Shown: one piece after another, positions 1 through 64,000 of the stretch
How positions within the stretch are numbered: the stretch's first letter is position 1
Layout: each line of letters starts with the position of its first letter
NCBI RefSeq assembly: GCF_000332135.1
Contig: NZ_KB235896.1
Span: forward strand, 1,213,465-1,277,464
DNA from: Anabaena sp. PCC 7108
GTDB taxonomy: Bacteria; Cyanobacteriota; Cyanobacteriia; Cyanobacteriales; Nostocaceae
Direction: 5' to 3'
DNA length: 64,000 nucleotides
Notes under the pieces: generated by a model
Seen by the model: the letters and a program-made list of their open reading frames with translations, nothing else
Database searches by the model: none
What the model was told of the DNA's origin: nothing
Translations under genes and position numbers: made by a program

Positions 1-27
1 CCCACCCTACGAGACTTAAAATTTTTT

Positions 28-67
28 AGATATTATTTAAGATATTATTTTAGATATTATTTATGAT
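28..67. repeat. short AT-rich tandem repeat
   Basis: Three imperfect copies of an AGATATTATTTA-like unit lie in tandem upstream of the first gene. This resembles the short tandem repeats common between genes in Nostocales. No function can be assigned. Confidence 0.5.
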
Positions 68-100
68 TCCTGTAGGATTGTACCAAGATAACTAAATATA

Positions 101-117
101 TACCAAATATATTGGTA
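101..117. promoter_or_regulatory. inverted repeat, possible autoregulatory operator
   Basis: The hexamer TACCAA is followed after 5 bases by its complement TTGGTA, ending six bases before the ATG of the RHH-Mop gene. Another TACCAA half-site lies at about 81-86. Ribbon-helix-helix proteins commonly bind short inverted repeats in their own promoters, so self-regulation is a reasonable inference but is not shown by the sequence. Confidence 0.35.
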
Positions 118-122
118 ATTAT

Positions 123-557
123 ATGCCAAGAAAAGAACAGGGTTGGGTGACATTTCAAACATCAGAAGAGGAAAAAAAGATTTTAGAGGAGTTCTGTCAG
201 CACTCTCAGCGAACCAAAACTGAGATTTTGCGTGAATTAGTACGAGGTCTTAATAAATACTCTTCACCACCAGTATCGCTACCAACTTCACAGGAACACG
301 TGGAAACTCACACTTCTGAGTTGGAAATTATGAATCCCAAGAAACCATTAAAAGTTAGTTCGCGCAATGTGCTAAAAGGAGTTGTGAAACGAGTAACTAC
401 AGGAACTGTGAATACTGAAGTGACTTTAGAGATTGTTCACAGAGTTGAGTTGACTTCAATGATTACTAGAGTTTCAGCAGAGGAGTTAGAACTAGTTGAA
501 GGTGCAGAAGCTTATGCTGTGATTAAATCTAATGATATTGTGATTGCTAAAGAATAG
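123..557 (+). CDS. RHH-like DNA-binding protein fused to a Mop/TOBE molybdate-binding domain
   Basis: The protein has 144 residues. Residues about 8-45 resemble a ribbon-helix-helix/CopG-type DNA-binding segment (strand WVTFQT, then helices including KTEILRELVRGLN). Residues about 76-144 form a single Mop (TOBE) domain, recognisable from SSRNVLKGVVKRVTTGTVNTEV and the SAEELELVEGAEAYAVIKSNDI region. Mop domains bind molybdate or tungstate oxyanions. The combination suggests a small metal-sensing regulator or storage protein; E. coli ModE instead uses a winged helix before its Mop domains. No molybdate transport gene is visible nearby. The domain calls are fairly secure; the regulatory role is inferred. 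Confidence 0.75.
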   Translation: MPRKEQGWVTFQTSEEEKKILEEFCQHSQRTKTEILRELVRGLNKYSSPPVSLPTSQEHVETHTSELEIMNPKKPLKVSSRNVLKGVVKRVTTGTVNTEVTLEIVHRVELTSMITRVSAEELELVEGAEAYAVIKSNDIVIAKE

Positions 558-658
558 AGACAGATGTCAATATTTGTCGGTTAAGGTGAAAAGGGAAAGA
601 AAAACTGGTCTTGCTGATTTGATGTATGAACGTGATTTTTGATGATGTGAAAACCTTT

Positions 659-686
659 GTAGAGACGTTCCATGGAACGTCTCTAC
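659..686. repeat. 28-bp perfect palindrome, GAGACGTT family
   Basis: The sequence is its own reverse complement, with arms GTAGAGACGTTCC around a CCATGG core. Related GAGACGTT...AACGTCTC palindromes occur at 6138-6159 and 12232-12255, and a half copy lies near 18658. They behave as an interspersed intergenic family. This one lies between two convergent genes and could also act as a bidirectional hairpin. Confidence 0.7.
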
Positions 687-713
687 AGCTAAAATATCGT
701 AATTTAAGTTAGT

Positions 714-995
714 CTAAGCTTCCACTTTCACACCTTTCCAGAAGCCAATATAACCCTCAATATTTTTCGCTTTTTCTTTAGCACTGGGATAGTACCAAGC
801 TGCATCTTTATTGACTTGTCCATCAACTTCAATATTATAGTAACTAGCAGTTCCTTTCCAAGGACAAGTGGTGTGGGTGTTGCTGTCTGTAAAATACTGT
901 TTGTTAATAGCGTCAGCAGGGAAGTAATGATTTCCTTCGACGACTACGGTGTTATCGCTTTCGGCTAAAACTGTGCCGTTCCAAGTTGCTTTCAT
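714..995 (-). CDS. DUF427 domain protein
   Basis: The 93-residue protein fits the DUF427 family over its whole length. It starts MKATWNGTVLAESD and carries the typical YFP, TTCPWKGTASYYN and KDAAWYYPSAKEKAKNIEGYIGFW blocks. Proteins of this family are small, single-domain, cytosolic and of unknown biochemical activity. The length is normal for the family and it stands alone between intergenic regions. Confidence 0.85.
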   Translation of the reverse strand: MKATWNGTVLAESDNTVVVEGNHYFPADAINKQYFTDSNTHTTCPWKGTASYYNIEVDGQVNKDAAWYYPSAKEKAKNIEGYIGFWKGVKVEA

Positions 996-1133
996 AATGA
1001 GGATTGAAAAAAGTTTACAATTATTATTGTGACATTATAAACTGCTATAAATTCACATCTGTCAGATAAACTCATGTTTTTTAATAACTTAGAAAATAAG
1101 TTTTTTGAATAACTGCTAATTCACTCATTTTTG

Positions 1134-1161
1134 AAAAAAAAATTCGCTCGCAAGCGCGAGC
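1134..1161 (-). terminator. hairpin plus T-run downstream of the FGE-like gene
   Basis: On the minus strand the sequence GCTCGC-GCTT-GCGAGC forms a 6-bp GC-rich stem with a four-base loop, followed after three bases by nine T. It lies about 55 bases beyond the stop of the FGE-like gene. It fits a Rho-independent terminator. GC-rich hairpins with four-base loops just downstream of the variable region are also a known feature of some diversity-generating retroelement targets, so a dual role is possible. Confidence 0.7.
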
Positions 1162-1215
1162 AAGGGTAAATAAAAGAAAGAGCAAAGAGCAAAAGCGCAA
1201 GAGTGCAAAGGGCTA

Positions 1216-2382
1216 CTAAGTCCTTGCCGCACCACTACACACAACCCGAAAACCGACAACGGCGCTGAAGCCGAAGAGGAAGTTGACGCGAGAAGCAGAT
1301 CGGCAATACCCAGGATTGAAGCCCCACGAACCACCGCGCAGCATTCTTATATTACTATCTGTAGTAATATCTATCCATACGCTTTCATCCATAGGCGCAG
1401 CGTTATAACTATTATGCCCATGGTCTTGACACCATTCCCATACATTTCCGTGCATATCATATAGTCCAAAGTTATTGGCTACTTTAAAACTTCCTACTTC
1501 TGTTGTTTCTCCTCTATAACTTCCTTTAACTCCATTACCATAGATGTAGTTACCATCATAGTTAGCCAAATCTGTTGTAATTGTTTCCCCAAAGTGAAAT
1601 GGTGTGGTTGTTCCTGCACGACAAGCATATTCCCATTGTGCTTCACTTGGTAGGTGATACTCTCTCTTTGTATGGTTTGAGAGGCGTAAACAAAACTCAA
1701 CGGCATCATCCCAAGAAACACCCTCTACAGGGCGATTTGCTCCTTTAAAATAAGATGGGTCAGGATTGAGTTGTTTATTTGCTTTTTGAAAGTGACTAGC
1801 TACCTCTTGCCATTGTGCCTGGGTAACAGGATACTTACCCATAAAAAAGGGTTTTATAATTACTTCATGTTGGGGAGATTCACGTTTAAAATAATCTATT
1901 GTATATTGTTTACACAGTTTCTTGATTTCTTGATCGTCTGTTCCCATTTGGAATTCTCCACCTGGTATATATACCATTTCTAGGTTTATATCTTCAAATA
2001 ATTTCTCGATAAAGTATTGAGTAGGTTGATTATTTATATCTATGCATTGATATGATTTATTTTGGCGAGTAACTTTGACCCCATTTGTTGTATTTGCACT
2101 GACAGTAGCGACTTCAAAATAAGAAAATTTTATGGACTTAGAAGCATCATTCAACATTCGATAAGCATAAGCTTCCAAATCTGGATCATGCTCTTTTCCT
2201 TTAACATTTGTATGAATAAAATTATTTCGTAAATCTTGAAAGAGTTCTTTATGTGTTGCTTCATCAACATACAACCAACCAGGTTCTGCTGCTGTAACCA
2301 TCCGGGAAACTGTAAATAGAACACGGTGTCCTATTATTTTGTCAATACCTGATTGAGATTTATCATATCTCACATCTTGCAC
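1216..2382 (-). CDS. N-terminally truncated FGE-sulfatase-fold protein with a DGR-type variable C-terminus
   Basis: Residues about 135-388 form a formylglycine-generating-enzyme/sulfatase-modifying-factor fold: LEMVYIPGGEFQMGTD, PVTQAQWQEVA, RPVEGVSWDDAVEFCLRLS, YHLPSEAQWEYACRAGT, FGLYDMHGNVWEWCQD, MLRGGSW and GFRVVC. Between RGGSW and GFRVVC (1255-1323) nearly every codon that varies in such proteins is an NNC or NNT codon, as expected if template AAC/AAT codons had been diversified by adenine mutagenesis. The N-terminal 130 residues lack a recognised domain; a KGKE...LEAYAYRML stretch faintly recalls the end of a nucleotide-cyclase domain. The GTG start lies inside the terminal repeat of an insertion-element remnant, so the original N-terminus has probably been cut off. 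Confidence 0.75.
   Translation of the reverse strand: MQDVRYDKSQSGIDKIIGHRVLFTVSRMVTAAEPGWLYVDEATHKELFQDLRNNFIHTNVKGKEHDPDLEAYAYRMLNDASKSIKFSYFEVATVSANTTNGVKVTRQNKSYQCIDINNQPTQYFIEKLFEDINLEMVYIPGGEFQMGTDDQEIKKLCKQYTIDYFKRESPQHEVIIKPFFMGKYPVTQAQWQEVASHFQKANKQLNPDPSYFKGANRPVEGVSWDDAVEFCLRLSNHTKREYHLPSEAQWEYACRAGTTTPFHFGETITTDLANYDGNYIYGNGVKGSYRGETTEVGSFKVANNFGLYDMHGNVWEWCQDHGHNSYNAAPMDESVWIDITTDSNIRMLRGGSWGFNPGYCRSASRVNFLFGFSAVVGFRVVCSGAART
1255..1323 (-). other. candidate variable region of a diversity-generating retroelement
   Basis: Read on the minus strand after RGGSW, the codons are GGC TTC AAT, then GGG TAT, then TCT, then the run GTC AAC TTC CTC TTC GGC, continuing TTC AGC GCC GTT GTC before GFRVVC. 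Third bases are almost all C or T while the first two bases vary freely. This is the mark left by adenine-specific mutagenic retrohoming on AAC/AAT codons. No reverse transcriptase or template repeat was found in this window, so these would have to be elsewhere in the genome. Confidence 0.6.
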
Positions 2383-2699
2383 CTACCGAATAAACCCAGA
2401 AATAGCAGATGCAAATTACAAAAAAATCACAGTGTATCCATGCTAAGTATCCAGGAGTGATAGTCATAAAGATAACGTAAGTGTTGGCAATATTACACAA
2501 AAAATCCCAGAGTGATGTTGATGTAGTGGAAGCAATCGAAGAATATAAAATCAATGCCTATGTTTGCATTTGGGACTAAAAACATGAGAGAAAAGGCGTG
2601 AAATATATCATAAAAAAGCAAGAACAATGCTTGCCCACGCCCAGAAGCTAGTCTACACCCTATCTGAATTGATGCCTATTTTCAGGTGCAAGATGTGAG
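2369..2699. mobile_element. insertion-element remnant with 16-bp inverted ends
   Basis: CTCACATCTTGCACCT at 2369-2384 is exactly the reverse complement of AGGTGCAAGATGTGAG at 2684-2699. The 330-bp segment between has no open transposase, only short broken frames. A third copy of the inner end (GTGCAAGATGTGAG) lies at 29099-29112, next to a decayed smc fragment. This fits a deleted IS or a MITE. Its left end supplies the start codon of the FGE-like gene. Confidence 0.6.
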
Positions 2700-2848
2700 T
2701 TAGTAGAAACCTCATCCATAAGAAATTTTTATGTATATAAAGCAACGGATGTATATAACATCATTACACACAGATATTATCACTCTAAGTCGCTTTTTTA
2801 TAACTCTGGATAGAGGAAATTGGAGAAATTTAATAAAATAGAACTTTA

Positions 2849-2945
2849 AGGTGCGTCAGACTGCATAAATCTAGTAAATAAACATATTTTTGATATCTGA
2901 CGCACCCTACAATAGATTTTTGGTGTGACACGCAGCTTTAGTCCT
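2849..2945. repeat. palindromic MITE-like element (GGTGCGTCAGA family)
   Basis: GGTGCGTCAGA at about 2850 pairs with TCTGACGCACC at about 2896, followed by CCTAC and, further on, GTGTGACACGCAGC and TTTAGTCCT. The same parts in the same order occur at 7231-7393, 25877-26076, 51607-51732 and 56269-56416. No coding capacity. Confidence 0.7.
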
Positions 2946-2946
2946 A

Positions 2947-3390
2947 TTAAGGCAACCAATTTTTATCCAAAATTTGCTCTAAGCTATAAGGACAGATTTC
3001 AGTTAAAATAGTTAGCTGTGTTTTAGCTTTGACATAATCCAAGGCATTACTATAAATTGTGCTGAAATTATCCTCTAAATGGTTGCGTAGATTTGTGGTT
3101 ATATCTTCATTTAATTGATTACGAAAACTGGTGATTTCTGCTGCCCAATGATTAGCATTTCTTGGCTTTTCTAAATCCCAATATTGATAAAGTAATAAAT
3201 GTCTAAGAATCTGCTCTAACAGACTTCTTACTCGCCTTTTCTCGTTTTTAGCCAAGTCTTCCAACTCTTCTATTAAATTTTCATAATCAATGTCTGCCAA
3301 TTGACCATTTTTGAGACATTTAATAGTCTCCTCTAACCATTGCAGGTAATTGGATTCATATAATGTCTTGATGTCAATGATTACAGTCAT
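2947..3390 (-). CDS. DUF29 family protein
   Basis: The 147-residue protein matches DUF29 along its length: a YESNYLQWLEETIKCLKNGQ start, IDYENLIEELEDLAKNEKRRVRSLLEQILRHLLLYQYW, and a CPYSLEQILDKNWLP end. The family is all-helical, highly expanded in cyanobacteria, and of unknown function. Length is typical. It is transcribed away from recQ. Confidence 0.9.
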   Translation of the reverse strand: MTVIIDIKTLYESNYLQWLEETIKCLKNGQLADIDYENLIEELEDLAKNEKRRVRSLLEQILRHLLLYQYWDLEKPRNANHWAAEITSFRNQLNEDITTNLRNHLEDNFSTIYSNALDYVKAKTQLTILTEICPYSLEQILDKNWLP

Positions 3391-3551
3391 TAGCTGATTT
3401 TGTAGTTTTGATGTTTAATCTCTATGAATGGATTTTAACTAATTATGTTAATTTTTGTCGATGTATTCCCCTTCCCTATTCGTCAACGTGAGTTAAAATC
3501 CTAATATCTTTATCACAACCCACGCAGACAATACAGAAATAGCCATCTACC

Positions 3552-5717
3552 ATGCTTCAGTATCCTCACTTAGAAAAAGCTTTAAAACATCATTTTGGTT
3601 ATGATCAATTTCGCCCTGGACAAAGGCAAATTATTGAAGATGCGCTGGAAAATCGTGATTTAATGGTAGTCATGCCCACAGGTGGGGGTAAATCTCTATG
3701 CTTTCAATTACCGGCACTTTTGAAACCAGGTTTAACTGTAGTAGTGTCACCGTTGATAGCTTTAATGCAAGATCAAGTGGAAGCACTGCGAAATAACAAC
3801 ATTTCTGCCACATTTCTGAATAGTAGTCTTAACAGTTATAAAGTTCGCTCTCGTGAAGAAGCGATTATGAATGGTAAGATAAAATTACTTTATGTCGCTC
3901 CAGAACGCCTGATTAGTGACCGATTTCTCCCGCTTTTAGATGTAGTTAAAGAAAAAGTCGGAATTTCTACATTTGCTATAGATGAAGCACACTGTGTCTC
4001 AGAATGGGGACATGATTTTCGCCCAGAATATCGACAGTTAAGATTACTGCGGAAACGTTATCCTGATGTGCCTACAGTTGCACTGACTGCTACCGCTACA
4101 GATAGAGTCAGGGCTGATATTATCGAACAATTAGGATTAAAAAAACCAAGTATTCACATTGCTAGTTTTAACCGTCAAAATCTTTATTATGAAGTTCGTT
4201 CTAAAAGTAACCGTGCTTATGCTGAATTATTAGAAATAGTTAGAGAAAATGAAGGTTCAGGAATTATCTATTGTTTAACTCGGAAAAAAGTTGATGAAAT
4301 AACTTTAAAATTACAAAATGATAAAGTTTCTGCTTTACCTTATCACGCTGGTTTAAGTGATAAAGAAAGGTCGGAAAATCAAACTCGCTTTATTCGGGAT
4401 GATGTGCGGGTAATGGTAGCCACAATTGCCTTTGGTATGGGCATTAATAAGCCTGATGTGCGGTTTGTAGTTCATTCTGATTTACCCCGAAATTTAGAAA
4501 GTTATTATCAAGAATCAGGAAGAGCCGGCAGAGATGATGAACCTTCTAAATGTACACTATTTTTTAATTATGGTGATATTAAAACCATTGAGTGGAGTAT
4601 TAATCAAAAACCAGATCCACAGGAACAATTAATTGCGAAACAACAATTACGCCAAGTTATTGATTATGCAGAAGGGACAGATTGTAGAAGGACAATTCAA
4701 TTAAGTTATTTTGGGGAAAGATTTCCTGGAAATTGTGGAAATTGTGATAATTGTCGTTATCCCAAACCTGTACAAGATTGGACAATTGAAGCCATGAAGT
4801 TTTTATCTTGTGTGGCTAGGTGTAAAGAGAGATTTGGGATGTTACACATTATTGATGTGTTAAGAGGAGGAAAAAACCAGAAAATTATTGTTAATAAACA
4901 TGATCAACTTTCTACTTACGGCATTGGTAAAGATAAAACTGTAGATGAGTGGAGGATGTTGGGGCGATCGCTCTTACATCAAGGTATACTAGAGCAAACC
5001 CCTGATGGTTACTCGGTTTTGAAGCTTAACGCCCTGAGTTGGGAAGTAATGCGAAAACAGCGTCCAGTCTTGATTGCGGTTCCTGTAATGCAGAAAATTA
5101 CCTTAGATGAGGGAAATATCAAAGCCGCAGAGGTAGAAATTCTGATGCAAAGGTTGCGATCGCTTCGTAAACAACTAGCCGATGAACAATCTGTTCCACC
5201 TTACGTCATCTTTCATGATTCTACCCTAAAATTAATGGCACAAGTACAACCTAGAACTTTATATGAATTTGGTGAACTTTCTGGGGTAGGTAGTCATAAA
5301 TTAGCTCAATATGGGGATAAATTCTTAGCAGAAATTCAAGCCTATCGTCAAGAACAAGGTATACAAACATCAACAGTTAATCAAGTTAATTACGCACCAG
5401 TTAATAACTTTCCTTCTGATACCGAATTAACAACACTTCAGTTATATCAGCAGGGTTTCAGTATTGAAGAAATTTCCCAAAAACGTAACATTCGCCCCAC
5501 AACAATTATTCGTCATTTAGCAGATTTAATTGAGAAAAATCAACCTATAGATTTAAGCCGGTTAGTAACTCTAGAACATCAACAAAAAATTTGGCAAGTT
5601 TTAGAAGTTCTCGGCGATATTTCACTTACTCCCATTCGAGACTATTTAGGTGAAAGCTACAGTTTTGATGAAATTCGCTTAGTTAGAGGAAAGTGGAGAC
5701 GAGAAAAAATTAAGTAA
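3552..5717 (+). CDS. recQ: ATP-dependent DNA helicase RecQ
   Basis: The 721-residue protein is a 3'-5' superfamily 2 helicase acting in recombinational repair and fork restart. Walker A MPTGGGKS is at 41-48 and the DEAH box with the RecQ-specific aromatic-loop region (FAIDEAHCVSEWGHDFRPEY) is at about 141-160. Helicase motif VI (YYQESGRAGRDDE) and the four zinc-ligand cysteines (C-x16-C-x2-C-x2-C near 378-400) follow. A winged-helix RQC region and an HRDC domain (about 525-600) come next. Residues about 620-720 form an additional helix-turn-helix block, seen in the longer RecQ proteins. The gene stands alone between intergenic regions. Confidence 0.95.
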   Translation: MLQYPHLEKALKHHFGYDQFRPGQRQIIEDALENRDLMVVMPTGGGKSLCFQLPALLKPGLTVVVSPLIALMQDQVEALRNNNISATFLNSSLNSYKVRSREEAIMNGKIKLLYVAPERLISDRFLPLLDVVKEKVGISTFAIDEAHCVSEWGHDFRPEYRQLRLLRKRYPDVPTVALTATATDRVRADIIEQLGLKKPSIHIASFNRQNLYYEVRSKSNRAYAELLEIVRENEGSGIIYCLTRKKVDEITLKLQNDKVSALPYHAGLSDKERSENQTRFIRDDVRVMVATIAFGMGINKPDVRFVVHSDLPRNLESYYQESGRAGRDDEPSKCTLFFNYGDIKTIEWSINQKPDPQEQLIAKQQLRQVIDYAEGTDCRRTIQLSYFGERFPGNCGNCDNCRYPKPVQDWTIEAMKFLSCVARCKERFGMLHIIDVLRGGKNQKIIVNKHDQLSTYGIGKDKTVDEWRMLGRSLLHQGILEQTPDGYSVLKLNALSWEVMRKQRPVLIAVPVMQKITLDEGNIKAAEVEILMQRLRSLRKQLADEQSVPPYVIFHDSTLKLMAQVQPRTLYEFGELSGVGSHKLAQYGDKFLAEIQAYRQEQGIQTSTVNQVNYAPVNNFPSDTELTTLQLYQQGFSIEEISQKRNIRPTTIIRHLADLIEKNQPIDLSRLVTLEHQQKIWQVLEVLGDISLTPIRDYLGESYSFDEIRLVRGKWRREKIK

Positions 5718-6186
5718 ATTTACAAACTCTGACTTTGACCACTAGATAGTTGATGGGGATGATAGCTTTGAGGGAATTTTTCCGGGTCTAAGTAGTAGGT
5801 GGGCGTTAAAAATTGTCGTTGGGGTAAGGCAGGGAGCAGGGGGCTTTCTAGCAGGGAGAAAGAGGGTTTCAGCCCTATTTACTTTTCTTCACATACCTTT
5901 AAATTTTTCTGTTTACCTACTTAAACTAACCAAGTTTAACATTTTATCGACTCTCTCCTCTATTCGTTGTGGTGTCCATTTTTTTAAAGAGGGTATAATG
6001 ACACTGTTTTTTTCGTGTCACTCTCCTTGTAAAAACATCCTTTTTTTGACTGAGCTTTAAACTCTTAAACTTTAGTTTCTTATCTGTTCCCTGTTAAGAG
6101 TTCCCTGTTCCCTTTTTTTGTAATTAAAACTCTTATAGAGACGTTGTTCGCAACGTCTCCAATCTCAAAAATCAGATCAATCACTG
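5718..6186. other. 469-bp intergenic region with repeats
   Basis: No gene was found. The region contains purine-rich GCAGGGAG-type stretches near 5825-5870, a GTTCCCTGTT short tandem repeat near 6086-6113, and the GAGACGTT palindrome at 6138-6159. It separates the convergent recQ and DUF423 genes. Confidence 0.6.
6138..6159. repeat. GAGACGTT palindrome
   Basis: GAGACGTTG and CAACGTCTC flank a four-base TTCG loop. It is the same interspersed family as 659-686 and 12232-12255. It lies just past the end of the DUF423 gene and could stop transcription, but no T-run follows. Confidence 0.65.
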
Positions 6187-6567
6187 TCAGAATTTCATAC
6201 TTCCAGCACTAATAGCCAAAACACCCCAACCAGCCATTAATGCTATTCCTCCTAAAGGGGCTATTGCTCCCAAGGACTTGATACCAGTTAAGCTGATAGC
6301 ATACAAGCTACCGGAGAATATAACCACACCAACAATAAATAACCAACCACTGACTACAAGGGTAGTTGGGGGTGATTCGAGACGACTCATCAGGATAGCA
6401 ATCAACAAAAGTGCCAGAGCATGATACATTTGGTAGCGAGCGCCAGTGTCGAAAATTTCCAAAGATCGCTCGCTGATTTTTTCCCGCAAAGCATGAGCGC
6501 CAAAAGCCCCACCAGCAACAGACAAACCGCCAAAAATGGCAGCTACAGTTAAAAAAATCTGCGTCAT
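6187..6567 (-). CDS. DUF423 family small membrane protein
   Basis: The 126-residue protein has four hydrophobic segments and the family pattern: a GGLSVAGGAFGAHALR start, a GARYQMYHALALLL central motif, and FSGSLYAISLTG and LGAIAPLGGIALMAGW near the end. DUF423 proteins (YgdD-like) are inner-membrane proteins without a known activity. Length is typical. It lies 30 bases downstream of the 170-residue membrane protein on the same strand and may share its transcript. Confidence 0.9.
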   Translation of the reverse strand: MTQIFLTVAAIFGGLSVAGGAFGAHALREKISERSLEIFDTGARYQMYHALALLLIAILMSRLESPPTTLVVSGWLFIVGVVIFSGSLYAISLTGIKSLGAIAPLGGIALMAGWGVLAISAGSMKF

Positions 6568-6597
6568 CAGACTTAGCCGTAAATTACTGGAGTGATA

Positions 6598-7110
6598 CTA
6601 AACATCAAAATGATATGATACAGCTCCTTCTTCGGTGACTTGAAAATTCGCATTAAACTCTTTAGCTTTTTCATCTAAATATTGTCTAGCTTCAGTTGCT
6701 GGTAATTGCGACTGCATGGCAAAGTTTAACAGAGTTATTTTTCCTTGATTTTCTTGTAACATTTGATAAAATTTTGATAGCTTTGCTTGTTCTTGGCATC
6801 GCAAATATTCGTGCATTTGTTGATTAATCGCTTTTTTATCTTGTTGGTTTTGCTTGTACAATCCCAAAGCTAACCATACCCCCAAGATTGCTGTAGGAAC
6901 ACCAAAGATGATACCTTGCATAGCGGTATTATCAAGTTGATAGATGGCATCTTTATTGATAATATCTTTTGTCAAGGCTTCATTTTCTAACCCTGGTAAA
7001 ATGGGCTTGAGTGTGGTGTTTTTAGTACTTACTGCTGAGACTGATATGGTTAAAAACATGAATCCGAGTGTAAGCAACCAACCAGCAGCCAATTTTTCAG
7101 CCGTTTTCAT
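6598..7110 (-). CDS. two-TM hypothetical protein with cytosolic helical C-terminus
   Basis: I do not recognise the family. The 170-residue protein has a hydrophobic helix at about 8-28, a second at about 65-86 (IIFGVPTAILGVWLALGLY), then a charged helical tail. The last 50 residues (ITLLNFAMQSQLPATEARQYLDEKAKEFNANFQVTEEG region) look like a small winged-helix fold that reads a basic hairpin. The gene precedes the DUF423 gene by 30 bases on the same strand. A membrane-anchored regulator or scaffold is possible but unsupported. Confidence 0.7.
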   Translation of the reverse strand: MKTAEKLAAGWLLTLGFMFLTISVSAVSTKNTTLKPILPGLENEALTKDIINKDAIYQLDNTAMQGIIFGVPTAILGVWLALGLYKQNQQDKKAINQQMHEYLRCQEQAKLSKFYQMLQENQGKITLLNFAMQSQLPATEARQYLDEKAKEFNANFQVTEEGAVSYHFDV

Positions 7111-7230
7111 AGTTTTGCTTTAGAGTTAGACTTTGCTTGCGATTTTAACCCCACTTGAGTCATGTTTCCAGTCATATTTCCACAAATCCGTTATAAAGAT
7201 ATTAAATAAAATACTTCCTATAAAGATATA

Positions 7231-7393
7231 GAACTTACGCATTGACAAAGTTCATCAAATATGAGTTGTGGATTTTATCTCTTCTATGGTGCGTCAGACC
7301 CGATAATTTACCCACAATTAACAAAATTCTGCCATCTGACGCACCCTACTAATATGCCGGAAATAACTAATTTTAGTATAGTGCGTAAGTCCT
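7231..7393. repeat. MITE-like element with ACTTACGCA ends
   Basis: The outer ends are ACTTACGCA and TGCG-TAAGTCCT; the inner arms are GGTGCGTCAGA (about 7288) and TCTGACGCACCCTAC (about 7335-7349). It has the same nested-palindrome plan as the copies at 25877-26076 and 12289-12377. It occupies most of the gap between the two-TM protein gene and chlM and has no coding capacity. Confidence 0.75.
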
Positions 7394-7486
7394 AAGATAT
7401 TAATTCAGAATCAAAGCTGAAACAAATATGTAAGTTGTAAACCGCAGCAAAATCAATACTGTGTTTCTGCTGCGATGTTTACTTAA

Positions 7487-8170
7487 TTATCTTGTAGCTT
7501 CTAACAACCGAGAAAAGTAGAAGCGAGTCTGAGTCATTGCTTGTCTTTGGACTGTAAATCCATTTTTTTCCAGAATTTTCACCACATCAACTTCCCGGTG
7601 TAAATAAGCGCGAGTGGCTTTACTTGGGCCAGGAAAGAAACTACCAATTTTCTTGAGAATAGTCAAAAAGAAGGTTTTAGGTGCAAAACTCAGGATAATT
7701 CGTGATTGTGCTAAAGAACAGAGGTGAGAAATCATTTCATCTGCTTTTTCTTGAGGGTAATGAATCAAAACATCTAAGCAAATAACTGTGTCATAATTAC
7801 CAGTCAAAGATTCCAAATCCTGAACAGCAAAGGTAGGATTTACAGTATTAAATAAAACCTGCACAGCCCTATCTTGGGCTTCAGAAACCATTTTGGCAGA
7901 AATATCACTGGCGTAAACTTTAGCACCATCTATGGCTAAGGGAATACTCAAACTACCTACACCACAACCAGCATCGCAGATTGACAATTCTGCTAAATTT
8001 TGGTCTGCTTCCAACCAGCCGATGACTGTATCTACGGTTTGTTGGTGTCCAGTGCGAATATCTAGTTGGACTTTGTTAACTTGCCCATCACCGTAGATGC
8101 GTTGCCAACGGTCAAAACCTGTTGAATTGAAGTACTCGCGTACAATTGTTTTATCGTCGGCTGCGTTCAT
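7487..8170 (-). CDS. chlM: magnesium-protoporphyrin IX methyltransferase
   Basis: ChlM/BchM transfers a methyl group from S-adenosylmethionine to the C13 propionate of Mg-protoporphyrin IX, the step after Mg chelatase in chlorophyll synthesis. The 227-residue length fits the family. Visible signatures are the N-terminal KTIVREYFNSTGFDRWQRIYG, the SAM-binding ICDAGCGVGSLSIPLA at about 64-79, the acidic YASDIS, and CLDVLIHYPQEK. The C-terminal half carries the family's FAPKTFFLTILKKIGSFFPG block. The gene stands alone and marks the host as an oxygenic phototroph. Confidence 0.95.
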   Translation of the reverse strand: MNAADDKTIVREYFNSTGFDRWQRIYGDGQVNKVQLDIRTGHQQTVDTVIGWLEADQNLAELSICDAGCGVGSLSIPLAIDGAKVYASDISAKMVSEAQDRAVQVLFNTVNPTFAVQDLESLTGNYDTVICLDVLIHYPQEKADEMISHLCSLAQSRIILSFAPKTFFLTILKKIGSFFPGPSKATRAYLHREVDVVKILEKNGFTVQRQAMTQTRFYFSRLLEATR

Positions 8171-8261
8171 AAAGTCACTATTTAACGGTTCACAATTCTT
8201 AAAATTATCATTTGTTCGTGGTCAGTTGTCAGTTTTTAGGGCATGGGCAATAGAATGTAGA

Positions 8262-8382
8262 GACACGGGGACGCGGAGACAGGGGGATGCGGGGACACGG
8301 TGACGTGGAGACACGGTGACGCGGGGACACGGAGACACGGGGACGCGGAGACACGGGGACGCGGAGACACGGGGACACGGTG
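8262..8382. repeat. GC-rich hexamer tandem repeat
   Basis: About 20 imperfect hexamer-like units (GGGGAC, ACGCGG, AGACAC and variants) lie between the start of chlM and the end of nagA. Long open frames through it are low-complexity artefacts. The same kind of repeat is found in-frame inside the XPB helicase gene near 42545-42630. Confidence 0.8.
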
Positions 8383-8426
8383 AGTTTTTTTGATAAGTAA
8401 TTAGACACAAACAGGCTTTCAACTCT

Positions 8427-8462
8427 GTCACCTGTCACCTGTCACCTGTCACCTCCTCTACC
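8427..8462. repeat. GTCACCT heptamer tandem repeat
   Basis: Four to five copies of the heptamer GTCACCT lie in tandem and run into the 3' end of nagA, so that the last residues of that protein may be encoded by repeat sequence. Confidence 0.7.
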
Positions 8463-9639
8463 TATCACCTGTCAACCTTTGCCAAGAAAGTTCTCCTGTG
8501 GCTTCATCTTGATGCCAGCGTAAGAAATTAGCAGGTTGATTGGGGGTAAGTGTGGGTAAATTAATAGCCTTTCTGGGTGCGTCTGTAGCTAGATAAATGG
8601 CTTTTTCTACGTCGCATATTCCCCACTTCACCAAGTTCTGTACTCCTACTAATAAGGGCAAAGTCGTCCCTGATAAAGTACCATCAGCTAATCTGGCTGT
8701 ACCGTTAATAATCTCAATTTGCCGACTATCCCAAGGATATACGCCATCTGCTAATCCTAATGGTGCTAGGGCATCACTGACAAGAAACAACCCTTTACTG
8801 GCACGGAGGAGAATTTCTAGCATGATCGGGACAACGTGCTGTCCATCAGCAATAAAACTACACATCACACCGGGATTGTTCATAGCTGCACCTAATAATC
8901 CTGGTTCGCGGTGATGTAATGGTGGCATGGCGTTGAAGGCATGAGTTATCATGGTTACACCCATTTCAAAGGCGCTTTGTGCTTCCACTGCGGTTGCTTG
9001 AGAATGTCCTAAACTGACGATGATTCCTAAAGAACGCAAATATGGGATAACTTTACCTGTGGTATCTAATTCTGGTGCTAAGGTGATGATTTTGATAATG
9101 GAAGCATAATCGCCAATAAGTCGCTTGACTTTATCAATGCTTAGGGGGAGAAGGTATTCTGCTGGATGTGCGCCACGTTTGTAGTAGTTTAAAAAAGGAC
9201 CTTCTAGATGCACTCCCAGAATTTTGGCTGAGTTGACAGAGATGGAAGAAAAATTAGCGATGACGGCAAGCGATCGCTGTATATTTTCTATAGACGTTGT
9301 CACCAGGGTTGGTAAATATCCATCAACACCGACATTCCACAAGAATTGAGAGATATTTTCCAGCATTGGGGCATTTTCTGCCGTTAAATCAGGAAAAGCC
9401 AAACCTAGCCCACCGTTAATTTGCAAATCCACGCCACCTAAGGAAATCCAGTCACCAGCCACATCCAAAATTTGTAAATCTTCTGCTGGAAGGCGTTTGC
9501 AGACTGTACCCATAGGCAAAATTTGCTCAATTATACCGTTTTCATTTACCCAGATCATCTGCAAATCTTGATAACCGGGTACTCTTGCATTGATAATATC
9601 TACGTTTGAGAGGATGGGATTTGGTGTTGCTTTGGTCAT
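8458..9639 (-). CDS. nagA: N-acetylglucosamine-6-phosphate deacetylase
   Basis: This 393-residue amidohydrolase removes acetate from GlcNAc-6-phosphate to give glucosamine-6-phosphate in amino-sugar recycling. The family blocks are present: GGVDLQINGGLGLAF in place of the classical HxH, the metal-ligand glutamate in GVHLEGPFLN, histidines in VSLGHSQATAVEA and MITHAFNAMPPLHHREPG, and the catalytic aspartate in LFLVSDALAPLG. It lies divergently from purE with a 98-bp gap. The C-terminal TGDR lies in a heptamer repeat and may be a recent extension. Confidence 0.9.
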   Translation of the reverse strand: MTKATPNPILSNVDIINARVPGYQDLQMIWVNENGIIEQILPMGTVCKRLPAEDLQILDVAGDWISLGGVDLQINGGLGLAFPDLTAENAPMLENISQFLWNVGVDGYLPTLVTTSIENIQRSLAVIANFSSISVNSAKILGVHLEGPFLNYYKRGAHPAEYLLPLSIDKVKRLIGDYASIIKIITLAPELDTTGKVIPYLRSLGIIVSLGHSQATAVEAQSAFEMGVTMITHAFNAMPPLHHREPGLLGAAMNNPGVMCSFIADGQHVVPIMLEILLRASKGLFLVSDALAPLGLADGVYPWDSRQIEIINGTARLADGTLSGTTLPLLVGVQNLVKWGICDVEKAIYLATDAPRKAINLPTLTPNQPANFLRWHQDEATGELSWQRLTGDR

Positions 9640-9698
9640 TACCCTAGCCAGAAAAAGCTAAATCTCAATTGATTGTAGATGGAAGCATCAGCAATTAA

Positions 9699-9733
9699 TC
9701 CAAAATCTAAAATCTAAAATCTAAAATCTAAAA
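9699..9733. repeat. AAATCTA heptamer repeat upstream of purE
   Basis: Five tandem copies of AAAATCT/AAATCTA end four bases before the purE ATG. They occupy the place where a ribosome binding site would lie; none is visible, which is not rare in cyanobacteria. Confidence 0.8.
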
Positions 9734-9737
9734 TTAT

Positions 9738-10256
9738 ATGAGTCTGCAAATTGGTATTATCATGGGCAGTGATTCGGATTTGCCCACAATGAAAGATGCG
9801 ATCGCAGTTTGTGAAGAATTCGGGATTGAATGCGAAGTTGCGATCGTCTCTGCCCATCGTACCCCAGAACGGATGGTGGAATATGCTCAAACAGCACATC
9901 AACGCGGTATTAAAGTCATTATTGCTGGTGCAGGCGGTGCAGCGCATCTGCCTGGAATGGTAGCATCTTTAACCCCACTCCCTGTAATTGGTGTCCCCGT
10001 TGCCACTCGTAACTTACAAGGTGTGGATTCTTTATATTCAATTGTGCAGATGCCAGCAGGAATACCCGTAGCTACGGTAGCCATTGGTAATGCCAAAAAT
10101 GCTGGACTTTTAGCAATACAGATTCTTGCGACTCACCAACCAGAATTATTGCAAAAAGTCCAAGAATATCGTCAAAGTTTGTCTGCGTCAGTTATGGAAA
10201 AGCAAGCCAAATTAGAACAATTGGGCTATCAGCAATACTTGCAGCAAATGTTTTAA
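9738..10256 (+). CDS. purE: N5-carboxyaminoimidazole ribonucleotide mutase
   Basis: PurE converts N5-CAIR to CAIR in purine synthesis. The 172-residue protein has the class I signature: [13 protein letters not shown] (about 6-18), [10 protein letters not shown] (about 38-47), the glycine-rich [13 protein letters not shown], and [23 protein letters not shown]. The C-terminal helical extension is typical. No purK is nearby. The first ATG gives the standard [11 protein letters not shown] start. Confidence 0.95.
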
Positions 10257-10713
10257 TTATTACATTAACCTCAGCAAAATTTGCCATAAGTGAATTATGA
10301 TTTTTTATCCTATAAACATAATTCATTAAATTTTTATATAGCTTTAAAAAAGTTTTGACTGTGCAGTTTTCATAACCGCAAATCCCGATATAGTAAGGAA
10401 CGCAGCCACATCAATCTTGACCGCTAGAAAGATTATTTACGATCCACACAAAAAAATGTATTTTCTGATACAGAATGTTTGACTTTATTAAACACAAAAT
10501 CAGGCAAATTTACTGTAATAGTAATTTCAACCACTTATAGCAAGAAATAACTGAATTATTTCTGTGCTTAATCTGTGTAATTTCGCCATTCGTCAAATAT
10601 ATTTTCCAGATTTCTTGGCAAATACCTTGTTTAGTTACCCCAATTAAACTAATTTATTTTAGTACGATTCTAAACAACATCAAATAGGGCTTTTATAGCA
10701 GGAAAAAACAGCA
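10257..10713. other. 457-bp upstream region of amt
   Basis: No gene was found. This AT-rich region separates purE from the ammonium transporter and contains the NtcA-like box at 10458-10471. An AGGA ribosome-binding sequence is present at about 10701, 10 bases before the ATG of amt. Confidence 0.6.
10458..10471 (+). promoter_or_regulatory. NtcA-type binding site (GTA-N8-TAC)
   Basis: GTATTTTCTGATAC matches the NtcA consensus GTA-N8-TAC exactly and is located 243 bases before the amt start codon. NtcA is the global nitrogen regulator of cyanobacteria and activates amt genes in several species. A clear TAN3T box 22 bases downstream is not obvious, so the exact promoter is unresolved. Confidence 0.65.
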
Positions 10714-12183
10714 ATGAATAAACATATCAAACCATTACATCGCCTACTAGCACTAGCTATAGGCTCAATGGTGTTTGCAATTTTTGCTCCCACAGTTGTC
10801 CAAGCCGCAGATCCTCCTACTGTTCAATCTTTAGCAGAGACAACCACAAAATTACAAATTTCAATTGATACTACTTGGGTGCTACTCACAGGCTTTTTAG
10901 TATTCTTCATGCAGACAGGCTTTTCCATGTTAGAAGCAGGTTTGTTGCGCCAAAGAGGAGTAGTTAACGCTTTATTAGAAAACTTCGTTGATGCGGCTGT
11001 CACCATTTTGGTATGGTGGGGTATCGGCTTTGGTATTGCCTTCGGTACAAGTGCTGGCGGTTTTATTGGCACAGATACCTTTTTTCTCAGTCAGCTACCA
11101 GGTGCAGATGGTAGCTACCCAATGGGCGCACCTGGTTCTAGTGCGGCAATTAATACCTATACCTTATTTTTCTTCCAATTCGCTTTTGCAGCCACTGCTA
11201 GTACCATTACTACCGGTTCAATGGCGGGAAGAACAGACTTTATTGGTGACTTAATCTACAGCGCCATTATGGGTGCATTCAGTTACCCGCTAATTGTTCA
11301 CTGGGTTTGGAACGCTGATGGCTGGTTAGCTAAAATGAGTTTCCATGACTTTGCGGGTAGTTCTGTAGTTCACAGTGTTGGTGGTTGGACAGCCCTAGTC
11401 GGTGCATATTTACTTGGGCCTCGTCCCGGCCGTCCGGCTTGGGGAACGCTACCACCAGCCCATAATTTAGGTTTAGCAGCTTTGGGAACCATGATTTTGT
11501 GGTTTGGCTGGTATGGGTTTAACCCTGGTTCTACTCTCAGCACTGGGAATACAGGTTTAATTGGTTTAGTTACGATCAATACCACCCTTGCTGCTGGTGC
11601 TGGTGCTATTGCCGCAATGCTTTATCAGTATTTCCGCTCAGGTAAATGGGATTTAGTTTATTGTCTTAACGGTTCCTTAGCTGGACTTGTAGCAGTCACA
11701 GCAGGTTGTGCCTATATTTTGCCTTGGGCTGCGGTACTAATTGGGCTGACTGGTGGGATTCTGGTAGTGTTAGGAATTGATTTAATTGAAGCACTGCATA
11801 TTGATGATCCAGTCAGCGCCTTTGCTGTTCACGGTATCAATGGAATGATGGGTACTCTGGCTATTGGTCTATTTGGTCAACCAGAATTGACCATGAACAC
11901 AAAAGCTGGATTATTTTTAGGTGGTGGCTTTGATTTACTCGGTGTACAGCTTGTCGGTGTAGCTGCAATTGGTGCTTTTAGTATTGGGTTTGCCTTTTTA
12001 ATGTTTAGTGGACTCAAAGCAATTGGACATTTGCGTGTTAACTCTGAAGCCGATAGAGTCGGTATTGATGCTTACGAACATGGAACTACTGTATGGCCTG
12101 ATGTCTATGCAGTTGAAGAGTTTGTAGAAGAACAACAAAATCGTTCTCAAAATCCTAAAATGAGCGCTTTTGAAGGTGAATAA
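10714..12183 (+). CDS. amt: ammonium transporter (Amt family)
   Basis: The 489-residue protein has an N-terminal signal-like segment (about 1-32, ending VVQAADPP) and about 11 membrane helices. Amt landmarks are FMQTGFSMLEAGLLR, the DFAGSSVVHSVGGWTALVGAYLLGPR block with a pore histidine, FGWYGFNPGST, and the second pore histidine in DDPVSAFAVHGINGMMGTLAIGLF. It imports ammonium and is normally gated by PII proteins. The C-terminal tail (HGTTVWPDVY) is the typical cytosolic regulatory tail. The NtcA-like box upstream suggests induction by nitrogen limitation. Its genomic neighbours do not include other amt genes. Confidence 0.95.
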   Translation: MNKHIKPLHRLLALAIGSMVFAIFAPTVVQAADPPTVQSLAETTTKLQISIDTTWVLLTGFLVFFMQTGFSMLEAGLLRQRGVVNALLENFVDAAVTILVWWGIGFGIAFGTSAGGFIGTDTFFLSQLPGADGSYPMGAPGSSAAINTYTLFFFQFAFAATASTITTGSMAGRTDFIGDLIYSAIMGAFSYPLIVHWVWNADGWLAKMSFHDFAGSSVVHSVGGWTALVGAYLLGPRPGRPAWGTLPPAHNLGLAALGTMILWFGWYGFNPGSTLSTGNTGLIGLVTINTTLAAGAGAIAAMLYQYFRSGKWDLVYCLNGSLAGLVAVTAGCAYILPWAAVLIGLTGGILVVLGIDLIEALHIDDPVSAFAVHGINGMMGTLAIGLFGQPELTMNTKAGLFLGGGFDLLGVQLVGVAAIGAFSIGFAFLMFSGLKAIGHLRVNSEADRVGIDAYEHGTTVWPDVYAVEEFVEEQQNRSQNPKMSAFEGE

Positions 12184-12231
12184 TCTAGCTATTACCGCTG
12201 TGCTGTACTAAATATCTCCGCAAAAGAAAGT

Positions 12232-12255
12232 AGAGACGTTGCTAGTAACGTCTCT
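12232..12255. repeat. GAGACGTT palindrome downstream of amt
   Basis: AGAGACGTT and AACGTCTCT flank GCTAGT. It is the third copy of the interspersed palindrome family in this window and lies 49 bases past the amt stop. Confidence 0.65.
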
Positions 12256-12288
12256 CTTCAAGGTTTATGGAACAAGCGCATTAATTAT

Positions 12289-12377
12289 AGGACTTACGCA
12301 AGTGTCACACTCAAAATCTGTTGTAGGGTGTGGTTCGGTAAGCTCACCCTACCAATGTGCCAGTTGCGTAAGTCCTG
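12289..12377. repeat. short MITE-like element with AGGACTTACGCA ends
   Basis: The ends AGGACTTACGCAA and TTGCGTAAGTCCT are perfect inverted repeats; the inside holds GTAGGGTG and CACCCTACCAATGTGCCAG. The same inner right segment occurs in the element at 51607-51732. It is about 88 bp long and noncoding. Confidence 0.75.
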
Positions 12378-12388
12378 AATTAATTGAA

Positions 12389-12655
12389 TTACCAATTACT
12401 AATTTTTTTGTCATCCCAAACTTCTAAATCCAGTTCATGGAGATAGATTAATCCGTTTTGAATTTGTGCTTCTGTTCCTTGTAAATCAAGCTCAAACCAG
12501 CCATCACCAACAGCATCACGTCCTAGAATTGCTACTTTGATATTCACAGTTAGTCCGTAGTCTGACACTAAACGAGAAATTACAGGTTCTTGGTGATAGT
12601 CTTTAGGAATTCTCACCCGAATTCTTTGATAGATCAACGCATTTTCACTAGCCAT
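12389..12655 (-). CDS. NIL domain protein
   Basis: The 88-residue protein consists of one NIL domain (IRVRIPKDYHQEPVISRLVSDYGLTVNIKVAILG, then GDGWFELDLQGTEAQIQNGLIYL). NIL domains are ACT-like ligand-binding domains otherwise found at the end of methionine-importer ATPases and in some ferredoxins. It follows cysW on the same strand after 108 bases and is probably functionally linked to sulfur uptake, perhaps as a small sensor; that role is inferred from position. Confidence 0.85.
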   Translation of the reverse strand: MASENALIYQRIRVRIPKDYHQEPVISRLVSDYGLTVNIKVAILGRDAVGDGWFELDLQGTEAQIQNGLIYLHELDLEVWDDKKISNW

Positions 12656-12763
12656 AAAAACCTCCTACAAAAGAATTTGATATTTTTTCTAGTAATGCCA
12701 ATTTTATGTAAGGCTGCACAAAATCATCAAATCCATTGATATTTGAATCATTGCAATTACGAA

Positions 12764-13603
12764 TTATTCAACTTCTTTAATTTTGGTTTTCCGTTCTAGA
12801 ATCTCCTTCAGCACCAAAGTTACTACTGCTAAAAGTGCCAAAATTACAGCGGCAGAAAAAGCAGCTTCGGACTCATACTGTTTATAAGCCTCTTCAACAA
12901 ATAACGGTAGACTCTGAGTTGTATTGGCAATGTTACCAGAGACGACTGAAACAGCACCAAATTCACCCATTGCTCTGGCATTGGTTAAAATCAAGCCATA
13001 GAGTAAACCCCAACGGATACTGGGTAAGGTGACACGCCAAAATGTCTGCCAATCATTTGCACCCAAGGTTCTGGCCGCTTCTTCTTGATCTTTGCCATAT
13101 TCTTCTAAGATGGGAATTACTTCTCTAGCTACAAAAGGCATACTCACAAATGCTGTTGCTAGTACCATGCCGGGAAAAGCAAAGATAATCTGGATATTAT
13201 GTGCCTGAAGCCAAGGACCAAACCAACCCTGTCTTCCATAAAGCAGCACAATCATTAATCCAGCCACGACTGGAGAGATAGAAAACGGCAGGTCAATTAT
13301 ACTCAGAACTATAGCGCGTCCTGGGAATTTATGACGAGCGATCGCCCAAGCTGCACATAAACCAAATACTGTATTTATAGGTAAAGAAATCAATGCCAGT
13401 AACAAAGTTAACCAAGCGGCATGAAGAAATTCCGGTTTGGTGAGGTTAGATAAAAATGGGGTGAATCCGGTTTTGAAAGCTGCAAAAAAAAGGTTGATCG
13501 TGGGGATATATTGGACTAAAAATAAATAAGCGATCGCAATCGCAATCAAAACACCTGGAACCCAACTTTGCTGTTTAGGCTTATTTCTCTTATCTGTTGT
13601 CAT
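12764..13603 (-). CDS. cysW: sulfate ABC transporter permease CysW
   Basis: The 279-residue protein has six predicted membrane helices and the permease EAA loop ([27 protein letters not shown]). Together with CysT it forms the membrane pore of the sulfate/thiosulfate importer. CysW-type marks are [20 protein letters not shown] and the C-terminal [15 protein letters not shown]. It overlaps the end of cysT by 14 bases, implying translational coupling. Confidence 0.95.
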
Positions 13604-14459
13604 ATCTTCTAGCCCAAGCTTGTAAAAAATTAATTGCCAGTAACATTACCAAAGAAATTGCTAGTAAAACTACACCAATGACAGTTGCACCAGAATAGTC
13701 ATATTGTTCTAACCGCTGAAAAATTAACACAGGTGCAATCAAATCTCGAAAAGAGGTATTAGAAGAAATAATTACCGTTGAACCATACTCCCCCACTGCG
13801 CGGGAAAAACCCAAAGCTACACCAGTCAAAATTGTGGGAAATAAAGGCGGTAAAATGACTTTCCAGAAAGTCTGCCATTGAGTCGCACCCAGACACCAAG
13901 CTGCTTCTTCAATTTCCTGTTCCATTTCCTGAAGCACAGGTTGCACAGTCCGCACGATAAAAGGCAGAGATATAAATATCATTGCGACTCCAACCCCTAA
14001 CCGGGTAAAAGATACCTTAATTCCCAGTGGTGCTAACAGTGAACCAATCCAACCATTATCGCTGTAAACAGTCGCTAAAGTTAAACCCGCAACGGATGTT
14101 GGTAAAGCAAAAGGTAAATCTACCGTGGCATCAATTATCCTTTTAAAAGGAAAATCATAACGTACTAATACCCAAGCAATCAAAGTTCCAAAAACGCCAT
14201 TGAGTAGCGCCGCAAACAGTGAAGTGACAAAAGTAACGTTGTAAGTAGACAATGCCAACTCATTGGTAGCGATTTCCCAAAACTTAGCTGGAGGTTCTGT
14301 ACCGGCTTTGAGGAACATCGCTGCTATGGGAACAAACAACATCACAAATAGGTATCCGATGGTAATTCGCCAAGTCCAAGGCAGGTGAATTACATTATCT
14401 AGAAATACCTTCCAAACAGAAGGTTTAATGTTAGCTTTCACAGGAGGAGATACAGTCAT
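13590..14459 (-). CDS. cysT: sulfate ABC transporter permease CysT
   Basis: The 289-residue protein has six membrane helices and the EAA loop [42 protein letters not shown] and [16 protein letters not shown] are typical of CysT (CysU). It is the second gene of the binding protein-cysT-cysW operon. The 175-bp gap from the binding-protein gene contains GCAGGAGG-type short repeats. Confidence 0.95.
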
Positions 14460-14634
14460 AATTCAATATTTAAGTAGGTGGGCATAAATATTTATCGTTG
14501 AGACAAGGCAGGAGGCAGAGGGCAGGAGGCAGAAGGGAAGAGGTTTTTGGGCAAATTTACATTTCGTTGCATACTTTGGTTTTTTAGTGTCTACCTACTT
14601 AGTCAATCTTTAATCAATAGTTATTTTTCACGAA

Positions 14635-15747
14635 TTACCGCTTCTTTGTGGCTTGGATTTTGTCAAAAACTCCCCCATTAGCAAAAAACTTATTCTGAAC
14701 CGTATCCCAACCACCAAAGTCCTCAACTGTTCCCAAAGTTTTTACTGGAGGATATTTATCTGCAAATTCCTTGCTTTTCGCTACTGTCTCATCTACAGGA
14801 CGAAATCCCACCTTGGCAAATTCCTGTTGTGCTTCTGGGGTAAATAGGTATTTGACGAAACCTTCTGCAACTTCACGATTACCATGTTTATCAACATTCT
14901 TGTCTACTACAGCAATGGGATTATCAATGGAAATATTTACCTCAGGGATAATCGCAGTCACTTTTTGACCCTTTTGTTCTGCTAAAACAATTTCATTTTC
15001 GTAGTTTATCAGCACGTCACCCTGACCTTGCTTGAAAAAGGCATCTGTAGCTTCACGGGCATCTTTTGTTAATATCGGCACATTATTATAAACTTTCGTC
15101 ACAAATTCAGTGGCTTTGGCTTCATCACCACCAGTCTTAATTACTGAGTTCCACAGTGCTAAAAAATTCCAACGGGCAACTCCTGACGTTTTGGGATCTG
15201 CGGTAATTACTTTAACGTCATCTTTTGCTAAATCTGCCCAAGTTTTTATACTTTTTGGGTTGCCTTCACGAGTGACTAAAGCTGCTACAGACTTAGAAAC
15301 AATAGCATTGTTAGGAGTTTCTTTTTCCCAGCCCGGTTCAATTAATCCCGCTTTTTCAATCTTTGCTGTATCTCCAGCTAGTGCTAAGTGAACAACATCT
15401 GCTTCTAAACCATCAATTACAGCCCTAGTTTGGGAACCAGAACCACCATAACTTTGTTTAAAGGTGACAGTTTGGTTATGTTCCTGCTGCCATTGTTTCA
15501 CAAATTTAGGAATAATGGCTTGATGAGCAGCTTTGGTGACGGCAAAGGATACCAGGGTTAGTTCTACATTCTGCTTTTTTTCGCCCGCAGCAGTTTCAGT
15601 GGTAGTATTACTGTTATTGGCACCAGAGCAAGCAGCAAGTGCTACACTCAGAAATCCCCCCACTAAAAAAAGTGATACAAAGCCTTTAAGCGAATTTAGT
15701 CTGAGTCTAAATTGCGATCGCTGCAATAAGCACTGCCACAAATTCAT
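14635..15747 (-). CDS. sbpA: sulfate-binding lipoprotein of the CysTW importer
   Basis: The 370-residue extracytoplasmic solute-binding protein has a signal sequence that ends in a lipobox (LSVALAAC), so the mature protein should be anchored by lipid at Cys40. The sulfate-binding family blocks are present: QSYGGSGSQTRAVIDGLEADVV, ADPKTSGVARWNFLALW, QGQGDVLINYENE and FTPEAQQEFAKVGFRPVD. It is the first gene of the cysTW operon and divergent from a second sulfate-binding protein. The cysA ATPase gene is absent from this cluster. Confidence 0.92.
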   Translation of the reverse strand: MNLWQCLLQRSQFRLRLNSLKGFVSLFLVGGFLSVALAACSGANNSNTTTETAAGEKKQNVELTLVSFAVTKAAHQAIIPKFVKQWQQEHNQTVTFKQSYGGSGSQTRAVIDGLEADVVHLALAGDTAKIEKAGLIEPGWEKETPNNAIVSKSVAALVTREGNPKSIKTWADLAKDDVKVITADPKTSGVARWNFLALWNSVIKTGGDEAKATEFVTKVYNNVPILTKDAREATDAFFKQGQGDVLINYENEIVLAEQKGQKVTAIIPEVNISIDNPIAVVDKNVDKHGNREVAEGFVKYLFTPEAQQEFAKVGFRPVDETVAKSKEFADKYPPVKTLGTVEDFGGWDTVQNKFFANGGVFDKIQATKKR

Positions 15748-16265
15748 TTTTTCTTCCTCCTGTTAAACTACAGTTAATTGATAGAAATAAAGTACATATA
15801 CTTTATCGTCATAGATGATTACAGCTATCTAGTGATGAAATCTAGATAAAACCTCATATTAACGATAGGGAATATGGGGATTTTAGCAGATTTATAAAAA
15901 ATTACAATACCAGAAATTAGCTAGTATAAATTAATTGGCATAATTATTTATTTAAAATATACGAATAGTCACGGATTTATAAGTTACTTTTAATGTTCTT
16001 ATTAAATAAGTATTTAAAATAAATTCTTGAGTTTATTTCCTAGATTGCTTGTCATGTATTGGTTATAAAAACTTCGCCTCTCTAGAGAGTATATTTATTT
16101 TAGTAATAAAAAATACTCAATATACTTGATAGATAAATAGTTGTTTTTAAGTGTAAAGCCTATTGATTTTCTATGTCGCATCTGATACGCTTTTTTTTAG
16201 ACATTAAATACGGTAATTCGACCAATTAACCGTTGATTAGACTTATCCTCACCTAAGGCCATCCC
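15748..16265. other. 518-bp divergent promoter region between two sulfate-binding protein genes
   Basis: No gene was found. The region is strongly AT-rich and must hold promoters for both directions. I could not identify a defensible operator; the sulfur regulator of these organisms is not well enough defined for motif reading by eye. Confidence 0.5.
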
Positions 16266-17369
16266 ATGAGATATAATTTCTCCAAAACTGCGAAACTCTT
16301 TCCCACAACAAGACCAGTATTTTTACCTTTTAAATTCTATTCTGCGTTGTTTTTAGTAGCAGGATTGAGTGCAAGCGCCATACTACCTGTATCTGCAGGT
16401 ACAGCCCCAAAAAATCAACTGATTAGTCAAAAAAGTAAGACAGTTGAAATTACCTTAGTTTCTTACGCAGTAACCAAAGCTGCTTACGCGAAAATTATTC
16501 CCAATTTTGTGGCGAAATGGAAGAAGGAAAAAGGTCAAGAAGTGACAATTAAGCAAAGCTATGGTGGTTCTGGCTCCCAAACTCGTGCTGTAATTGATGG
16601 TTTAGGCGCAGATGTAGTAGCTTTAGCATTAGCTTTAGATACCAAAAAAATTGAAAAAGCAGGATTGATTAACCCAGGTTGGGAGAAAGAAGCCCCCAAT
16701 GGTTCAATTGTTACCCATTCAGTAGTTGCATTAGAAACTCGTGCTGGTAATCCGAAAAAGATTAAAACTTGGAATGATTTAGTCAAACCAGGTGTGAAAA
16801 TTGTCACAGCTAATCCCAAAACTTCTGGTGGTGCTAGATGGAATTTCTTAGCTTTGTGGGGTGCAGTGACTAAGAATGGCGGAAATGAGTCCCAGGCGCT
16901 TAATTTTGTCACCCAGGCTTTTAAAAATGTTGTTGTACTACCCAAAGATGCGAGAGAATCTAGTGATGCTTTTTACAAAAAAGGTCAGGGAGATGTCTTA
17001 CTCAATTATGAAAACGAGGTTATATTAGCTGCACAACAAGGAAAAACAGACACTTCTTACGAAGTTCCCTCAACTAATATTTCCATAGATGCACCTGTGG
17101 CAGTTGTCGATAAGAATGTAGATAAGCATGGAACCCGTGAGGTGTCAGAAGCTTTCGTTAAGTTTCTTTTCACTCCAGAAGCACAGCGTGAGTTTGCTAA
17201 AGTTGGTTTCCGACCAGTTAACGCCACTGTAGCTAAAGAAGTACAAAGTAAATTCCCCAAAATTACTCGACTATACACTGTAGGGAATCTTGGTGGTTGG
17301 GATGCTGTTCAGGAGAAGTTCTTTGATGATGGTGCTATTTTTGACAAAATTCAAGGTGGACGGCGTTAA
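16266..17369 (+). CDS. second sulfate-binding protein, secreted non-lipoprotein form
   Basis: The 367-residue protein is a paralogue of the binding lipoprotein across the divergent promoter: QSYGGSGSQTRAVIDGLGADVV, ANPKTSGGARWNFLALWG, KGQGDVLLNYENE and FTPEAQREFAKVGFRPVN are shared. Its signal peptide ends ILPVSAGTAP without a lipobox cysteine, so it should be free in the periplasm. Two binding proteins for one CysTW pore suggest different affinities or substrates (for example sulfate versus thiosulfate); which one binds which cannot be told from the sequence. Confidence 0.9.
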   Translation: MRYNFSKTAKLFPTTRPVFLPFKFYSALFLVAGLSASAILPVSAGTAPKNQLISQKSKTVEITLVSYAVTKAAYAKIIPNFVAKWKKEKGQEVTIKQSYGGSGSQTRAVIDGLGADVVALALALDTKKIEKAGLINPGWEKEAPNGSIVTHSVVALETRAGNPKKIKTWNDLVKPGVKIVTANPKTSGGARWNFLALWGAVTKNGGNESQALNFVTQAFKNVVVLPKDARESSDAFYKKGQGDVLLNYENEVILAAQQGKTDTSYEVPSTNISIDAPVAVVDKNVDKHGTREVSEAFVKFLFTPEAQREFAKVGFRPVNATVAKEVQSKFPKITRLYTVGNLGGWDAVQEKFFDDGAIFDKIQGGRR

Positions 17370-17765
17370 CTCTTTCTGAAACTAACTCCAAAGAAACACA
17401 TTCGGTAGCGTTGGAAATAGGGATGATTTTCAATACTTGTCGGTTAAGCTCAAAAAATAGAATTAAGTAGGTTGGGTTAAGGAACAAAACCCAACATTTA
17501 TAAGCATTTGTTGGGTTACGCTATCGCTTAACCAAACCTACAAAAGTCCTTAAACGAACAGTATTGGGATGATTTTCAACTTAAAAAATATTAGTATCAG
17601 TAATATCCCTGCTTTAGCTATAGCTTCTGTAGCAAATTAGCTTGAATTAGTAGAAGTAGAAACGGCAAACTCAGTAATTGCACTCTAGCAAAATAGAACA
17701 ATTGTATACAAAATAGGAGTTGTCACATACATAACAACGGTAATTGTCATCCGATGAATAACCCA
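17370..17765. other. intergenic region upstream of the duplicated secreted proteins
   Basis: No gene was found. At about 17467-17543 a GTAGGTTGGGTTAAG...CAACATTT and TGTTGGGTTACGC...CCTAC inverted repeat occurs, of a type also seen at 23483-23602. The last 150 bases are similar to the region just before the second copy of the gene (18730-18882), so the promoter was duplicated too. Confidence 0.6.
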
Positions 17766-18521
17766 ATGATTTGTAGCCGCCAACTAACAAAGTATCTGCG
17801 ATTCCCCACTTTATCAGTAATCTTAGCTGCTAATTTAGGAATCACAGCCATAGATGCACCGACTTTAGCCCAAACTACTACAGTTTCATCTGTCAAGAAC
17901 AGTGTTAACTTTACTTGCAACGACACTGAAGCAACAATCAAAGCGAAAAATGGAGCAAAGGTAACTATTGGCACAACAAATATATACATTGGTTATCAGC
18001 AAGTGTCATCTAATAACAAAGACCCTCGGATCATCCGTTTTGATAAAGGTGTGAAAAAATGGTGTCGCAGCGACTATGAAACCACTGGTGATGATGGTAG
18101 TGGTTATGGACTGCTTTCAAATGGAGGAAGTGTTTTATACGGTGTTTTCTCCTCCACTGGTAGCCAAACTGGAAATGATTTTCGGCGTTTTGCTACTGGA
18201 CGTTGGCTACCCAGCTATGGTAGTGGCGGCGGTGCAAAAGTAGCGGTTATAGCCCGAATTGATCCCGCCAATGGCAACGTAAATTATGCTACATTTCTCA
18301 CTGCCAAAAAGACTAGTGATGGTAACAGCAACTCTTTGACGGTGAAGTCACTGTCATGGAATGGCACAAAGTTGACTGTACAGTCAGATTCCTGGTGGAG
18401 TCCCCGTCGTCCTGATAAAAATGCCATGAATTGTTCTGGTTCTTCACCTTTCCCATATACAACAGTATTCACTAGTGACTTAAAAACAGTTAGTTCTGCC
18501 TCAGCAACTGGCTGTAGTTAA
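17766..18521 (+). CDS. secreted four-cysteine protein, tandem copy 1
   Basis: I do not recognise the family with certainty; it is vaguely like secreted cyanobacterial proteins of the COP23 kind. The start at the ATG of 17766 is chosen because an earlier ATG at 17754 is not conserved in the tandem copy. The 251 residues begin with a signal peptide (MICSRQLTKYLRFPTLSVILAA..., cleavage after APTLA). The mature part has four cysteines (FTC, KWC, NC, GC) conserved in both copies, compatible with two disulfides, and glycine-rich loops. Bases upstream and downstream are also duplicated. Confidence 0.75.
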   Translation: MICSRQLTKYLRFPTLSVILAANLGITAIDAPTLAQTTTVSSVKNSVNFTCNDTEATIKAKNGAKVTIGTTNIYIGYQQVSSNNKDPRIIRFDKGVKKWCRSDYETTGDDGSGYGLLSNGGSVLYGVFSSTGSQTGNDFRRFATGRWLPSYGSGGGAKVAVIARIDPANGNVNYATFLTAKKTSDGNSNSLTVKSLSWNGTKLTVQSDSWWSPRRPDKNAMNCSGSSPFPYTTVFTSDLKTVSSASATGCS

Positions 18522-18882
18522 TTACAGGTTTGTAGTGAGGGCTTCAGTCCTCTCTATCTCCTTTCAGAGACGCTTCGCTAACAAATAAGGGCTAAAACCG
18601 TTTTTTATAAAGATGCAATTTATCCGTTCTTGTCGAGTCGAGAATCCCTACCTATGGAACGTCTCTACAAGGGTTTAGACATCATCGAAAATCATTTTCA
18701 TACCTCAAATCAGTAACTCCATTATCAGTAATATCCCTGCTTTAGCTTCCATATCAAATCAGCCTGAATTATTAAAAACGGCAAAACTAGTAATTACACT
18801 CTATTAAAAATTAAACAATTATATACACAATAGGAGTTGCTATATACATAATAATGATAATTATCATCCGATAAAGAACCCA
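18522..18882. other. spacer between the tandem copies
   Basis: No gene was found. The first 80 bases match the sequence after copy 2 (AATTACAGGTTTG..., CTTCAGTCCTCTC..., GAGACGCTTCGCTAAC), and the last 150 match the sequence before copy 1. These similarities define a duplicated unit of about 1.1 kb. A half copy of the GAGACGTT palindrome lies near 18656. Confidence 0.65.
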
Positions 18883-19632
18883 ATGATTTGTAGCCACCAA
18901 CTAACAAAGTATCTGCGATTTCCGACTTTATCAGTAATATTAGCTGCTAATTTAGGAATCACAGCCATAGATGCACCAACTTTAGCCCAAACTACCACCG
19001 TTTCATCTGTCAAGAACAGTGTTAACTTTACTTGTAACGACACTGAAGCGACAATCAAAGCACAAAATGGAGCAAAGGTAACTAGTGGCACAACAACTAT
19101 GTACATTGGTTATCAGCAAGTGTCATCTGAGAAGAAAGACCCTCGGATCATCCGTTTTGATAATGGTGTGAAAACATGGTGTCGCAACAACTACGTAACC
19201 ACTGGTAATGGTGGTAGTGGTTATGGACTCCTCTGGGATGGGGTAAGTGTTTTATACGGTGTTTTCTCTTCCACTGGTAATAATTTTCAGAACTATACTA
19301 CTGGCTGGCTAACCAGCTATGGTAGTGGCGGCGGACCAAAAGTAGCTGTTATAGCCCGAATTAACCCCGCCAATGGCGATATACAAGATGCTACATTTCT
19401 CATTGCTAAAATTCTCAGTGGGGAAAGTAACAATTTAATTGTGAAGTCACTGTCATGGGATGACACAAATTTGACTTTGACTGTACAGTCAGATTCCTGG
19501 TGGCGTCCCCTTCGTCCTGATAAGAGTCCCATGAATTGTCCTGCTTCTTCATCTTTCCCTTTAACATATACAACAGTATTCACTAGTAACTTAAAAACTG
19601 TTAGTTCTGCCTCAGCAACTGGCTGTAGTTAA
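18883..19632 (+). CDS. secreted four-cysteine protein, tandem copy 2
   Basis: The 249-residue protein is a close paralogue of the gene 1117 bases upstream. The signal peptide is nearly identical, and the four cysteines and the YGVFSSTG and YGSGGG segments are kept. Differences concentrate in the middle (loss of a few residues after YGVFSSTGNN) and around 165-185. Both frames are intact, so selection has probably kept both. Function unknown; an exported protein is the only safe statement. Confidence 0.75.
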   Translation: MICSHQLTKYLRFPTLSVILAANLGITAIDAPTLAQTTTVSSVKNSVNFTCNDTEATIKAQNGAKVTSGTTTMYIGYQQVSSEKKDPRIIRFDNGVKTWCRNNYVTTGNGGSGYGLLWDGVSVLYGVFSSTGNNFQNYTTGWLTSYGSGGGPKVAVIARINPANGDIQDATFLIAKILSGESNNLIVKSLSWDDTNLTLTVQSDSWWRPLRPDKSPMNCPASSSFPLTYTTVFTSNLKTVSSASATGCS

Positions 19633-19891
19633 TTACAGGTTTGAAGTGAGGACTTCAGTCCTCTCTATCTCCTTTCAGAGACGCTTCGCTAACAAATAGG
19701 GAACAGGTGACAGTGCTAAAAGTCTTTTGGTGTCTAAGTTTTAGCATTGGTTGATGTCCTAACCGCCTTGTCCTTTGCTATACTAGTTTTTTCACCCCTA
19801 AAAAACTAACCCCTCCTCGCTGTTTTGAAGAAGGGATTGGTAAATCAGTAAATTGTTGGATTTGAAACTGTTAGGTAATTTCTACAAGTTA

Positions 19892-20875
19892 TTAATATCC
19901 GCCTTCTTCTTCGTACTCTGGTTGTCTTTCCTTCACCTTCTTAGGAATATTAACTGGCTGTGGTGCATCTTCCCAAGCGTCACCTTCGACATCGTCATAA
20001 TCGTCATAATCGTCGGTGTATGGCTTTTTGTAGGTTTGAGCTTTTAGTGGTTCTTGATATCTATCTTGACCACTTGCTTCACTCCAGTTATCCTCTTCAT
20101 CTTCTTCATATTGAATAGATTCGTATTGGCGTGCTTGCATTACCCGCCTTTGTGGTCTTTCTTCTTCTATATAGTCTTCAGTCCATTCCTCTTCTTCCCT
20201 CACTACTGGTTCAGGAGTGCGGAGTTTTGCTCTAGGAGGCTGTAATGGGACTCCACTAGGTAGTTGATTGGCTGGTGAAACTGTACGTGGTGCAGAATAG
20301 CCATACTCTTCTTCTGCATTTCTTTCCCAAGGTGCTTTACCAACTCCTAATCTTTCTAGGATACCGACTGTCAACTGGTTAACTCGTTCTTCAGCACCTT
20401 CAAAGACAATCAAGCGACTGGGGCCTGTACTGACAATTTCATCTATTGAGATTTCGTAGGTACTCAAAAATTGGTCAGGTATTTGAGGAACTCCCAAGGA
20501 AGCTATGACTATGGAGTAAATTTTTCCCGTTTCTCCATTAAATTTAAAGCCTCGCACCTTACCTAGTACTTCACCAGTTTCGGTGATAACTTCCCAGTTC
20601 ATCAAGTTGCTGAGGACTTCAACCTCAATATCTTCGATTACGTCTTCGTTATCAACGAGTATGACATCACCGATTTGATTGATATTATTGAGGTACATTT
20701 GGCGAGGCAGTCCAGAGATAGAGATCAGGCTGTCTCGTAAACCAAGTGCCACAACCTCTCTTTGATCAATGTCAATCCAGACTTGACTCACGATACCTAG
20801 CCGCTTGCCGTTGTCGCGGGTGATTACCTGAGTGTTTAATATATCGGAACGTCTAATAACTTGTTCAGAGGTCAT
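19892..20875 (-). CDS. PRC-barrel domain protein with acidic disordered tail
   Basis: The 327-residue protein has two PRC-barrel modules: residues about 5-80 (RRSDILNTQVITRDNGKRLGIVSQVWID) and about 90-165 (LMNWEVITETGEVLGKVRGFKFN). The last 130 residues are rich in acidic residues, proline and tyrosine (EEEWTEDYIEEE, DDYDDYDDVEGDAWED), predicted disordered. PRC-barrel proteins of this cyanobacterial type are soluble and are proposed to bind proteins or RNA; the precise role is unknown. Confidence 0.88.
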   Translation of the reverse strand: MTSEQVIRRSDILNTQVITRDNGKRLGIVSQVWIDIDQREVVALGLRDSLISISGLPRQMYLNNINQIGDVILVDNEDVIEDIEVEVLSNLMNWEVITETGEVLGKVRGFKFNGETGKIYSIVIASLGVPQIPDQFLSTYEISIDEIVSTGPSRLIVFEGAEERVNQLTVGILERLGVGKAPWERNAEEEYGYSAPRTVSPANQLPSGVPLQPPRAKLRTPEPVVREEEEWTEDYIEEERPQRRVMQARQYESIQYEEDEEDNWSEASGQDRYQEPLKAQTYKKPYTDDYDDYDDVEGDAWEDAPQPVNIPKKVKERQPEYEEEGGY

Positions 20876-21059
20876 TCTATAGGTCGTCCTGTTCGCTTAA
20901 CGTGCCGTAGGCAATCTCGAATCTGGTTTATACATATACTATTTTTAACAGAAACTCAAGTTTATATATTAACTCAAGTTGTTAATTATCTATTTTAGGC
21001 TGGTAATTGGTAATTGGTGATATCTTTATCTGTTGCCTGTCACCTGTCACTTTATTTAA

Positions 21060-21252
21060 TACCCAAAACTTGAGTATACGCTCCCCTGGCTTGAGTTACC
21101 CCTATTGTGCGTTGGGCTGATTCTATCATCGGCCGACGCAAGCTCACAACAATGAACTGCGCTTGTTGTGCCTGTTGTTTAACCATTCTAGCTAATCGTT
21201 CGACGTTTGCCCCATCTAAAAACATATCTCTTCGTCAAATGCGTAAAATGGG
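21060..21252 (-). pseudogene. decayed copy of the 3' end of smc (copy 1)
   Basis: On the minus strand this reads FDE, then after a one-base deletion [18 protein letters not shown], then the [20 protein letters not shown] and [15 protein letters not shown] segments of SMC. It is very similar to the end of the intact smc at 30062-30280. The match begins exactly where the intact gene ends, on the same strand, and stops near 21252. It cannot be functional. Plus-strand open frames over it are artefacts. Confidence 0.9.
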
Positions 21253-21367
21253 CTTAGGTGCGGCTGAAGGGGAAAGCGGATGTTTTTTTGTGGATGCTGA
21301 TGCTGCGATCGCCCCAGATGCCATTAATCGGGTAAAATTGCATTTGGCTGAATATGCAAATAATTGA
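21253..21367 (+). other. unidentified C-terminal coding remnant
   Basis: Just after the smc fragment, the plus strand reads a protein-like tail (GLGAAEGESGCFFVDADAAI, then APDAINRVKLHLAEYANN) ending in a stop at 21367. It looks like the end of a real protein cut at the junction, but I cannot name the family. It carries no start codon of its own. Confidence 0.3.
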
Positions 21368-21496
21368 TAAAAAATGGCATATCTTCCGATTTTATAACAA
21401 TTTTTGTTGTTTCGGCAGAAGATTACTTTCACTTTTGACTTCCCAAGAGAGTTATCTTCTTAATCGTTAATTGTGGATATTTTATTCTTAGAGAAT

Positions 21497-21607
21497 CGAG
21501 ATAATAACTGGTTGCCTACACCAGTAGAACAGGAAAAACAACGTGCAGATTTAGCCGAAGCAGAATTAGCTAAATGAAGACAGTTACTAGCAGAAAAAGA
21601 AGTTAAT
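21497..21607 (+). pseudogene. decayed 3' end of a Uma2-family gene
   Basis: The sequence matches the last 110 bases of the intact Uma2 gene at 29935-30047 (NNWLPTPVE, KQRADLAEA, LAK), with one in-frame TGA (AAATGAAGA versus AAATTAAGA). Both it and the smc fragment nearby derive from the locus now intact at 29.3-33.8 kb, which argues for a local duplication. Confidence 0.85.
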
Positions 21608-21953
21608 TTTTCGTTAGTGGCATGAATATTTCAACGGCTTCAAACGGTACAGATATTTTGTCTTCTTCTGTCCGTTCAATTAATCCCAGTTCTTCCAGGC
21701 GATTTACGTCTGTGTGTACGTTTGAATAGTTTCTTTCGGCTGTTTTTGCCAGCGCGTAAATACTGCATGGCTCTATTTTGCTTAAAGTATCAAGCAAATC
21801 AAGTCGAGCAGGCGTTAGCTCGCTAAAAAGTGATTTTGCAGATTCAAATGAAAGTCTAAAATTTACTGGCTTTCCAATTTCGGAGTCTTTAATTTGTTGA
21901 CGAGCGGCTCGGATTGCAGAACCACCTTTGGCTACTTCAATAATTGCTTTCAT
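21603..21953 (-). CDS. winged-helix antitoxin (TumA-like, HVO_A0114 family)
   Basis: The 116-residue protein has an N-terminal extension and a winged helix (residues about 50-110: LTPARLDLLDTLSKIEPCSIYALAKTAERNYSNVHTDVNRLEELGLIERTEEDKISVPF). This matches small DNA-binding antitoxins paired with TumE/DUF6516 toxins. It overlaps the end of a short upstream TumE-like frame by 17 bases, as expected for a toxin-antitoxin operon. Because the toxin frame is truncated, this may be an orphan antitoxin. Confidence 0.75.
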   Translation of the reverse strand: MKAIIEVAKGGSAIRAARQQIKDSEIGKPVNFRLSFESAKSLFSELTPARLDLLDTLSKIEPCSIYALAKTAERNYSNVHTDVNRLEELGLIERTEEDKISVPFEAVEIFMPLTKN

Positions 21954-22074
21954 GATTCACTCCAGGTTTCAATGTCTTTGGTGGTGTTGGCTCTGGTAAT
22001 TCCCATATAACAACCTCGACGATTGATCCGTCGTCATGAACTTCTTTTGCTTTGGCGATTAGAGTGGCCTTCAT
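21937..22074 (-). pseudogene. truncated TumE-like (DUF6516) toxin
   Basis: A 45-codon frame starts MKATLIAKAKEVHDDGSIVE and continues VVIWELPEPTPP, the characteristic N-terminus of TumE/DUF6516 toxins, which normally run to about 100-115 residues. After PTPPKTLKPGVN it ends at once. The central family block with its charged residues is missing, so the toxin is probably inactive. It precedes and overlaps the antitoxin gene. Confidence 0.6.
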
Positions 22075-22170
22075 ATATTGCATTGTAGCAATACATTTAA
22101 ATTCTGTCGAGTAGCAATATTATGGGACGAAGGATGGGCAAGCGATCGCCCTAAATTTTTTAAAATAGTA

Positions 22171-22256
22171 ACAGTAGGATGTGTTAGCGTAACGCATAAT
22201 AATTACAAATTAATCATAATTAAAAGCAAAAAGACGCTTTAAGTAACGCACCCTAC
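22171..22256. repeat. 86-bp repeat element, copy A
   Basis: It begins ACAGTAGGATGTGTTAGCG and ends AAGTAACGCACCCTAC. A closely similar element in the same orientation lies at 23076-23171. The two flank the Phd-PIN pair. Ends GTAGG/CCTAC are inverted repeats. Confidence 0.75.
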
Positions 22257-22362
22257 AAAATATACATCAACGATGGAAACTGCGATCTGCTTGCAGCAGC
22301 ACTTCTCTATCGCCCTACAGGGTATGTTAGAATGACCAGAGTTATTTCTCAAACAAAATGTA

Positions 22363-22614
22363 ATGCGACAAGTTTCAGTTTCAGAAGTAAAGGAAGATTT
22401 TGCTTACATTATGGATAGCGCCCAACAAGAACCCATTCTTGTAAAGGAACATGATCGCAATTATGTGGCTATTATTTCGATGAATGATTATGAGGATTTG
22501 GTAAAGATTAAAAATCTTCGTTTAAAAAATATATCGGCGGATTTAGGGGCTGAAGCTCAGGCAAATGGACTAACCTTAGAACTGTTAAACGAGATACTTA
22601 ACAGTGATGCTTAA
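22363..22614 (+). CDS. Phd/YefM-family antitoxin
   Basis: The 83-residue protein starts MRQVSVSEVKEDFAYIMDSA and continues EPILVKEHDRNYVAIISMNDYEDL, the typical Phd/YefM fold that binds the operator DNA, followed by a tail that should wrap the toxin. It overlaps the downstream PIN toxin gene by 11 bases. Such pairs are usually self-repressed. A repeat element precedes the module. Confidence 0.88.
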   Translation: MRQVSVSEVKEDFAYIMDSAQQEPILVKEHDRNYVAIISMNDYEDLVKIKNLRLKNISADLGAEAQANGLTLELLNEILNSDA

Positions 22615-23023
22615 TCGCTATGTTTTGGACGCTAATGTCTTGGTTAGTGCTGTTTTATCTCCTGGTTCTACTGCTAATCTAGCTTACCAAAAAGCTCTTG
22701 AGACTGGCATCTTATTGATTTCAGTTGAAACTTTTGCGGAGTGCGAAAGTGTGATATTTCGTTCTAAGTTTGATCGTTACATTTCTGTAGCACGTCGTCA
22801 AAAATTTTTAGCGGAATTTAGGGCAGCCGCCGAGTTAGTCTCGATTCTTGAGTTAATTAATGATTGTCGAGATACAAAGGATAACAAATATTTAGATGTA
22901 GCAATTAATGGTTCGGCAAATGTTTTAATTACAGGTGATCAAGATTTGTTGATTCTTCATCCTTATCGGAGAATATTACCAATTTTAAGTCCGTCGGATT
23001 TTGTTAGGGATGATGTTTACTGA
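22604..23023 (+). CDS. PIN-domain toxin (VapC-like)
   Basis: The 139-residue protein has the PIN ribonuclease acidic residues: D9 in YVLDANVLVSAVL, a glutamate in ISVETFAECESV, and the later aspartates in NDCRDTKDNKYLDVAING and ITGDQDLL. It is the COG1569-like type commonly paired with Phd-like antitoxins. It is read with an 11-base overlap after the antitoxin. It probably cleaves RNA when free of the antitoxin. Confidence 0.88.
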   Translation: MMLNRYVLDANVLVSAVLSPGSTANLAYQKALETGILLISVETFAECESVIFRSKFDRYISVARRQKFLAEFRAAAELVSILELINDCRDTKDNKYLDVAINGSANVLITGDQDLLILHPYRRILPILSPSDFVRDDVY

Positions 23024-23075
23024 AAAGTACCTTTAAAATTTTAACTTTTAGATGAATAGAATATGTAAATCAGCA

Positions 23076-23171
23076 ACAGTAGGATATGTTAGCGTAGCGT
23101 AACGTAACGCATAATTATTACAAATTCGTCATAATTAAAAGCAAAAAGGCGCGTTAAGTAACGCACCCTAC
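23076..23171. repeat. 96-bp repeat element, copy B
   Basis: It aligns with the copy at 22171-22256, with a small internal expansion of the GCGTAACGTAACG part. It has the same orientation and the same CCTAC end. Confidence 0.75.
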
Positions 23172-23330
23172 AGCGACTACAAAAGTTAACACCTGATACT
23201 GATCTTCCGTCGGTAATACCTCTACCGTTTGTAAAATTTGTTTAGATAAGGCAGACATACTAGTTATTCCTACAAAAGAAACGACCTTATAATTATGAAA
23301 AATAAGTAATTGGACAAAAATATTTACAGT

Positions 23331-23402
23331 CATTGCGAGCGAAGCGAAGCAATCCCAGCCCTTGCGATTGCGTCATTCCACTGCGTTCCATTCGCAATGA
23401 CA
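23331..23402. repeat. GTCATTGCGA palindromic repeat
   Basis: The left arm TCATTGCGAGCGAAGCGAAG and right arm ATTCGCAATGACA are partly complementary, with TTGCGATTGCG between. It is a widespread type of bacterial intergenic palindrome. Confidence 0.6.
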
Positions 23403-23658
23403 TTGTGTAATTAATTCTGTCCTAGTACTTATAACATTAACTTCTCCATTATGAAAGGCGAACTGCTTGCAGGGAGATCACACTGTAGGTTGAGTTAAGG
23501 AACGCAACCCAACCAGTTAAGCGAGAACAATGTTAATTAATTTTGGAAGGGAATATTGTTTGTGTGGAAATGTTGGGTTTCCTTTCGTCAACCCAACCTA
23601 CAAGATCGGCGATCGCACTAAATAATTATTCCTACTTTTCGAGTCTAAAATTTCATTT

Positions 23659-24495
23659 CTAGATTGTTTGAGAACTTGTCAAAACGGAAAAATTCTTTTC
23701 AGCATATTGAATAAATCTAAGCAAAAGGATCAGCGAAGTAAAAGCTTCTTCTTCTCCAATATTTAAACTTGCCCCATGAGCAGCATCATCTCGCCAATAC
23801 TTTAATAATTCACTATACTTACGAAAATCAGCTTTAATAAAACCATTAAGCTGACCAATAAGAATATTCTCAATTGTAGTTCTGCCTCGACTTGACTTGT
23901 ATTTGTCAAGAATATCTTGCTCATTTCCACTTTTCTTAATCGCAAGAGCTAGTAAGACTGATTCGTATGTTGCTCCACACATCACGCAACAAGCAAAATA
24001 GTTTTGTGAACGATAGCAACTCAGTGCTTCTTGGCTACGCGATTGATAACCCTGACCAAATAAATTATCTCGATCACTTAAAAGTTTAGAAAATCTTCCA
24101 TGTTCTGATGGTATACATTCATTTATTTCACACTTTGAGATCCATTTTTTTCCAAAGCTTGTAAGTAAAAATTTTGCACAAAAGTTTTTGGGATATTGAA
24201 GCTCTTCTTGATTGTTCAGAGGTGCAGGTCGAAGAATACCTCTTGAACAAAAATACCAAGCCGCATCATAGAAAGCTTCTACGCTAGTTTCAGTATCATA
24301 AAATGTGGGACAATAAACACCAGATTTAGTGTCCCACCCGTTAGGTTTGTGTTTTTCAAGATAATCTTCTATTACTTTATCTATGTTAATGACTTGATGA
24401 TTAGTGCTATTACGAGTTACCCAGCTTACAATTTGTTTACAAGCATCTTCCTCAGTGAAATTTTGTGTGATATCAGTAAGTTTAAGTTCATTCAT
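23659..24495 (-). CDS. hypothetical protein with C-terminal HEPN-like domain
   Basis: I do not recognise the full protein. From the ATG at 24495 it has 278 residues; a GTG 48 bases earlier would add a hydrophobic leader. Residues about 150-265 are helical, with a RSQNYFACCVMCGATYESVLLALA helix and later KYSELLKYWRDDAAHG. The R-x4-H motif (RDDAAH) and the helical layout are like HEPN/DUF4145 ribonuclease domains of defence and toxin genes. The N-terminal 130 residues have an aromatic-rich region without a known match. No MNT partner is adjacent. Convergent with the Phd-PIN module. Confidence 0.55.
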   Translation of the reverse strand: MNELKLTDITQNFTEEDACKQIVSWVTRNSTNHQVINIDKVIEDYLEKHKPNGWDTKSGVYCPTFYDTETSVEAFYDAAWYFCSRGILRPAPLNNQEELQYPKNFCAKFLLTSFGKKWISKCEINECIPSEHGRFSKLLSDRDNLFGQGYQSRSQEALSCYRSQNYFACCVMCGATYESVLLALAIKKSGNEQDILDKYKSSRGRTTIENILIGQLNGFIKADFRKYSELLKYWRDDAAHGASLNIGEEEAFTSLILLLRFIQYAEKNFSVLTSSQTI

Positions 24496-24694
24496 AAATA
24501 TCAATTTTATTGGGATGTAGGATTTCACAAGATATTTTTTCACATTTAACTGTGTTTTTGGCTAACTGTCAAGTTACTGCGATCACTTTCTTCTATGAAG
24601 TGAGATCGCCTCAACAATCTATCTTCTAAAGGGTTTGCGGTATTGCGATAGCGAAGCGCTCCGTAGGAATCGCTATTACTGTGAGTCATGATTT

Positions 24695-25114
24695 TTAGTT
24701 AATAGACATCAAATTCTCAAAAGGATGACGATTTTTCCAGCGGTAAGTATTAAAGTCCCGAAAATCAACAGATAGAATCCGCCCATGCCCCAAATGTTCG
24801 GCAAGAATAATCAATGAAGCGTCCGCTAAATCCATTGGCAGAGAACTATATTGATTCATCAATTCACTGATTCTTTTCCCATCTTGAACGTTGAGATCAA
24901 AAACCTCAAAAGCACCAATTTCTAGGCTATGAATAAACGTCTGTTGAGCATTTGTGCCTGTACGTTTCAAGAGAATATGACAAGTTTCCGTAATCACACA
25001 CCATGTTGTAACCAGAGGCTCATCAATCGTATCTAGAACTTCTTGAGCGAGAACATGATAATCATCACGGCGATTGATTAGTGCTATCCAAAAGCCAGAA
25101 TCAACGATGACCAT
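24695..25114 (-). CDS. PIN-domain toxin
   Basis: The start is placed at the ATG of 25114 (MVIVDSGFWIALINRRDDYH) because it fits the PIN N-terminus and gives a 14-base overlap with the antitoxin; a longer frame adds 25 residues without domain similarity. The 139-residue product has PIN acids D5, an E in VITETCHILLKR, D in MDLADASLIILAEH, and D in LSVDFRDFNTYR. It is a VapC-like ribonuclease. Confidence 0.88.
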   Translation of the reverse strand: MVIVDSGFWIALINRRDDYHVLAQEVLDTIDEPLVTTWCVITETCHILLKRTGTNAQQTFIHSLEIGAFEVFDLNVQDGKRISELMNQYSSLPMDLADASLIILAEHLGHGRILSVDFRDFNTYRWKNRHPFENLMSIN

Positions 25115-25379
25115 ATTTTTCGTTAAGACTTTCAGTGAGATATTGCTTGTAATTAACCGACAAATCAGAGTCCCCTTCAGCACAACCAATCAACCCTGAT
25201 TCTCTAAGGAGTTGCAAAGGTTTTACAGGGGATTCTTGATGTAATTTTTCATAATAAAGATCGATCGCCACTTTCATAATGTCAGACGCACCTTGATTTG
25301 TACGCTGGCGAATATAATTAAACTTACTAGCGCGATCGCTATCAAGCCTTGCATTAACTCTCATATTTTTGCTTGTCAT
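25101..25379 (-). CDS. ribbon-helix-helix antitoxin
   Basis: The ATG at 25379 (MTSKNMRVNARLD) is preferred to a TTG five codons earlier. The 92-residue protein has an RHH DNA-binding core (MRVNARLDSDRASKFNYIRQ, then GASDIMKVAIDLYYEKL) and a C-terminal part that should contact the toxin. Its stop overlaps the PIN gene start, which suggests a coupled two-gene module. Confidence 0.85.
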   Translation of the reverse strand: MTSKNMRVNARLDSDRASKFNYIRQRTNQGASDIMKVAIDLYYEKLHQESPVKPLQLLRESGLIGCAEGDSDLSVNYKQYLTESLNEKYGHR

Positions 25380-26154
25380 AACTCTGTATGACAATACTAT
25401 AGCTCAAAAAATTCAAAGTTAAATAGTTCTCAAATAGTTTCCTCATAGGGCGATAGCGTATTGCTAACCCAAGGCTAACGCCAACGCAAAGCGTCCCGGA
25501 GGGAACTAGCGCGACCTAGTAATCGCTATTCCTGTGAGTCGTTATTTCTAAGCGATACCTGCGGCGAGGGAAGCGATCGCTTGATGGTAGTTTGAATATC
25601 TGATCTTTAAGTTCTTGTAACCTATCTTCCGCACCCTCAACTGTCACAATCGGTTTTTACTCTTTTTTGTGATGATATGAGGATGTATTGTATACCACAT
25701 CTCAATGAATTAACGGATACATGATGTCGATAAGGCATAATTTATATCCAAAAATCAAGAGAGAATTAAGTGATAATACTATGTGACACCCCAGGGTGCG
25801 GAATGTGGGTTGTAACAACATAGATAGCTCCTATGTTTGAATGGTTGTCTAATATATGTTGTCTATTCAATATATTTAGGACTTACGCATTGACAAGATT
25901 CCTCAAATATGTAATATGAATTATATTTCTTGTAGGGTGCGTCAGACACGATATTTTCACAAAAAACAGATTCTCTCTATCTGACGCACCTTACTCAATA
26001 AGTTATTCCCAAAGGCGAAAACGACGCAATTTCGTTCATTCACATCATGGCAGATTCGTACAGTGCGTAAGTCCTAATATTATAAACAGTCTCGCTTTAT
26101 AAGTCTAATGTGATTGATCATCGATCACACTTAACACCAATAGGCGAACTCGCA
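25380..26154. other. 775-bp gene-free region
   Basis: No intact gene was found. Near 25440-25560 there are GCGATAGCG and AACGCAAAGCG palindromic scraps. At about 25570-25660 the minus strand reads an unbroken but stop-preceded segment (VTVEGAEDRLQELKDQIF), possibly a coding remnant. The right part is the 200-bp MITE-like element 25877-26076. Confidence 0.5.
25877..26076. repeat. 200-bp MITE-like element with AGGACTTACGCA ends
   Basis: Outer ends AGGACTTACGCA and TGCGTAAGTCCT are inverted repeats; inner arms are GTAGGGTGCGTCAGA and TCTGACGCACC. The first 50 bases match the copy at 7231-7280 closely (ATTGACAA...TTC.TCAAATATG). Noncoding. Confidence 0.8.
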
Positions 26155-26505
26155 CTAATGAATAATCAAACTATCTCTGGTCATTTCTAAAAAATCATAC
26201 GTCAAAAACAATTCTATTATTTGATTAATATTTTGTCGAAAAAGTTGTTCAATTTGTTTGTTACTAATATTACCTGTCGTTATTAGTAGTAGTTTGTAAG
26301 GCTCTTGTTTGATTAAAAAAGAATCTAAAAAATCTTTATCTTTGGTAATAACAATTCTCTGTTCCAGGATTGATAGTTTGTTGATTTCTGAATCTGGAGT
26401 TGCATTTTTTAAAGGAAGATTCTTAGTATGTATAACATCACAACCTAAGTTCTCTAATAAATTAGCAATTCGCATTGGTAATTGAGCATCAATCAAGAAT
26501 TTCAT
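26155..26505 (-). CDS. DUF5615 PIN-like toxin
   Basis: The 116-residue protein starts MKFLIDAQLPMRIANLLENLGCDVIH and continues with VITKDKDF and LLLITTGN, the DUF5615 pattern. These are PIN-like nucleases (Mut7-C related) paired with DUF433 proteins. Conserved acids are D6 and the DKDF aspartates. It overlaps the upstream DUF433 gene by four bases (ATGA). Confidence 0.88.
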   Translation of the reverse strand: MKFLIDAQLPMRIANLLENLGCDVIHTKNLPLKNATPDSEINKLSILEQRIVITKDKDFLDSFLIKQEPYKLLLITTGNISNKQIEQLFRQNINQIIELFLTYDFLEMTRDSLIIH

Positions 26506-26738
26506 GAAACTAATTGGAGGATACTTTTAACTTGAGTGAGTCGAGTAGCAAAGCTGAGAACTGCTAAAATGTCTTCGTATTCTAAATCATCATAATCTTC
26601 TAAAATATCATCAATATTCATGCCTGAACTCAAAAGTTCTAAGATCATTTCCACTGGATAGCGTAATCCACGAATACACGGTTTACCATGACAAATATCA
26701 TGGTTAATTGTTATTCTATTTAATATAAGATTATTCAT
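26502..26738 (-). CDS. DUF433 antitoxin
   Basis: The 78-residue protein matches DUF433: RITINHDICHGKPCIRGLRYPVEMILELLSSGMNIDDILEDYDDLEYEDILAVLSFA. The fold is a small helical DNA-binding unit, regularly encoded just before DUF5615 toxins. The pair forms the third complete toxin-antitoxin module in this island. Confidence 0.9.
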   Translation of the reverse strand: MNNLILNRITINHDICHGKPCIRGLRYPVEMILELLSSGMNIDDILEDYDDLEYEDILAVLSFATRLTQVKSILQLVS

Positions 26739-27153
26739 GATATTAGATGTTATGTTGGCACTAAATTAATTGTACTTGATTTTTCGAGTTCTATGAAAAT
26801 GGAAAAAATCGAACTGAAAGTCAGCGTTGTGCGATTCCTGCGGAGCTTCGCTATCGCACTTGGTCAACCGAACTTACGAGCGATCGCACTTGCTCAATCC
26901 AACCTACAAGCGATCGCACTACAAAATCACCGTTCACACTTAACCCCAATAGACGATCGCACTTTATCCATCTAACCTACAAGCGATCGCACCTTATCAA
27001 TCCAACCTACAAGCTAACCTACGAGCGATCGCACTTTATAAATCTAACCTACAAGCGATCGCACTGTAGCGGGGTTGACGAAGGATTAAAGCTAATGATT
27101 CAACAGTTCATCTAGGTAAGCAAGAATCCTAAAGTGAAAACTTTATTAGAAGG
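26739..27153. other. gene-free region with HIP1-containing repeats
   Basis: No convincing gene. A 60-codon plus-strand frame at 26793-26975 consists mainly of translated repeat and is not considered real. The middle is the array described at 26853-27067. Confidence 0.6.
26853..27067. repeat. irregular array of HIP1-centred repeats
   Basis: A unit of about 30-40 bases (GCGATCGCACTT, then ATCAATCCAACCTACAA and variants) is repeated about six times. Five perfect GCGATCGC octamers occur at 26880, 26910, 26983, 27024 and 27055, and a sixth is degenerate. Such a local density is far above the genome's usual spacing. Units vary in length and sequence, so this is not a CRISPR. Confidence 0.75.
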
Positions 27154-27480
27154 CTATAACGGGAAAATGCACATTGCAGACTGTTCAGCAATAAAACTAA
27201 GTTCCGACTCCTCATCTTCTCTAAGCAGAAGTAGATCTATAGGTAAGCGCAGGCACATTGCACTAAGCTTAGTACGAAGCTTTCCAGTGTCAACTCCACA
27301 CTGGTAAATAATGAGAAGATCAACATCACTGGGCAGAGCCTCTTGTCGTAATAGTGAACCGAAAAGATACCAGCGTAAATTTGGGAACTCTTTAGAAAGT
27401 TTATTTGCAAGGCATTTAAGATATTGAACTACCTCCTTCAATTCCACGGTTTGTTTAAAGCTCCTAATAACTCTGCCCAC
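27154..27480 (-). CDS. minimal nucleotidyltransferase, third gene of an HNH operon
   Basis: The 108-residue protein is a pol-beta-fold minimal nucleotidyltransferase. The G-S motif and first two metal-binding aspartates are in YLFGSLLRQEALPSDVDLLI (about 40-59), and a third acid lies in RLPIDLLLL. Relatives include MntA, which adenylylates HEPN toxins. Here the partner is not a HEPN protein. Its start overlaps the preceding gene by 43 bases, so translation is probably coupled. It may act as the antitoxin or the regulator of the operon. Confidence 0.75.
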   Translation of the reverse strand: MGRVIRSFKQTVELKEVVQYLKCLANKLSKEFPNLRWYLFGSLLRQEALPSDVDLLIIYQCGVDTGKLRTKLSAMCLRLPIDLLLLREDEESELSFIAEQSAMCIFPL

Positions 27481-28103
27481 TTATAAATCTGGACTCCGGC
27501 AGAATCAGCAGCCTCCTTTGCTAAAGTCGTTGGACGACAGTTTTGATTTGCAGCAAGAATTGCATCACAGTGACCATACTTATCGAGACCATTTCGTATG
27601 GTATCTGCTGATAAGTCATAATCATGAAGAGCTAATATTACAACCTGATGTAGCCCTATTCTTTCTAACTGATATCGTCGGTCATCAAGGCGCTTCACAG
27701 TAGAAATACGAGTGTGTTGCTGTAGTCCTCTTAAAATAAACTTTACATCTGGGTTAATGTATGATCTCGGATGCTCCGCTCTCATGGCACGATAAAGGTC
27801 ACCAAGATCACCTATTACTATCTTATTTTCTTCCGCCAGTTCAATCGCACTACCGTGATAATAAGCATTCTTTGAAATATTCGTAACAAAGCTGACCCCT
27901 GTCTCAAAGGTTAAAATATCTAAAAGGTCAGACTTCTTAACATCCATTAGGGCTATTGTAGCGACCTCATATTCATCCCCGATTGTTCTCTTGACTCTTA
28001 CGCGATTGGGGGAGACGCTGAAGGCTGCTGTGATGTTATCATGACTTTCTAATTTGTTGACTAGCCATGATCCAGTCCATGTATCTTCTCGGCTTTGAGG
28101 CAT
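27438..28103 (-). CDS. unknown protein, middle gene of HNH-NTase operon
   Basis: I do not recognise this 221-residue soluble protein. It has mixed alpha/beta composition. The C-terminal third (VVILALHDYDLSADTIRNGL, then DAILAANQNCRPTTLAKEAADSAGVQIYKWAELLGAL) resembles the end of a nuclease-like or Rossmann-like domain: an asparagine-rich turn, a helix, then a short strand and helix. No membrane segment. The ATG overlaps the stop of the HNH gene (TAATG), and the 3' end overlaps the nucleotidyltransferase. It is probably the specificity or effector part of the operon. Confidence 0.7.
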   Translation of the reverse strand: MPQSREDTWTGSWLVNKLESHDNITAAFSVSPNRVRVKRTIGDEYEVATIALMDVKKSDLLDILTFETGVSFVTNISKNAYYHGSAIELAEENKIVIGDLGDLYRAMRAEHPRSYINPDVKFILRGLQQHTRISTVKRLDDRRYQLERIGLHQVVILALHDYDLSADTIRNGLDKYGHCDAILAANQNCRPTTLAKEAADSAGVQIYKWAELLGALNKPWN

Positions 28104-28954
28104 TAGAAATCTCCCAATATCTGATTCATCTCTGCTGGAAATTGAGACCCATGTTCATCAGAGATACCTAAATGATAAGCTTCAAAATCATCTGCATGTT
28201 GACGGAAGACTTCAAGCGTTTCAAGCTCTTGTTCATTTAGATATTTTTGGTTAGCATCAAGCAGATGAAGAATATGGCGATTATTGGGTAATATTGTGCT
28301 TCGTATTTTTCTAAGCCATATTACTGGAAAGCCACTTTCAGGATTAAATCTTTCATCCGTTTCCGGACCATATCTCAAAAATATCATCCTATTCTCTTTC
28401 AACTTTGGCAGAATTGCCAAGCGTACCGAACTTCGAGAAGGGTATTCAGTAACTGCAAATCGTTCAGCAATTTTTTCACGATGAGAACACTTCCATTCTT
28501 GAAGAATAGAATCAGGGTATTCTTCTTCAGCCTTATCAATAATAGTGTGACAAGTAGGACACAAAAGAATCAGGTTTTCGTAAGCACCCCTTTCCTCTTC
28601 AGAAAGCTTTTTATTTGCACGCGGTCCTACATTACTAGCACTAAAAACATGAGCCATCTCAGCTATATGAATTTGTTTGTCTCCAATCTCCTTAAAGAGT
28701 GGTACGAGACATTGAGGGTTCTGGCAGTAGCCCCCGGAGTCAGAAAACAACCTAAGTTTCGTGTTTGTATCAGGAGATGCTTTGCCGCGTGAACAGGTCA
28801 TAGCTAAACCAACTGTACTTAAATAGTTAATTAATCCATCTAAAGTTTGGGACAATTGCCCTATGTTCAATTTTACCGGATGACTAGAGGTAGGCGAACG
28901 AACTGGAATCGCTCCACAATTATATATCTTACGCAATCTTGCGGACTGGTTCAA
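28103..28954 (-). CDS. HNH endonuclease-domain protein, first gene of operon
   Basis: The 283-residue protein has an HNH nuclease in the middle: zinc cysteines in CQNPQC (about 76-81), the HNH core [22 protein letters not shown], ending with [16 protein letters not shown]. The first 60 residues ([15 protein letters not shown]) and the last 110 residues ([20 protein letters not shown]) have no recognised domain. The latter may bind a ligand or the partner. The three tightly overlapping genes 28954-27154 form one transcript in an island rich in toxin-antitoxin genes, which suggests defence against foreign DNA. Confidence 0.8.
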
Positions 28955-28974
28955 TGATCAGATGATTGCAATTT

Positions 28975-29087
28975 AATACCCAAAACTTGAGTATACGCGC
29001 CTCTGGCTTGAGTTACACCAATTGTGCGCTGTGCTGACTCTATCATCGGACGACGCAAACTCACAACTATAAACTGTGCCTGTTATC
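28975..29087 (-). pseudogene. decayed copy of the 3' end of smc (copy 2)
   Basis: On the minus strand it encodes the last 37 or so residues of SMC ([18 protein letters not shown], then [15 protein letters not shown]). It resembles 30062-30180 and the fragment at 21060. It stops near 29087, just before an insertion-element end at 29099. It immediately precedes the HNH operon's promoter region and the intact Uma2 gene. Confidence 0.88.
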
Positions 29088-29098
29088 TCATGATTTTA

Positions 29099-29112
29099 GT
29101 GCAAGATGTGAG
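29099..29112. mobile_element. insertion-element end fragment
   Basis: GTGCAAGATGTGAG is identical to the inverted ends of the remnant at 2369-2699. Only this end is left, 12 bases beyond the smc fragment, so an insertion and deletion probably trimmed the duplication here. Confidence 0.45.
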
Positions 29113-29309
29113 CTTTGGTCACGTCTATGTTAGGCTAGGTGCTTATAATAAGTTTAAATGCACAAATTGTAGACATTTTATTATTAGAGATAGAAACGGC
29201 ACACTACATCTAAGCATATTCACATATATTCAAGTTTCACGTATCTGAAGATAATTTTTAAATTACAATATCTTCAATCAGCGACGCTAAGGCAAGGAGC
29301 TAATCAATC

Positions 29310-30047
29310 ATGTATCAAATAGATCCACCATTATCTCCTCAAGAAGTATTGCCAACTATGTATGATTTACCTAGTGAAAATCAGGAGGAACCAGGATTGC
29401 CAGATGAATTTCACCTATTACAACCAGAATTACTACGCAGTACATTTCGTCCGCCCAACTATACTGAAGATAATGTATTCACAGGTAGTGATTTAAACTT
29501 ATATTATGATTCCCGTCATACCCAATGGTATAAACGCCCAGATTGGTTTGCAGTATTGGGGGTGTCTCGATTTTATCAAGAAACAGAACTCCGATTAAGT
29601 TACGTTACTTGGCAGGAGGGAGTAAATCCTTTTGTCGCTATAGAATTGGTATCACCAGGTACAGAAGCGGAAGATTTAGGGAGGAGTTTAAGGGAAGTTA
29701 ATCAACCTCCTAATAAATGGTCTGTTTATGAACAAATCCTGAGAATCCCTTATTATTTTGTTTATAACCGTTATAGAGATGAGTTTAATTGTTTTGGGTT
29801 GGTAATGAGTCGTTATCAACCTTTGCCCATCAATGGACTAGGAGTATGGTTAGAAGAAGCAGAATTGGGTTTAGGATTATGGCATGGAGAATATCAAGGA
29901 TTAACCAGATTGTGGCTACGTTGGTATGATCGAGATAATAACTGGTTGCCTACACCAGTAGAAAAAGAAAAACAACGTGCAGATTTAGCCGAAGCAAAAT
30001 TAGCTAAATTAAGACAGTTACTAGCAGAACAAGGGGTTAATTTATAG
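29310..30047 (+). CDS. Uma2-family (DUF820) PD-(D/E)XK nuclease-like protein
   Basis: The 245-residue protein belongs to Uma2, a family strongly expanded in cyanobacteria. Core: DLNLYYDSRHTQWYKRPDWFAVLGV with the conserved PDW aspartate, then NPFVAIELVSPGTEAEDLG containing the ExVSPGT motif, and KWSVYEQILRIPYYFVYNRY. A coiled-coil tail (KEKQRADLAEAKLAKLRQLLAEQG) is typical. The fold is nuclease-like, but activity is unproven for most members. It is convergent with smc, 14 bases away. A decayed copy of its 3' end is at 21497-21607. Confidence 0.9.
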   Translation: MYQIDPPLSPQEVLPTMYDLPSENQEEPGLPDEFHLLQPELLRSTFRPPNYTEDNVFTGSDLNLYYDSRHTQWYKRPDWFAVLGVSRFYQETELRLSYVTWQEGVNPFVAIELVSPGTEAEDLGRSLREVNQPPNKWSVYEQILRIPYYFVYNRYRDEFNCFGLVMSRYQPLPINGLGVWLEEAELGLGLWHGEYQGLTRLWLRWYDRDNNWLPTPVEKEKQRADLAEAKLAKLRQLLAEQGVNL

Positions 30048-30061
30048 CATTTTTAGCCATA

Positions 30062-33000
30062 TCATCTGTCACTTAACTTAATCCCCAAAACTTGAGTATA
30101 TGCGCCTCTAGCTTGAGTTACACCAATTGTGCGTTGCGCTGATTCTATCATCGGACGGCGCAAACTCACAACAATGAATTGGGCTTGTTCTGCTTGTTGT
30201 TTAATCATTCTCGCTAATCGTTCCACATTTGCCCCATCTAGAAACATATCAACTTCATCAAAGGCGTAAAATGGAGATGGACGATAACGTTGCAGGGAGA
30301 ATATAAAACTTAATGCAGTTAAGGATTTTTCTCCCCCAGACATGGAAGCTAAACGTTGTACAGGTTTACCTTTGGGGTGTGCGACTAAGTTCAAACCACT
30401 GTTAAAGGGATCTTCAGGATTATCAAGTTGTAAATAACCATCACCGTCGGAAAGTGTGGCGAAAATAGATTGAAAGTTTTCGTTTACTGCGTCGAAAGCT
30501 TCTTTAAAAGCAATTTGTCGCAAGGTAGTAAAGTTTTCAATTCTTAAAAGCAATTCTGTCCGTTCTGCTTCTAATGTCGTTAATTTATCGGTAAGTTCTT
30601 GGAGACGACTTTGTACTTTATCATGGTCTTCTAACGCTAACATATTCACAGGTTCCATTGCCTGTAAGCGTTTGGACAAACTTCTCAATTCTTTCTGCAA
30701 TTCATCCAAATCGACTTGATTGGGAACTTCTGGGAGGGGATTTGGTAGTTCTGCACCTAATTCTCGCAATTGGGTTTGCAAAGCTGCTAATTCTTCCCGT
30801 CGCTTTTGCTGGATTTCTTGCAGTTTTTCAATTTCCCATTGTAATTGTTGTTGACGCAATAAGAGCGATCGCACTTCGGTTTCTGTCCCATCCCGTTTTC
30901 GCTTCTCTTCTCCTAAATTCTCCTCCATTTTCCGCAAAGAAGCCTGAGTTTCAGTAATTTGGATATTCAGTTCTACTAGTTGATTGTTGACTGTTTCCTG
31001 TTCCCTGTTCCCTGTTCCCTGTTCCTGTTGATATTGTAAAACCCGCGTTTGCGCTTCTTGGATTTTTTCTTGTAAACGCTGTTGTTGATTTTCCAGATTT
31101 TTCAATCTTTGTTCTGCTTCTCTTAAATCACTTTCTTTTTGTCGTAATTGTTGCTCTTGAGTTTTAATGATTGCTTGGATTTGTTGCCATTCACTAGGCG
31201 TTTGCGAAGCTTCCAACTCTGATAAAGTATGTCTTAATTGTTGCAGTTGAGCTTCTTGTCCTGGTAATTCCCGATCTAGAACTTCCAAACGAGATTGTGC
31301 CGTGGTGAATTTTTCGGTATTTTGGGAAAGTTGAGCGCTTGTAGTTGCCAATTGCGCTGTTAAACTCTTAATATCTTTTTGCAACTGTTCCAACTGTAAC
31401 TGCTGTTCCCGTCTTGCTTGACGTGCTTCCGTCAGTTCTTGAGTTAGAGTTTTGGTGCGAATTGCTAAAGTAGAAATTGCTTCTCCACAACGTTCTAAAA
31501 CACGTTCAATATCTACCAAGCGAGTTCTTAAATTCGTAACTTCGTCAGATTCTGCGGCTTCCCCAGTTCCAAAGCGTAACGCTGAACGCTGAGTATTACT
31601 CCCACCAGTCATCGCACCGCTAGTTTCTAATAATTCACCTTGTAAAGTGACAATGCGATAAAGTCCGATATTTTTTCGCGCTTGTGCAAGACTAGCAAAA
31701 ACTACAGTATTCCCAAAAACATAGTTAAACACATCTCGATAACGGCGATCGCACTCCACCAAATTAGCAGCATAATTCACAAAACCATCTGCAAAACGCA
31801 AAGTTGCATCTTGGACAGATTTAGGTGCTTGAATTTTATTCAAAGGTAAAAAAGTTGCTCTGCCGGCGCGTTTTTGTTTCAGCAGTTCAATTCCCGCCGA
31901 GGCAATACTATCATCTTCTACCACAATATGTCCCAAACGTCCACCAGCAGAGATTTCCAGCGCCAACTGATAACGAGGATCTACCTTTCCCAACTGCACA
32001 ACCAAACCACATAATCCTGGCATTTCCGACTGTAAAATTACTTTACTGGCTTGTGTTCCTTGAACTTCTTGTTGCGCTTGAGTTTGTGCCTCTAATTTAT
32101 CTAACTGACGTTGCTTTTCCCGTTGTTCTTGCAAAAGACGCTTTTGGGTTTCTTGTTGAATTTGTAACTCTTGTTCAGTCGCAGCCAGATTTTCAGCTAA
32201 ATTTTGGATAGGCTGACTAGAAGCATTGAATTCCGTTTCCACCCGTAAACCTTCAGCTTGCTTTGCTGTTAATTCAGGTTCTAAAGTGGCAATTAGCTGA
32301 GATTGTTCAGAAAGCAGTTGCTGTAATTGAGTATTTCGTTCTTGTAATTGCGCTTGTTCAGTGCGTTGAGGTTCTAGAGTTTGCAGCAAAACTTCTATTT
32401 GGCGATTTAAAGCCGTTTGTTGTTGTACCCAAGCCTCCGAAGCAGTTGCAATTTCCGCCGCAGCAGCACGAGAAGATTCTAAAGCTTGTTGTGCGTCATT
32501 TCGTTCTGTTTGTAAAGACGTTACTTGCAACGTTTCTACATTTTGTTGTTGTGCAGCTTGTTCTAAAGAAAGCTGATATTGTTGAATATCCTGATGAGAT
32601 TGATGTAAACGCCTTTTACATTCTTCCAAAGCAGTTTCCAAATCTTTTTGCTGACGTTGGAGTTGCTTGCGTTCAGCTTCTTGAGTAGCCAGAGAAGCTT
32701 GTACCGCCAAAAGTTCCTCCTCACCCAAAGCTTTGACGTGGAGATTAAGTTCCTCAAGTTCAGCAGTTTTTTGAATAATTTCTGCGTTAACCGTTGTCAG
32801 TTGGGTAGTGAAATCGGTAAAATTGCGATCGCCCGTTTGAATTTGCGCCGTTAACTTTTCCTGCTGTGCTTGGAGAGAACGCCAAGATAGAACCGCTTCC
32901 CAAGACTGCTTATGTAGAAACTCCGTTTTTAGCTTTTGATATCTTTCAGCCTTAGCTTTATCTTGAGAAAGGCGATCGCGCTGTACAGTTAATTCAGTCT

Positions 33001-33778
33001 CAATAATCCGACAACTGTCTTCCTTTTCCTTCACCTCATCCAAAGTAGCCTTAGCTTGACGAATCTTCCTATCAAAAGTCGCCACCCCAGCCAACTCATC
33101 AATAATTTCCCGACGTTCCCGCGCATTCATCGAAATAATGCTAGTCACATCACCTTGCAACACCACATTATACCCCTCAGGATAAACCCGCAGGTCACTT
33201 AGTTGCTCATGTAACTCAGTCAGAGTACAAGCAACACCATTAATATAATAATTCGACGTATAAGTTCCTTGATGAGTAACCCGTAACCGCCGAGTCACAC
33301 TCCATTCATTCGATTTTGGATTTTGGATTTTGGATTTTGGATTTTCTTCCGCAACCTCCCCAACTTCTTCCTCTCCCCTGCGCCCTGCGCCCTGCCCCTC
33401 CGCCTCTTCTACATCTCCCCTGCGCCCTGCACCCTGCCCCTTTGCCTCTTCACTTTGCGCCTCTGCGCCTGACGCACTTTCGTGCTTCGCTGCGCTGGTG
33501 CGTGAGACATCAGAAATATCAAAAGTCACAGTCACACTAGCTTCCAGCGCCGAACGTCCCTTATGTTTTTGAGCATTATTTACCAAATCAGGTAAACGTT
33601 CAGCCCGCATACCCTTAGAACTAGCCAGTCCCAAACAAAACAGCAAAGCATCGAGAATATTAGATTTACCAGAACCATTAGGTCCAGATATGACAGTACA
33701 CCCCGGCAGCAAAGGGACAGAAGTAGTCCCACCGAAGGATTTGAAGTTTGTGAGTTCAACGCGCTTGACGTACACCAT
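30062..33778 (-). CDS. smc: chromosome segregation protein SMC
   Basis: The 1238-residue ATPase condenses and organises chromosomes with ScpA/ScpB. Walker A ISGPNGSGKSNILDAL is at about 31-46. Two coiled coils flank a hinge at about 520-680. The signature LASMSGGEKSLTALSFIFSL and Walker B FYAFDEVDMFLDG are near the end. Residues about 100-165 hold a low-complexity insertion (GQGAGRRGE twice, NPKSKIQNPKS) made of in-frame short tandem repeats (33309-33510); a second short insertion near residue 920 (GTGNREQE) comes from the GTTCCCT repeat at 30998-31028. Two decayed copies of the 3' end lie at 21060 and 28975. Confidence 0.95.
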   Translation of the reverse strand: MVYVKRVELTNFKSFGGTTSVPLLPGCTVISGPNGSGKSNILDALLFCLGLASSKGMRAERLPDLVNNAQKHKGRSALEASVTVTFDISDVSRTSAAKHESASGAEAQSEEAKGQGAGRRGDVEEAEGQGAGRRGEEEVGEVAEENPKSKIQNPKSNEWSVTRRLRVTHQGTYTSNYYINGVACTLTELHEQLSDLRVYPEGYNVVLQGDVTSIISMNARERREIIDELAGVATFDRKIRQAKATLDEVKEKEDSCRIIETELTVQRDRLSQDKAKAERYQKLKTEFLHKQSWEAVLSWRSLQAQQEKLTAQIQTGDRNFTDFTTQLTTVNAEIIQKTAELEELNLHVKALGEEELLAVQASLATQEAERKQLQRQQKDLETALEECKRRLHQSHQDIQQYQLSLEQAAQQQNVETLQVTSLQTERNDAQQALESSRAAAAEIATASEAWVQQQTALNRQIEVLLQTLEPQRTEQAQLQERNTQLQQLLSEQSQLIATLEPELTAKQAEGLRVETEFNASSQPIQNLAENLAATEQELQIQQETQKRLLQEQREKQRQLDKLEAQTQAQQEVQGTQASKVILQSEMPGLCGLVVQLGKVDPRYQLALEISAGGRLGHIVVEDDSIASAGIELLKQKRAGRATFLPLNKIQAPKSVQDATLRFADGFVNYAANLVECDRRYRDVFNYVFGNTVVFASLAQARKNIGLYRIVTLQGELLETSGAMTGGSNTQRSALRFGTGEAAESDEVTNLRTRLVDIERVLERCGEAISTLAIRTKTLTQELTEARQARREQQLQLEQLQKDIKSLTAQLATTSAQLSQNTEKFTTAQSRLEVLDRELPGQEAQLQQLRHTLSELEASQTPSEWQQIQAIIKTQEQQLRQKESDLREAEQRLKNLENQQQRLQEKIQEAQTRVLQYQQEQGTGNREQETVNNQLVELNIQITETQASLRKMEENLGEEKRKRDGTETEVRSLLLRQQQLQWEIEKLQEIQQKRREELAALQTQLRELGAELPNPLPEVPNQVDLDELQKELRSLSKRLQAMEPVNMLALEDHDKVQSRLQELTDKLTTLEAERTELLLRIENFTTLRQIAFKEAFDAVNENFQSIFATLSDGDGYLQLDNPEDPFNSGLNLVAHPKGKPVQRLASMSGGEKSLTALSFIFSLQRYRPSPFYAFDEVDMFLDGANVERLARMIKQQAEQAQFIVVSLRRPMIESAQRTIGVTQARGAYTQVLGIKLSDR

Positions 33779-34199
33779 AGGCGCTGGTTAACCGAAGCTC
33801 AAAGAACAAGTGTATCAATTATTTTAATATTCGCAACCAATAACAAAGAATTTTATTTATGGAGTCAGGGAACAGAAAGACAATGCGTATAATTAATTTT
33901 TATCACGCAGAGGAGCCAGTGCGTTGCGCGGGTTTCCCGCGTTGTAGCAACTGGCGTAGCGCAGAGAACGCGGGGAGGAAGATTAAAATAATTCGTAATT
34001 CGTAATTCGTAATTCGTAATTCGTAATGCTCCCTTCGGGAGAGCTACGCTAACGTAATTTGTAATTCGTAATTAGTTAAATATGCCGGATATAATTGATG
34101 TTAAAAGATATCCAAAGCAAATTTTTTAATTATCTAAAATCTGATACATTTAAATAAATAATTCACGCTCTCATATTAATCATTAGGTATAACAATAAT
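33779..34199. other. 421-bp intergenic region with ATTCGTA repeats
   Basis: No gene was found. At about 33989-34026 five copies of the heptamer GTAATTC lie in tandem, followed by a GCTCCCTTCGGGAG hairpin. The region separates the divergent smc and ABC ATPase genes. Confidence 0.65.
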
Positions 34200-34940
34200 A
34201 TGTTAGAAACAGTACCGATAATTATTGCCGAAGATGTCCATAAATGGTATGGTAAATTTCATGTTCTTCAGGGTGCAAGTTTAACTGTCAATCGTGGTGA
34301 AGTTGTGGTTTTAATGGGTCCGTCAGGTTCCGGTAAATCTACTTTTATTCGCACTTTTAACGCTTTAGAAGCATATCAAAAAGGTTCAATTACTATTGAT
34401 GGAATTACCATCAGCAACGATTTAAAAAATATTGACACCATTCGCCAAGAAGTAGGCATGGTATTTCAACAATTCAATTTATTTCCCCATTTAACAGTTC
34501 TGCAAAATATTACTTTAGCACCGATTTGGGTACGTCGTTTGTCGAAGCCAAAAGCTGAAGAATTGGCAATGCAACTGTTAGAAAGAGTTGGCATTTTAGA
34601 ACAAGCACAAAAATATCCAGGACAGTTATCTGGTGGACAACAACAACGAGTAGCCATAGCCCGTGCTTTAGCCATGCAACCAAAAATTATGCTATTTGAT
34701 GAACCTACTTCAGCTTTAGATCCAGAAATGGTTAGAGAAGTATTAGATGTGATGCAAAATCTTGCCCATGAAGGGATGACAATGGTAGTCGTTACCCATG
34801 AAGTTAGATTTGCTCGTGAAGTCGCAGATCGAGTTATTCTCATGGATAGCGGTTCTCTCGTTGAATCAGCTACTCCAGAAACCTTTTTTACCAATCCTCA
34901 AGAAGAAAGAACGCGCAAGTTTTTATCACAGATTCTCTAA
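34200..34940 (+). CDS. amino-acid-type ABC transporter ATP-binding protein
   Basis: The 246-residue ATPase has Walker [11 protein letters not shown] (about 39-48), Q-loop [14 protein letters not shown], signature [15 protein letters not shown], Walker [13 protein letters not shown] and the switch histidine in VVVTHE. The closest type is GlnQ/HisP-like polar amino acid importers; in heterocystous cyanobacteria an orphan ATPase (BgtA) serves more than one permease. No permease or binding protein gene is adjacent, so it probably works with subunits encoded elsewhere. Confidence 0.9.
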
Positions 34941-35110
34941 CAAATATGCGGCGGAGAATTTACAGCAGATGGGAGCATCCCAATTTTGTAAAAATGCAGA
35001 ATAAGTATCTGAAAACTCTCTTCTTTATTCTTACCTTCGCGTCCTACCCTTCGGGAAGCCACCCTTCGGGTGTCTATGCGTCTTTGCGGTTCGTTCATTT
35101 CATATCTTAT

Positions 35111-35509
35111 TTAATTCTGATGAAGAAAAAAGTAAGTAGTCATGCTAAAGGCAACTACCATCACAAATTTACGCACTAAGACAGGATCTAGTCTCCGGGC
35201 ATAATGAGCGCATAAGTAACCACCCAGGGAACCGCCAACCGCCATTAAAATAGCTTGATGCCAAACAATCAAACCCTCAACCATAAAGGGAATAATGGCG
35301 ATACCATTGATGCAACTGCCGAGAAACGATTTAAAGGCATTCATGGCGTGAATATTTTTGATACCTAAAAAGGTGAGGGTAGCCAACATTAAGATTCCTA
35401 AACCGGCACCAAAGAAACCACCATAAATTGCGATCGCTAGTTGAGCAAGTGCGAGAATCAATAAAGGTGGAGGCTCTGATACAGAATCTTTGTTCTGAAG
35501 TTGAAGCCA
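35111..35509 (-). pseudogene. C-terminal half of a TauE/SafE-family membrane exporter
   Basis: The frame contains the conserved second half of TauE (PPPLLILALAQLAIAIYGGF, then GAGLGILMLATL and NAFKSFLGSCINGIAIIPF). Family members have about 250 residues with two such halves; here an in-frame stop at 35510-35512 lies upstream and the N-terminal half is missing. A TTG at 35461 could start a 116-residue product, but a half transporter is unlikely to work. Confidence 0.75.
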
Positions 35510-35549
35510 TTACTTCAGAGGTTTGCTAGAGTAAAATAGGCAGTTGAAC

Positions 35550-36755
35550 TCAAAATTTAAGCATTGATTTTATGACAGTATAAGCAACTCCCCAAAATAG
35601 AATACTTAAAGGTACACCAATCATCATGCCAGCAATTGCCCAGCCTCTCTGATGATCTTTAAAATGTTGAATACTTCGCCAGTGCCTACTTTTCCAAGCC
35701 CATTCATTACCTTTTGCGCCTAGAGCGATTGTCATTACCCAGCCAATCTGCGGGATAAAACATACTAATCCATATAGCCAAACATAATTAGGCCAAATCC
35801 ATAACCAAGGCATCAAAAATGCGCCCCAATTCCAACCCAGAATTTCTTCTGGAACCTTTACTGAACTATTAAAAGTACCACACCCAGAATTATTGATAAA
35901 TTCTTTTGTGCGTAAAGATTGATCTTCTTTTTCTGCTTTTTTAACAACTTGACCAGATTTGAGAACATCCAGGGCTTGACTGGCACTAGTAAAGCGTTGT
36001 TCTGGTGCAGGTTCTGTCAACTTTTCCAGCCAATTCACAAAATATTGACTGAGACTAACTTGGTTTGCAAATTGTAACCGTAAATCTTTCTGAGGTAAAT
36101 CTGCTGGAGCAAGACCTGTTAACAAATGAATTAAAGATGCTCCTAAAGCATATAAATCTGATGCTGGAACTGCCCGACCGCCAAATTGTTCTATAGGTGC
36201 ATAACCATAAGTACCGACAACGGTAAAAGTCACACCTTCTTTAGCGGCTTTATCTTGAACTGCACCAAAATCAACTAAATAAATTTGATTATCTTCACCC
36301 CAAATTAAATTACTGGGTTTAATATCTCGGTGCAAAACACCTGGATTTAATTCATGTAAATAGGTGAGAATTTTTAAAACCTGAACAGCAATTTTCCGAG
36401 TTTGGTTTTCAGTAAATCTTCCTCCAGCAACCAGTTTTTCCTTGAGTGATTCACCAGGAATATATTCTTGGACTAAGCCAAACCAGAGACTGCGGTCATC
36501 CATGCAAAAATAGTCAATATACTGGGGAATGCGGGGATGATTTAGTTGTTTAAGAATCTGCGCTTCTCGCTCAAAGAGTTTGAGATCATCCCACTGGACA
36601 GCACCACCAAAAGCCAAGAGTTTGACCACAACTAAGGAATTTTTTTCGTCCGTAGCTTGTAAATCTTTGGCTAACCAAGTTTGGCGAATTCCATTATTAC
36701 CAAGTTGGCGTTCGATTTGATAACGTTCTTGTAAGATTTGTTCTGCTTGCAGCAT
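35550..36755 (-). CDS. serine/threonine protein kinase with membrane C-terminus
   Basis: The 401-residue protein has a Hanks-type kinase domain (about 10-270): lysine in SLVVVKLLAF, catalytic loop GVLHRDIKPSNLIWG, DFG motif LVDFGAVQDKA, and YGYAPIEQFGGRAVPASDLYALG. The glycine-rich loop is weak (LGNNGIRQTW). Residues about 300-401 hold an WNWGAFLMPWLW motif and three hydrophobic segments like DUF2628/TM2-type membrane modules. It is a membrane-tethered kinase with unknown target. Confidence 0.9.
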   Translation of the reverse strand: MLQAEQILQERYQIERQLGNNGIRQTWLAKDLQATDEKNSLVVVKLLAFGGAVQWDDLKLFEREAQILKQLNHPRIPQYIDYFCMDDRSLWFGLVQEYIPGESLKEKLVAGGRFTENQTRKIAVQVLKILTYLHELNPGVLHRDIKPSNLIWGEDNQIYLVDFGAVQDKAAKEGVTFTVVGTYGYAPIEQFGGRAVPASDLYALGASLIHLLTGLAPADLPQKDLRLQFANQVSLSQYFVNWLEKLTEPAPEQRFTSASQALDVLKSGQVVKKAEKEDQSLRTKEFINNSGCGTFNSSVKVPEEILGWNWGAFLMPWLWIWPNYVWLYGLVCFIPQIGWVMTIALGAKGNEWAWKSRHWRSIQHFKDHQRGWAIAGMMIGVPLSILFWGVAYTVIKSMLKF

Positions 36756-36847
36756 CTAGCACCTGCTGGCAATTTACATTCTGAGTATTCCCATACTATT
36801 CCAGGATACTCAAAAAATATGAAAAGAGGCAGGGGGCAGGACGAGAA

Positions 36848-36905
36848 CTCATTACTCATTACTCATTACTCATTACTCATTACTCATGACTCAGCACTCA
36901 TTACT
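36848..36905. repeat. ACTCATT heptamer tandem repeat
   Basis: About eight copies of ACTCATT (some changed to ACTCATG, CAGCACTCATT) lie between the kinase and hybrid sensor genes. Confidence 0.85.
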
Positions 36906-36910
36906 CAGAT

Positions 36911-39595
36911 TTAGGTTCTTCCAGCCAAATTAGCAACGACGACTGCTAACTCAGCGGGATTGACAGGCTTGGGAATATGTAACTGAAACCCAGCTAACAA
37001 AGCTTGAGTGCGGTCTTCTGTCCTGGCGTAGGCTGTCAACGCTACTGCGGGAATCCGTCCTCCTTCTTCAATAGAAAGGGTTCTAATTTTACGGATTAGT
37101 GTATAGCCGTCTTCTTGAGGCATCCCAATATCACTAACTAATATATCTGGATGGAATGTTCCTAAAGCTGTCATGGCTTCCATAGCAGAAGCAACTGCCA
37201 TAACTTGAGCGCCATATTGTCCTAAAATTGTGGTGAGCAAGTGACGAGCGTCTGCTTCATCATCGACTACCAGCACCCGTAAATCTGCCAAGATAGGAAA
37301 CTGCTGATTAGCATAGGTATCCCTGGCAATAGATAACTCTGGCTGTGGTGTATCGTAGTTGATAGAGACAACTTTCATGGGTAAATTGACAATAAATGTC
37401 GTCCCCTGTTCAATGCCTTGGCTGATGACTGAAACTGTTCCCCCGTGCAGTTCTACCAAGTGGCGGACGATCGCTAATCCTAATCCTAATCCACCATGTG
37501 ATCGCGTAGTTGAGCTATCTGCTTGACGAAAGCGCTCAAATACATAAGGTAGAAACTCAGGAGAAATTCCGCTACCAGTATCACTAACTCGGATTTGCAC
37601 GCGGGAGTTAATCCGCTCTAGTTGTACCTCAACTCTGCCTCTTTTAGGTGTGAACTTGACAGCGTTGGAGAGCAAATTCCATACTATTTGTTGCAAGCGG
37701 TTAGCATCGCCCATCACTATCCCTACCGCTGAGTCCTCTTGAAAATCAAGGCTAATTTCTTTCGCGTCAGCAGCTGGACGCACGGTGTCGATAGCCGCTT
37801 CCACCACGGGTACAAGCTCCACGGGACGGAGATTAAGCTGAAGTTTGCCGCGAATAATCCGCGAAACATCCAAAACATCTTCTATTAACTGTGCTAAAGC
37901 GTGGCTATTGCGATCAATAGTTTCCAATGCCCTAGCAGTGGTATTTTCGTCAAATTTGCGGCTTCTTAGTAGCTGAGTCCAGCCTAGCATGGCATTAAGA
38001 GGGGTGCGAAGTTCATGGGAGAGTGTCGCTAAAAACTCATCTTTGATTCGGTTTACGGCTTCTGCTTCAGCCCTTGCTGCTTGTTCACGTTCTAGTAATT
38101 TTTCCCGTTCTTGCTCTGCCAGCTTGCGCTCGGTAATGTCAATCATAAATCCATGCAGTAGCTGAGGTCTGTTTTCATCCCGCAGGACATTCACAATTTC
38201 ATATAACCACACTATTCTGCCATCAGCTGCCAACATTCTATATTCAAATTCGTAATTATCCAGTGACAGCGAACAGTTAAGAAAATATTGGATTGCCGAC
38301 TCTTGATCTTCTGGGTAGATGTGTTCTGCCCAAAAATTTTCTTTATACCAATTAGTTAAGGAATAGCCGAGAATCTCTTCAGTTTGTGGGCCAACATAGG
38401 TAAAATTTCCCGTATTTGGATCTGCTTCCCAAGGAATTACCCGCACTTTTTCTGTGAGTTTGCGAAACCGTTCTTCGCTTTGCTTAAGAGCAACTTCTGC
38501 TTGCTTTTGTTCTGTAATATCTCTAATCAAGGCTACAAACCCTTCCACATCACCCTGCTGATTGAATTGAGGCACGTATGTAACATTTGTATAATGGTTT
38601 ATTCCATCTTTGTTCTTTAGTTTAGCTTCGTAGGTTACTTGCTCTCCTGACAATACTGTTTCTACATGAGGAGATATGGACTGATAAACAGAATCACCGA
38701 GGATTTCTTTGAGGTGTTTGCCATACATTTGTGAGGCGGAAATATCAAACCATTCTTCATATTTTTTATTATTAAAGCGATAGCGCTGTTGAGCATCAAC
38801 ATAAGAAATTTGCGCGGGCAGAGCATTTGTAATCACGCGTAGTTGTTCTTCTCTTTGGCGCAGAGACTCTTCTATCTTTTTGCGATCGCTTAAATCTAAA
38901 ACGAAACCAATTACTTGTTTTGAATTATTTTCTAATAAAGCTAAACCTAATAAAATATTAACGCGACTACCATCTTTACAGATATATTGTTTCTCAAAAG
39001 GTTGACATACTCCTGTTTTTTTGATTTGCTGTGCCATGCGATTGCTTTTTTCCAAATATTCTGGAGGTGTCATTTCTCTCCACCGTAATTTTCCTGTTAG
39101 TAAATCCTCTTGTGTATAACCTACCATCTTTAAAAAGGCATCATTTGCTTCTAAAATTTTGCCGTTCATATCGGCTAGAATCACCCCGATGATGTTAGAA
39201 GTTTTCAAGCGTCTGAATTTAGACTCACTCTCTGCTGTCTGCTTTATACTTATTTCTAAATGCTGTTTAGCATTACGTAGCTCAGAGTTCATCCAAGAAA
39301 TAAATATTGATATTAGAATAAACAAAGTTAAGCGGAGTATGCTGCTTGGATGATCAATATAAAAAGAAAATGTGGGATTAAGAAAAAAGTAGCTAACCAC
39401 CAAACTAGATAAAGCAGTAGCAAATAATCCTGGTTGAATTCCACCATACCAAGTACTGAATGCTACAGATGCAAAAAATGGCATAAAAGTGGTTGACATT
39501 AACAGTGGCTTCAGCATCAGTGTTAGTATAAAAGCAATACCAACAGATGCAAATGCCACAGCATAGTTTGATAGAAGGAAAGATATTCCTTTCAA
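36911..39595 (-). CDS. membrane hybrid histidine kinase with PAS domains and receiver
   Basis: The 894-residue protein begins with a DUF4118/KdpD-like membrane region (about 8-105, four helices). Three PAS/PAC units follow at about 125-240, 245-365 and 370-490. The HisKA phosphoacceptor is in [19 protein letters not shown] (about 527-545), then the ATPase domain with N box [19 protein letters not shown] and G boxes ISDTGSGI-like and [12 protein letters not shown] receiver domain ends the protein ([16 protein letters not shown], phosphoacceptor D in ILVSDIGMP). The input signal is unknown. No separate regulator gene is adjacent. Confidence 0.93.
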
Positions 39596-39763
39596 TATGG
39601 CTTCTCCTTTGGTGCAGAGAGCTACTGAGATTTGTATCCAAATTTAGCTAGACACATTAATAGCCCCAGCATTATTATGCAACGGGCAAATACAAGAACA
39701 ACAGTTACTGACTATGAATCTATCTAAAGTAGTACAATTATGTGAATTATGTGCGAAAGTTTG

Positions 39764-41065
39764 TTAATTTTTAACTTTGATTCCTTGCAGTAAATATGTA
39801 ATCATTTCCCCTTTACCTTTAACTTTAATTAAACCGCGTTTTTCCAATAAATACTGGTCTTTTAATAGATGATAACTAGCTTCACAAACCTGGATACTAC
39901 CTGCTATACCATGAGATTCCATTCTACTGGCAGTATTCACAGTATCTCCCCAAAGATCATAGGCAAATTTCTTTAAACCAATCACCCCTGCTACTACTGG
40001 CCCTGTACTAATACCTATGCGAATCCGAAATGATTGATTTTGTTCTTCGTTGAATTGAGTTACAGCTTGTTGCATATCTAATGCCATGTTAGCTATGGCT
40101 ATGGCATGATCGCTACGATGATTTGGTAAACCAGCAACTGCCATATAAGCATCACCAATTGTCTTGATTTTTTCTACTCCATGCAGTTCTGCTAACTCAT
40201 CAAATAAACAAAATATTGTGTTTAATAATTCGACTAATTGTGGCGGCGGGGTGTGAATAGAAAGCTCTGTAAATCCCACAATATCAGCGAATAAAACCGT
40301 GACTTCCAGAAAGCTATCGGCAATAGTAGTATGTTCCTGTTTTAATTGTTCTGCAATCACCCGTGGTAAGATATTTAAAATTAGTTTTTCTGACTGTTGT
40401 TGAGCTATTTCTAGTTCTTGCCTGGCTCGAAATTCTTTTTTTCTCAGATTTTCATATAAATAAACAGAAAATACACAAATTAACCCTGTCCAAAATAAAT
40501 ATAATCCCTGCTCAATATAAAAATATAAAGGTTGCTTAAATTGAGGATTGTACAAAAAATATAATGTCAAATAGCAGATAGTTGTGCCGACCTGGGAGAT
40601 TAAATGTATTCGCCACATCACGGGAACCATAGTTGCTTGGGTGAGAAACATCAGATTCCAAAGATTAGTGAACGGCTCTACATAATTCAAGAGTAAAGCC
40701 GTATCAATTTGTACGGCGCAAGTTACAGACCAGCATAAACTCAAAAGAATTAAATGTGGGTAACGACGACCCAGAGATGTTCGGCATAAAAACCAACAAA
40801 TAAAAATAAAAAATTCAGTTAACAACCCAATTTTCAAAGCCAGTATTTTCTCTCCTGGTTGGTTATTTACCCAGAGAAAATATGCCATTAGGGTTAAGCC
40901 TACAAGCAACATGATTTTTGTTTGCAATTGTAGGCGTTTGATCATGAACCGCTGTCGCTGTTCTCTGTAAGATTCTACAGCGCTTACATCTATGTGCCAG
41001 TCGGATATCTCTGGGGTAAAGAGTGCGTCTAGGTGGGTTTTGCCAAAATCTCTTTTGGGAATCAT
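39764..41065 (-). CDS. class III adenylate/guanylate cyclase, membrane-bound
   Basis: The 433-residue protein has about six membrane helices (residues 45-210) and a class III cyclase domain (about 240-430). The first metal-binding aspartate is in VTVLFADIVGFTELS, the second in KIKTIGDAYMAVAGLP, and IRIGISTGPVVAGVIG and YDLWGDTVNTASRMES follow. The KTIGD lysine and WGDTVN aspartate are expected in adenylate cyclases. It makes cAMP most likely. The short spacer to the downstream sensor gene and same strand allow joint transcription. Confidence 0.92.
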   Translation of the reverse strand: MIPKRDFGKTHLDALFTPEISDWHIDVSAVESYREQRQRFMIKRLQLQTKIMLLVGLTLMAYFLWVNNQPGEKILALKIGLLTEFFIFICWFLCRTSLGRRYPHLILLSLCWSVTCAVQIDTALLLNYVEPFTNLWNLMFLTQATMVPVMWRIHLISQVGTTICYLTLYFLYNPQFKQPLYFYIEQGLYLFWTGLICVFSVYLYENLRKKEFRARQELEIAQQQSEKLILNILPRVIAEQLKQEHTTIADSFLEVTVLFADIVGFTELSIHTPPPQLVELLNTIFCLFDELAELHGVEKIKTIGDAYMAVAGLPNHRSDHAIAIANMALDMQQAVTQFNEEQNQSFRIRIGISTGPVVAGVIGLKKFAYDLWGDTVNTASRMESHGIAGSIQVCEASYHLLKDQYLLEKRGLIKVKGKGEMITYLLQGIKVKN

Positions 41066-41118
41066 GCGCTTTTTGGGTTATTAGTAGTTAAATGTCAACG
41101 AGTAGGGAGAAAACCTAG

Positions 41119-42861
41119 ATGGGTCGCAACCCCACTTTAACTTTTGATCGTGGCACGTTAATTTTACACCCACCGCCACGCAGCAAAGCTTGGATAGATT
41201 ATGCGACATGGGATGATAGAATTGAAAAATTTCGCATTCCGGCAATTAGATATCGCTGTGTAGTCGAAGCAATGCAAGCTGATGAAACCAACTTTATCGA
41301 TGAGGCTAAGGGATTTTATCCCCTAGAGTTGGTTCCCAGTTTAGAAATGACACCCTATCCCCATCAGAGTGAGGCTTTAGCAGCTTGGAAACTAGCGGGA
41401 AGACAGGGAGTAGTGGTGCTGCCCACGGCGGCAGGTAAGACTTATTTGGCACAAATGGCGATGCAAGCAACACCGCGCACGACGTTGATTGTGGTGCCGA
41501 CTTTGGATTTGATGCATCAGTGGTATGCACATCTAACGGCGGCGTTTCCTGATGCTGAATTGGGGTTGCTGGGAGGTGGTTCACGGGATAAAACACCGAT
41601 TTTGGTTGCTACTTATGATAGTGCTGCTATTCATGCGGAAAGTTTGGGTAATAAATATGCTTTGATTATCTTTGATGAATGTCACCATTTACCGACAGAT
41701 TTTAATCGGGTAATTGCTGAATATGCGATCGCACCTTATAGACTAGGATTATCTGCGACACCAGAACGCACCGATGGCAAACACGCTGATTTAAACATCC
41801 TCATTGGTAGAGAAGTTTACCGCAAACGTGCTGAAGAGTTAGCGGGTAAGGCTTTAGCAGAACATCAAATTGTGCAAATTAAGGTTAAGTTATCTCAACT
41901 TGAGCGCGAAAGGTATAACAATTTAATTCAAACCCGCAATGATTTTTTGAAACAATCGCGGATTTCTTTGGGAAGTTTGCAAGGTTGGCAGACTTTTGTC
42001 CAAATGAGTGCGCGATCACAAATCGGCCGCAGGGCAATGTTAGCACATCGTCAAGCCAAAGAAATCGCTCTGGGGACTGATGGTAAATTAAGAATTCTGT
42101 CTGATTTATTAGCTGAACATTTCCCAGCCCACATTTTGATTTTTACTGCTGATAATGCTACGGTTTATCGCATTTCCCAAGATTTGCTAATTCCGGCTAT
42201 TACTCATCAAACTCCTGTGAAAGAAAGACATCAAATTCTCACTAAGTTTAAGGAGGGAGAATATAATACTTTGGTGGCTTCTCATGTGTTAAATGAAGGG
42301 GTTGATGTTCCTGCGGCTTCGATAGCAATTATTTTGTCGGGAACCGGTTCTGCTAGGGAGTATATTCAGCGTTTGGGTAGGGTTTTACGTAAGGGAAATA
42401 TTGAAAATAAACAAGCGATTTTATATGAAGTCGTGGCTGAAGATACTAGTGAGGAGGGAACTTCGGCTAGAAGACGAGGGGAAAGAGGTAATGAACCGCG
42501 AAGAAGCGAAGTACGCGAAGATAAGAATGAGAAGGAAGAGATGAAGGGACGCGGTGACGCGGTGACGCGGGGACACGGTGAGGAGGAGATGAAGGGACGC
42601 GGTGACGCGGTGACGCGGGGACGCGGTGAGGAAGATATGAAGGAAGAGAAGAAGAAGAAGAAGGAAGATAACAAGCAGGAAGATAAGAAGGAGAAGAGAG
42701 GGAATTTAAAGGTTGTTTATGGGGGTGGGATGGAAAAAAGTGCTAAGGCTGCTGAACAGTTAGAAATTAATTATTCAACTCAGAAGAAAGATGTTACCAA
42801 CGGAGTTATTGATTCATCGTCAAAACGGGGAGGAAATTATCCCGAAAAGACTGAAACTTGA
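41119..42861 (+). CDS. XPB-type DNA helicase
   Basis: The 580-residue superfamily 2 helicase has Walker A VVLPTAAGKTYLA, the DECH-type box IIFDECHHLP, motif III LGLSATPERTDG and motif VI YIQRLGRVLRKG. It is the bacterial/archaeal XPB type that pairs with Bax1. Residues about 450-540 are highly charged low-complexity sequence encoded by GACGCGGTGACGCGG-type hexamer repeats (42540-42640), probably inserted after the helicase core. The gene overlaps the bax1-like gene by 71 bases, ensuring coupled expression. Confidence 0.9.
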   Translation: MGRNPTLTFDRGTLILHPPPRSKAWIDYATWDDRIEKFRIPAIRYRCVVEAMQADETNFIDEAKGFYPLELVPSLEMTPYPHQSEALAAWKLAGRQGVVVLPTAAGKTYLAQMAMQATPRTTLIVVPTLDLMHQWYAHLTAAFPDAELGLLGGGSRDKTPILVATYDSAAIHAESLGNKYALIIFDECHHLPTDFNRVIAEYAIAPYRLGLSATPERTDGKHADLNILIGREVYRKRAEELAGKALAEHQIVQIKVKLSQLERERYNNLIQTRNDFLKQSRISLGSLQGWQTFVQMSARSQIGRRAMLAHRQAKEIALGTDGKLRILSDLLAEHFPAHILIFTADNATVYRISQDLLIPAITHQTPVKERHQILTKFKEGEYNTLVASHVLNEGVDVPAASIAIILSGTGSAREYIQRLGRVLRKGNIENKQAILYEVVAEDTSEEGTSARRRGERGNEPRRSEVREDKNEKEEMKGRGDAVTRGHGEEEMKGRGDAVTRGRGEEDMKEEKKKKKEDNKQEDKKEKRGNLKVVYGGGMEKSAKAAEQLEINYSTQKKDVTNGVIDSSSKRGGNYPEKTET

Positions 42862-44011
42862 TCAGAAGCATTTGCAGTTGGGGAATGATTTAATTAGTTT
42901 TTTTCAGGAGGCTGTTGGGAAAACTCAAGGATTACTTGAGCGTCAATTAACGGATTTTGAAGGTGATACGACTGATTATCGAATGAAGCGCGGTTTGGCT
43001 TATATTCTCAAAAGCAGTTTCTGCACTTTTGAAGTTGTTAGTCCTCTGGAACCTCCCATGTTAAGGGAACGGGTTTTTTCTTTGGCTGCAAAATCTTTTC
43101 CTAGTCGAGAAGCAACGGAAGTTACTTTAAAGAAAGTGGCTGATGAATTGAGTCAGGAATTACAGCAGGAAGTTTTACCTATTCAAGTGCGTGATGGTCT
43201 TTATGCTGATTTGTCTGAAAATAAAATCTTAACTGCTTTTGATGCGCCTAAATCAGAAGATTTATTACATCGCTATAATTTATCTCAGGTGCAAGGTGTT
43301 TTTTATAAAGCCAGTCAGTTGATATTAAATGCTCATCGCAATGTTCCTGGAGAATATAAGTTGTTATTTCGTTATTTGAAGTTGTTTCAATTAATGGCTT
43401 ATATTGAAGGTGATGCTGATCATGGGTTTACAATTAGCATTGATGGACCAACAAGTTTATTTACTCCTAGTACTCGTTATGGTTTATCAATAGCTAAAAT
43501 GATTCCGGCTTTACTTCATGTCACAAAATGGAGTTTAGCTGCAACTTTGCAAACACGAGATTTTTATACAAATGAATGGAAAATCGGCAGGTTTACTCTC
43601 AATTCTGAATGCGGTTTAGTCTCTCACTATCCACCTGGTAAGCCTTATGATAGTATGTTGGAACAGTCTTTTGCTGATAAATGGGATGGGTTAAAAAGTG
43701 GTTGGATTTTAGAGCGAGAAGTTGATTTAATTCCTATTCCTGGAAGTGTGATGATTCCCGATTTTCGTCTTGTTCATCCTGATGGGAGAAGTTTTTTATT
43801 AGAAATTGTCGGTTATTGGCGACCAGAATATTTACAAAAAAAGTTTTCTCAGGTGCGGCGCGCAAATTGTGATAATTTGATTTTGGCAATTTCGGAAAGA
43901 TTAAATTTAGAAAAAGCCGGTGTTAAATTAGATGATGTCCCTGCGAAAATTATTTGGTTTAAAGAAAAGTTATTACCAAAATCTGTGTTAGCTGTGATTA
44001 ATGAAGAATAA
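42791..44011 (+). CDS. Bax1-like nuclease (DUF790)
   Basis: The 406-residue protein belongs to DUF790, the family of archaeal Bax1, an endonuclease that binds XPB and cleaves the helicase's DNA substrate. A PD-(D/E)XK nuclease core lies at the C-terminus (about 290-375): MLEQSFADKWDGL, VMIPDFRLVHPDGRSFLLEIVGYW and YLQKKFSQVRRA. The start at 42791 (MLPTELLIHRQNGEEIIPKR) fits the family N-terminus and lies inside the helicase gene. Together they are predicted to form a helicase-nuclease for DNA repair. Confidence 0.88.
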   Translation: MLPTELLIHRQNGEEIIPKRLKLDQKHLQLGNDLISFFQEAVGKTQGLLERQLTDFEGDTTDYRMKRGLAYILKSSFCTFEVVSPLEPPMLRERVFSLAAKSFPSREATEVTLKKVADELSQELQQEVLPIQVRDGLYADLSENKILTAFDAPKSEDLLHRYNLSQVQGVFYKASQLILNAHRNVPGEYKLLFRYLKLFQLMAYIEGDADHGFTISIDGPTSLFTPSTRYGLSIAKMIPALLHVTKWSLAATLQTRDFYTNEWKIGRFTLNSECGLVSHYPPGKPYDSMLEQSFADKWDGLKSGWILEREVDLIPIPGSVMIPDFRLVHPDGRSFLLEIVGYWRPEYLQKKFSQVRRANCDNLILAISERLNLEKAGVKLDDVPAKIIWFKEKLLPKSVLAVINEE

Positions 44012-44186
44012 ATTAAGTTACGTAAAAACAGTAATAGTATTTATGAATATAATTTATATTAGTTAATAATTTTATGTGTATATAAATACAAATCTATCCA
44101 AGGTATGATTTATAATCATCAGCAGTCAGAATATCTTTCTGATCAGATAAATTTACATCCTGTTAATAAAAAATTGGATAAAATCC

Positions 44187-44546
44187 ATGCAAGCAAAAAT
44201 TACTTTTACATTAGGAATTATATCTGCTCTTTTAAGTGTAGATCAGGCGGTATATGCACAGTCAAATTTAGCACAACCTCAGCCAGGAAGTTTTACTTTA
44301 AGTGGTGAGTCGTTACTTAATATTGATTACCGTAGCGCCCAAAATGACTTTGGTAGATTTTTTAACCAACAAAATCCCGGAAATACATCTAAAAATCCCA
44401 GTCAGCAAAACCTCATTTATGAGGAATTACCATTGGGTGAGTCAATATCCATACCAAGTAATGCGATTTTTCTCCAACCAGCAAATCAAACTATTAACGG
44501 TAATGATGGCTTACAACTACAGTTAGATGTGAGTGATGATCAATAA
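44187..44546 (+). CDS. small secreted hypothetical protein
   Basis: The 119-residue protein starts with a signal peptide (MQAKITFTLGIISALLSVDQ, cleavage after VYA). The rest is polar, rich in asparagine, glutamine and serine, without cysteine. I do not recognise the family. It lies 100 bases before the phosphatase gene, separated by a possible terminator. Confidence 0.6.
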   Translation: MQAKITFTLGIISALLSVDQAVYAQSNLAQPQPGSFTLSGESLLNIDYRSAQNDFGRFFNQQNPGNTSKNPSQQNLIYEELPLGESISIPSNAIFLQPANQTINGNDGLQLQLDVSDDQ

Positions 44547-44548
44547 TC

Positions 44549-44580
44549 GCCTCCTCTGTATGGGAGGATGATTTAATTTT
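44549..44580 (+). terminator. possible Rho-independent terminator
   Basis: CCTCC (44550-44554) pairs with GGAGG (44563-44567) and is followed by an AT-rich stretch ending in TTTTT. The stem is short, so strength is uncertain. Confidence 0.4.
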
Positions 44581-44646
44581 TGAAATTGAAATATAGGACA
44601 ACATTATGGAGTAAGATTAGTCCTTTAGATAGAGGAGGGGAAAAAG

Positions 44647-45990
44647 ATGACTCGTGTCATCATTGTGCGTCATGGTCAGAGTACCTACAATACTGAGAAA
44701 CGCATCCAAGGACGAACTGATGCGTCAAGACTAACCGAAAAAGGTCGTAACGACGCTAATCAAGCGGGTAAAGCTCTCAGTAAGATTTCATTTCAGGCAA
44801 TTTATTGCAGTCCCCTCAACCGCGCCAAAACTACAGCAGAGATTATTCACAGCGAATTGGTTGAACAGTCTGCTCAAATCCAAGTTTCTGAAGAACTACT
44901 AGAAGTTGATTTGCCTTTGTGGGCAGAAATGCTGAGTAGTGATGTTAAAGAAAAGTTTCCTGAAGATTATAGCATTTGGAAAAAACGCCCCCACGAACTG
45001 CGGATGGTTGTCAATGACGCACAGGGGAGTAGAGAACATTTTCCCGTTCTGGCTTTATACGAGCAAGCACAGCAGTTTTGGCAAGAAATTTTATCTCGTC
45101 ATCAAGGGGAAAATATTCTCATTGTTGGACATAATGGTATTAATCGCGCTCTGATTAGTACAGCTTTGGGAATTCCCCCCAGTGGCTATCATGGAATACA
45201 GCAATCTAACTGTGGCATTAGTGTCTTGAATTTTAGTGGTGGTTTGGGTGAACCTGTGCAACTAGAATCAATGAATCAGACGCAGCATTTGGGAGATACT
45301 CTACCCACTTTGCGACCGAATCATCAAGGATTCCGATTATTATTAGTACGTCACGGCGAAACTGAATGGAATCGTCAAGGCCAGTTTCAAGGTCAAATTG
45401 ATGTTCCTCTCAACGATAATGGGAGACAACAAGCCGCAAAAGCTGGGGAATTTCTCAAAGATGTAAAAATTGATTTTGCTTTTAGCAGCACAATGGCGCG
45501 TCCGAAAGAAACAGCCGAAATAATTCTTAAACAGCATCCTGGCATAAATTTGGAACTACTTGAAGGTTTAAGAGAAATTAGTCACGGACTCTGGGAAGGA
45601 AAATTTGAAAAAGAAATAGAGCAAGAGTTTCCTGGAGAGTTAGAACGCTGGCGCACATTACCAGCAGAGGTACAAATGCCAGAAGGAGAAAATTTACAAC
45701 AGGTACGGGAACGTAGTGTTGCTGCTTGGCAGTCAATATTAGCAGCCGCTGAGGTAAATAAACTCCAAATCGGTTTAGTGGTAGCCCATGATGCGACTAA
45801 TAAAACCTTACTTTGTCATATTCTGGGTTTATCACTAGAAAATTTCTGGAATTTCCGCCAGGGAAATGGCGCAGTTAGCGTGATTGATTACCCCGAAGGA
45901 GCAAATGGTTTACCAGTTTTGGAAGCCATGAATATCACCAGTCACTTAAGTGGTGGTGTATTGGATAAAACGGCTGCTGGAGCATTGTAA
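44647..45990 (+). CDS. two-domain histidine phosphatase (phosphoglycerate mutase superfamily)
   Basis: The 447-residue protein contains two complete histidine-phosphatase domains. The first has catalytic VIIVRHGQSTYN (about 4-15) and the second VRHGETEWNRQGQFQGQIDVPLN (about 233-255); each has a later histidine (VGHNGINRAL and VAHDATNKTL). An AGGAGG ribosome-binding site is at 44633-44638. Such tandem proteins are common in cyanobacteria and annotated as phosphoglycerate mutase, but several single-domain relatives are phosphoserine or sugar phosphatases. Substrate unknown. Confidence 0.9.
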   Translation: MTRVIIVRHGQSTYNTEKRIQGRTDASRLTEKGRNDANQAGKALSKISFQAIYCSPLNRAKTTAEIIHSELVEQSAQIQVSEELLEVDLPLWAEMLSSDVKEKFPEDYSIWKKRPHELRMVVNDAQGSREHFPVLALYEQAQQFWQEILSRHQGENILIVGHNGINRALISTALGIPPSGYHGIQQSNCGISVLNFSGGLGEPVQLESMNQTQHLGDTLPTLRPNHQGFRLLLVRHGETEWNRQGQFQGQIDVPLNDNGRQQAAKAGEFLKDVKIDFAFSSTMARPKETAEIILKQHPGINLELLEGLREISHGLWEGKFEKEIEQEFPGELERWRTLPAEVQMPEGENLQQVRERSVAAWQSILAAAEVNKLQIGLVVAHDATNKTLLCHILGLSLENFWNFRQGNGAVSVIDYPEGANGLPVLEAMNITSHLSGGVLDKTAAGAL

Positions 45991-46238
45991 AGGTTCATTC
46001 TAAGGCTGATATCAATTCACTTAATTAAAGCTACAAATGAACCTCCGCGTCAGAGCGTCTGTCCATTGGTATAAATTTTAAAGTGAAACGGTATTAGGCT
46101 ACGCTATCAGCTGTCGTTTATTGAATTTTAGATGCTGAGATTTTTCCATTTATCCCCAATCCGAAATCTAAAATTTGCATATTGAACAAATAAAATAGAC
46201 ACACAGCTGAAGCACTCATAGGTAAAAGCTAATAGCAC

Positions 46239-47537
46239 ATGACAACTGAACTGTTGCAACAAGTAAGGGTAATCGACCCAGTTTCGGAAACTGACCAAAT
46301 AGCTGATGTTTTGATTGTTGATGGTCATATTCAAGCAATAGCACCGCAAATTTCAGATATCAGTTCTGATACTTCTATTAGAGATTGTCGGGGGTTAGTT
46401 CTGGGTACTGGTTTAGTAGATTTATATAGCCATTCCGGTGAACCAGGGTTTGAAGAGAGAGAAACTCTAGTTTCTTTTTTACAAGCAGCATCTGCTGGTG
46501 GTTTTACTAGAGTGAGTGTTTTACCGGATACATTCCCCGCTATTGATAACCCGGCTCTCGTTGCACAGTTGCAGCAAAAGAGAAATGAGGAAATAAGGGA
46601 AAAGGGAAAAATAGATTCTGCTTCCTCTGCTTCTCCTCTCCCCCATCTTCATGTCTGGGGTGCAATAACTCTCGATTTAGCTGGTAAGCAGTTGACGGAA
46701 TTTGCTGATTTAGCTACTGCTGGTGTTGTGGGTTTTACGGATAGTAAAGCTTGGGAAAATTTGGGACTGGTGCGAAGGGTGTTGGAATATCTCCAACCTT
46801 TTGGTAAACCTGTGGCGTTTTGGCCATGCGATCGCTCTTTATCCGCAAATGGGATGATGCGGGAAGGTGCGGAAGCTTTCCGTGTGGGTTTACCTCCTGT
46901 TCCAGCCAGTGCGGAAACAACTGCGATCGCAGCTTTGTTGGAATTAGTCGCCGCTATTCGCACACCTGTACATATTATGCGGGTTTCTACAGCGCGGAGT
47001 GTGGAACTAATTGCGACTGCAAAATTTCAGGGTTTACCAGTTACAGCCAGTACGACTTGGATGCACTTGTTACTTGATACGACAGATGTTAAGAGTTATC
47101 ACACATCCTTGCATTTAGACCCACCTTTAGGAAATCCCAGTGATGTAGCGGCGTTGCGTGGGGGAGTACGTGGAGGAGTGATAGATGCGATCGCTATTGA
47201 TCATGCAGCTTACACCTATGAAGAAAAAGTCCAAGCCTTTGCAGAATCACCACCGGGAGCAATTGGTTTAGAATTAGCATTGCCCTTACTATGGCAAAAT
47301 CTCGTGGAAACTGGGGAATTTACAGCTTTAGAATTATGGCAGGTTTTGAGTAACAAACCAGCGGCCTGTTTACAGCAAGAAATGAAAGCTATAAAATCTG
47401 GTGAAAAAGCCGAATTAACATTATTTGATCCTCAGCAAACCTGGAAAGTCAACAGAGAAAATCTGCATACACTTTCTCAAAATACACCTTGGTTTGGGCA
47501 AGAAATCAAAGGACGAGTTTTACAAACTTGGTGCTGA
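46239..47537 (+). CDS. dihydroorotase-like amidohydrolase with altered metal ligands
   Basis: The 432-residue protein aligns with class I dihydroorotases: LGTGLVDLYSHSGEPGFEERETL, then VLPDTFPAIDNPALV and AIAIDHAAYTYEEK, GAIGLELALPLLW. But the HxH metal motif (normally DLHVHLREPG) reads DLYSHSGEPG, and DHAPH reads DHAAY. Tyrosine thus replaces ligand histidine in two places, and the substrate arginine is glycine. It is probably a non-catalytic paralogue, like the pseudo-DHOase partners of aspartate transcarbamoylase. Residues about 112-130 hold a short repeat-like insertion. Confidence 0.8.
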   Translation: MTTELLQQVRVIDPVSETDQIADVLIVDGHIQAIAPQISDISSDTSIRDCRGLVLGTGLVDLYSHSGEPGFEERETLVSFLQAASAGGFTRVSVLPDTFPAIDNPALVAQLQQKRNEEIREKGKIDSASSASPLPHLHVWGAITLDLAGKQLTEFADLATAGVVGFTDSKAWENLGLVRRVLEYLQPFGKPVAFWPCDRSLSANGMMREGAEAFRVGLPPVPASAETTAIAALLELVAAIRTPVHIMRVSTARSVELIATAKFQGLPVTASTTWMHLLLDTTDVKSYHTSLHLDPPLGNPSDVAALRGGVRGGVIDAIAIDHAAYTYEEKVQAFAESPPGAIGLELALPLLWQNLVETGEFTALELWQVLSNKPAACLQQEMKAIKSGEKAELTLFDPQQTWKVNRENLHTLSQNTPWFGQEIKGRVLQTWC

Positions 47538-47668
47538 GGTAAAGTACTGAGTATTGAGTACCGAGTACTGAGTTTTGATTTAACTAGGGCTTGCTGATAG
47601 CGTAGCGTGGCGTAGCGTGGCGTAAGCCATAAAAGTTATCTGTGGGGGCTAGGAGTCAGCAAGCCCTA

Positions 47669-47700
47669 ATTACGAATTACGAATTATGAATTACGAATTA
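47669..47700. repeat. ATTACGA heptamer repeat
   Basis: Four copies of AATTACG/AATTATG in tandem lie before the end of the NrdG-like gene. A related stretch occurs at 48408-48500 (GAATTACG with GCGTAGCG parts). Confidence 0.7.
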
Positions 47701-47702
47701 TT

Positions 47703-48326
47703 TTAAGTTAGTTCTAACCAACCTTGATAACCGGTGACAATGCGATCGCCATCTTTGAGAATGTGAACTTCTATTTGATCACTAGCCCAACTAATTTGAT
47801 CATTAAATTCAGGGTTAAATACATGAACCTGTTGGTTTTTAGAAGAAACAGGAGACAAAGGAGAATTAATTGCTTGAGATTCAATAAAAGGACCGTCAAC
47901 TAAAATATCTAATTGTGCTAATAATTCTTGAGAACCTGGAGGTGCTGATTCAGCTTGTAATTGCTTGAGTGTAAAACCAGTAAAAGCCATCACATTTAAG
48001 CCAGCGGCTTTAACTTTACGTGCTAAACTAGCCAGTGCAGATGCTTGCCAAAAAGGTTCACCACCTGAAAAAGTTACACCTGTGTTATGGGGATTTTTGA
48101 TAATATCTGCTGCCAGGCTATCAATAGCAACTAGCTGATTAATCTCAAATGTCCAAGAGTCGGGATTAAAGCAACCAGCACACTCACGGGGACAACCTTG
48201 CACCCAAACCACAGCACGGGAACCAGGTCCGTTGACTTCTGACTTATCCACATAACCCATAATATTGAGATAGCCAGCGGGAATTTCTGTGAGTGCTAAT
48301 AATAAGTCCGTTGACTTAGGTTCCAT
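47703..48326 (-). CDS. NrdG-like radical SAM activase
   Basis: The 207-residue protein has the 4Fe-4S cluster motif CPRECAGC (CxxxCxxC, about 45-52) and the SAM-binding TFSGGEPFWQ, as in the activating enzymes of anaerobic ribonucleotide reductase and related glycyl-radical enzymes. No nrdD gene is adjacent, so the target is unknown. A second radical SAM gene lies 172 bases upstream on the same strand. Confidence 0.85.
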   Translation of the reverse strand: MEPKSTDLLLALTEIPAGYLNIMGYVDKSEVNGPGSRAVVWVQGCPRECAGCFNPDSWTFEINQLVAIDSLAADIIKNPHNTGVTFSGGEPFWQASALASLARKVKAAGLNVMAFTGFTLKQLQAESAPPGSQELLAQLDILVDGPFIESQAINSPLSPVSSKNQQVHVFNPEFNDQISWASDQIEVHILKDGDRIVTGYQGWLELT

Positions 48327-48498
48327 GTCTTAACTCCTTAATTGCAGAATATTTAAATTAGATAATACAGAGTGACGGGGAGAGAGGGAGAGAGGGAGAG
48401 GAACTTATGAATTACGTATCCCTTACGGAAGCCGCAGGAAATATTACGAATTACGTTAGCGTAGCGTTTCCGCAGGAAATATTACGAATTACGAATTA

Positions 48499-49311
48499 CT
48501 AAATTGGCGCGTAACGCACAGAAACTTTGGTAGCATTGTGAATTTTTTCAGCCATAGCACCGAGTTCTTTAGCACTGATACATTTGAAATTTTGACAACT
48601 ATAAGAGCGAGATTCGACAAGATCATCACCTATAGATTCTAACTGATGAACTAAGACGCGGGAATGGGAAGGAATGTTAAGTTGAATTTCATCAGGTTGG
48701 AGACGTTTTATTAAGTGGATGTAATGTGCTTGAGTTTCTGCTGTCCAAGAAGACAAAATCATAGTTTGTATTACCATACATCCTTGATATTGCTGTCTAA
48801 ATTGTTCAATTCCCTTGAGGATATCTGGTAAATTTATTGTCTCTAATGGCTGATTAATTTGCCGTAGTTGATTTGACGAAACAGCATCCAGTTTAACGGC
48901 GACAATATCCGCTAGTTTTAAAGCATCTATAACTGATTGATTACCTAGTAAAGTGCCATTGGTTAATACCACTTTTGGTTGTTTGATGATTTCTTTTGTA
49001 GCCGCGAGAATCTCCCCTAAGTTCAGTGCTAGAGTAGGTTCCCCACTACCTTTAACAGTGACTACATCAATGGGAACTTGCCTCTGTGCAAATCGTTGTA
49101 AATCAGCGATAATTTGGCTAGTAGGGACAAAAATTTGCCGTTGCGTTGTTTGTTGCTGAATATTTCCTAGCGGACAATAGACACAGTTAAAAGAGCAGGT
49201 AGAGACTATACCGATAGGATCGATACTGAGTGATTGCCCAAATTGCCAAGAATTTACTGCTCGATTTACTGAGGGATATTGTTGTTCTTGCGGTGATGGT
49301 GATGGACTCAT
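48499..49311 (-). CDS. radical SAM protein (COG0731-like)
   Basis: The 270-residue protein has the cluster motif CSFNCVYC (CxxxCxxC, about 39-46), a VKGSGEPTLALNLGEIL SAM-binding stretch, and VVLTNGTLL. It resembles small radical SAM proteins related to wyosine-type enzymes. Specific substrate unknown. The N-terminal MSPSPSPQEQQYPS lead is short and variable. Confidence 0.85.
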   Translation of the reverse strand: MSPSPSPQEQQYPSVNRAVNSWQFGQSLSIDPIGIVSTCSFNCVYCPLGNIQQQTTQRQIFVPTSQIIADLQRFAQRQVPIDVVTVKGSGEPTLALNLGEILAATKEIIKQPKVVLTNGTLLGNQSVIDALKLADIVAVKLDAVSSNQLRQINQPLETINLPDILKGIEQFRQQYQGCMVIQTMILSSWTAETQAHYIHLIKRLQPDEIQLNIPSHSRVLVHQLESIGDDLVESRSYSCQNFKCISAKELGAMAEKIHNATKVSVRYAPI

Positions 49312-49574
49312 AACTACCTCATAATCTAAGCCTAGTCTGCAATCTTTCCGTATCAGCCCAATAACTGAATTTATCTAGAATTTAGAGCTAGTTTGTGAGG
49401 AAGTCGTGAGGTATGAGGTTGGCAAAAGAAAATAAAATATCCAACAATATCTTGTCCATTTGTCCATTTTTTGTATGTTGGGTTGCGCTGTCGCTTAACC
49501 CAAACTACAAATCAAGACTTTTTTCGATTTGAACAAGGTATTGTCCAACTGACTATAAATCAGATCACAGAGGA

Positions 49575-51431
49575 TCAAATTCCCCAATTGATGCTGAAAC
49601 CAAAATTAGTATCTGGTTCGGCTGTCACCGTTCCTAAACCACCTTGTCCAATTGCGTTACTGGCAAAAACGTCAAATGCCAATCCCGCATTTGGTAAAAA
49701 GCGTAAACCAGTACTCCAGACATCTTTACCATCATTCAAGATCGGGGTATATTCTCCAATCAATTGCAGTTTATCTGAAAGAGCCTGGTTAATCCCAATA
49801 CCCACACCAATGCGGGAAACTTTGCCAAAAAATCCGCCTTTGGGATTAATAGATATGGCAGTTTGGGGACTGAGTTGATAAGAAATAGGAATCTCTGTAT
49901 ACAAACTGCCGGTTAAAGATTGACCTTTGAAAGTCGTCTCACTGATACCTGCCAGTTTAAAACCCAGAGACAGGAGATCACCTCTTGCTTGATCCAAAAA
50001 CCGCAGTTTCATCACACCGCCAATTTTGACCCCTGGACCAGATACATCTTTAGCAGGAATGCGATCGCTTGCCCCAAATTGATCGACAATAAGTTCTAAC
50101 TGTGCATCATTTGTCAAGCCATAGGCCAGGGCAAAACTGGAACTACCATGAGTACCCAGTCCTCCTCTGACTTGAAACTTGCCCGTTGGTAGAGTTTTGG
50201 CGCTGGCAAGTGTGAAACCATCAAAAAGAAGTGTCTGATCCCGATAAGAAAGAGGTGCTTGGGGGCGATTGTCAAAATTAGCCGCATATCCTTGCCCGAA
50301 ATCAATCACGTGCTTGAAGCGAATCCCCACCTGCAATTCATCACCATCAGGAAGAAAGGCCAGTAAACCTGTGGTCGGTGTTGTCCCATAACTGTTAGTA
50401 GCATAAACCTCTGCTCCCATTCTGGGATTAACAGCGTAATCTACACCTACAGTCCACAGCAACTGCCGAGAAATAGAGCGGTCTTTGGAATTAAAAGTAT
50501 TGCCTCCTGGACCTAAAGGCACTTGAATATTGCCAAATAAGTTCAATCTTTCTGAAGATTGCCAGCTAAAGCCTGTGCCTATGTTGAAAAACGTCCCAAA
50601 AAAATCTGCTCCTTTAATTGTTTCCGGGAAGAAAACCACTCCCGGAGTCAGATGTAGTTGCAGATTTCGAGATGCTTTATAAGTAGCGGGAAACTGCAAA
50701 GCACCAACTGGTCTGACCACAAACAGGTTTTTCTTGGAACTGTTTGGTGCAGGATTATCAAAAATCCCTGAAGCCGCAGTTAAGTTCAATAACTGAGCCG
50801 TACCCATCACACCGACAGCCCAACGTTCTTCGTTGATTAATCGATATTTTAACTTTGTCCCATAACTTACGGTTGTTAAATCACCGCAATTTCCTTTAGT
50901 TTTACATTTTGCATAATCATCAAAAATATCGCCTGTAAAACCTATTTGTAAGTTATCTGTTACTCCCCAGTCAATATCAACTTGATAGGTTTGCAAACCC
51001 GTCCCGGACACAGAACTATCGGTTGGTAAGACTTGCAGAAACCCAGCTTCCCCTTGAACTGCACCCTTTCTTAACTGGTTGGCTGTTTCCAAGTTATGTA
51101 GCTTGGTGGGTTGTTCTTGCAATGGAGAAAGAGGAGCTTCTCTCTGTAGATTTTTGGTGGGATTACTAACAGGTGATGGCTGTTGTTGCTCTGTCTGTGC
51201 GACTGTTTCTGCAGATAATTCTAGAGGAACCTCTGGCTGTAAATCTTTGGCCTGATTACTAACAGGTAAAATCACAACACCAGGTTTTTCTGCAACTTCC
51301 TTCGGCATAGTTTTAATATCAGGAACTATGGGTGCTTCGTCAGATGCATAACATACAGTTGGAAAGGCAATAGTTAGCAAGGCACAGGAAAGGATTTTGA
51401 AGATATGCATATGTTTTTGTGATAATCGCAT
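49575..51431 (-). CDS. outer-membrane-type beta-rich protein
   Basis: The 618-residue protein has a signal peptide (hydrophobic HIFKILSCALLTIAFPTVCYA) and then a proline- and glutamine-rich linker (about 35-110) with a repeated QPE/REAPLSPL-like pattern. Residues about 120-618 show alternating beta strands with many glycine and aromatic residues, ending FGFSINWGI, a typical C-terminal aromatic-type end for an outer-membrane beta barrel. An alternative ATG lies 21 bases into the frame. Function unknown. Confidence 0.7.
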   Translation of the reverse strand: MRLSQKHMHIFKILSCALLTIAFPTVCYASDEAPIVPDIKTMPKEVAEKPGVVILPVSNQAKDLQPEVPLELSAETVAQTEQQQPSPVSNPTKNLQREAPLSPLQEQPTKLHNLETANQLRKGAVQGEAGFLQVLPTDSSVSGTGLQTYQVDIDWGVTDNLQIGFTGDIFDDYAKCKTKGNCGDLTTVSYGTKLKYRLINEERWAVGVMGTAQLLNLTAASGIFDNPAPNSSKKNLFVVRPVGALQFPATYKASRNLQLHLTPGVVFFPETIKGADFFGTFFNIGTGFSWQSSERLNLFGNIQVPLGPGGNTFNSKDRSISRQLLWTVGVDYAVNPRMGAEVYATNSYGTTPTTGLLAFLPDGDELQVGIRFKHVIDFGQGYAANFDNRPQAPLSYRDQTLLFDGFTLASAKTLPTGKFQVRGGLGTHGSSSFALAYGLTNDAQLELIVDQFGASDRIPAKDVSGPGVKIGGVMKLRFLDQARGDLLSLGFKLAGISETTFKGQSLTGSLYTEIPISYQLSPQTAISINPKGGFFGKVSRIGVGIGINQALSDKLQLIGEYTPILNDGKDVWSTGLRFLPNAGLAFDVFASNAIGQGGLGTVTAEPDTNFGFSINWGI

Positions 51432-51945
51432 AAATTATACATTAGACAATGTGTAAAAACTGGACAAAAATCTGGTATCTATGAAAACCTAGATACACAA
51501 TTTTTTGGGTATTGTACGGCATAATACAATTAAGTGAAGATTTTGTGTCACATAAATTTTTAATTACGCATTACATAGCTTTTCGCAACGGTCGGAATCA
51601 CTCAAATAGGACTAAAGCTGCGTGTCACACTCAAAATCTGTTGTAGGGTGCGTCAGATATCAATAATCTAGTTATTTGCAGGATTTATGCAGTAGTAAAG
51701 CACCCTACCAATGTGCCAGTTGCGTAAGTCCTGTCAAACTACTTGAGTCTGTCATTCTCCGTTCAATCTTGTTACTCCCACATTATCAAAAATCCCAAAG
51801 TTCCTCTCTACCAATTCTGTGTGATGGCTTGCGTAGTGTAGCTATAGTTGCGCCAAATCCTATGTTTTTTCAACACCAAGGTACGCGGAGGTTTTCTCAA
51901 GATAATTCGCTATGTTCCCAAATAATTAGGCACATCTTTATGGTG
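51432..51945. other. 514-bp intergenic region
   Basis: No gene was found. It contains the MITE-like element 51607-51732. The rest is unremarkable AT-rich sequence between two minus-strand genes. Confidence 0.6.
51607..51732. repeat. MITE-like element, mixed type
   Basis: The left end AGGACTAAAGCTGCGTGTCAC is the reverse complement of the right end of the element at 2849-2945, and the right end CAATGTGCCAGTTGCGTAAG equals that of 12289-12377. Inside is GTAGGGTGCGTCAGATATC. It thus links the two subtypes. Confidence 0.7.
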
Positions 51946-53790
51946 TTACATACTTTCTTGATATTTTTCTAACAATTCGGGAAGATAATCATATCCATCT
52001 ACACCAATTACAGAAATCATTTTAGGGCGATTTTGTTGCAATAGGACTTGGAATTTATCAGCCCCAATTTGTCCTTTTATTATTGTTAATAAACCTGCGG
52101 CTTGTCGCCACTCTTGGGAAGAAATTTGTTCTAGTAGATACATTCCCAAACTACCTGTATAAATAGCCTTTTCATGATTTTTAAGATGATAATAAGCTTC
52201 GGCTAAATAAGCTAAATTGCGCCCTTGTAGATATAAATCACCGGAAATTTGTGCCGTTTTAAAACCCAATTCTAAATATTTAATAGCTGCTTGGTGTTGG
52301 GCTATGACTAAATAGGCAATGCCTAAACTGCTAAAACACAAAGCTTGACTTTGAATATCGCCTAATTTTTCCGCTAATTTCAAACCTTGTTCTAGATAAT
52401 TAATCGCTGATTCATATACTTCTGGTTCGATATTTTCTAACTTCTGTGCTTGCATGACTTCGCTATAACCCAGATTTACCAAGGCATTAGCTTCTCCAGT
52501 TTTGTCACCTGCTTGCCTACTTAAGATTAATGCTCTTTGACTATAGTTAATGGCTTCTAGATAATTTTTTTCTTGGACGTAGGTACGACTGAGGTGGTTG
52601 AGATTAGCAATTTCACAAGAGCTATCTTTGGCATTTCTGGCTATTTCCAAAGCTTGCTGGTGAAAATTAATCGAGCGGGGATATTTGCCTAAAGCTCGTT
52701 GAGAATAACCCAAAAGGGTCAAAATTCTGGCTTTTTCTTGTGTTCCTTCTACAGAACGTAGAGGTTCATCTAAATAATCGAGAGCATCTCGCAAAGAACT
52801 ACCAGAGAATGAGGCAAAAATCCCACCGTAGAGGGGGAAATAAGGACGCTGGGCAAAGGTTCTCAAAATCTGGAGCATTATTTGTGAAGCTCCATTTCTA
52901 TATGCTACTGCTTGGGTTGGAAAAGCGATCGCTAATTGACTCCAAATAACTGCAAAGGTCAAAAATGTAGAAATCGATAATTTTGGACCTGCTTGAATAT
53001 CATAAGCTTGTTGATCAAACCAGCTAATCAACCCCCGTTGTAGGAACTGTAAAACTATTGCTAGTTCTACCCAATTGCTGAGGGTGATTTGCTCTTGCTT
53101 TTGACCGAATTCAATGGCAGACTGTTCAAGTGCTAAGGTGCGGAAAAATGCTTCGGGGAATTCGCTTTTGACTAACTTTGCCCAACTTGCCCAAGGGCCT
53201 CGTTCTCCCGGTACACCACCAAATCCTAAAGAAGTTTTTTGTTCATACATCCAACTCAGTAGATTTTCTTGTATTCGTTGCCAAGAAGCGACACCACGAG
53301 TAATTCCTGTTGATATTTGTGCTAAATCGGCATTAGCTGCACCAAATTGTTGCAGGGATTTAGCTAACTGCTGTAATTGGGATAAATTTAAAGGATGTTT
53401 TTGATTAGAATCGATCAAACGCAAAAATACTGCTAAACGCTCATCATTGCTGGCAATGGTAATTTCACGTACTGCCGAAACTATAACTTCTGTGGCTTTA
53501 TTTTGCTCTTGCCAGCGTTGCCATTGTGTTTGAATGGTTTTGATGGCTCTTAAACTCCGTGTGGCTTTAGCTGTCTTCAGTTCATCTTTTTCGTTGTCTA
53601 TTTGTGCTTGAATGGTATTCAAGCGATCGCTCAAAGCTAACTCAAATACTTCTCCTGTACCGTTAGTGATACCTTTAAGTAATATTTGATATACCTGCTC
53701 TACAGAGCTAATCTTACCCTGAAGAGTGGTTTCAACAATTTTATCAATTAACGCCAGGTAATGATCGCGCAAAGGTAGGGAGTCTGACAC
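51946..53790 (-). CDS. TPR-repeat protein
   Basis: The 614-residue protein has an N-terminal helical region (about 1-330) without a known domain and 5-6 tetratricopeptide repeats in its C-terminal part (about 350-580: KYPRSINFHQQALEIARNAK, NYLEAINYSQRALILSRQAG, SAINYLEQGLKLAEKLGD). Such proteins act as scaffolds. No signal peptide or membrane segment. Cyanobacteria encode many; a partner cannot be named. Confidence 0.85.
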   Translation of the reverse strand: MSDSLPLRDHYLALIDKIVETTLQGKISSVEQVYQILLKGITNGTGEVFELALSDRLNTIQAQIDNEKDELKTAKATRSLRAIKTIQTQWQRWQEQNKATEVIVSAVREITIASNDERLAVFLRLIDSNQKHPLNLSQLQQLAKSLQQFGAANADLAQISTGITRGVASWQRIQENLLSWMYEQKTSLGFGGVPGERGPWASWAKLVKSEFPEAFFRTLALEQSAIEFGQKQEQITLSNWVELAIVLQFLQRGLISWFDQQAYDIQAGPKLSISTFLTFAVIWSQLAIAFPTQAVAYRNGASQIMLQILRTFAQRPYFPLYGGIFASFSGSSLRDALDYLDEPLRSVEGTQEKARILTLLGYSQRALGKYPRSINFHQQALEIARNAKDSSCEIANLNHLSRTYVQEKNYLEAINYSQRALILSRQAGDKTGEANALVNLGYSEVMQAQKLENIEPEVYESAINYLEQGLKLAEKLGDIQSQALCFSSLGIAYLVIAQHQAAIKYLELGFKTAQISGDLYLQGRNLAYLAEAYYHLKNHEKAIYTGSLGMYLLEQISSQEWRQAAGLLTIIKGQIGADKFQVLLQQNRPKMISVIGVDGYDYLPELLEKYQESM

Positions 53791-54347
53791 TTTAGCTAAT
53801 AGGAAATATAGGACAATTATAATTCTATTGTAATCCAGAAGATATCCTACTTATCCAAGCTGTAGAGCATTTGAGACATTTTTTGTATCACTGTAAAAAA
53901 GAAAATTGATAGTATACAGATGATGTGTGATTTAGATATATAGCAATAAGTTACAAAGATAAAGTTATCACCATGAGACTAAATAGAAAAGGCTGTGACG
54001 GGGTAATAGGTGTAAAAGCTATTCACAAACTGTCCGGTATCACCATTGTGGAAAATTCAAACCCTGCAGAATTCAAGGATATCCATTCAGTAGCAATTAA
54101 AACCGATAAAATAGAGTCTAGTACCGCAAGGTAGAATTTAAAATTTAAACTTTTAAACTGAAAAAAGTTGAAGAGGAAAGCTTTTCAGAAATTTTCAATG
54201 GTTGCTATACTTAGGCTGTACTGTACTAGTAAAAATTAATCTGGTGATTGTTCACAAAATTGACCAATTTTTTGATAAATTGAAAGTAGAGACAATAATT
54301 TTTAAAGTTGTCTTTTAATTCCTTGCTGGAAAATGAGGTAACAAGGT
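53791..54347. other. 557-bp region with a CheB-like fragment
   Basis: Apart from the short frame at 53973-54134 no gene was found. The AT-rich rest should contain the promoter of the DUF4327 gene. Confidence 0.5.
53973..54134 (+). pseudogene. remnant of a CheB-type methylesterase domain
   Basis: A 53-codon frame reads CDGVIGVKAIHKLSGITIVE, then NSNPAEFKDIHSVAI. It matches the CheB catalytic-domain segment that usually reads (G)xDGxxGxxxIxxxGGxxxxQDPxxAEFxxMPxxAI. The catalytic serine and histidine parts are missing and no other CheB sequence is around. It is a small relic of a larger chemotaxis-like gene. Confidence 0.5.
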
Positions 54348-54569
54348 ATGGATACCGCTATTAAATATGACATTCAAATGATAAAGGAAGAAGCACTTCA
54401 ACTTGTAAAAAGGGGACTTCTTAACCGTCAACAGCCAATTTATACTCTTTGTAAATATCTTCCTAACCGAGAATGGAATTATTTTGAGTATGAGCTAGAA
54501 AAAAACGAATATTTACTCAGAGACAGAATTATTGATCTGCTGGGTTGTGAAGACTGGCAAGAAGATTAA
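54348..54569 (+). CDS. DUF4327 family protein
   Basis: The 73-residue protein matches DUF4327: YDIQMIKEEALQLVKRGLLNRQQPIYTLCKYLPNREWNYFEYELEKNEYLLRDRIIDLLG. The family is small, helical, limited to cyanobacteria, and of unknown function. Length is typical. A clear terminator follows. Confidence 0.92.
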   Translation: MDTAIKYDIQMIKEEALQLVKRGLLNRQQPIYTLCKYLPNREWNYFEYELEKNEYLLRDRIIDLLGCEDWQED

Positions 54570-54647
54570 AGCAATACTTAGAATCAATAACAAATTGATA
54601 ACATCAGCAATCAATTTCAGATGAAGATATAAGCTCTTAAAATATAC

Positions 54648-54675
54648 AACCCTTGAATTAATTCGAGGGTTTTCT
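54648..54675 (+). terminator. Rho-independent terminator of the DUF4327 gene
   Basis: AACCCTTGAATT and AATTCGAGGGTT form a long stem with one T-G mismatch position, followed by TTCT. It lies 79 bases past the stop. Confidence 0.75.
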
Positions 54676-54816
54676 ACTCAAGACTATTTAACATTCAGCT
54701 TAACATTCAGCCCAATTCACTTAAGTCATTTTCACTGACTGAATATCTTCCTTTTGGAGTATGATATTTGTACTTAATTTTATTAAAATGGCTTTGACTA
54801 TTACACTACGACGTTA

Positions 54817-54882
54817 AGTCAAGCAACCATTGAAAATTGCTGAAAAGCTTGTGTAGTATGTCTTTTTGAGTTGTGATTTTTA
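54817..54882 (+). promoter_or_regulatory. 66-bp leader element shared with the CBS histidine kinase gene (copy 1)
   Basis: The sequence starting AGTCAAGCAACCATTGAAAA and containing TTGCTGAAAAGCTTGTGTAGT is almost the same as 61439-61503. Both precede signalling genes on the plus strand. CAAGC...GCTTG and AGCAA...TTGCT arms allow short hairpins. Function unknown. Confidence 0.55.
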
Positions 54883-54962
54883 ATCCACTGCCGTACTATG
54901 ATAGTTCTCAGTTGAGTGAGGTGCAAAACTCCCTCCCCGAAACAGTGGGAATGGGACGATGA
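54873..54962 (+). other. possible frameshifted N-terminus or leader frame
   Basis: A GTG-started frame of 29 codons (IFNPLPYYDSSQLSEVQNSL, then PETVGMGR) ends in a TGA that overlaps the ATG of the GGDEF gene (ATGA). The beginning resembles the N-termini of CBS-domain signalling proteins. It may be the original start of the downstream gene separated by a frameshift, or a coupled leader peptide. Confidence 0.3.
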
Positions 54963-56080
54963 CATACCTCATTCAAGTGGATGTAGCTATAGATATTATA
55001 ACAAGTCAGCAAGATTCAAGTTACCGAACACAAGCTTATATGAAGACAGTCCCAAAAATCAGGACAGCAGTTACACAAATTTCATTTGCATCATTACAAT
55101 TGATGGAACTTCTTCCTGTTGGGGTATGTTTTTTACAACATAATGGCATAGTCAGTTTTTGGAACTCGTGCCTGGAAGAGTGGACAAATATTTCCAGAGA
55201 AGAAATTTTGGGTAAAAATATATTTTCATATTTTTCCCATCTCAATTTTCAAGATTATATCGAACAATTGAACCAAACTCTACAAGCTGGAAAAGTGACT
55301 GTTTTTTCCCCTCATGTGTACCCGAATTTTTTTCATTGTCTAACTAAATCCTTACGTTTTCGTTCGTTACAAGTGACAGCAACACCAATTATCACCACAG
55401 AAAATATAGGTTTTGATGCCTTGTTGTGTGTGCAAGATATGACTAACTCATTGGATATTTGCCATCAATATCTGGTTGATCAAAAATTACAACCAAATTT
55501 TGATATTACAGATTGCTTGCAGATAGAGGAAAATCTTAGGCAAGCTAATTCTGAATTACGACGGTTAGTCAATCTTGATGGATTAACAGAAATTGCCAAT
55601 CGTCGATGTTTTGATGCTGTGATCAATTTAGAATGGCAGCGACTACAACGGGAAAAAATGCCGTTATCATTAATCCTCTGTGATTTGGATTATTTTAAAA
55701 GCTATAATGACTGTTATGGTCATCCAGCTGGTGATGAGTGTTTGCGACAAGTTGCTCAAGCAATCGCACGCACCTGTAAACGTCCGGCCGATTTAGTTGC
55801 TCGTTATGGTGGTGAAGAGTTTGCTATTTTGCTGCCTAACACCCCTTTAGAAGGAGCGGTTAATTTTGCTCAACAGATTCAACAACAAATAGCTAACTTA
55901 TGTATTCCCCACAATAATTCTTCAGTTAGCAATTATGTCACATTAAGTATGGGCATTGCTAGTATTGTCCCAGTTCCAGATTATTCACCAGCATACTTAA
56001 TTAAAAATGCAGACATATCACTATATGCAGCTAAAAACCAAGGACGCAATACATATTCTTATGTTGCACCTTTGGGGTAA
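54959..56080 (+). CDS. PAS-GGDEF diguanylate cyclase
   Basis: The 373-residue protein has a PAS domain (about 45-155: LQLMELLPVGVCFLQHNGIVSFWN) and a GGDEF domain (about 205-370: NLDGLTEIANRRCFDAVI, LILCDLDYFKSYNDCYGHPAGDECL, ARYGGEEFAILLP). The active-site loop GGEEF is intact, so it should make cyclic di-GMP. Just before GGEEF the I-site RxxD reads RPAD, so product inhibition is possible. The start may be this ATG or the ATG at 55040; the first 27 residues look like the remains of a longer N-terminus. Confidence 0.9.
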   Translation: MTYLIQVDVAIDIITSQQDSSYRTQAYMKTVPKIRTAVTQISFASLQLMELLPVGVCFLQHNGIVSFWNSCLEEWTNISREEILGKNIFSYFSHLNFQDYIEQLNQTLQAGKVTVFSPHVYPNFFHCLTKSLRFRSLQVTATPIITTENIGFDALLCVQDMTNSLDICHQYLVDQKLQPNFDITDCLQIEENLRQANSELRRLVNLDGLTEIANRRCFDAVINLEWQRLQREKMPLSLILCDLDYFKSYNDCYGHPAGDECLRQVAQAIARTCKRPADLVARYGGEEFAILLPNTPLEGAVNFAQQIQQQIANLCIPHNNSSVSNYVTLSMGIASIVPVPDYSPAYLIKNADISLYAAKNQGRNTYSYVAPLG

Positions 56081-56563
56081 CATCATCTAGATTTACAGAC
56101 TGACAATTATGGAACTGCGCGGAGAGTTGTTTTGATCAAAAATTAATCCGACTTGATATGAAAGATTTATTTAATATCTGAACATTAATTAAATGTAACA
56201 CCTTTTTCCATAAACACGCAGCCACTTTGATATCAAACTAGTTCAGTTAAGACTAAAAATCAATATCTATAGGACTCCTATAGAAGTCATATTTGATTTT
56301 TGAAAAAAAATTAGGTATTGTAGGGTGCGTCAGATATTACAAATCTGTTTATTAATAGAATTTATGGAGTCTGACGCACCCTACGTATCTTTTCATAAAT
56401 CAAATATTATTCCTATATTTGATTTTTGATAGCTTGCGTGGCGTAGCCATACAGAACTCCGTACATACTAAAATCCTTCTTTCCTGTTAAGAGTTCCCTG
56501 TTCCCTGCCTCCATGAAAAATTCATGAATCAAATCGGATCACTATATCTAAATTAGGTTTTAC
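56081..56563. other. 483-bp intergenic region
   Basis: No gene was found. It contains a MITE-like element (56269-56416) and GTTCCCTGTT repeats near 56486-56507. Confidence 0.6.
56269..56416. repeat. MITE-like palindromic element
   Basis: Inner arms GTAGGGTGCGTCAGA (56320) and TCTGACGCACCCTAC (56370) are perfect inverted repeats. Outer arms ATATTTGATTT and AAATCAAATAT also pair. The inner part is shared with 2849-2945; the outer part is different. Confidence 0.75.
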
Positions 56564-56749
56564 TTAGGCTCTATCCAAACTACAAAAATTAGAAATGAGA
56601 GTGTTACCTAAAAGAGTTTCTGATAAAGAACAGCAAAGATTATGTGTAAATACTGGCATTTTTTGCCGACAAGTACAACAAAACCAGTAAGTTTCAGATT
56701 TACTTATATGTAGTAACAACAAATTAGAACAACAGGGACAATAATTCAT
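56564..56749 (-). CDS. small zinc-ribbon-like protein
   Basis: The 61-residue protein starts MNYCPCCSNLLLLHISKSETYW and continues FCCTCRQKMPV. The paired CPCC and CCTC motifs fit one zinc ribbon. Similar very small proteins are common in filamentous cyanobacteria. Role unknown. Confidence 0.75.
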   Translation of the reverse strand: MNYCPCCSNLLLLHISKSETYWFCCTCRQKMPVFTHNLCCSLSETLLGNTLISNFCSLDRA

Positions 56750-56963
56750 ATATTTCTCAATTCCTTTTTTTAAGATGTGTTTCCCGTAGGGTCGTTATGG
56801 TGACAACCCTGATTTATTCACAACAAGTATTTATAGTTCTAAACTATATTTTACAAATATGAGGAACTTGTGAGGTTAGTTTAGATAACAATATATTTGG
56901 TAACATTACTACACATTAACAGCCTGAATTAGGAGTTGTTTAACTTCCATGTAGTGATAATAG

Positions 56964-57061
56964 GGCGTTGCATAATTGCGGGATGATTTGAGAATCTGCA
57001 TTAATATATAATCACCGCGTCTGGAGCGTCAGCCTCAATCATCCCCTTATTCAGCAACGCC
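56964..57061. repeat. MITE-like element with GGCGTTGC ends
   Basis: GGCGTTGCATAATTGCGGGATGATT is paired with AATCATCCCCTTATTCAGCAACGCC (written here only in part: arms GGCGTTG and CAACGCC, inner GGATGATTTGAG and CTCAATCATCC). It is about 98 bp long and noncoding. Confidence 0.75.
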
Positions 57062-57120
57062 GATAATAGTTTTATCCTCACAAATTCCTCAGATTTAATA
57101 TGTATAAAAATAATGGTTTA

Positions 57121-57221
57121 TATCATGTCCGACTAATCACTTATCAAAAAAAAATCTCCGCGTCAGTCTAAATGATAAGTATATCTCTGACGAGACGCTA
57201 CGCGAACAACCGGACATGATA
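57121..57221. repeat. MITE-like element with TATCATGTCCG ends
   Basis: TATCATGTCCG and CGGACATGATA are perfect inverted ends, with a second pair (ACTTATC and GATAAGT) inside. About 100 bp, noncoding, different in sequence from the other families. Confidence 0.8.
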
Positions 57222-57293
57222 TTAGTTGAGCAGTAGATTAGTTTACTATTACTAAAAACTTTTTAATTTGTATCTTTTAAAGGATGATAAAAC

Positions 57294-60200
57294 ATGGTAC
57301 GGATACCACGCAAGCAAGACAATCATAGCCAAGTTTCAAAAGAACAAGCATTAGTCTTACCTTTGAATTCCGTGGGAATTGCAGATATTCCCTTCGTAGG
57401 TGGAAAAAATGCCTCTTTAGGAGAGATGATTCAGCAATTGAGTCCCAAAGGAGTAAAAGTTCCCGACGGGTTTGCTACTACTGCATATGCTTATAAATTT
57501 TTCATTAGTGGGGCAGGTTTAGAAGCTAAACTGAGAAATATTTTTGCTTCTTTAGATATAGAAGATATAGATAATTTGCGGCATTGTGGTCAACAAGCTA
57601 GGTCGCTGATGCTAAACACGCCATTTCCGCTAGAATTACAACAAGCGATCGCAAAATCTTATCAAAGTCTCTGTCAAGAATACGGTGAAGATACTGATGT
57701 TGCAGTTCGTTCTAGTGCCACAGCCGAAGACCTCCCAGATGCTAGTTTTGCCGGACAGCAAGAAACCTATCTCAACGTTCACGGACTCAAAGGTGTATTA
57801 GAATCTTGCCATAAATGCTTTGCTTCTATTTTTACTGACCGTGCTATTTCTTACCGACAAATCAAAGGATTTGACCACTTTGAGTTAGCCCTTTCAGTCG
57901 GGATACAAAAAATGGTACGTTCTGACTTAGCTTGTTCTGGTGTGATGTTCTCCATTGACACAGAAACAGGCTTTAAAGATGCGGCCTTAATTACTGCTGC
58001 TTATGGTTTGGGTGAAACCGTCGTTCAAGGTGCAGTTAACCCAGATGAATATTTAGTATTTAAACCCACTCTCAAACAAGGCTTTAAACCAATCCTCCAA
58101 AAACGTTTGGGGACAAAAGAAATTAAAATGGTTTATGACTTAGGAGGGATGAAATTAACGAAAAATGTCTCCGTTCTCCCCGCAGAAAGAAATCAATTTG
58201 CCTTGAATAATGACGAAATTCTCCAACTAGCAACCTGGGCTTATATTATTGAAGATCACTATTCCCAAGTCCGTGGTCTGGAAACACCAATGGATATTGA
58301 ATGGGCAAAAGATGGGGTGACAGGAGAATTATTTATAGTCCAAGCTAGACCAGAAACAGTACAATCTCAAAAATCTAAAACTGTTCTTATCAGTTATCAC
58401 CTCCAAGAAAAAAGTGCAGTTTTATTAACAGGTCGTAGCGTTGGGGAAATGATTGGTCAAGGTAAAGCCAAAGTCATTCTCGACGCGAACCAAATTCAAC
58501 AATTTCAAGCCGGAGATGTGCTAGTTACAAACCGCACAGATCCAGATTGGGAACCAATCATGAAAAAAGCCAGTGCTATTGTCACCAACTCTGGTGGTAG
58601 AACTTGCTTTGATGGAAATACAAAAATTCTCACCAATAAAGGTTTTATCACCATTCAGCAAATCTATGAACAAGGATATCAAGGATTATCAACTTTAGCC
58701 CTCAACACTAAAACCCATAAAATAGAATGGAAACCTATTACAGATGCAATGAAACGTACATCTCAAGTGATTGGGGTGAGTGTATCTCAAACAAGGAAAG
58801 TTACAGATAATATCCTGCGCTTAACTCCTGATCATAAAATGGTCAATCTTCGGGATGGTGAATATACCAAAACTGAGATTCAAGAAATGTTAGATAGTCA
58901 AGAAATGGTGCTTGTATCTCAGAATATTCCTAAATTAGGTAACAACAAAAATCAAGAAGCTGATTTAGCTTATCTGATCGGAGGAATAATCACAGACGGC
59001 TCAATTTATACTACTCGAACTCATGGAGAAGTTCAGTTTATTCAAAAATGTTTACCAGAGAAACAAGCATTCATAGCTACTATGAATGAGAAAATGAGTA
59101 CTGTTTATGGTAAATCTTTTACGGCTTGTGAGAAAGCAGAATCTTCAGGTTACATACGAGGAAAACAGGTAAAAGGGCAAGCTACAGCTTATCGTATTTA
59201 TTCTAAAGCGATCGCCTACAACTTAAAAGAAAAAGAGCAACAGATTACTCAAATTCTACTCGAAAATACTCCAGAAGTTTCTTATCAATTTTTAGGAGGT
59301 GTGATTGATGGTGATGGTTGCTATTATAACAACCGCATTAATATCTATATTTCTGAAGAAAACTTACTACAAGCTGTAATTATTGCTTGTTTGAAAATTA
59401 ATACTGTTCCTCAAGTTACCAGAAATCGTCATATCTACAATGTGCAGATTGTGGAAAAATTAGAGCGAATTTTAGAATATACTCAACGAGTAAAAGGAGA
59501 TGTTAATCGAAGAACTATTCAAACCCGTTTCTTTGCTACTAATCAACTATTTAGTGAGAATGTAACAGGTCAAATCAAACTTAGAAAAGATAAAAATCTC
59601 CTGATTTCTGATAAGCAACTCCGTGAAATAGGTCAATTTGAACAACTTCTGCAAGGTGATATTCGGATGCAACGAGTTGTTAAAGTTGCAGATGCAGTAG
59701 AAGCTGAAGTTTATAATATTACTGTTGCAGATCATCATAATTATCTAGTTTTTACTAGTAAATACACTCCTGTAGTGGTTTGTAACTGTCATGCCGCAAT
59801 TATTGCCAGAGAAATGGGAATTCCGGCAATTGTTGGCTGTGGTAATGCAACGACATTATTACAAACTGGACAAGAAATTACTGTCAGTTGTGCTGAAGGT
59901 GAAACAGGCAAAGTTTATGCAGGTTTATTAAACTTTGAAGTTCAAGAATTACCTTTAGAAAATTTGCCCCGCACCCGCACTAAAATTATGATGAATGTGG
60001 GCAACCCAGAAGAAGCATTAGGTCTAACAGCAATTCCTAATGATGGTGTGGGTTTGGCAAGGATGGAATTTATTATTGCTAACCACATCAAAGCCCATCC
60101 TTTAGCACTACTACATTTTCATGATTTAGAAGATGAACTGGCTAAATACAAAATTGCGGAATTAACTGCCCAATATGAAAATAAAGCCGAATTTTTTATT

Positions 60201-60935
60201 GATAAACTCGCACAAGGTATTGGGACAATTGCTGCCGCTTTTTATCCTAAACCTGTAATTGTCCGTCTGTCAGATTTTAAGAGTAATGAATATGCAAACC
60301 TCTTAGGTGGCAGACAATTTGAACCTAAAGAAGAAAACCCGATGCTTGGTTGGCGTGGTGCTTCTCGCTACTATGATCCTCGTTATCGTGAGGGTTTTGC
60401 CTTAGAATGTGAAGCCATGAAGCGGGTAAGAAATGAAATGGGTTTAACCAACATAATTTTGATGGTTCCCTTCTGCCGAACTCCCGAAGAAGGAAAACGT
60501 GTACTGGCAGAAATGGCAGCAAATGGTTTGGTAAAAGGTGAAAATGGTTTGCAAGTTTATGTGATGTGCGAGTTACCCAGTAACGTGATTTTAGCTGATG
60601 AATTTAGCCAAGTCTTTGACGGCTTTTCTATTGGTTCTAATGACTTGACACAGTTAACTTTAGGAATAGATCGGGATTCTGAGTTAGTTGCACATCTGTT
60701 TGATGAACGCAATCAAGCTGTCAAGAGAACAATTTCTAGAGCGATCGCAACTGTAAAACAGTTTAAACGTAAAATTGGTATCTGTGGCCAAGCCCCCAGC
60801 GATTATCCAGAATTTGCCAGGTTCCTGGTTAAAGAAGGGATAGATTCTATAAGTCTCAACCCTGACTCTGTACTCAAGACTCAGTTAGAAATTGCCGCAG
60901 CAGAAGGTGAAGAGGATTTTACTCCTTACTCCTGA
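57294..60935 (+). CDS. ppsA: phosphoenolpyruvate synthase interrupted by an intein
   Basis: The 1213-residue precursor contains an 819-residue PEP synthase and a 394-residue intein. The enzyme makes PEP from pyruvate, ATP and water in gluconeogenesis. The N-terminal ATP-binding domain carries VGGKNASLGEMIQ, RSSATAEDLPDASFAGQQET and GETVVQGAVNPDEY; the C-terminal PEP domain carries LGWRGASRYYDPRYREGFALE and GSNDLTQLTLGIDRDSE. The intein splits GGRT/CHAAIIARE, so the phosphohistidine (residue 833) directly follows the +1 cysteine. The enzyme can work only after splicing. A strong terminator follows. Confidence 0.95.
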   Translation: MVRIPRKQDNHSQVSKEQALVLPLNSVGIADIPFVGGKNASLGEMIQQLSPKGVKVPDGFATTAYAYKFFISGAGLEAKLRNIFASLDIEDIDNLRHCGQQARSLMLNTPFPLELQQAIAKSYQSLCQEYGEDTDVAVRSSATAEDLPDASFAGQQETYLNVHGLKGVLESCHKCFASIFTDRAISYRQIKGFDHFELALSVGIQKMVRSDLACSGVMFSIDTETGFKDAALITAAYGLGETVVQGAVNPDEYLVFKPTLKQGFKPILQKRLGTKEIKMVYDLGGMKLTKNVSVLPAERNQFALNNDEILQLATWAYIIEDHYSQVRGLETPMDIEWAKDGVTGELFIVQARPETVQSQKSKTVLISYHLQEKSAVLLTGRSVGEMIGQGKAKVILDANQIQQFQAGDVLVTNRTDPDWEPIMKKASAIVTNSGGRTCFDGNTKILTNKGFITIQQIYEQGYQGLSTLALNTKTHKIEWKPITDAMKRTSQVIGVSVSQTRKVTDNILRLTPDHKMVNLRDGEYTKTEIQEMLDSQEMVLVSQNIPKLGNNKNQEADLAYLIGGIITDGSIYTTRTHGEVQFIQKCLPEKQAFIATMNEKMSTVYGKSFTACEKAESSGYIRGKQVKGQATAYRIYSKAIAYNLKEKEQQITQILLENTPEVSYQFLGGVIDGDGCYYNNRINIYISEENLLQAVIIACLKINTVPQVTRNRHIYNVQIVEKLERILEYTQRVKGDVNRRTIQTRFFATNQLFSENVTGQIKLRKDKNLLISDKQLREIGQFEQLLQGDIRMQRVVKVADAVEAEVYNITVADHHNYLVFTSKYTPVVVCNCHAAIIAREMGIPAIVGCGNATTLLQTGQEITVSCAEGETGKVYAGLLNFEVQELPLENLPRTRTKIMMNVGNPEEALGLTAIPNDGVGLARMEFIIANHIKAHPLALLHFHDLEDELAKYKIAELTAQYENKAEFFIDKLAQGIGTIAAAFYPKPVIVRLSDFKSNEYANLLGGRQFEPKEENPMLGWRGASRYYDPRYREGFALECEAMKRVRNEMGLTNIILMVPFCRTPEEGKRVLAEMAANGLVKGENGLQVYVMCELPSNVILADEFSQVFDGFSIGSNDLTQLTLGIDRDSELVAHLFDERNQAVKRTISRAIATVKQFKRKIGICGQAPSDYPEFARFLVKEGIDSISLNPDSVLKTQLEIAAAEGEEDFTPYS
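58605..59786 (+). other. in-frame intein with LAGLIDADG homing endonuclease
   Basis: The intein spans residues 438-831 of the precursor. Block A starts CFDGNTKILTNKGFITIQQI; block B is LRLTPDHKM (about 507-515) with the TxxH histidine. Two dodecapeptide motifs, AYLIGGIITDGSIY (about 557) and FLGGVIDGDGCYY (about 665), are those of a LAGLIDADG endonuclease, both with an aspartate retained. Block F is YNITVADHHNYLV. The end is VVVCN followed by Cys+1. The last-but-one residue is Cys and not the usual His. Splicing should still use Cys1, Asn831 and Cys+1. Confidence 0.93.
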
Positions 60936-60941
60936 CTTTTG

Positions 60942-60993
60942 ATGAGGGAAGGCCATCTTGATGGGTTTCAAACCCACGCAGGTGGTCTTTTTC
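60942..60993 (+). terminator. strong hairpin terminator of ppsA
   Basis: GGCCATCTTG pairs with CAGGTGGTC (with G-U pairs), enclosing an inner TGGGTTTCAAACCCA hairpin, and is followed by TTTTT. It lies 7 bases past the ppsA stop. Confidence 0.8.
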
Positions 60994-61507
60994 CCAAGAG
61001 AAGAACGTTTTTGTCTTGTCTGTGTAGCCGTGATTGACAATCGTCTTTGCCAACATCCTGTGAGACTATAATATTTTCAAAATTATTAAATTATTTAATC
61101 TCCGTAAAATAACAGATCATCTAACCCCAATTTGACAATACAATAAATTTGATCACCAAAAAATTAAATAAATTTTCTACTTTAGTGATTAATTTATCCT
61201 CTGTTCTTTAGCAAATGTGTAAAATTTCGGATTGATATTTATCGATAAGCTTGCTATTGACTGACTGCATAGGTGGTATTTTACCTGATTCTCAATAACC
61301 CACCCAGAATAAAAGTTGACTAAAAATCAGGAAAATAATTAAGCAAAAGTGAAGTATTAATTCAAATATTCTCCTGATTCACCTCCCAAAGGAAATACAT
61401 TGATTTTTAGATGTGTATCCCTCGTGCAAAACCTCGGCAGTCAAGCAACCATTAGAAATTGCTGAAAAGCTTGTGTAGTCTGCTTTTTTAGTTGTTAATT
61501 TCTATTT
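60994..61507. other. 514-bp upstream region of the CBS histidine kinase gene
   Basis: No gene was found. AT-rich throughout. A CCTCCCAAAGG segment and the shared leader element (61439-61503) are at its right end. Confidence 0.55.
61439..61503 (+). promoter_or_regulatory. leader element shared with the GGDEF gene (copy 2)
   Basis: It aligns with 54817-54882 at about 80-85 percent identity by eye (AGTCAAGCAACCATTAGAAA, then TTGCTGAAAAGCTTGTGTAGT). It ends five bases before the ATG of the kinase, so it lies in the untranslated leader or promoter. Confidence 0.55.
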
Positions 61508-64000
61508 ATGCTCATTATGCAATTAAAAAACGAACTGATTGATTTACCTTCTTTACATAAAATAATCGATCATTTTCCCTTGAAAATGAGTCCTGATAGT
61601 TATGTAGCCGATGCTATTATTTTGATGAATCAAGCCCAAAGTCATAGCTATCAACCTCTCAACTCCTCAACATTAATTCCATCCAGCACATTGAGTCAAA
61701 AAGTAACTAGCTATGTTTTGGTGGTAGAAGAAACACAGTTATTAGGAATATTTACTATTAGTGATGTCCTAAGATTAACAGCCTTGGGTAAGGATTTATC
61801 CAAGGTAAAAATAGCTGAAGTGATGACCCAGCCAGTTATCACCTTGAAACAATCAAATTTTCAGGATATTCTGACAGTCTTATTACTTTTTAAGAAATAT
61901 CAAATTCATCATTTACCGATTGTCGATGATCAAGAAAAATTGTTAGGAATAGTCACTGAATCTGGTTTGTTACAAGAGTTAGATTTAGTTAAAATGTTAG
62001 GTGTAATTGAAGACGAGATTTGCTTACGCAAACAAACAGAATCAATGTTACGTGGACTGACTGATGATTTAGAAAAAAGGGTAGCAGAACGCACAGTAGA
62101 ATTAATAGTTACAAATCAAAATCTCCAACAAGAAATTACTGAGCGAAAACAAGCAGAAGCCTCAAGAACAGAAAGTGAAGAGCGACTGAACTTAGCTTTA
62201 GAAGCTGGCAAAATGGGTATATGGGATTGGAACATCACTACAAATAAATATCTGTGGTGTATCAATATGGGAACGCTACATGGACTACCAAACAACAGCT
62301 TATCTCCAAACATTGAAAGCTTTCTAGATTTAGTTCATCCTGAAGATCGGAAGTCTTTTATAAAGTCTGTAACTGACTCGATTCAGCAAGGAAGCGGATT
62401 TTGTGCTGAATATCGAGCAGTTTGGCCTGATGGTAGTCTACACTGGTTAAAATGTAAAGGCAAAGTCTTCTACAATGAAACAGGTCAGCCGCAGCGGATG
62501 GTTGGTGCAACCATAGACATATCTGAGAGCAAGAAGACAGCACAGCAAATCTATGAACAAGCAGCCCTATTAGATATCGCTACAGACGCGATTTTTGTCC
62601 GAGATTTCCAAATGGATATCTTATTTTGGAATCAAGGTGCAGAGCGGATATATGGTTGGCAGATTCATGAAGCCTTGGGTAAAAACCTGAAGGATATTTT
62701 TCACGTCACAACTTCTTATGAAGAAGAGGTAATTGCACTTAAAGCCGTAATTAAACATGGCTCTTGGCTGGGTGAATTATCAAAAGTAACTAAATCTGGT
62801 CAGGAAATTATTGTTGAAAGTCGCTGGACATTGATGTTTGATACTGAAGGGTCTCCCAAATCTATCTTGATTGTAGATACTGACATTACCGAGAAAAAAC
62901 TACTCGAAGAACAGTTTCTCCGCACCCAGCGACTAGAAAGTATTGGTACTTTAGCAGGTGGTATTGCCCACGACATTAATAATATATTGACACCCATTTT
63001 AGGAGCCGCGCAAATACTCAAAGGTAAATTCGGCAAAAACCAAGAACTTCATCAACAAATGCTGACAATTATTGAAAATAATGCCAAACGTGGTGCGATT
63101 TTAGTCACTCAAGTGTTGTCCTTTGCGCGAGGATTTAAAGGAAAAAATACGATTGTACAAGTTAGGCATTTAATAGGGGAAATTATTCAAGTTGCTAGGC
63201 AGACATTTCCTAAATCAATCGAATTCATCACCCAAATACCGGAAGACCTTTGGGCTGTTTCTGGAGATGCTACCCAACTACATCAAGTGATAATGAACTT
63301 AGTAGTTAATGCCCATGACGCTATGCCAAATGGAGGGATTCTCAGCATTTCGGCACAAAATCGCTACATTGATGAAGCTTATTGTCGGATGCATCTTGAG
63401 GCCAAAGTCGGGAATTATATTGTCATTTCTGTCCAAGATACGGGAATTGGGATGTCTCCAAATATATTAGAGCGGATTTTTGAGCCATTTTTCACCACCA
63501 AGGAGATAGGTACTGGTACAGGATTGGGTTTATCAACGGTGCGGGGGATTATTAAAAGCCACGATGGGTTTATGACAGTTTCTAGCCAAGTTGGTCAAGG
63601 AAGCAAATTTAAGATGTTCTTGCCAGCTTTAGAAGCCCCTCAAATTGAGGTTTTAGATGAATTAGAAATGCCTCTAGGAGAAGGAGAGTTGATTTTAGTA
63701 GTGGATGATGAAGCTCAAATTCGAGACGTAACTACAGTCATTCTGGAAAACCATAATTACCAGACGATGACTGCAAGTAATGGAATTGAAGCGATCGCTC
63801 TTTATGTCCAACACAAGTCGCAAATTAGTGCAGTTTTGATGGATATGATGATGCCAGAAATGGATGGAATGACTGCTATTCGCACTTTGCAAAAAATCGA
63901 CCCCAATGTACAAGTTATTGCTTCTAGCGGATTGAGTACAACAGATGTATTACCTCAAGTAGATGAAATGGAAGTAAAAGCAGTTTTATTAAAACCTTAT
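61508..64000 (+). CDS. CBS-PAS hybrid histidine kinase (incomplete at window end)
   Basis: The frame opens after a TAA directly upstream and runs without stop to the window end (831 codons). It has two CBS motifs (about 15-165: MSPDSYVADAIILMNQ, SYVLVVEETQLLGIFTISDVLRL, VMTQPVITL, HHLPIVDDQEKLLGIVTESGLL). A coiled coil and two PAS units follow (about 235-350 and 355-475). The HisKA histidine is in LAGGIAHDINNILTPILG, the N box in QLHQVIMNLVVNAHDAMPNGG, and G2 is GTGTGLGLSTV. A receiver domain (LILVVDDEAQIRD, phosphoacceptor in VLMDMMMPEMDG) is cut after VLLKPY. No transmembrane segment: a soluble sensor, perhaps of adenine nucleotides through CBS. Confidence 0.92.
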   Translation, partial: MLIMQLKNELIDLPSLHKIIDHFPLKMSPDSYVADAIILMNQAQSHSYQPLNSSTLIPSSTLSQKVTSYVLVVEETQLLGIFTISDVLRLTALGKDLSKVKIAEVMTQPVITLKQSNFQDILTVLLLFKKYQIHHLPIVDDQEKLLGIVTESGLLQELDLVKMLGVIEDEICLRKQTESMLRGLTDDLEKRVAERTVELIVTNQNLQQEITERKQAEASRTESEERLNLALEAGKMGIWDWNITTNKYLWCINMGTLHGLPNNSLSPNIESFLDLVHPEDRKSFIKSVTDSIQQGSGFCAEYRAVWPDGSLHWLKCKGKVFYNETGQPQRMVGATIDISESKKTAQQIYEQAALLDIATDAIFVRDFQMDILFWNQGAERIYGWQIHEALGKNLKDIFHVTTSYEEEVIALKAVIKHGSWLGELSKVTKSGQEIIVESRWTLMFDTEGSPKSILIVDTDITEKKLLEEQFLRTQRLESIGTLAGGIAHDINNILTPILGAAQILKGKFGKNQELHQQMLTIIENNAKRGAILVTQVLSFARGFKGKNTIVQVRHLIGEIIQVARQTFPKSIEFITQIPEDLWAVSGDATQLHQVIMNLVVNAHDAMPNGGILSISAQNRYIDEAYCRMHLEAKVGNYIVISVQDTGIGMSPNILERIFEPFFTTKEIGTGTGLGLSTVRGIIKSHDGFMTVSSQVGQGSKFKMFLPALEAPQIEVLDELEMPLGEGELILVVDDEAQIRDVTTVILENHNYQTMTASNGIEAIALYVQHKSQISAVLMDMMMPEMDGMTAIRTLQKIDPNVQVIASSGLSTTDVLPQVDEMEVKAVLLKPY

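Follow-up and report, generated by a model that had tools for sequence, protein, structure and literature searches.

A variable repeat in an FGE-domain gene of Anabaena sp. PCC 7108 is probably the orphaned target of a diversity-generating retroelement of the pANA02 template class

Which diversity-generating retroelement (DGR) has written the variable end of a chromosomal gene whose own genome carries a complete DGR with a different template? The question is raised by an FGE-domain gene in a 64,000-nucleotide stretch of the Anabaena sp. PCC 7108 genome (C2:1213465-1277464), which will be called the window. Coordinates given without a contig are those of the window, and G, L and C numbers are our handles for genomes, loci and contigs. 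The gene and the parts of its variable repeat (VR) are the following.

1216..2382, minus strand: FGE-domain gene, 388 aa.
1228..1341, minus strand: VR, residues 348-385; the best collected template is the template repeat (TR) of the plasmid pANA02.
1255..1323, minus strand: hypervariable core of the VR, 23 codons, 21 of them NNY.
1228..1254, minus strand: constant 3' end of the VR, GFRVVCSGA; the same as in the pANA02 TR except at one template adenine, and different from the resident TR.

The FGE-sulfatase domain (Pfam; C-type-lectin-like) spans residues 135-381 of the 388-aa protein, which bears out the FGE/C-type-lectin fold that had been proposed from the letters of the window. A Pfam search with residues 1-128 gives no match even at E 10. 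The VR is located where a DGR target is expected to carry it, at the 3' end of a C-type-lectin-like gene, inside the last 41 codons, which run from RGGSW through the 23-codon core to GFRVVCSGAART. The stretch 1228..1254 is possibly the homing-site (IMH) end of the VR. In the core, between RGGSW and GFR, 21 of the 23 codons are NNY, compared with 90/169 in the FGE domain preceding the VR; on the frame, the NNC/NNT bias and the RGGSW...GFRVVC blocks the sequence-only reading was correct. A set of 112 FGE genes, window gene included, has been compared in the same way. The 15 rows without a non-adenine change to a template have NNY fractions of 17/24 to 26/26, and the 11 worst-fitting rows still have 13/24 to 25/29. 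Since these ranges overlap, the NNY bias by itself is not proof of a DGR. In this comparison the fit of L087, L088 and L090 is understated, because their own templates are absent from the template set. As far as sequence comparison goes, the proof of a DGR VR is the template comparison and not the codon bias.

Two features are found at the ends of the gene.

1134..1161, minus strand: GC hairpin and T run, with the stem-loop at 1146-1161 (GCTCGC-GCTT-GCGAGC, 6-bp stem, 4-base loop).
2354..2714: imperfect inverted repeat at the 5' end of the gene, with 31-nt arms (2354-2384 and 2684-2714) that are 84% complementary and enclose ~300 nt.

The GC-rich stem with a four-base loop that had been noted after the stop codon as a DGR feature does exist, but a T run lies behind it and makes it more terminator-like. 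GC-rich perfect stems have been found 45-116 bases behind 11 of the 28 verified VRs, mostly followed by T-rich sequence and in two cases with a 4-base loop; none was found behind the resident cis VR. The window hairpin therefore looks like a terminator, with a cruciform role in the DGR as the alternative. At the other end, the GTG start of the gene directly follows an in-frame TAG and sits within one arm of the inverted repeat. Because of this position, the N-terminal part (the first 128 residues) may be truncated, and the presence of the inverted repeat may account for the truncation. The inverted repeat was considered as a multi-copy MITE, and the genome search returned only itself (one copy). 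The window also contains a perfect 15+15 palindrome at 658-687 (TGTAGAGACGTTCCATGGAACGTCTCTACA), which we take to resemble a dispersed repeat, and an imperfect inverted repeat with 24-nt arms at 2847-2909 that is MITE-like by eye. By analogy with the systems in the sections of PMC10907252 and PMC7517822 drawn on here, the window protein is probably a receptor-like component of a conflict or signalling system with a randomised binding face.

Repeat pairs have been sought in 45 loci (5 own, 40 from relatives); the two copies had to differ at the adenines of one of them, and no more than a single further mismatch was allowed in any stretch. Such pairs are found in 24 loci and in none of the other 21. 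When the collected templates are ranked against the window VR, the top place is taken by the G031 TR and then, once that plasmid is included, by the TR of pANA02 (NC_019429.1), a 56-kb plasmid of Anabaena sp. 90 that carries two FGE genes, avd, a reverse transcriptase (RT) and the TR behind the RT. Compared with the pANA02 TR, which is one codon longer, the window VR is changed at 24/31 adenines and at 3/83 other bases, with a gap of one codon (3 nt). It thus differs from this external template almost only at template adenines, and the adenine-directed mutagenesis that had been suspected from the codons is confirmed. The three leftover changes are CGT to CGA (arginine), one base right after the codon gap and one later wobble base. 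This fit is flattered, as the scoring is lenient towards adenine changes and the fit is the best of 54 candidate sequences, of which 10 non-templates were later removed, with some templates present twice among the 44 left. The near-identical G031 TR (locus L082), which is 98% identical to the pANA02 TR over 150 bases, gives 23/30 adenines and 4/84 others, with a Fisher p = 3.6e-14 that is flattered for the same two reasons, the lenient scoring and the choice of the best template.

By the same scoring, the seven worst-fitting rows keep 22-28 non-adenine changes in 75-84, and the 17 FGE genes of the 112-gene set with a template from their own locus show 0-2 in ~80. With any sequence allowed to match, the G031 TR is narrowly outscored by the VRs of two loci in other genomes, L234 and L208, both belonging to the same class. 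The codons for shared amino acids have also been compared. Between the window gene and the 13 best of the 111 genes compared, a fraction of 0.85-0.96 is identical within the VR, against 0.52-0.70 across the gene body; the per-pair p-values lie between 5e-4 and 0.15. For the five rows at the bottom of this comparison the VR identity is 0.19-0.35, below the body value, as expected of other template classes or none.

The genome itself has been assembled into 3 contigs totalling 5,886,741 bases and is 99.95% complete. Three RVT_1 matches are found in it, and one of them has a DGR neighbourhood.

C2:3623270-3625790: resident DGR (L015), 2.4 Mb from the window VR, with FGE target, Avd, RT and TR.

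The resident RT (367 aa, C2:3624515-3625618) lies behind a bAvd protein and the FGE target (735-aa open frame), with the TR after it at C2:3625660, so the machinery does not adjoin the window gene, as had been read from the window. The other two RVT_1 matches lie in frames of 560 aa and 585 aa, which by their size we take to be group II intron proteins. A blastn search of the 3-contig genome with the G031 TR returned no matching TR among its 14 matches. Besides the window VR (75%) and the resident TR (77%), these comprise two more VRs and ten hits that are short and weak, at E 0.2 to 5. With the window VR as query, blastn found no second TR. Neither search thus yields a same-genome template that matches the window VR, and the resident TR fails as one.

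The window VR is, in our judgement, quite probably an orphaned target that was last written by a DGR of the pANA02/G031 class since lost from the lineage. A DGR with a template of the class now present on pANA02 and in G031 would have been the last to rewrite the C-terminus of the window gene, acting either in trans on the chromosomal gene or in cis, at a time when the two were not yet separated. We infer that this DGR was then lost from the lineage, probably together with a plasmid or through decay of its cassette, and that the gene, now presumably inactive as a target, would have been left as a frozen, already diversified binding surface on the FGE/C-type-lectin domain. The resident DGR, having a different template, would not serve it. 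The near adenine-only pattern, the mismatch to the resident TR, the absence of a matching template from the blastn results for the assembly and the decayed cassette of a congener, described below, are observed. Because 3/83 non-adenine mismatches and a one-codon gap are left, the exact template is still unseen and a genus-specific variant of it must be assumed.

The same template match would be seen if a plasmid missing from the assembly carried a matching DGR that still serves the window gene from a distance. The DGR of the best-fitting TR does sit on a 56-kb plasmid, and the window VR has accumulated few non-adenine changes. Against this stand the three contigs and the completeness of 99.95%, the blastn searches without a matching TR, and the RT matches, of which one in three has a DGR neighbourhood and the other two are the 560/585-aa frames. 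We consider a missing plasmid of this kind unlikely.

The template class has also been followed through the family. In a search of 217 family genomes, with three candidates scored per genome and the matches ranked best first, a full-length template copy at ≥95% is found in G031 only, among the matches listed. A template-like copy of near full length that is 84% identical to the G031 TR (G214:C158:17700-17847, L227) lies in a genome without an RT match at 1e-25; it may be a template without RT or the result of an assembly break. VRs of the pANA02 class number 16 in 15 genomes. Those outside G031, 14 in number, carry between 0 and 6 non-adenine changes in 77-79, and the window VR has 3/77 plus the 3-nt gap. 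Neighbouring template classes are ~5-9 positions away from the pANA02 class, and the window VR shows 3 changes to its own class versus 6 for the next one. No RT match at E <= 1e-25 is present in 9 of the 15 genomes with pANA02-class VRs (G001, G026, G086, G087, G088, G089, G091, G097 and G098), including G088, whose VR is perfect (0/78 non-adenine changes). For such perfect VRs the element may be present but unassembled, as assemblies may lack plasmids. The overall tally of 16 genomes with an RT match and 21 without refers to 37 genomes chosen mostly for template matches and is hence no survey.

Variation at the adenine sites has been checked between genomes on other members of the class rather than on the window VR. 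Pairs drawn from 11 ungapped pANA02-class VRs of 11 other genomes, a set that excludes the one-codon-shorter window VR, agree on average at 0.43 of the template adenines and at 0.969 of the remaining positions. In G035, a genome of one contig with its own DGR, a remote VR shows 2/79 non-adenine changes to the G031 TR (pANA02 class). The G035 TR was rejected as the template of this VR (12/74 plus 4 gap bases), as was a second template-like copy in the same genome (19/84). Putative adenine-rich template-like stretches of other classes lie near RTs at L254 and L256 (G090, G094), and both of these genomes carry pANA02-class VRs.

A gene-body tree, with the VR left out, has been built from 63 rows at ≤16% non-adenine mismatch. 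Template-class labels were assigned to 44 rows at ≤11%, of which 2 were unclear and dropped, leaving 42 labelled. At least 8 changes of template class are required on this tree, which has many weak forks and good support for 24/60 inner branches. These changes suggest that a VR is written without regard to the gene body, although part of them may be template drift, since the neighbouring classes are so few positions apart. A VR thus seems to belong to the lineage of its template rather than to that of its gene. The bodies of the G090 and G098 genes, for example, group with the resident cis target (100/93) yet carry pANA02-class VRs. The body of the window gene is nearest to two genes of G003, a congener, with a sister support of 98/85, and this congener contains a degraded element.

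G003 C45, L080:3588-4895: decayed DGR cassette, with an Avd-like frame of 117 aa (by eye) and an RT frame cut at 249 aa with an open frame behind it.

No template pair was found for this cassette in the 8 kb scanned. It lies behind a 1054-aa FGE target whose VR shares the class, length and framework of the window VR. Aligned without gaps, these two same-length VRs differ at 25/114 positions, and 21 of these differences fall on the first or second base of a codon. Within the genus, a template search gave in G003 one 37-base match of 95%, and G001 and G002, of the same genus, contain VR-like sequences and no RT match (E <= 1e-25).

The discordance between gene body and template class would also be expected if the VR had arrived already diversified, by gene transfer or by recombination from VR to VR, with a DGR of the class never present in the lineage. 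The sister gene of the body in G003 (C1) points in the same direction, as it fits another template class (8/82 vs 14/78). However, the two genes nearest to the body belong to the very genome that holds the decayed cassette, and the low identity at adenine sites among VRs of the class (0.43) speaks against a single diversified VR as the source of copies. An arrival of the VR in finished form is therefore improbable.

The resident element is a textbook, complete DGR with RT, Avd, TR and a cis VR changed at adenines only; relative to the TR, the cis VR (C2:3623867) has changed at 20/27 adenines and 0/90 other bases. This completeness would make the window gene a candidate for a live remote target of the resident DGR, and the survey in PMC7517822, in the sections considered here, ties remote targets to the DGR of their genome at >50% identity to the TR. 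The window VR has ~57% identity to the resident TR (67/117) when a one-codon gap is forced; 50/117 positions then differ, 30 of them at non-adenines. The unforced comparison leaves 17/76 non-adenine differences and 13 gap bases, against 0/90 in the cis VR, and the constant 3' end differs as well, so the resident TR is rejected as the writer of the window VR. An active remote target would agree with the resident TR at the non-adenines, and the window VR does not. The rejection holds for the assembled TR unless homing tolerates a foreign template, and we regard service by the resident DGR as very unlikely. The sequence-only reading had called the gene a remote target in trans and had looked to the genome for an RT and for a template differing at adenines alone. 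The gene does lie away from the machinery, and the genome does contain an RT and a TR, but the mismatches to this TR also fall at non-adenines, so that the gene is not a present-day target of the resident DGR and the expectation failed.

The resident cassette is 90.4% identical in nucleotides over 2.9 kb to a cassette in G095, a member of another genus, and the next RTs after that of G095 have 71-72% protein identity to the resident RT. Given this difference, the resident cassette has probably moved between genera, likely in a recent transfer. Two further FGE genes of the genome have been compared with the templates. L016 (C2:3313020-3313736; VR16, C2:3313617) has a core with 21/24 NNY codons, and its best collected TR still leaves 16/82 non-adenine changes; it is perhaps an older orphaned VR. 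None of the collected TRs fits VR17 of the paralogue at C2:4198988-4199698 (24/75 and 25/79 non-adenine changes). Finally, FGE genes are common (matches in 60/60 genomes searched, own included) and many others have raised NNY. The template match nevertheless excludes that the window gene is an unremarkable FGE gene whose NNY codons reflect chance or codon bias, and the excess of NNY in the core over the domain and the split between adenines and non-adenines make this reading practically negligible.

Under the orphaned-target reading, the non-adenine positions of a VR can identify its writer even across organisms, and percent identity to a resident template can point to the wrong one. A broader picture can be offered tentatively, and we would put it somewhat below even chances. 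Plasmid-borne DGRs could be travelling mutators in this cyanobacterial family, with many chromosomal FGE genes as a shared pool of landing sites that are rewritten in trans by any visitor whose template is compatible, the visitor being lost afterwards, diversified receptors being left behind in a frozen state and the targets changing their template class over time. The window gene and G035, like the genomes lacking an RT match, would then be snapshots of such hit-and-run events. If this were general, RT-first surveys of DGRs would overlook a large number of diversified genes, and cyanobacteria would owe part of their DGR diversification to visiting mobile elements.

Published work already covers DGR plasmids of cyanobacteria, among them the one of Anabaena sp. 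90, as well as remote targets and degenerate loci. For a VR with its fitting template in another genus, in a host that keeps a complete DGR of another template, we found no precedent in the parts of the open-licence literature consulted. Vallota-Eastman et al. 2020 (PMC7517822), in the parts relevant here, describe the remote variable proteins of cyanobacterial DGRs and name DGR plasmids, including the one of Anabaena sp. 90. Like these remote proteins, the window protein is cyanobacterial and ends in a C-type-lectin VR that lies at a distance from the RT. They were tied to the DGR of their own genome by >50% identity, whereas for the window VR the same-genome TR fails at the non-adenines and the fitting TR lies in other organisms. 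The pANA02 DGR (NC_019429.1) provides the best collected template, has a TR one codon longer and is absent from the blastn results of the window genome. The degenerate DGR loci of Thiohalocapsa PB-PSB1, as presented in the sections of PMC10907252 used here, contain VRs where the RT or the TR is missing, and the match at non-adenines serves as the test of activity in trans. The window VR resembles these loci in lying where RT and TR are missing and in being judged by its non-adenine match. In Thiohalocapsa PB-PSB1, by contrast, the intact parts are found in structural variants of the same population, whereas the template that fits the window VR is found in other genera, with one copy on a plasmid.
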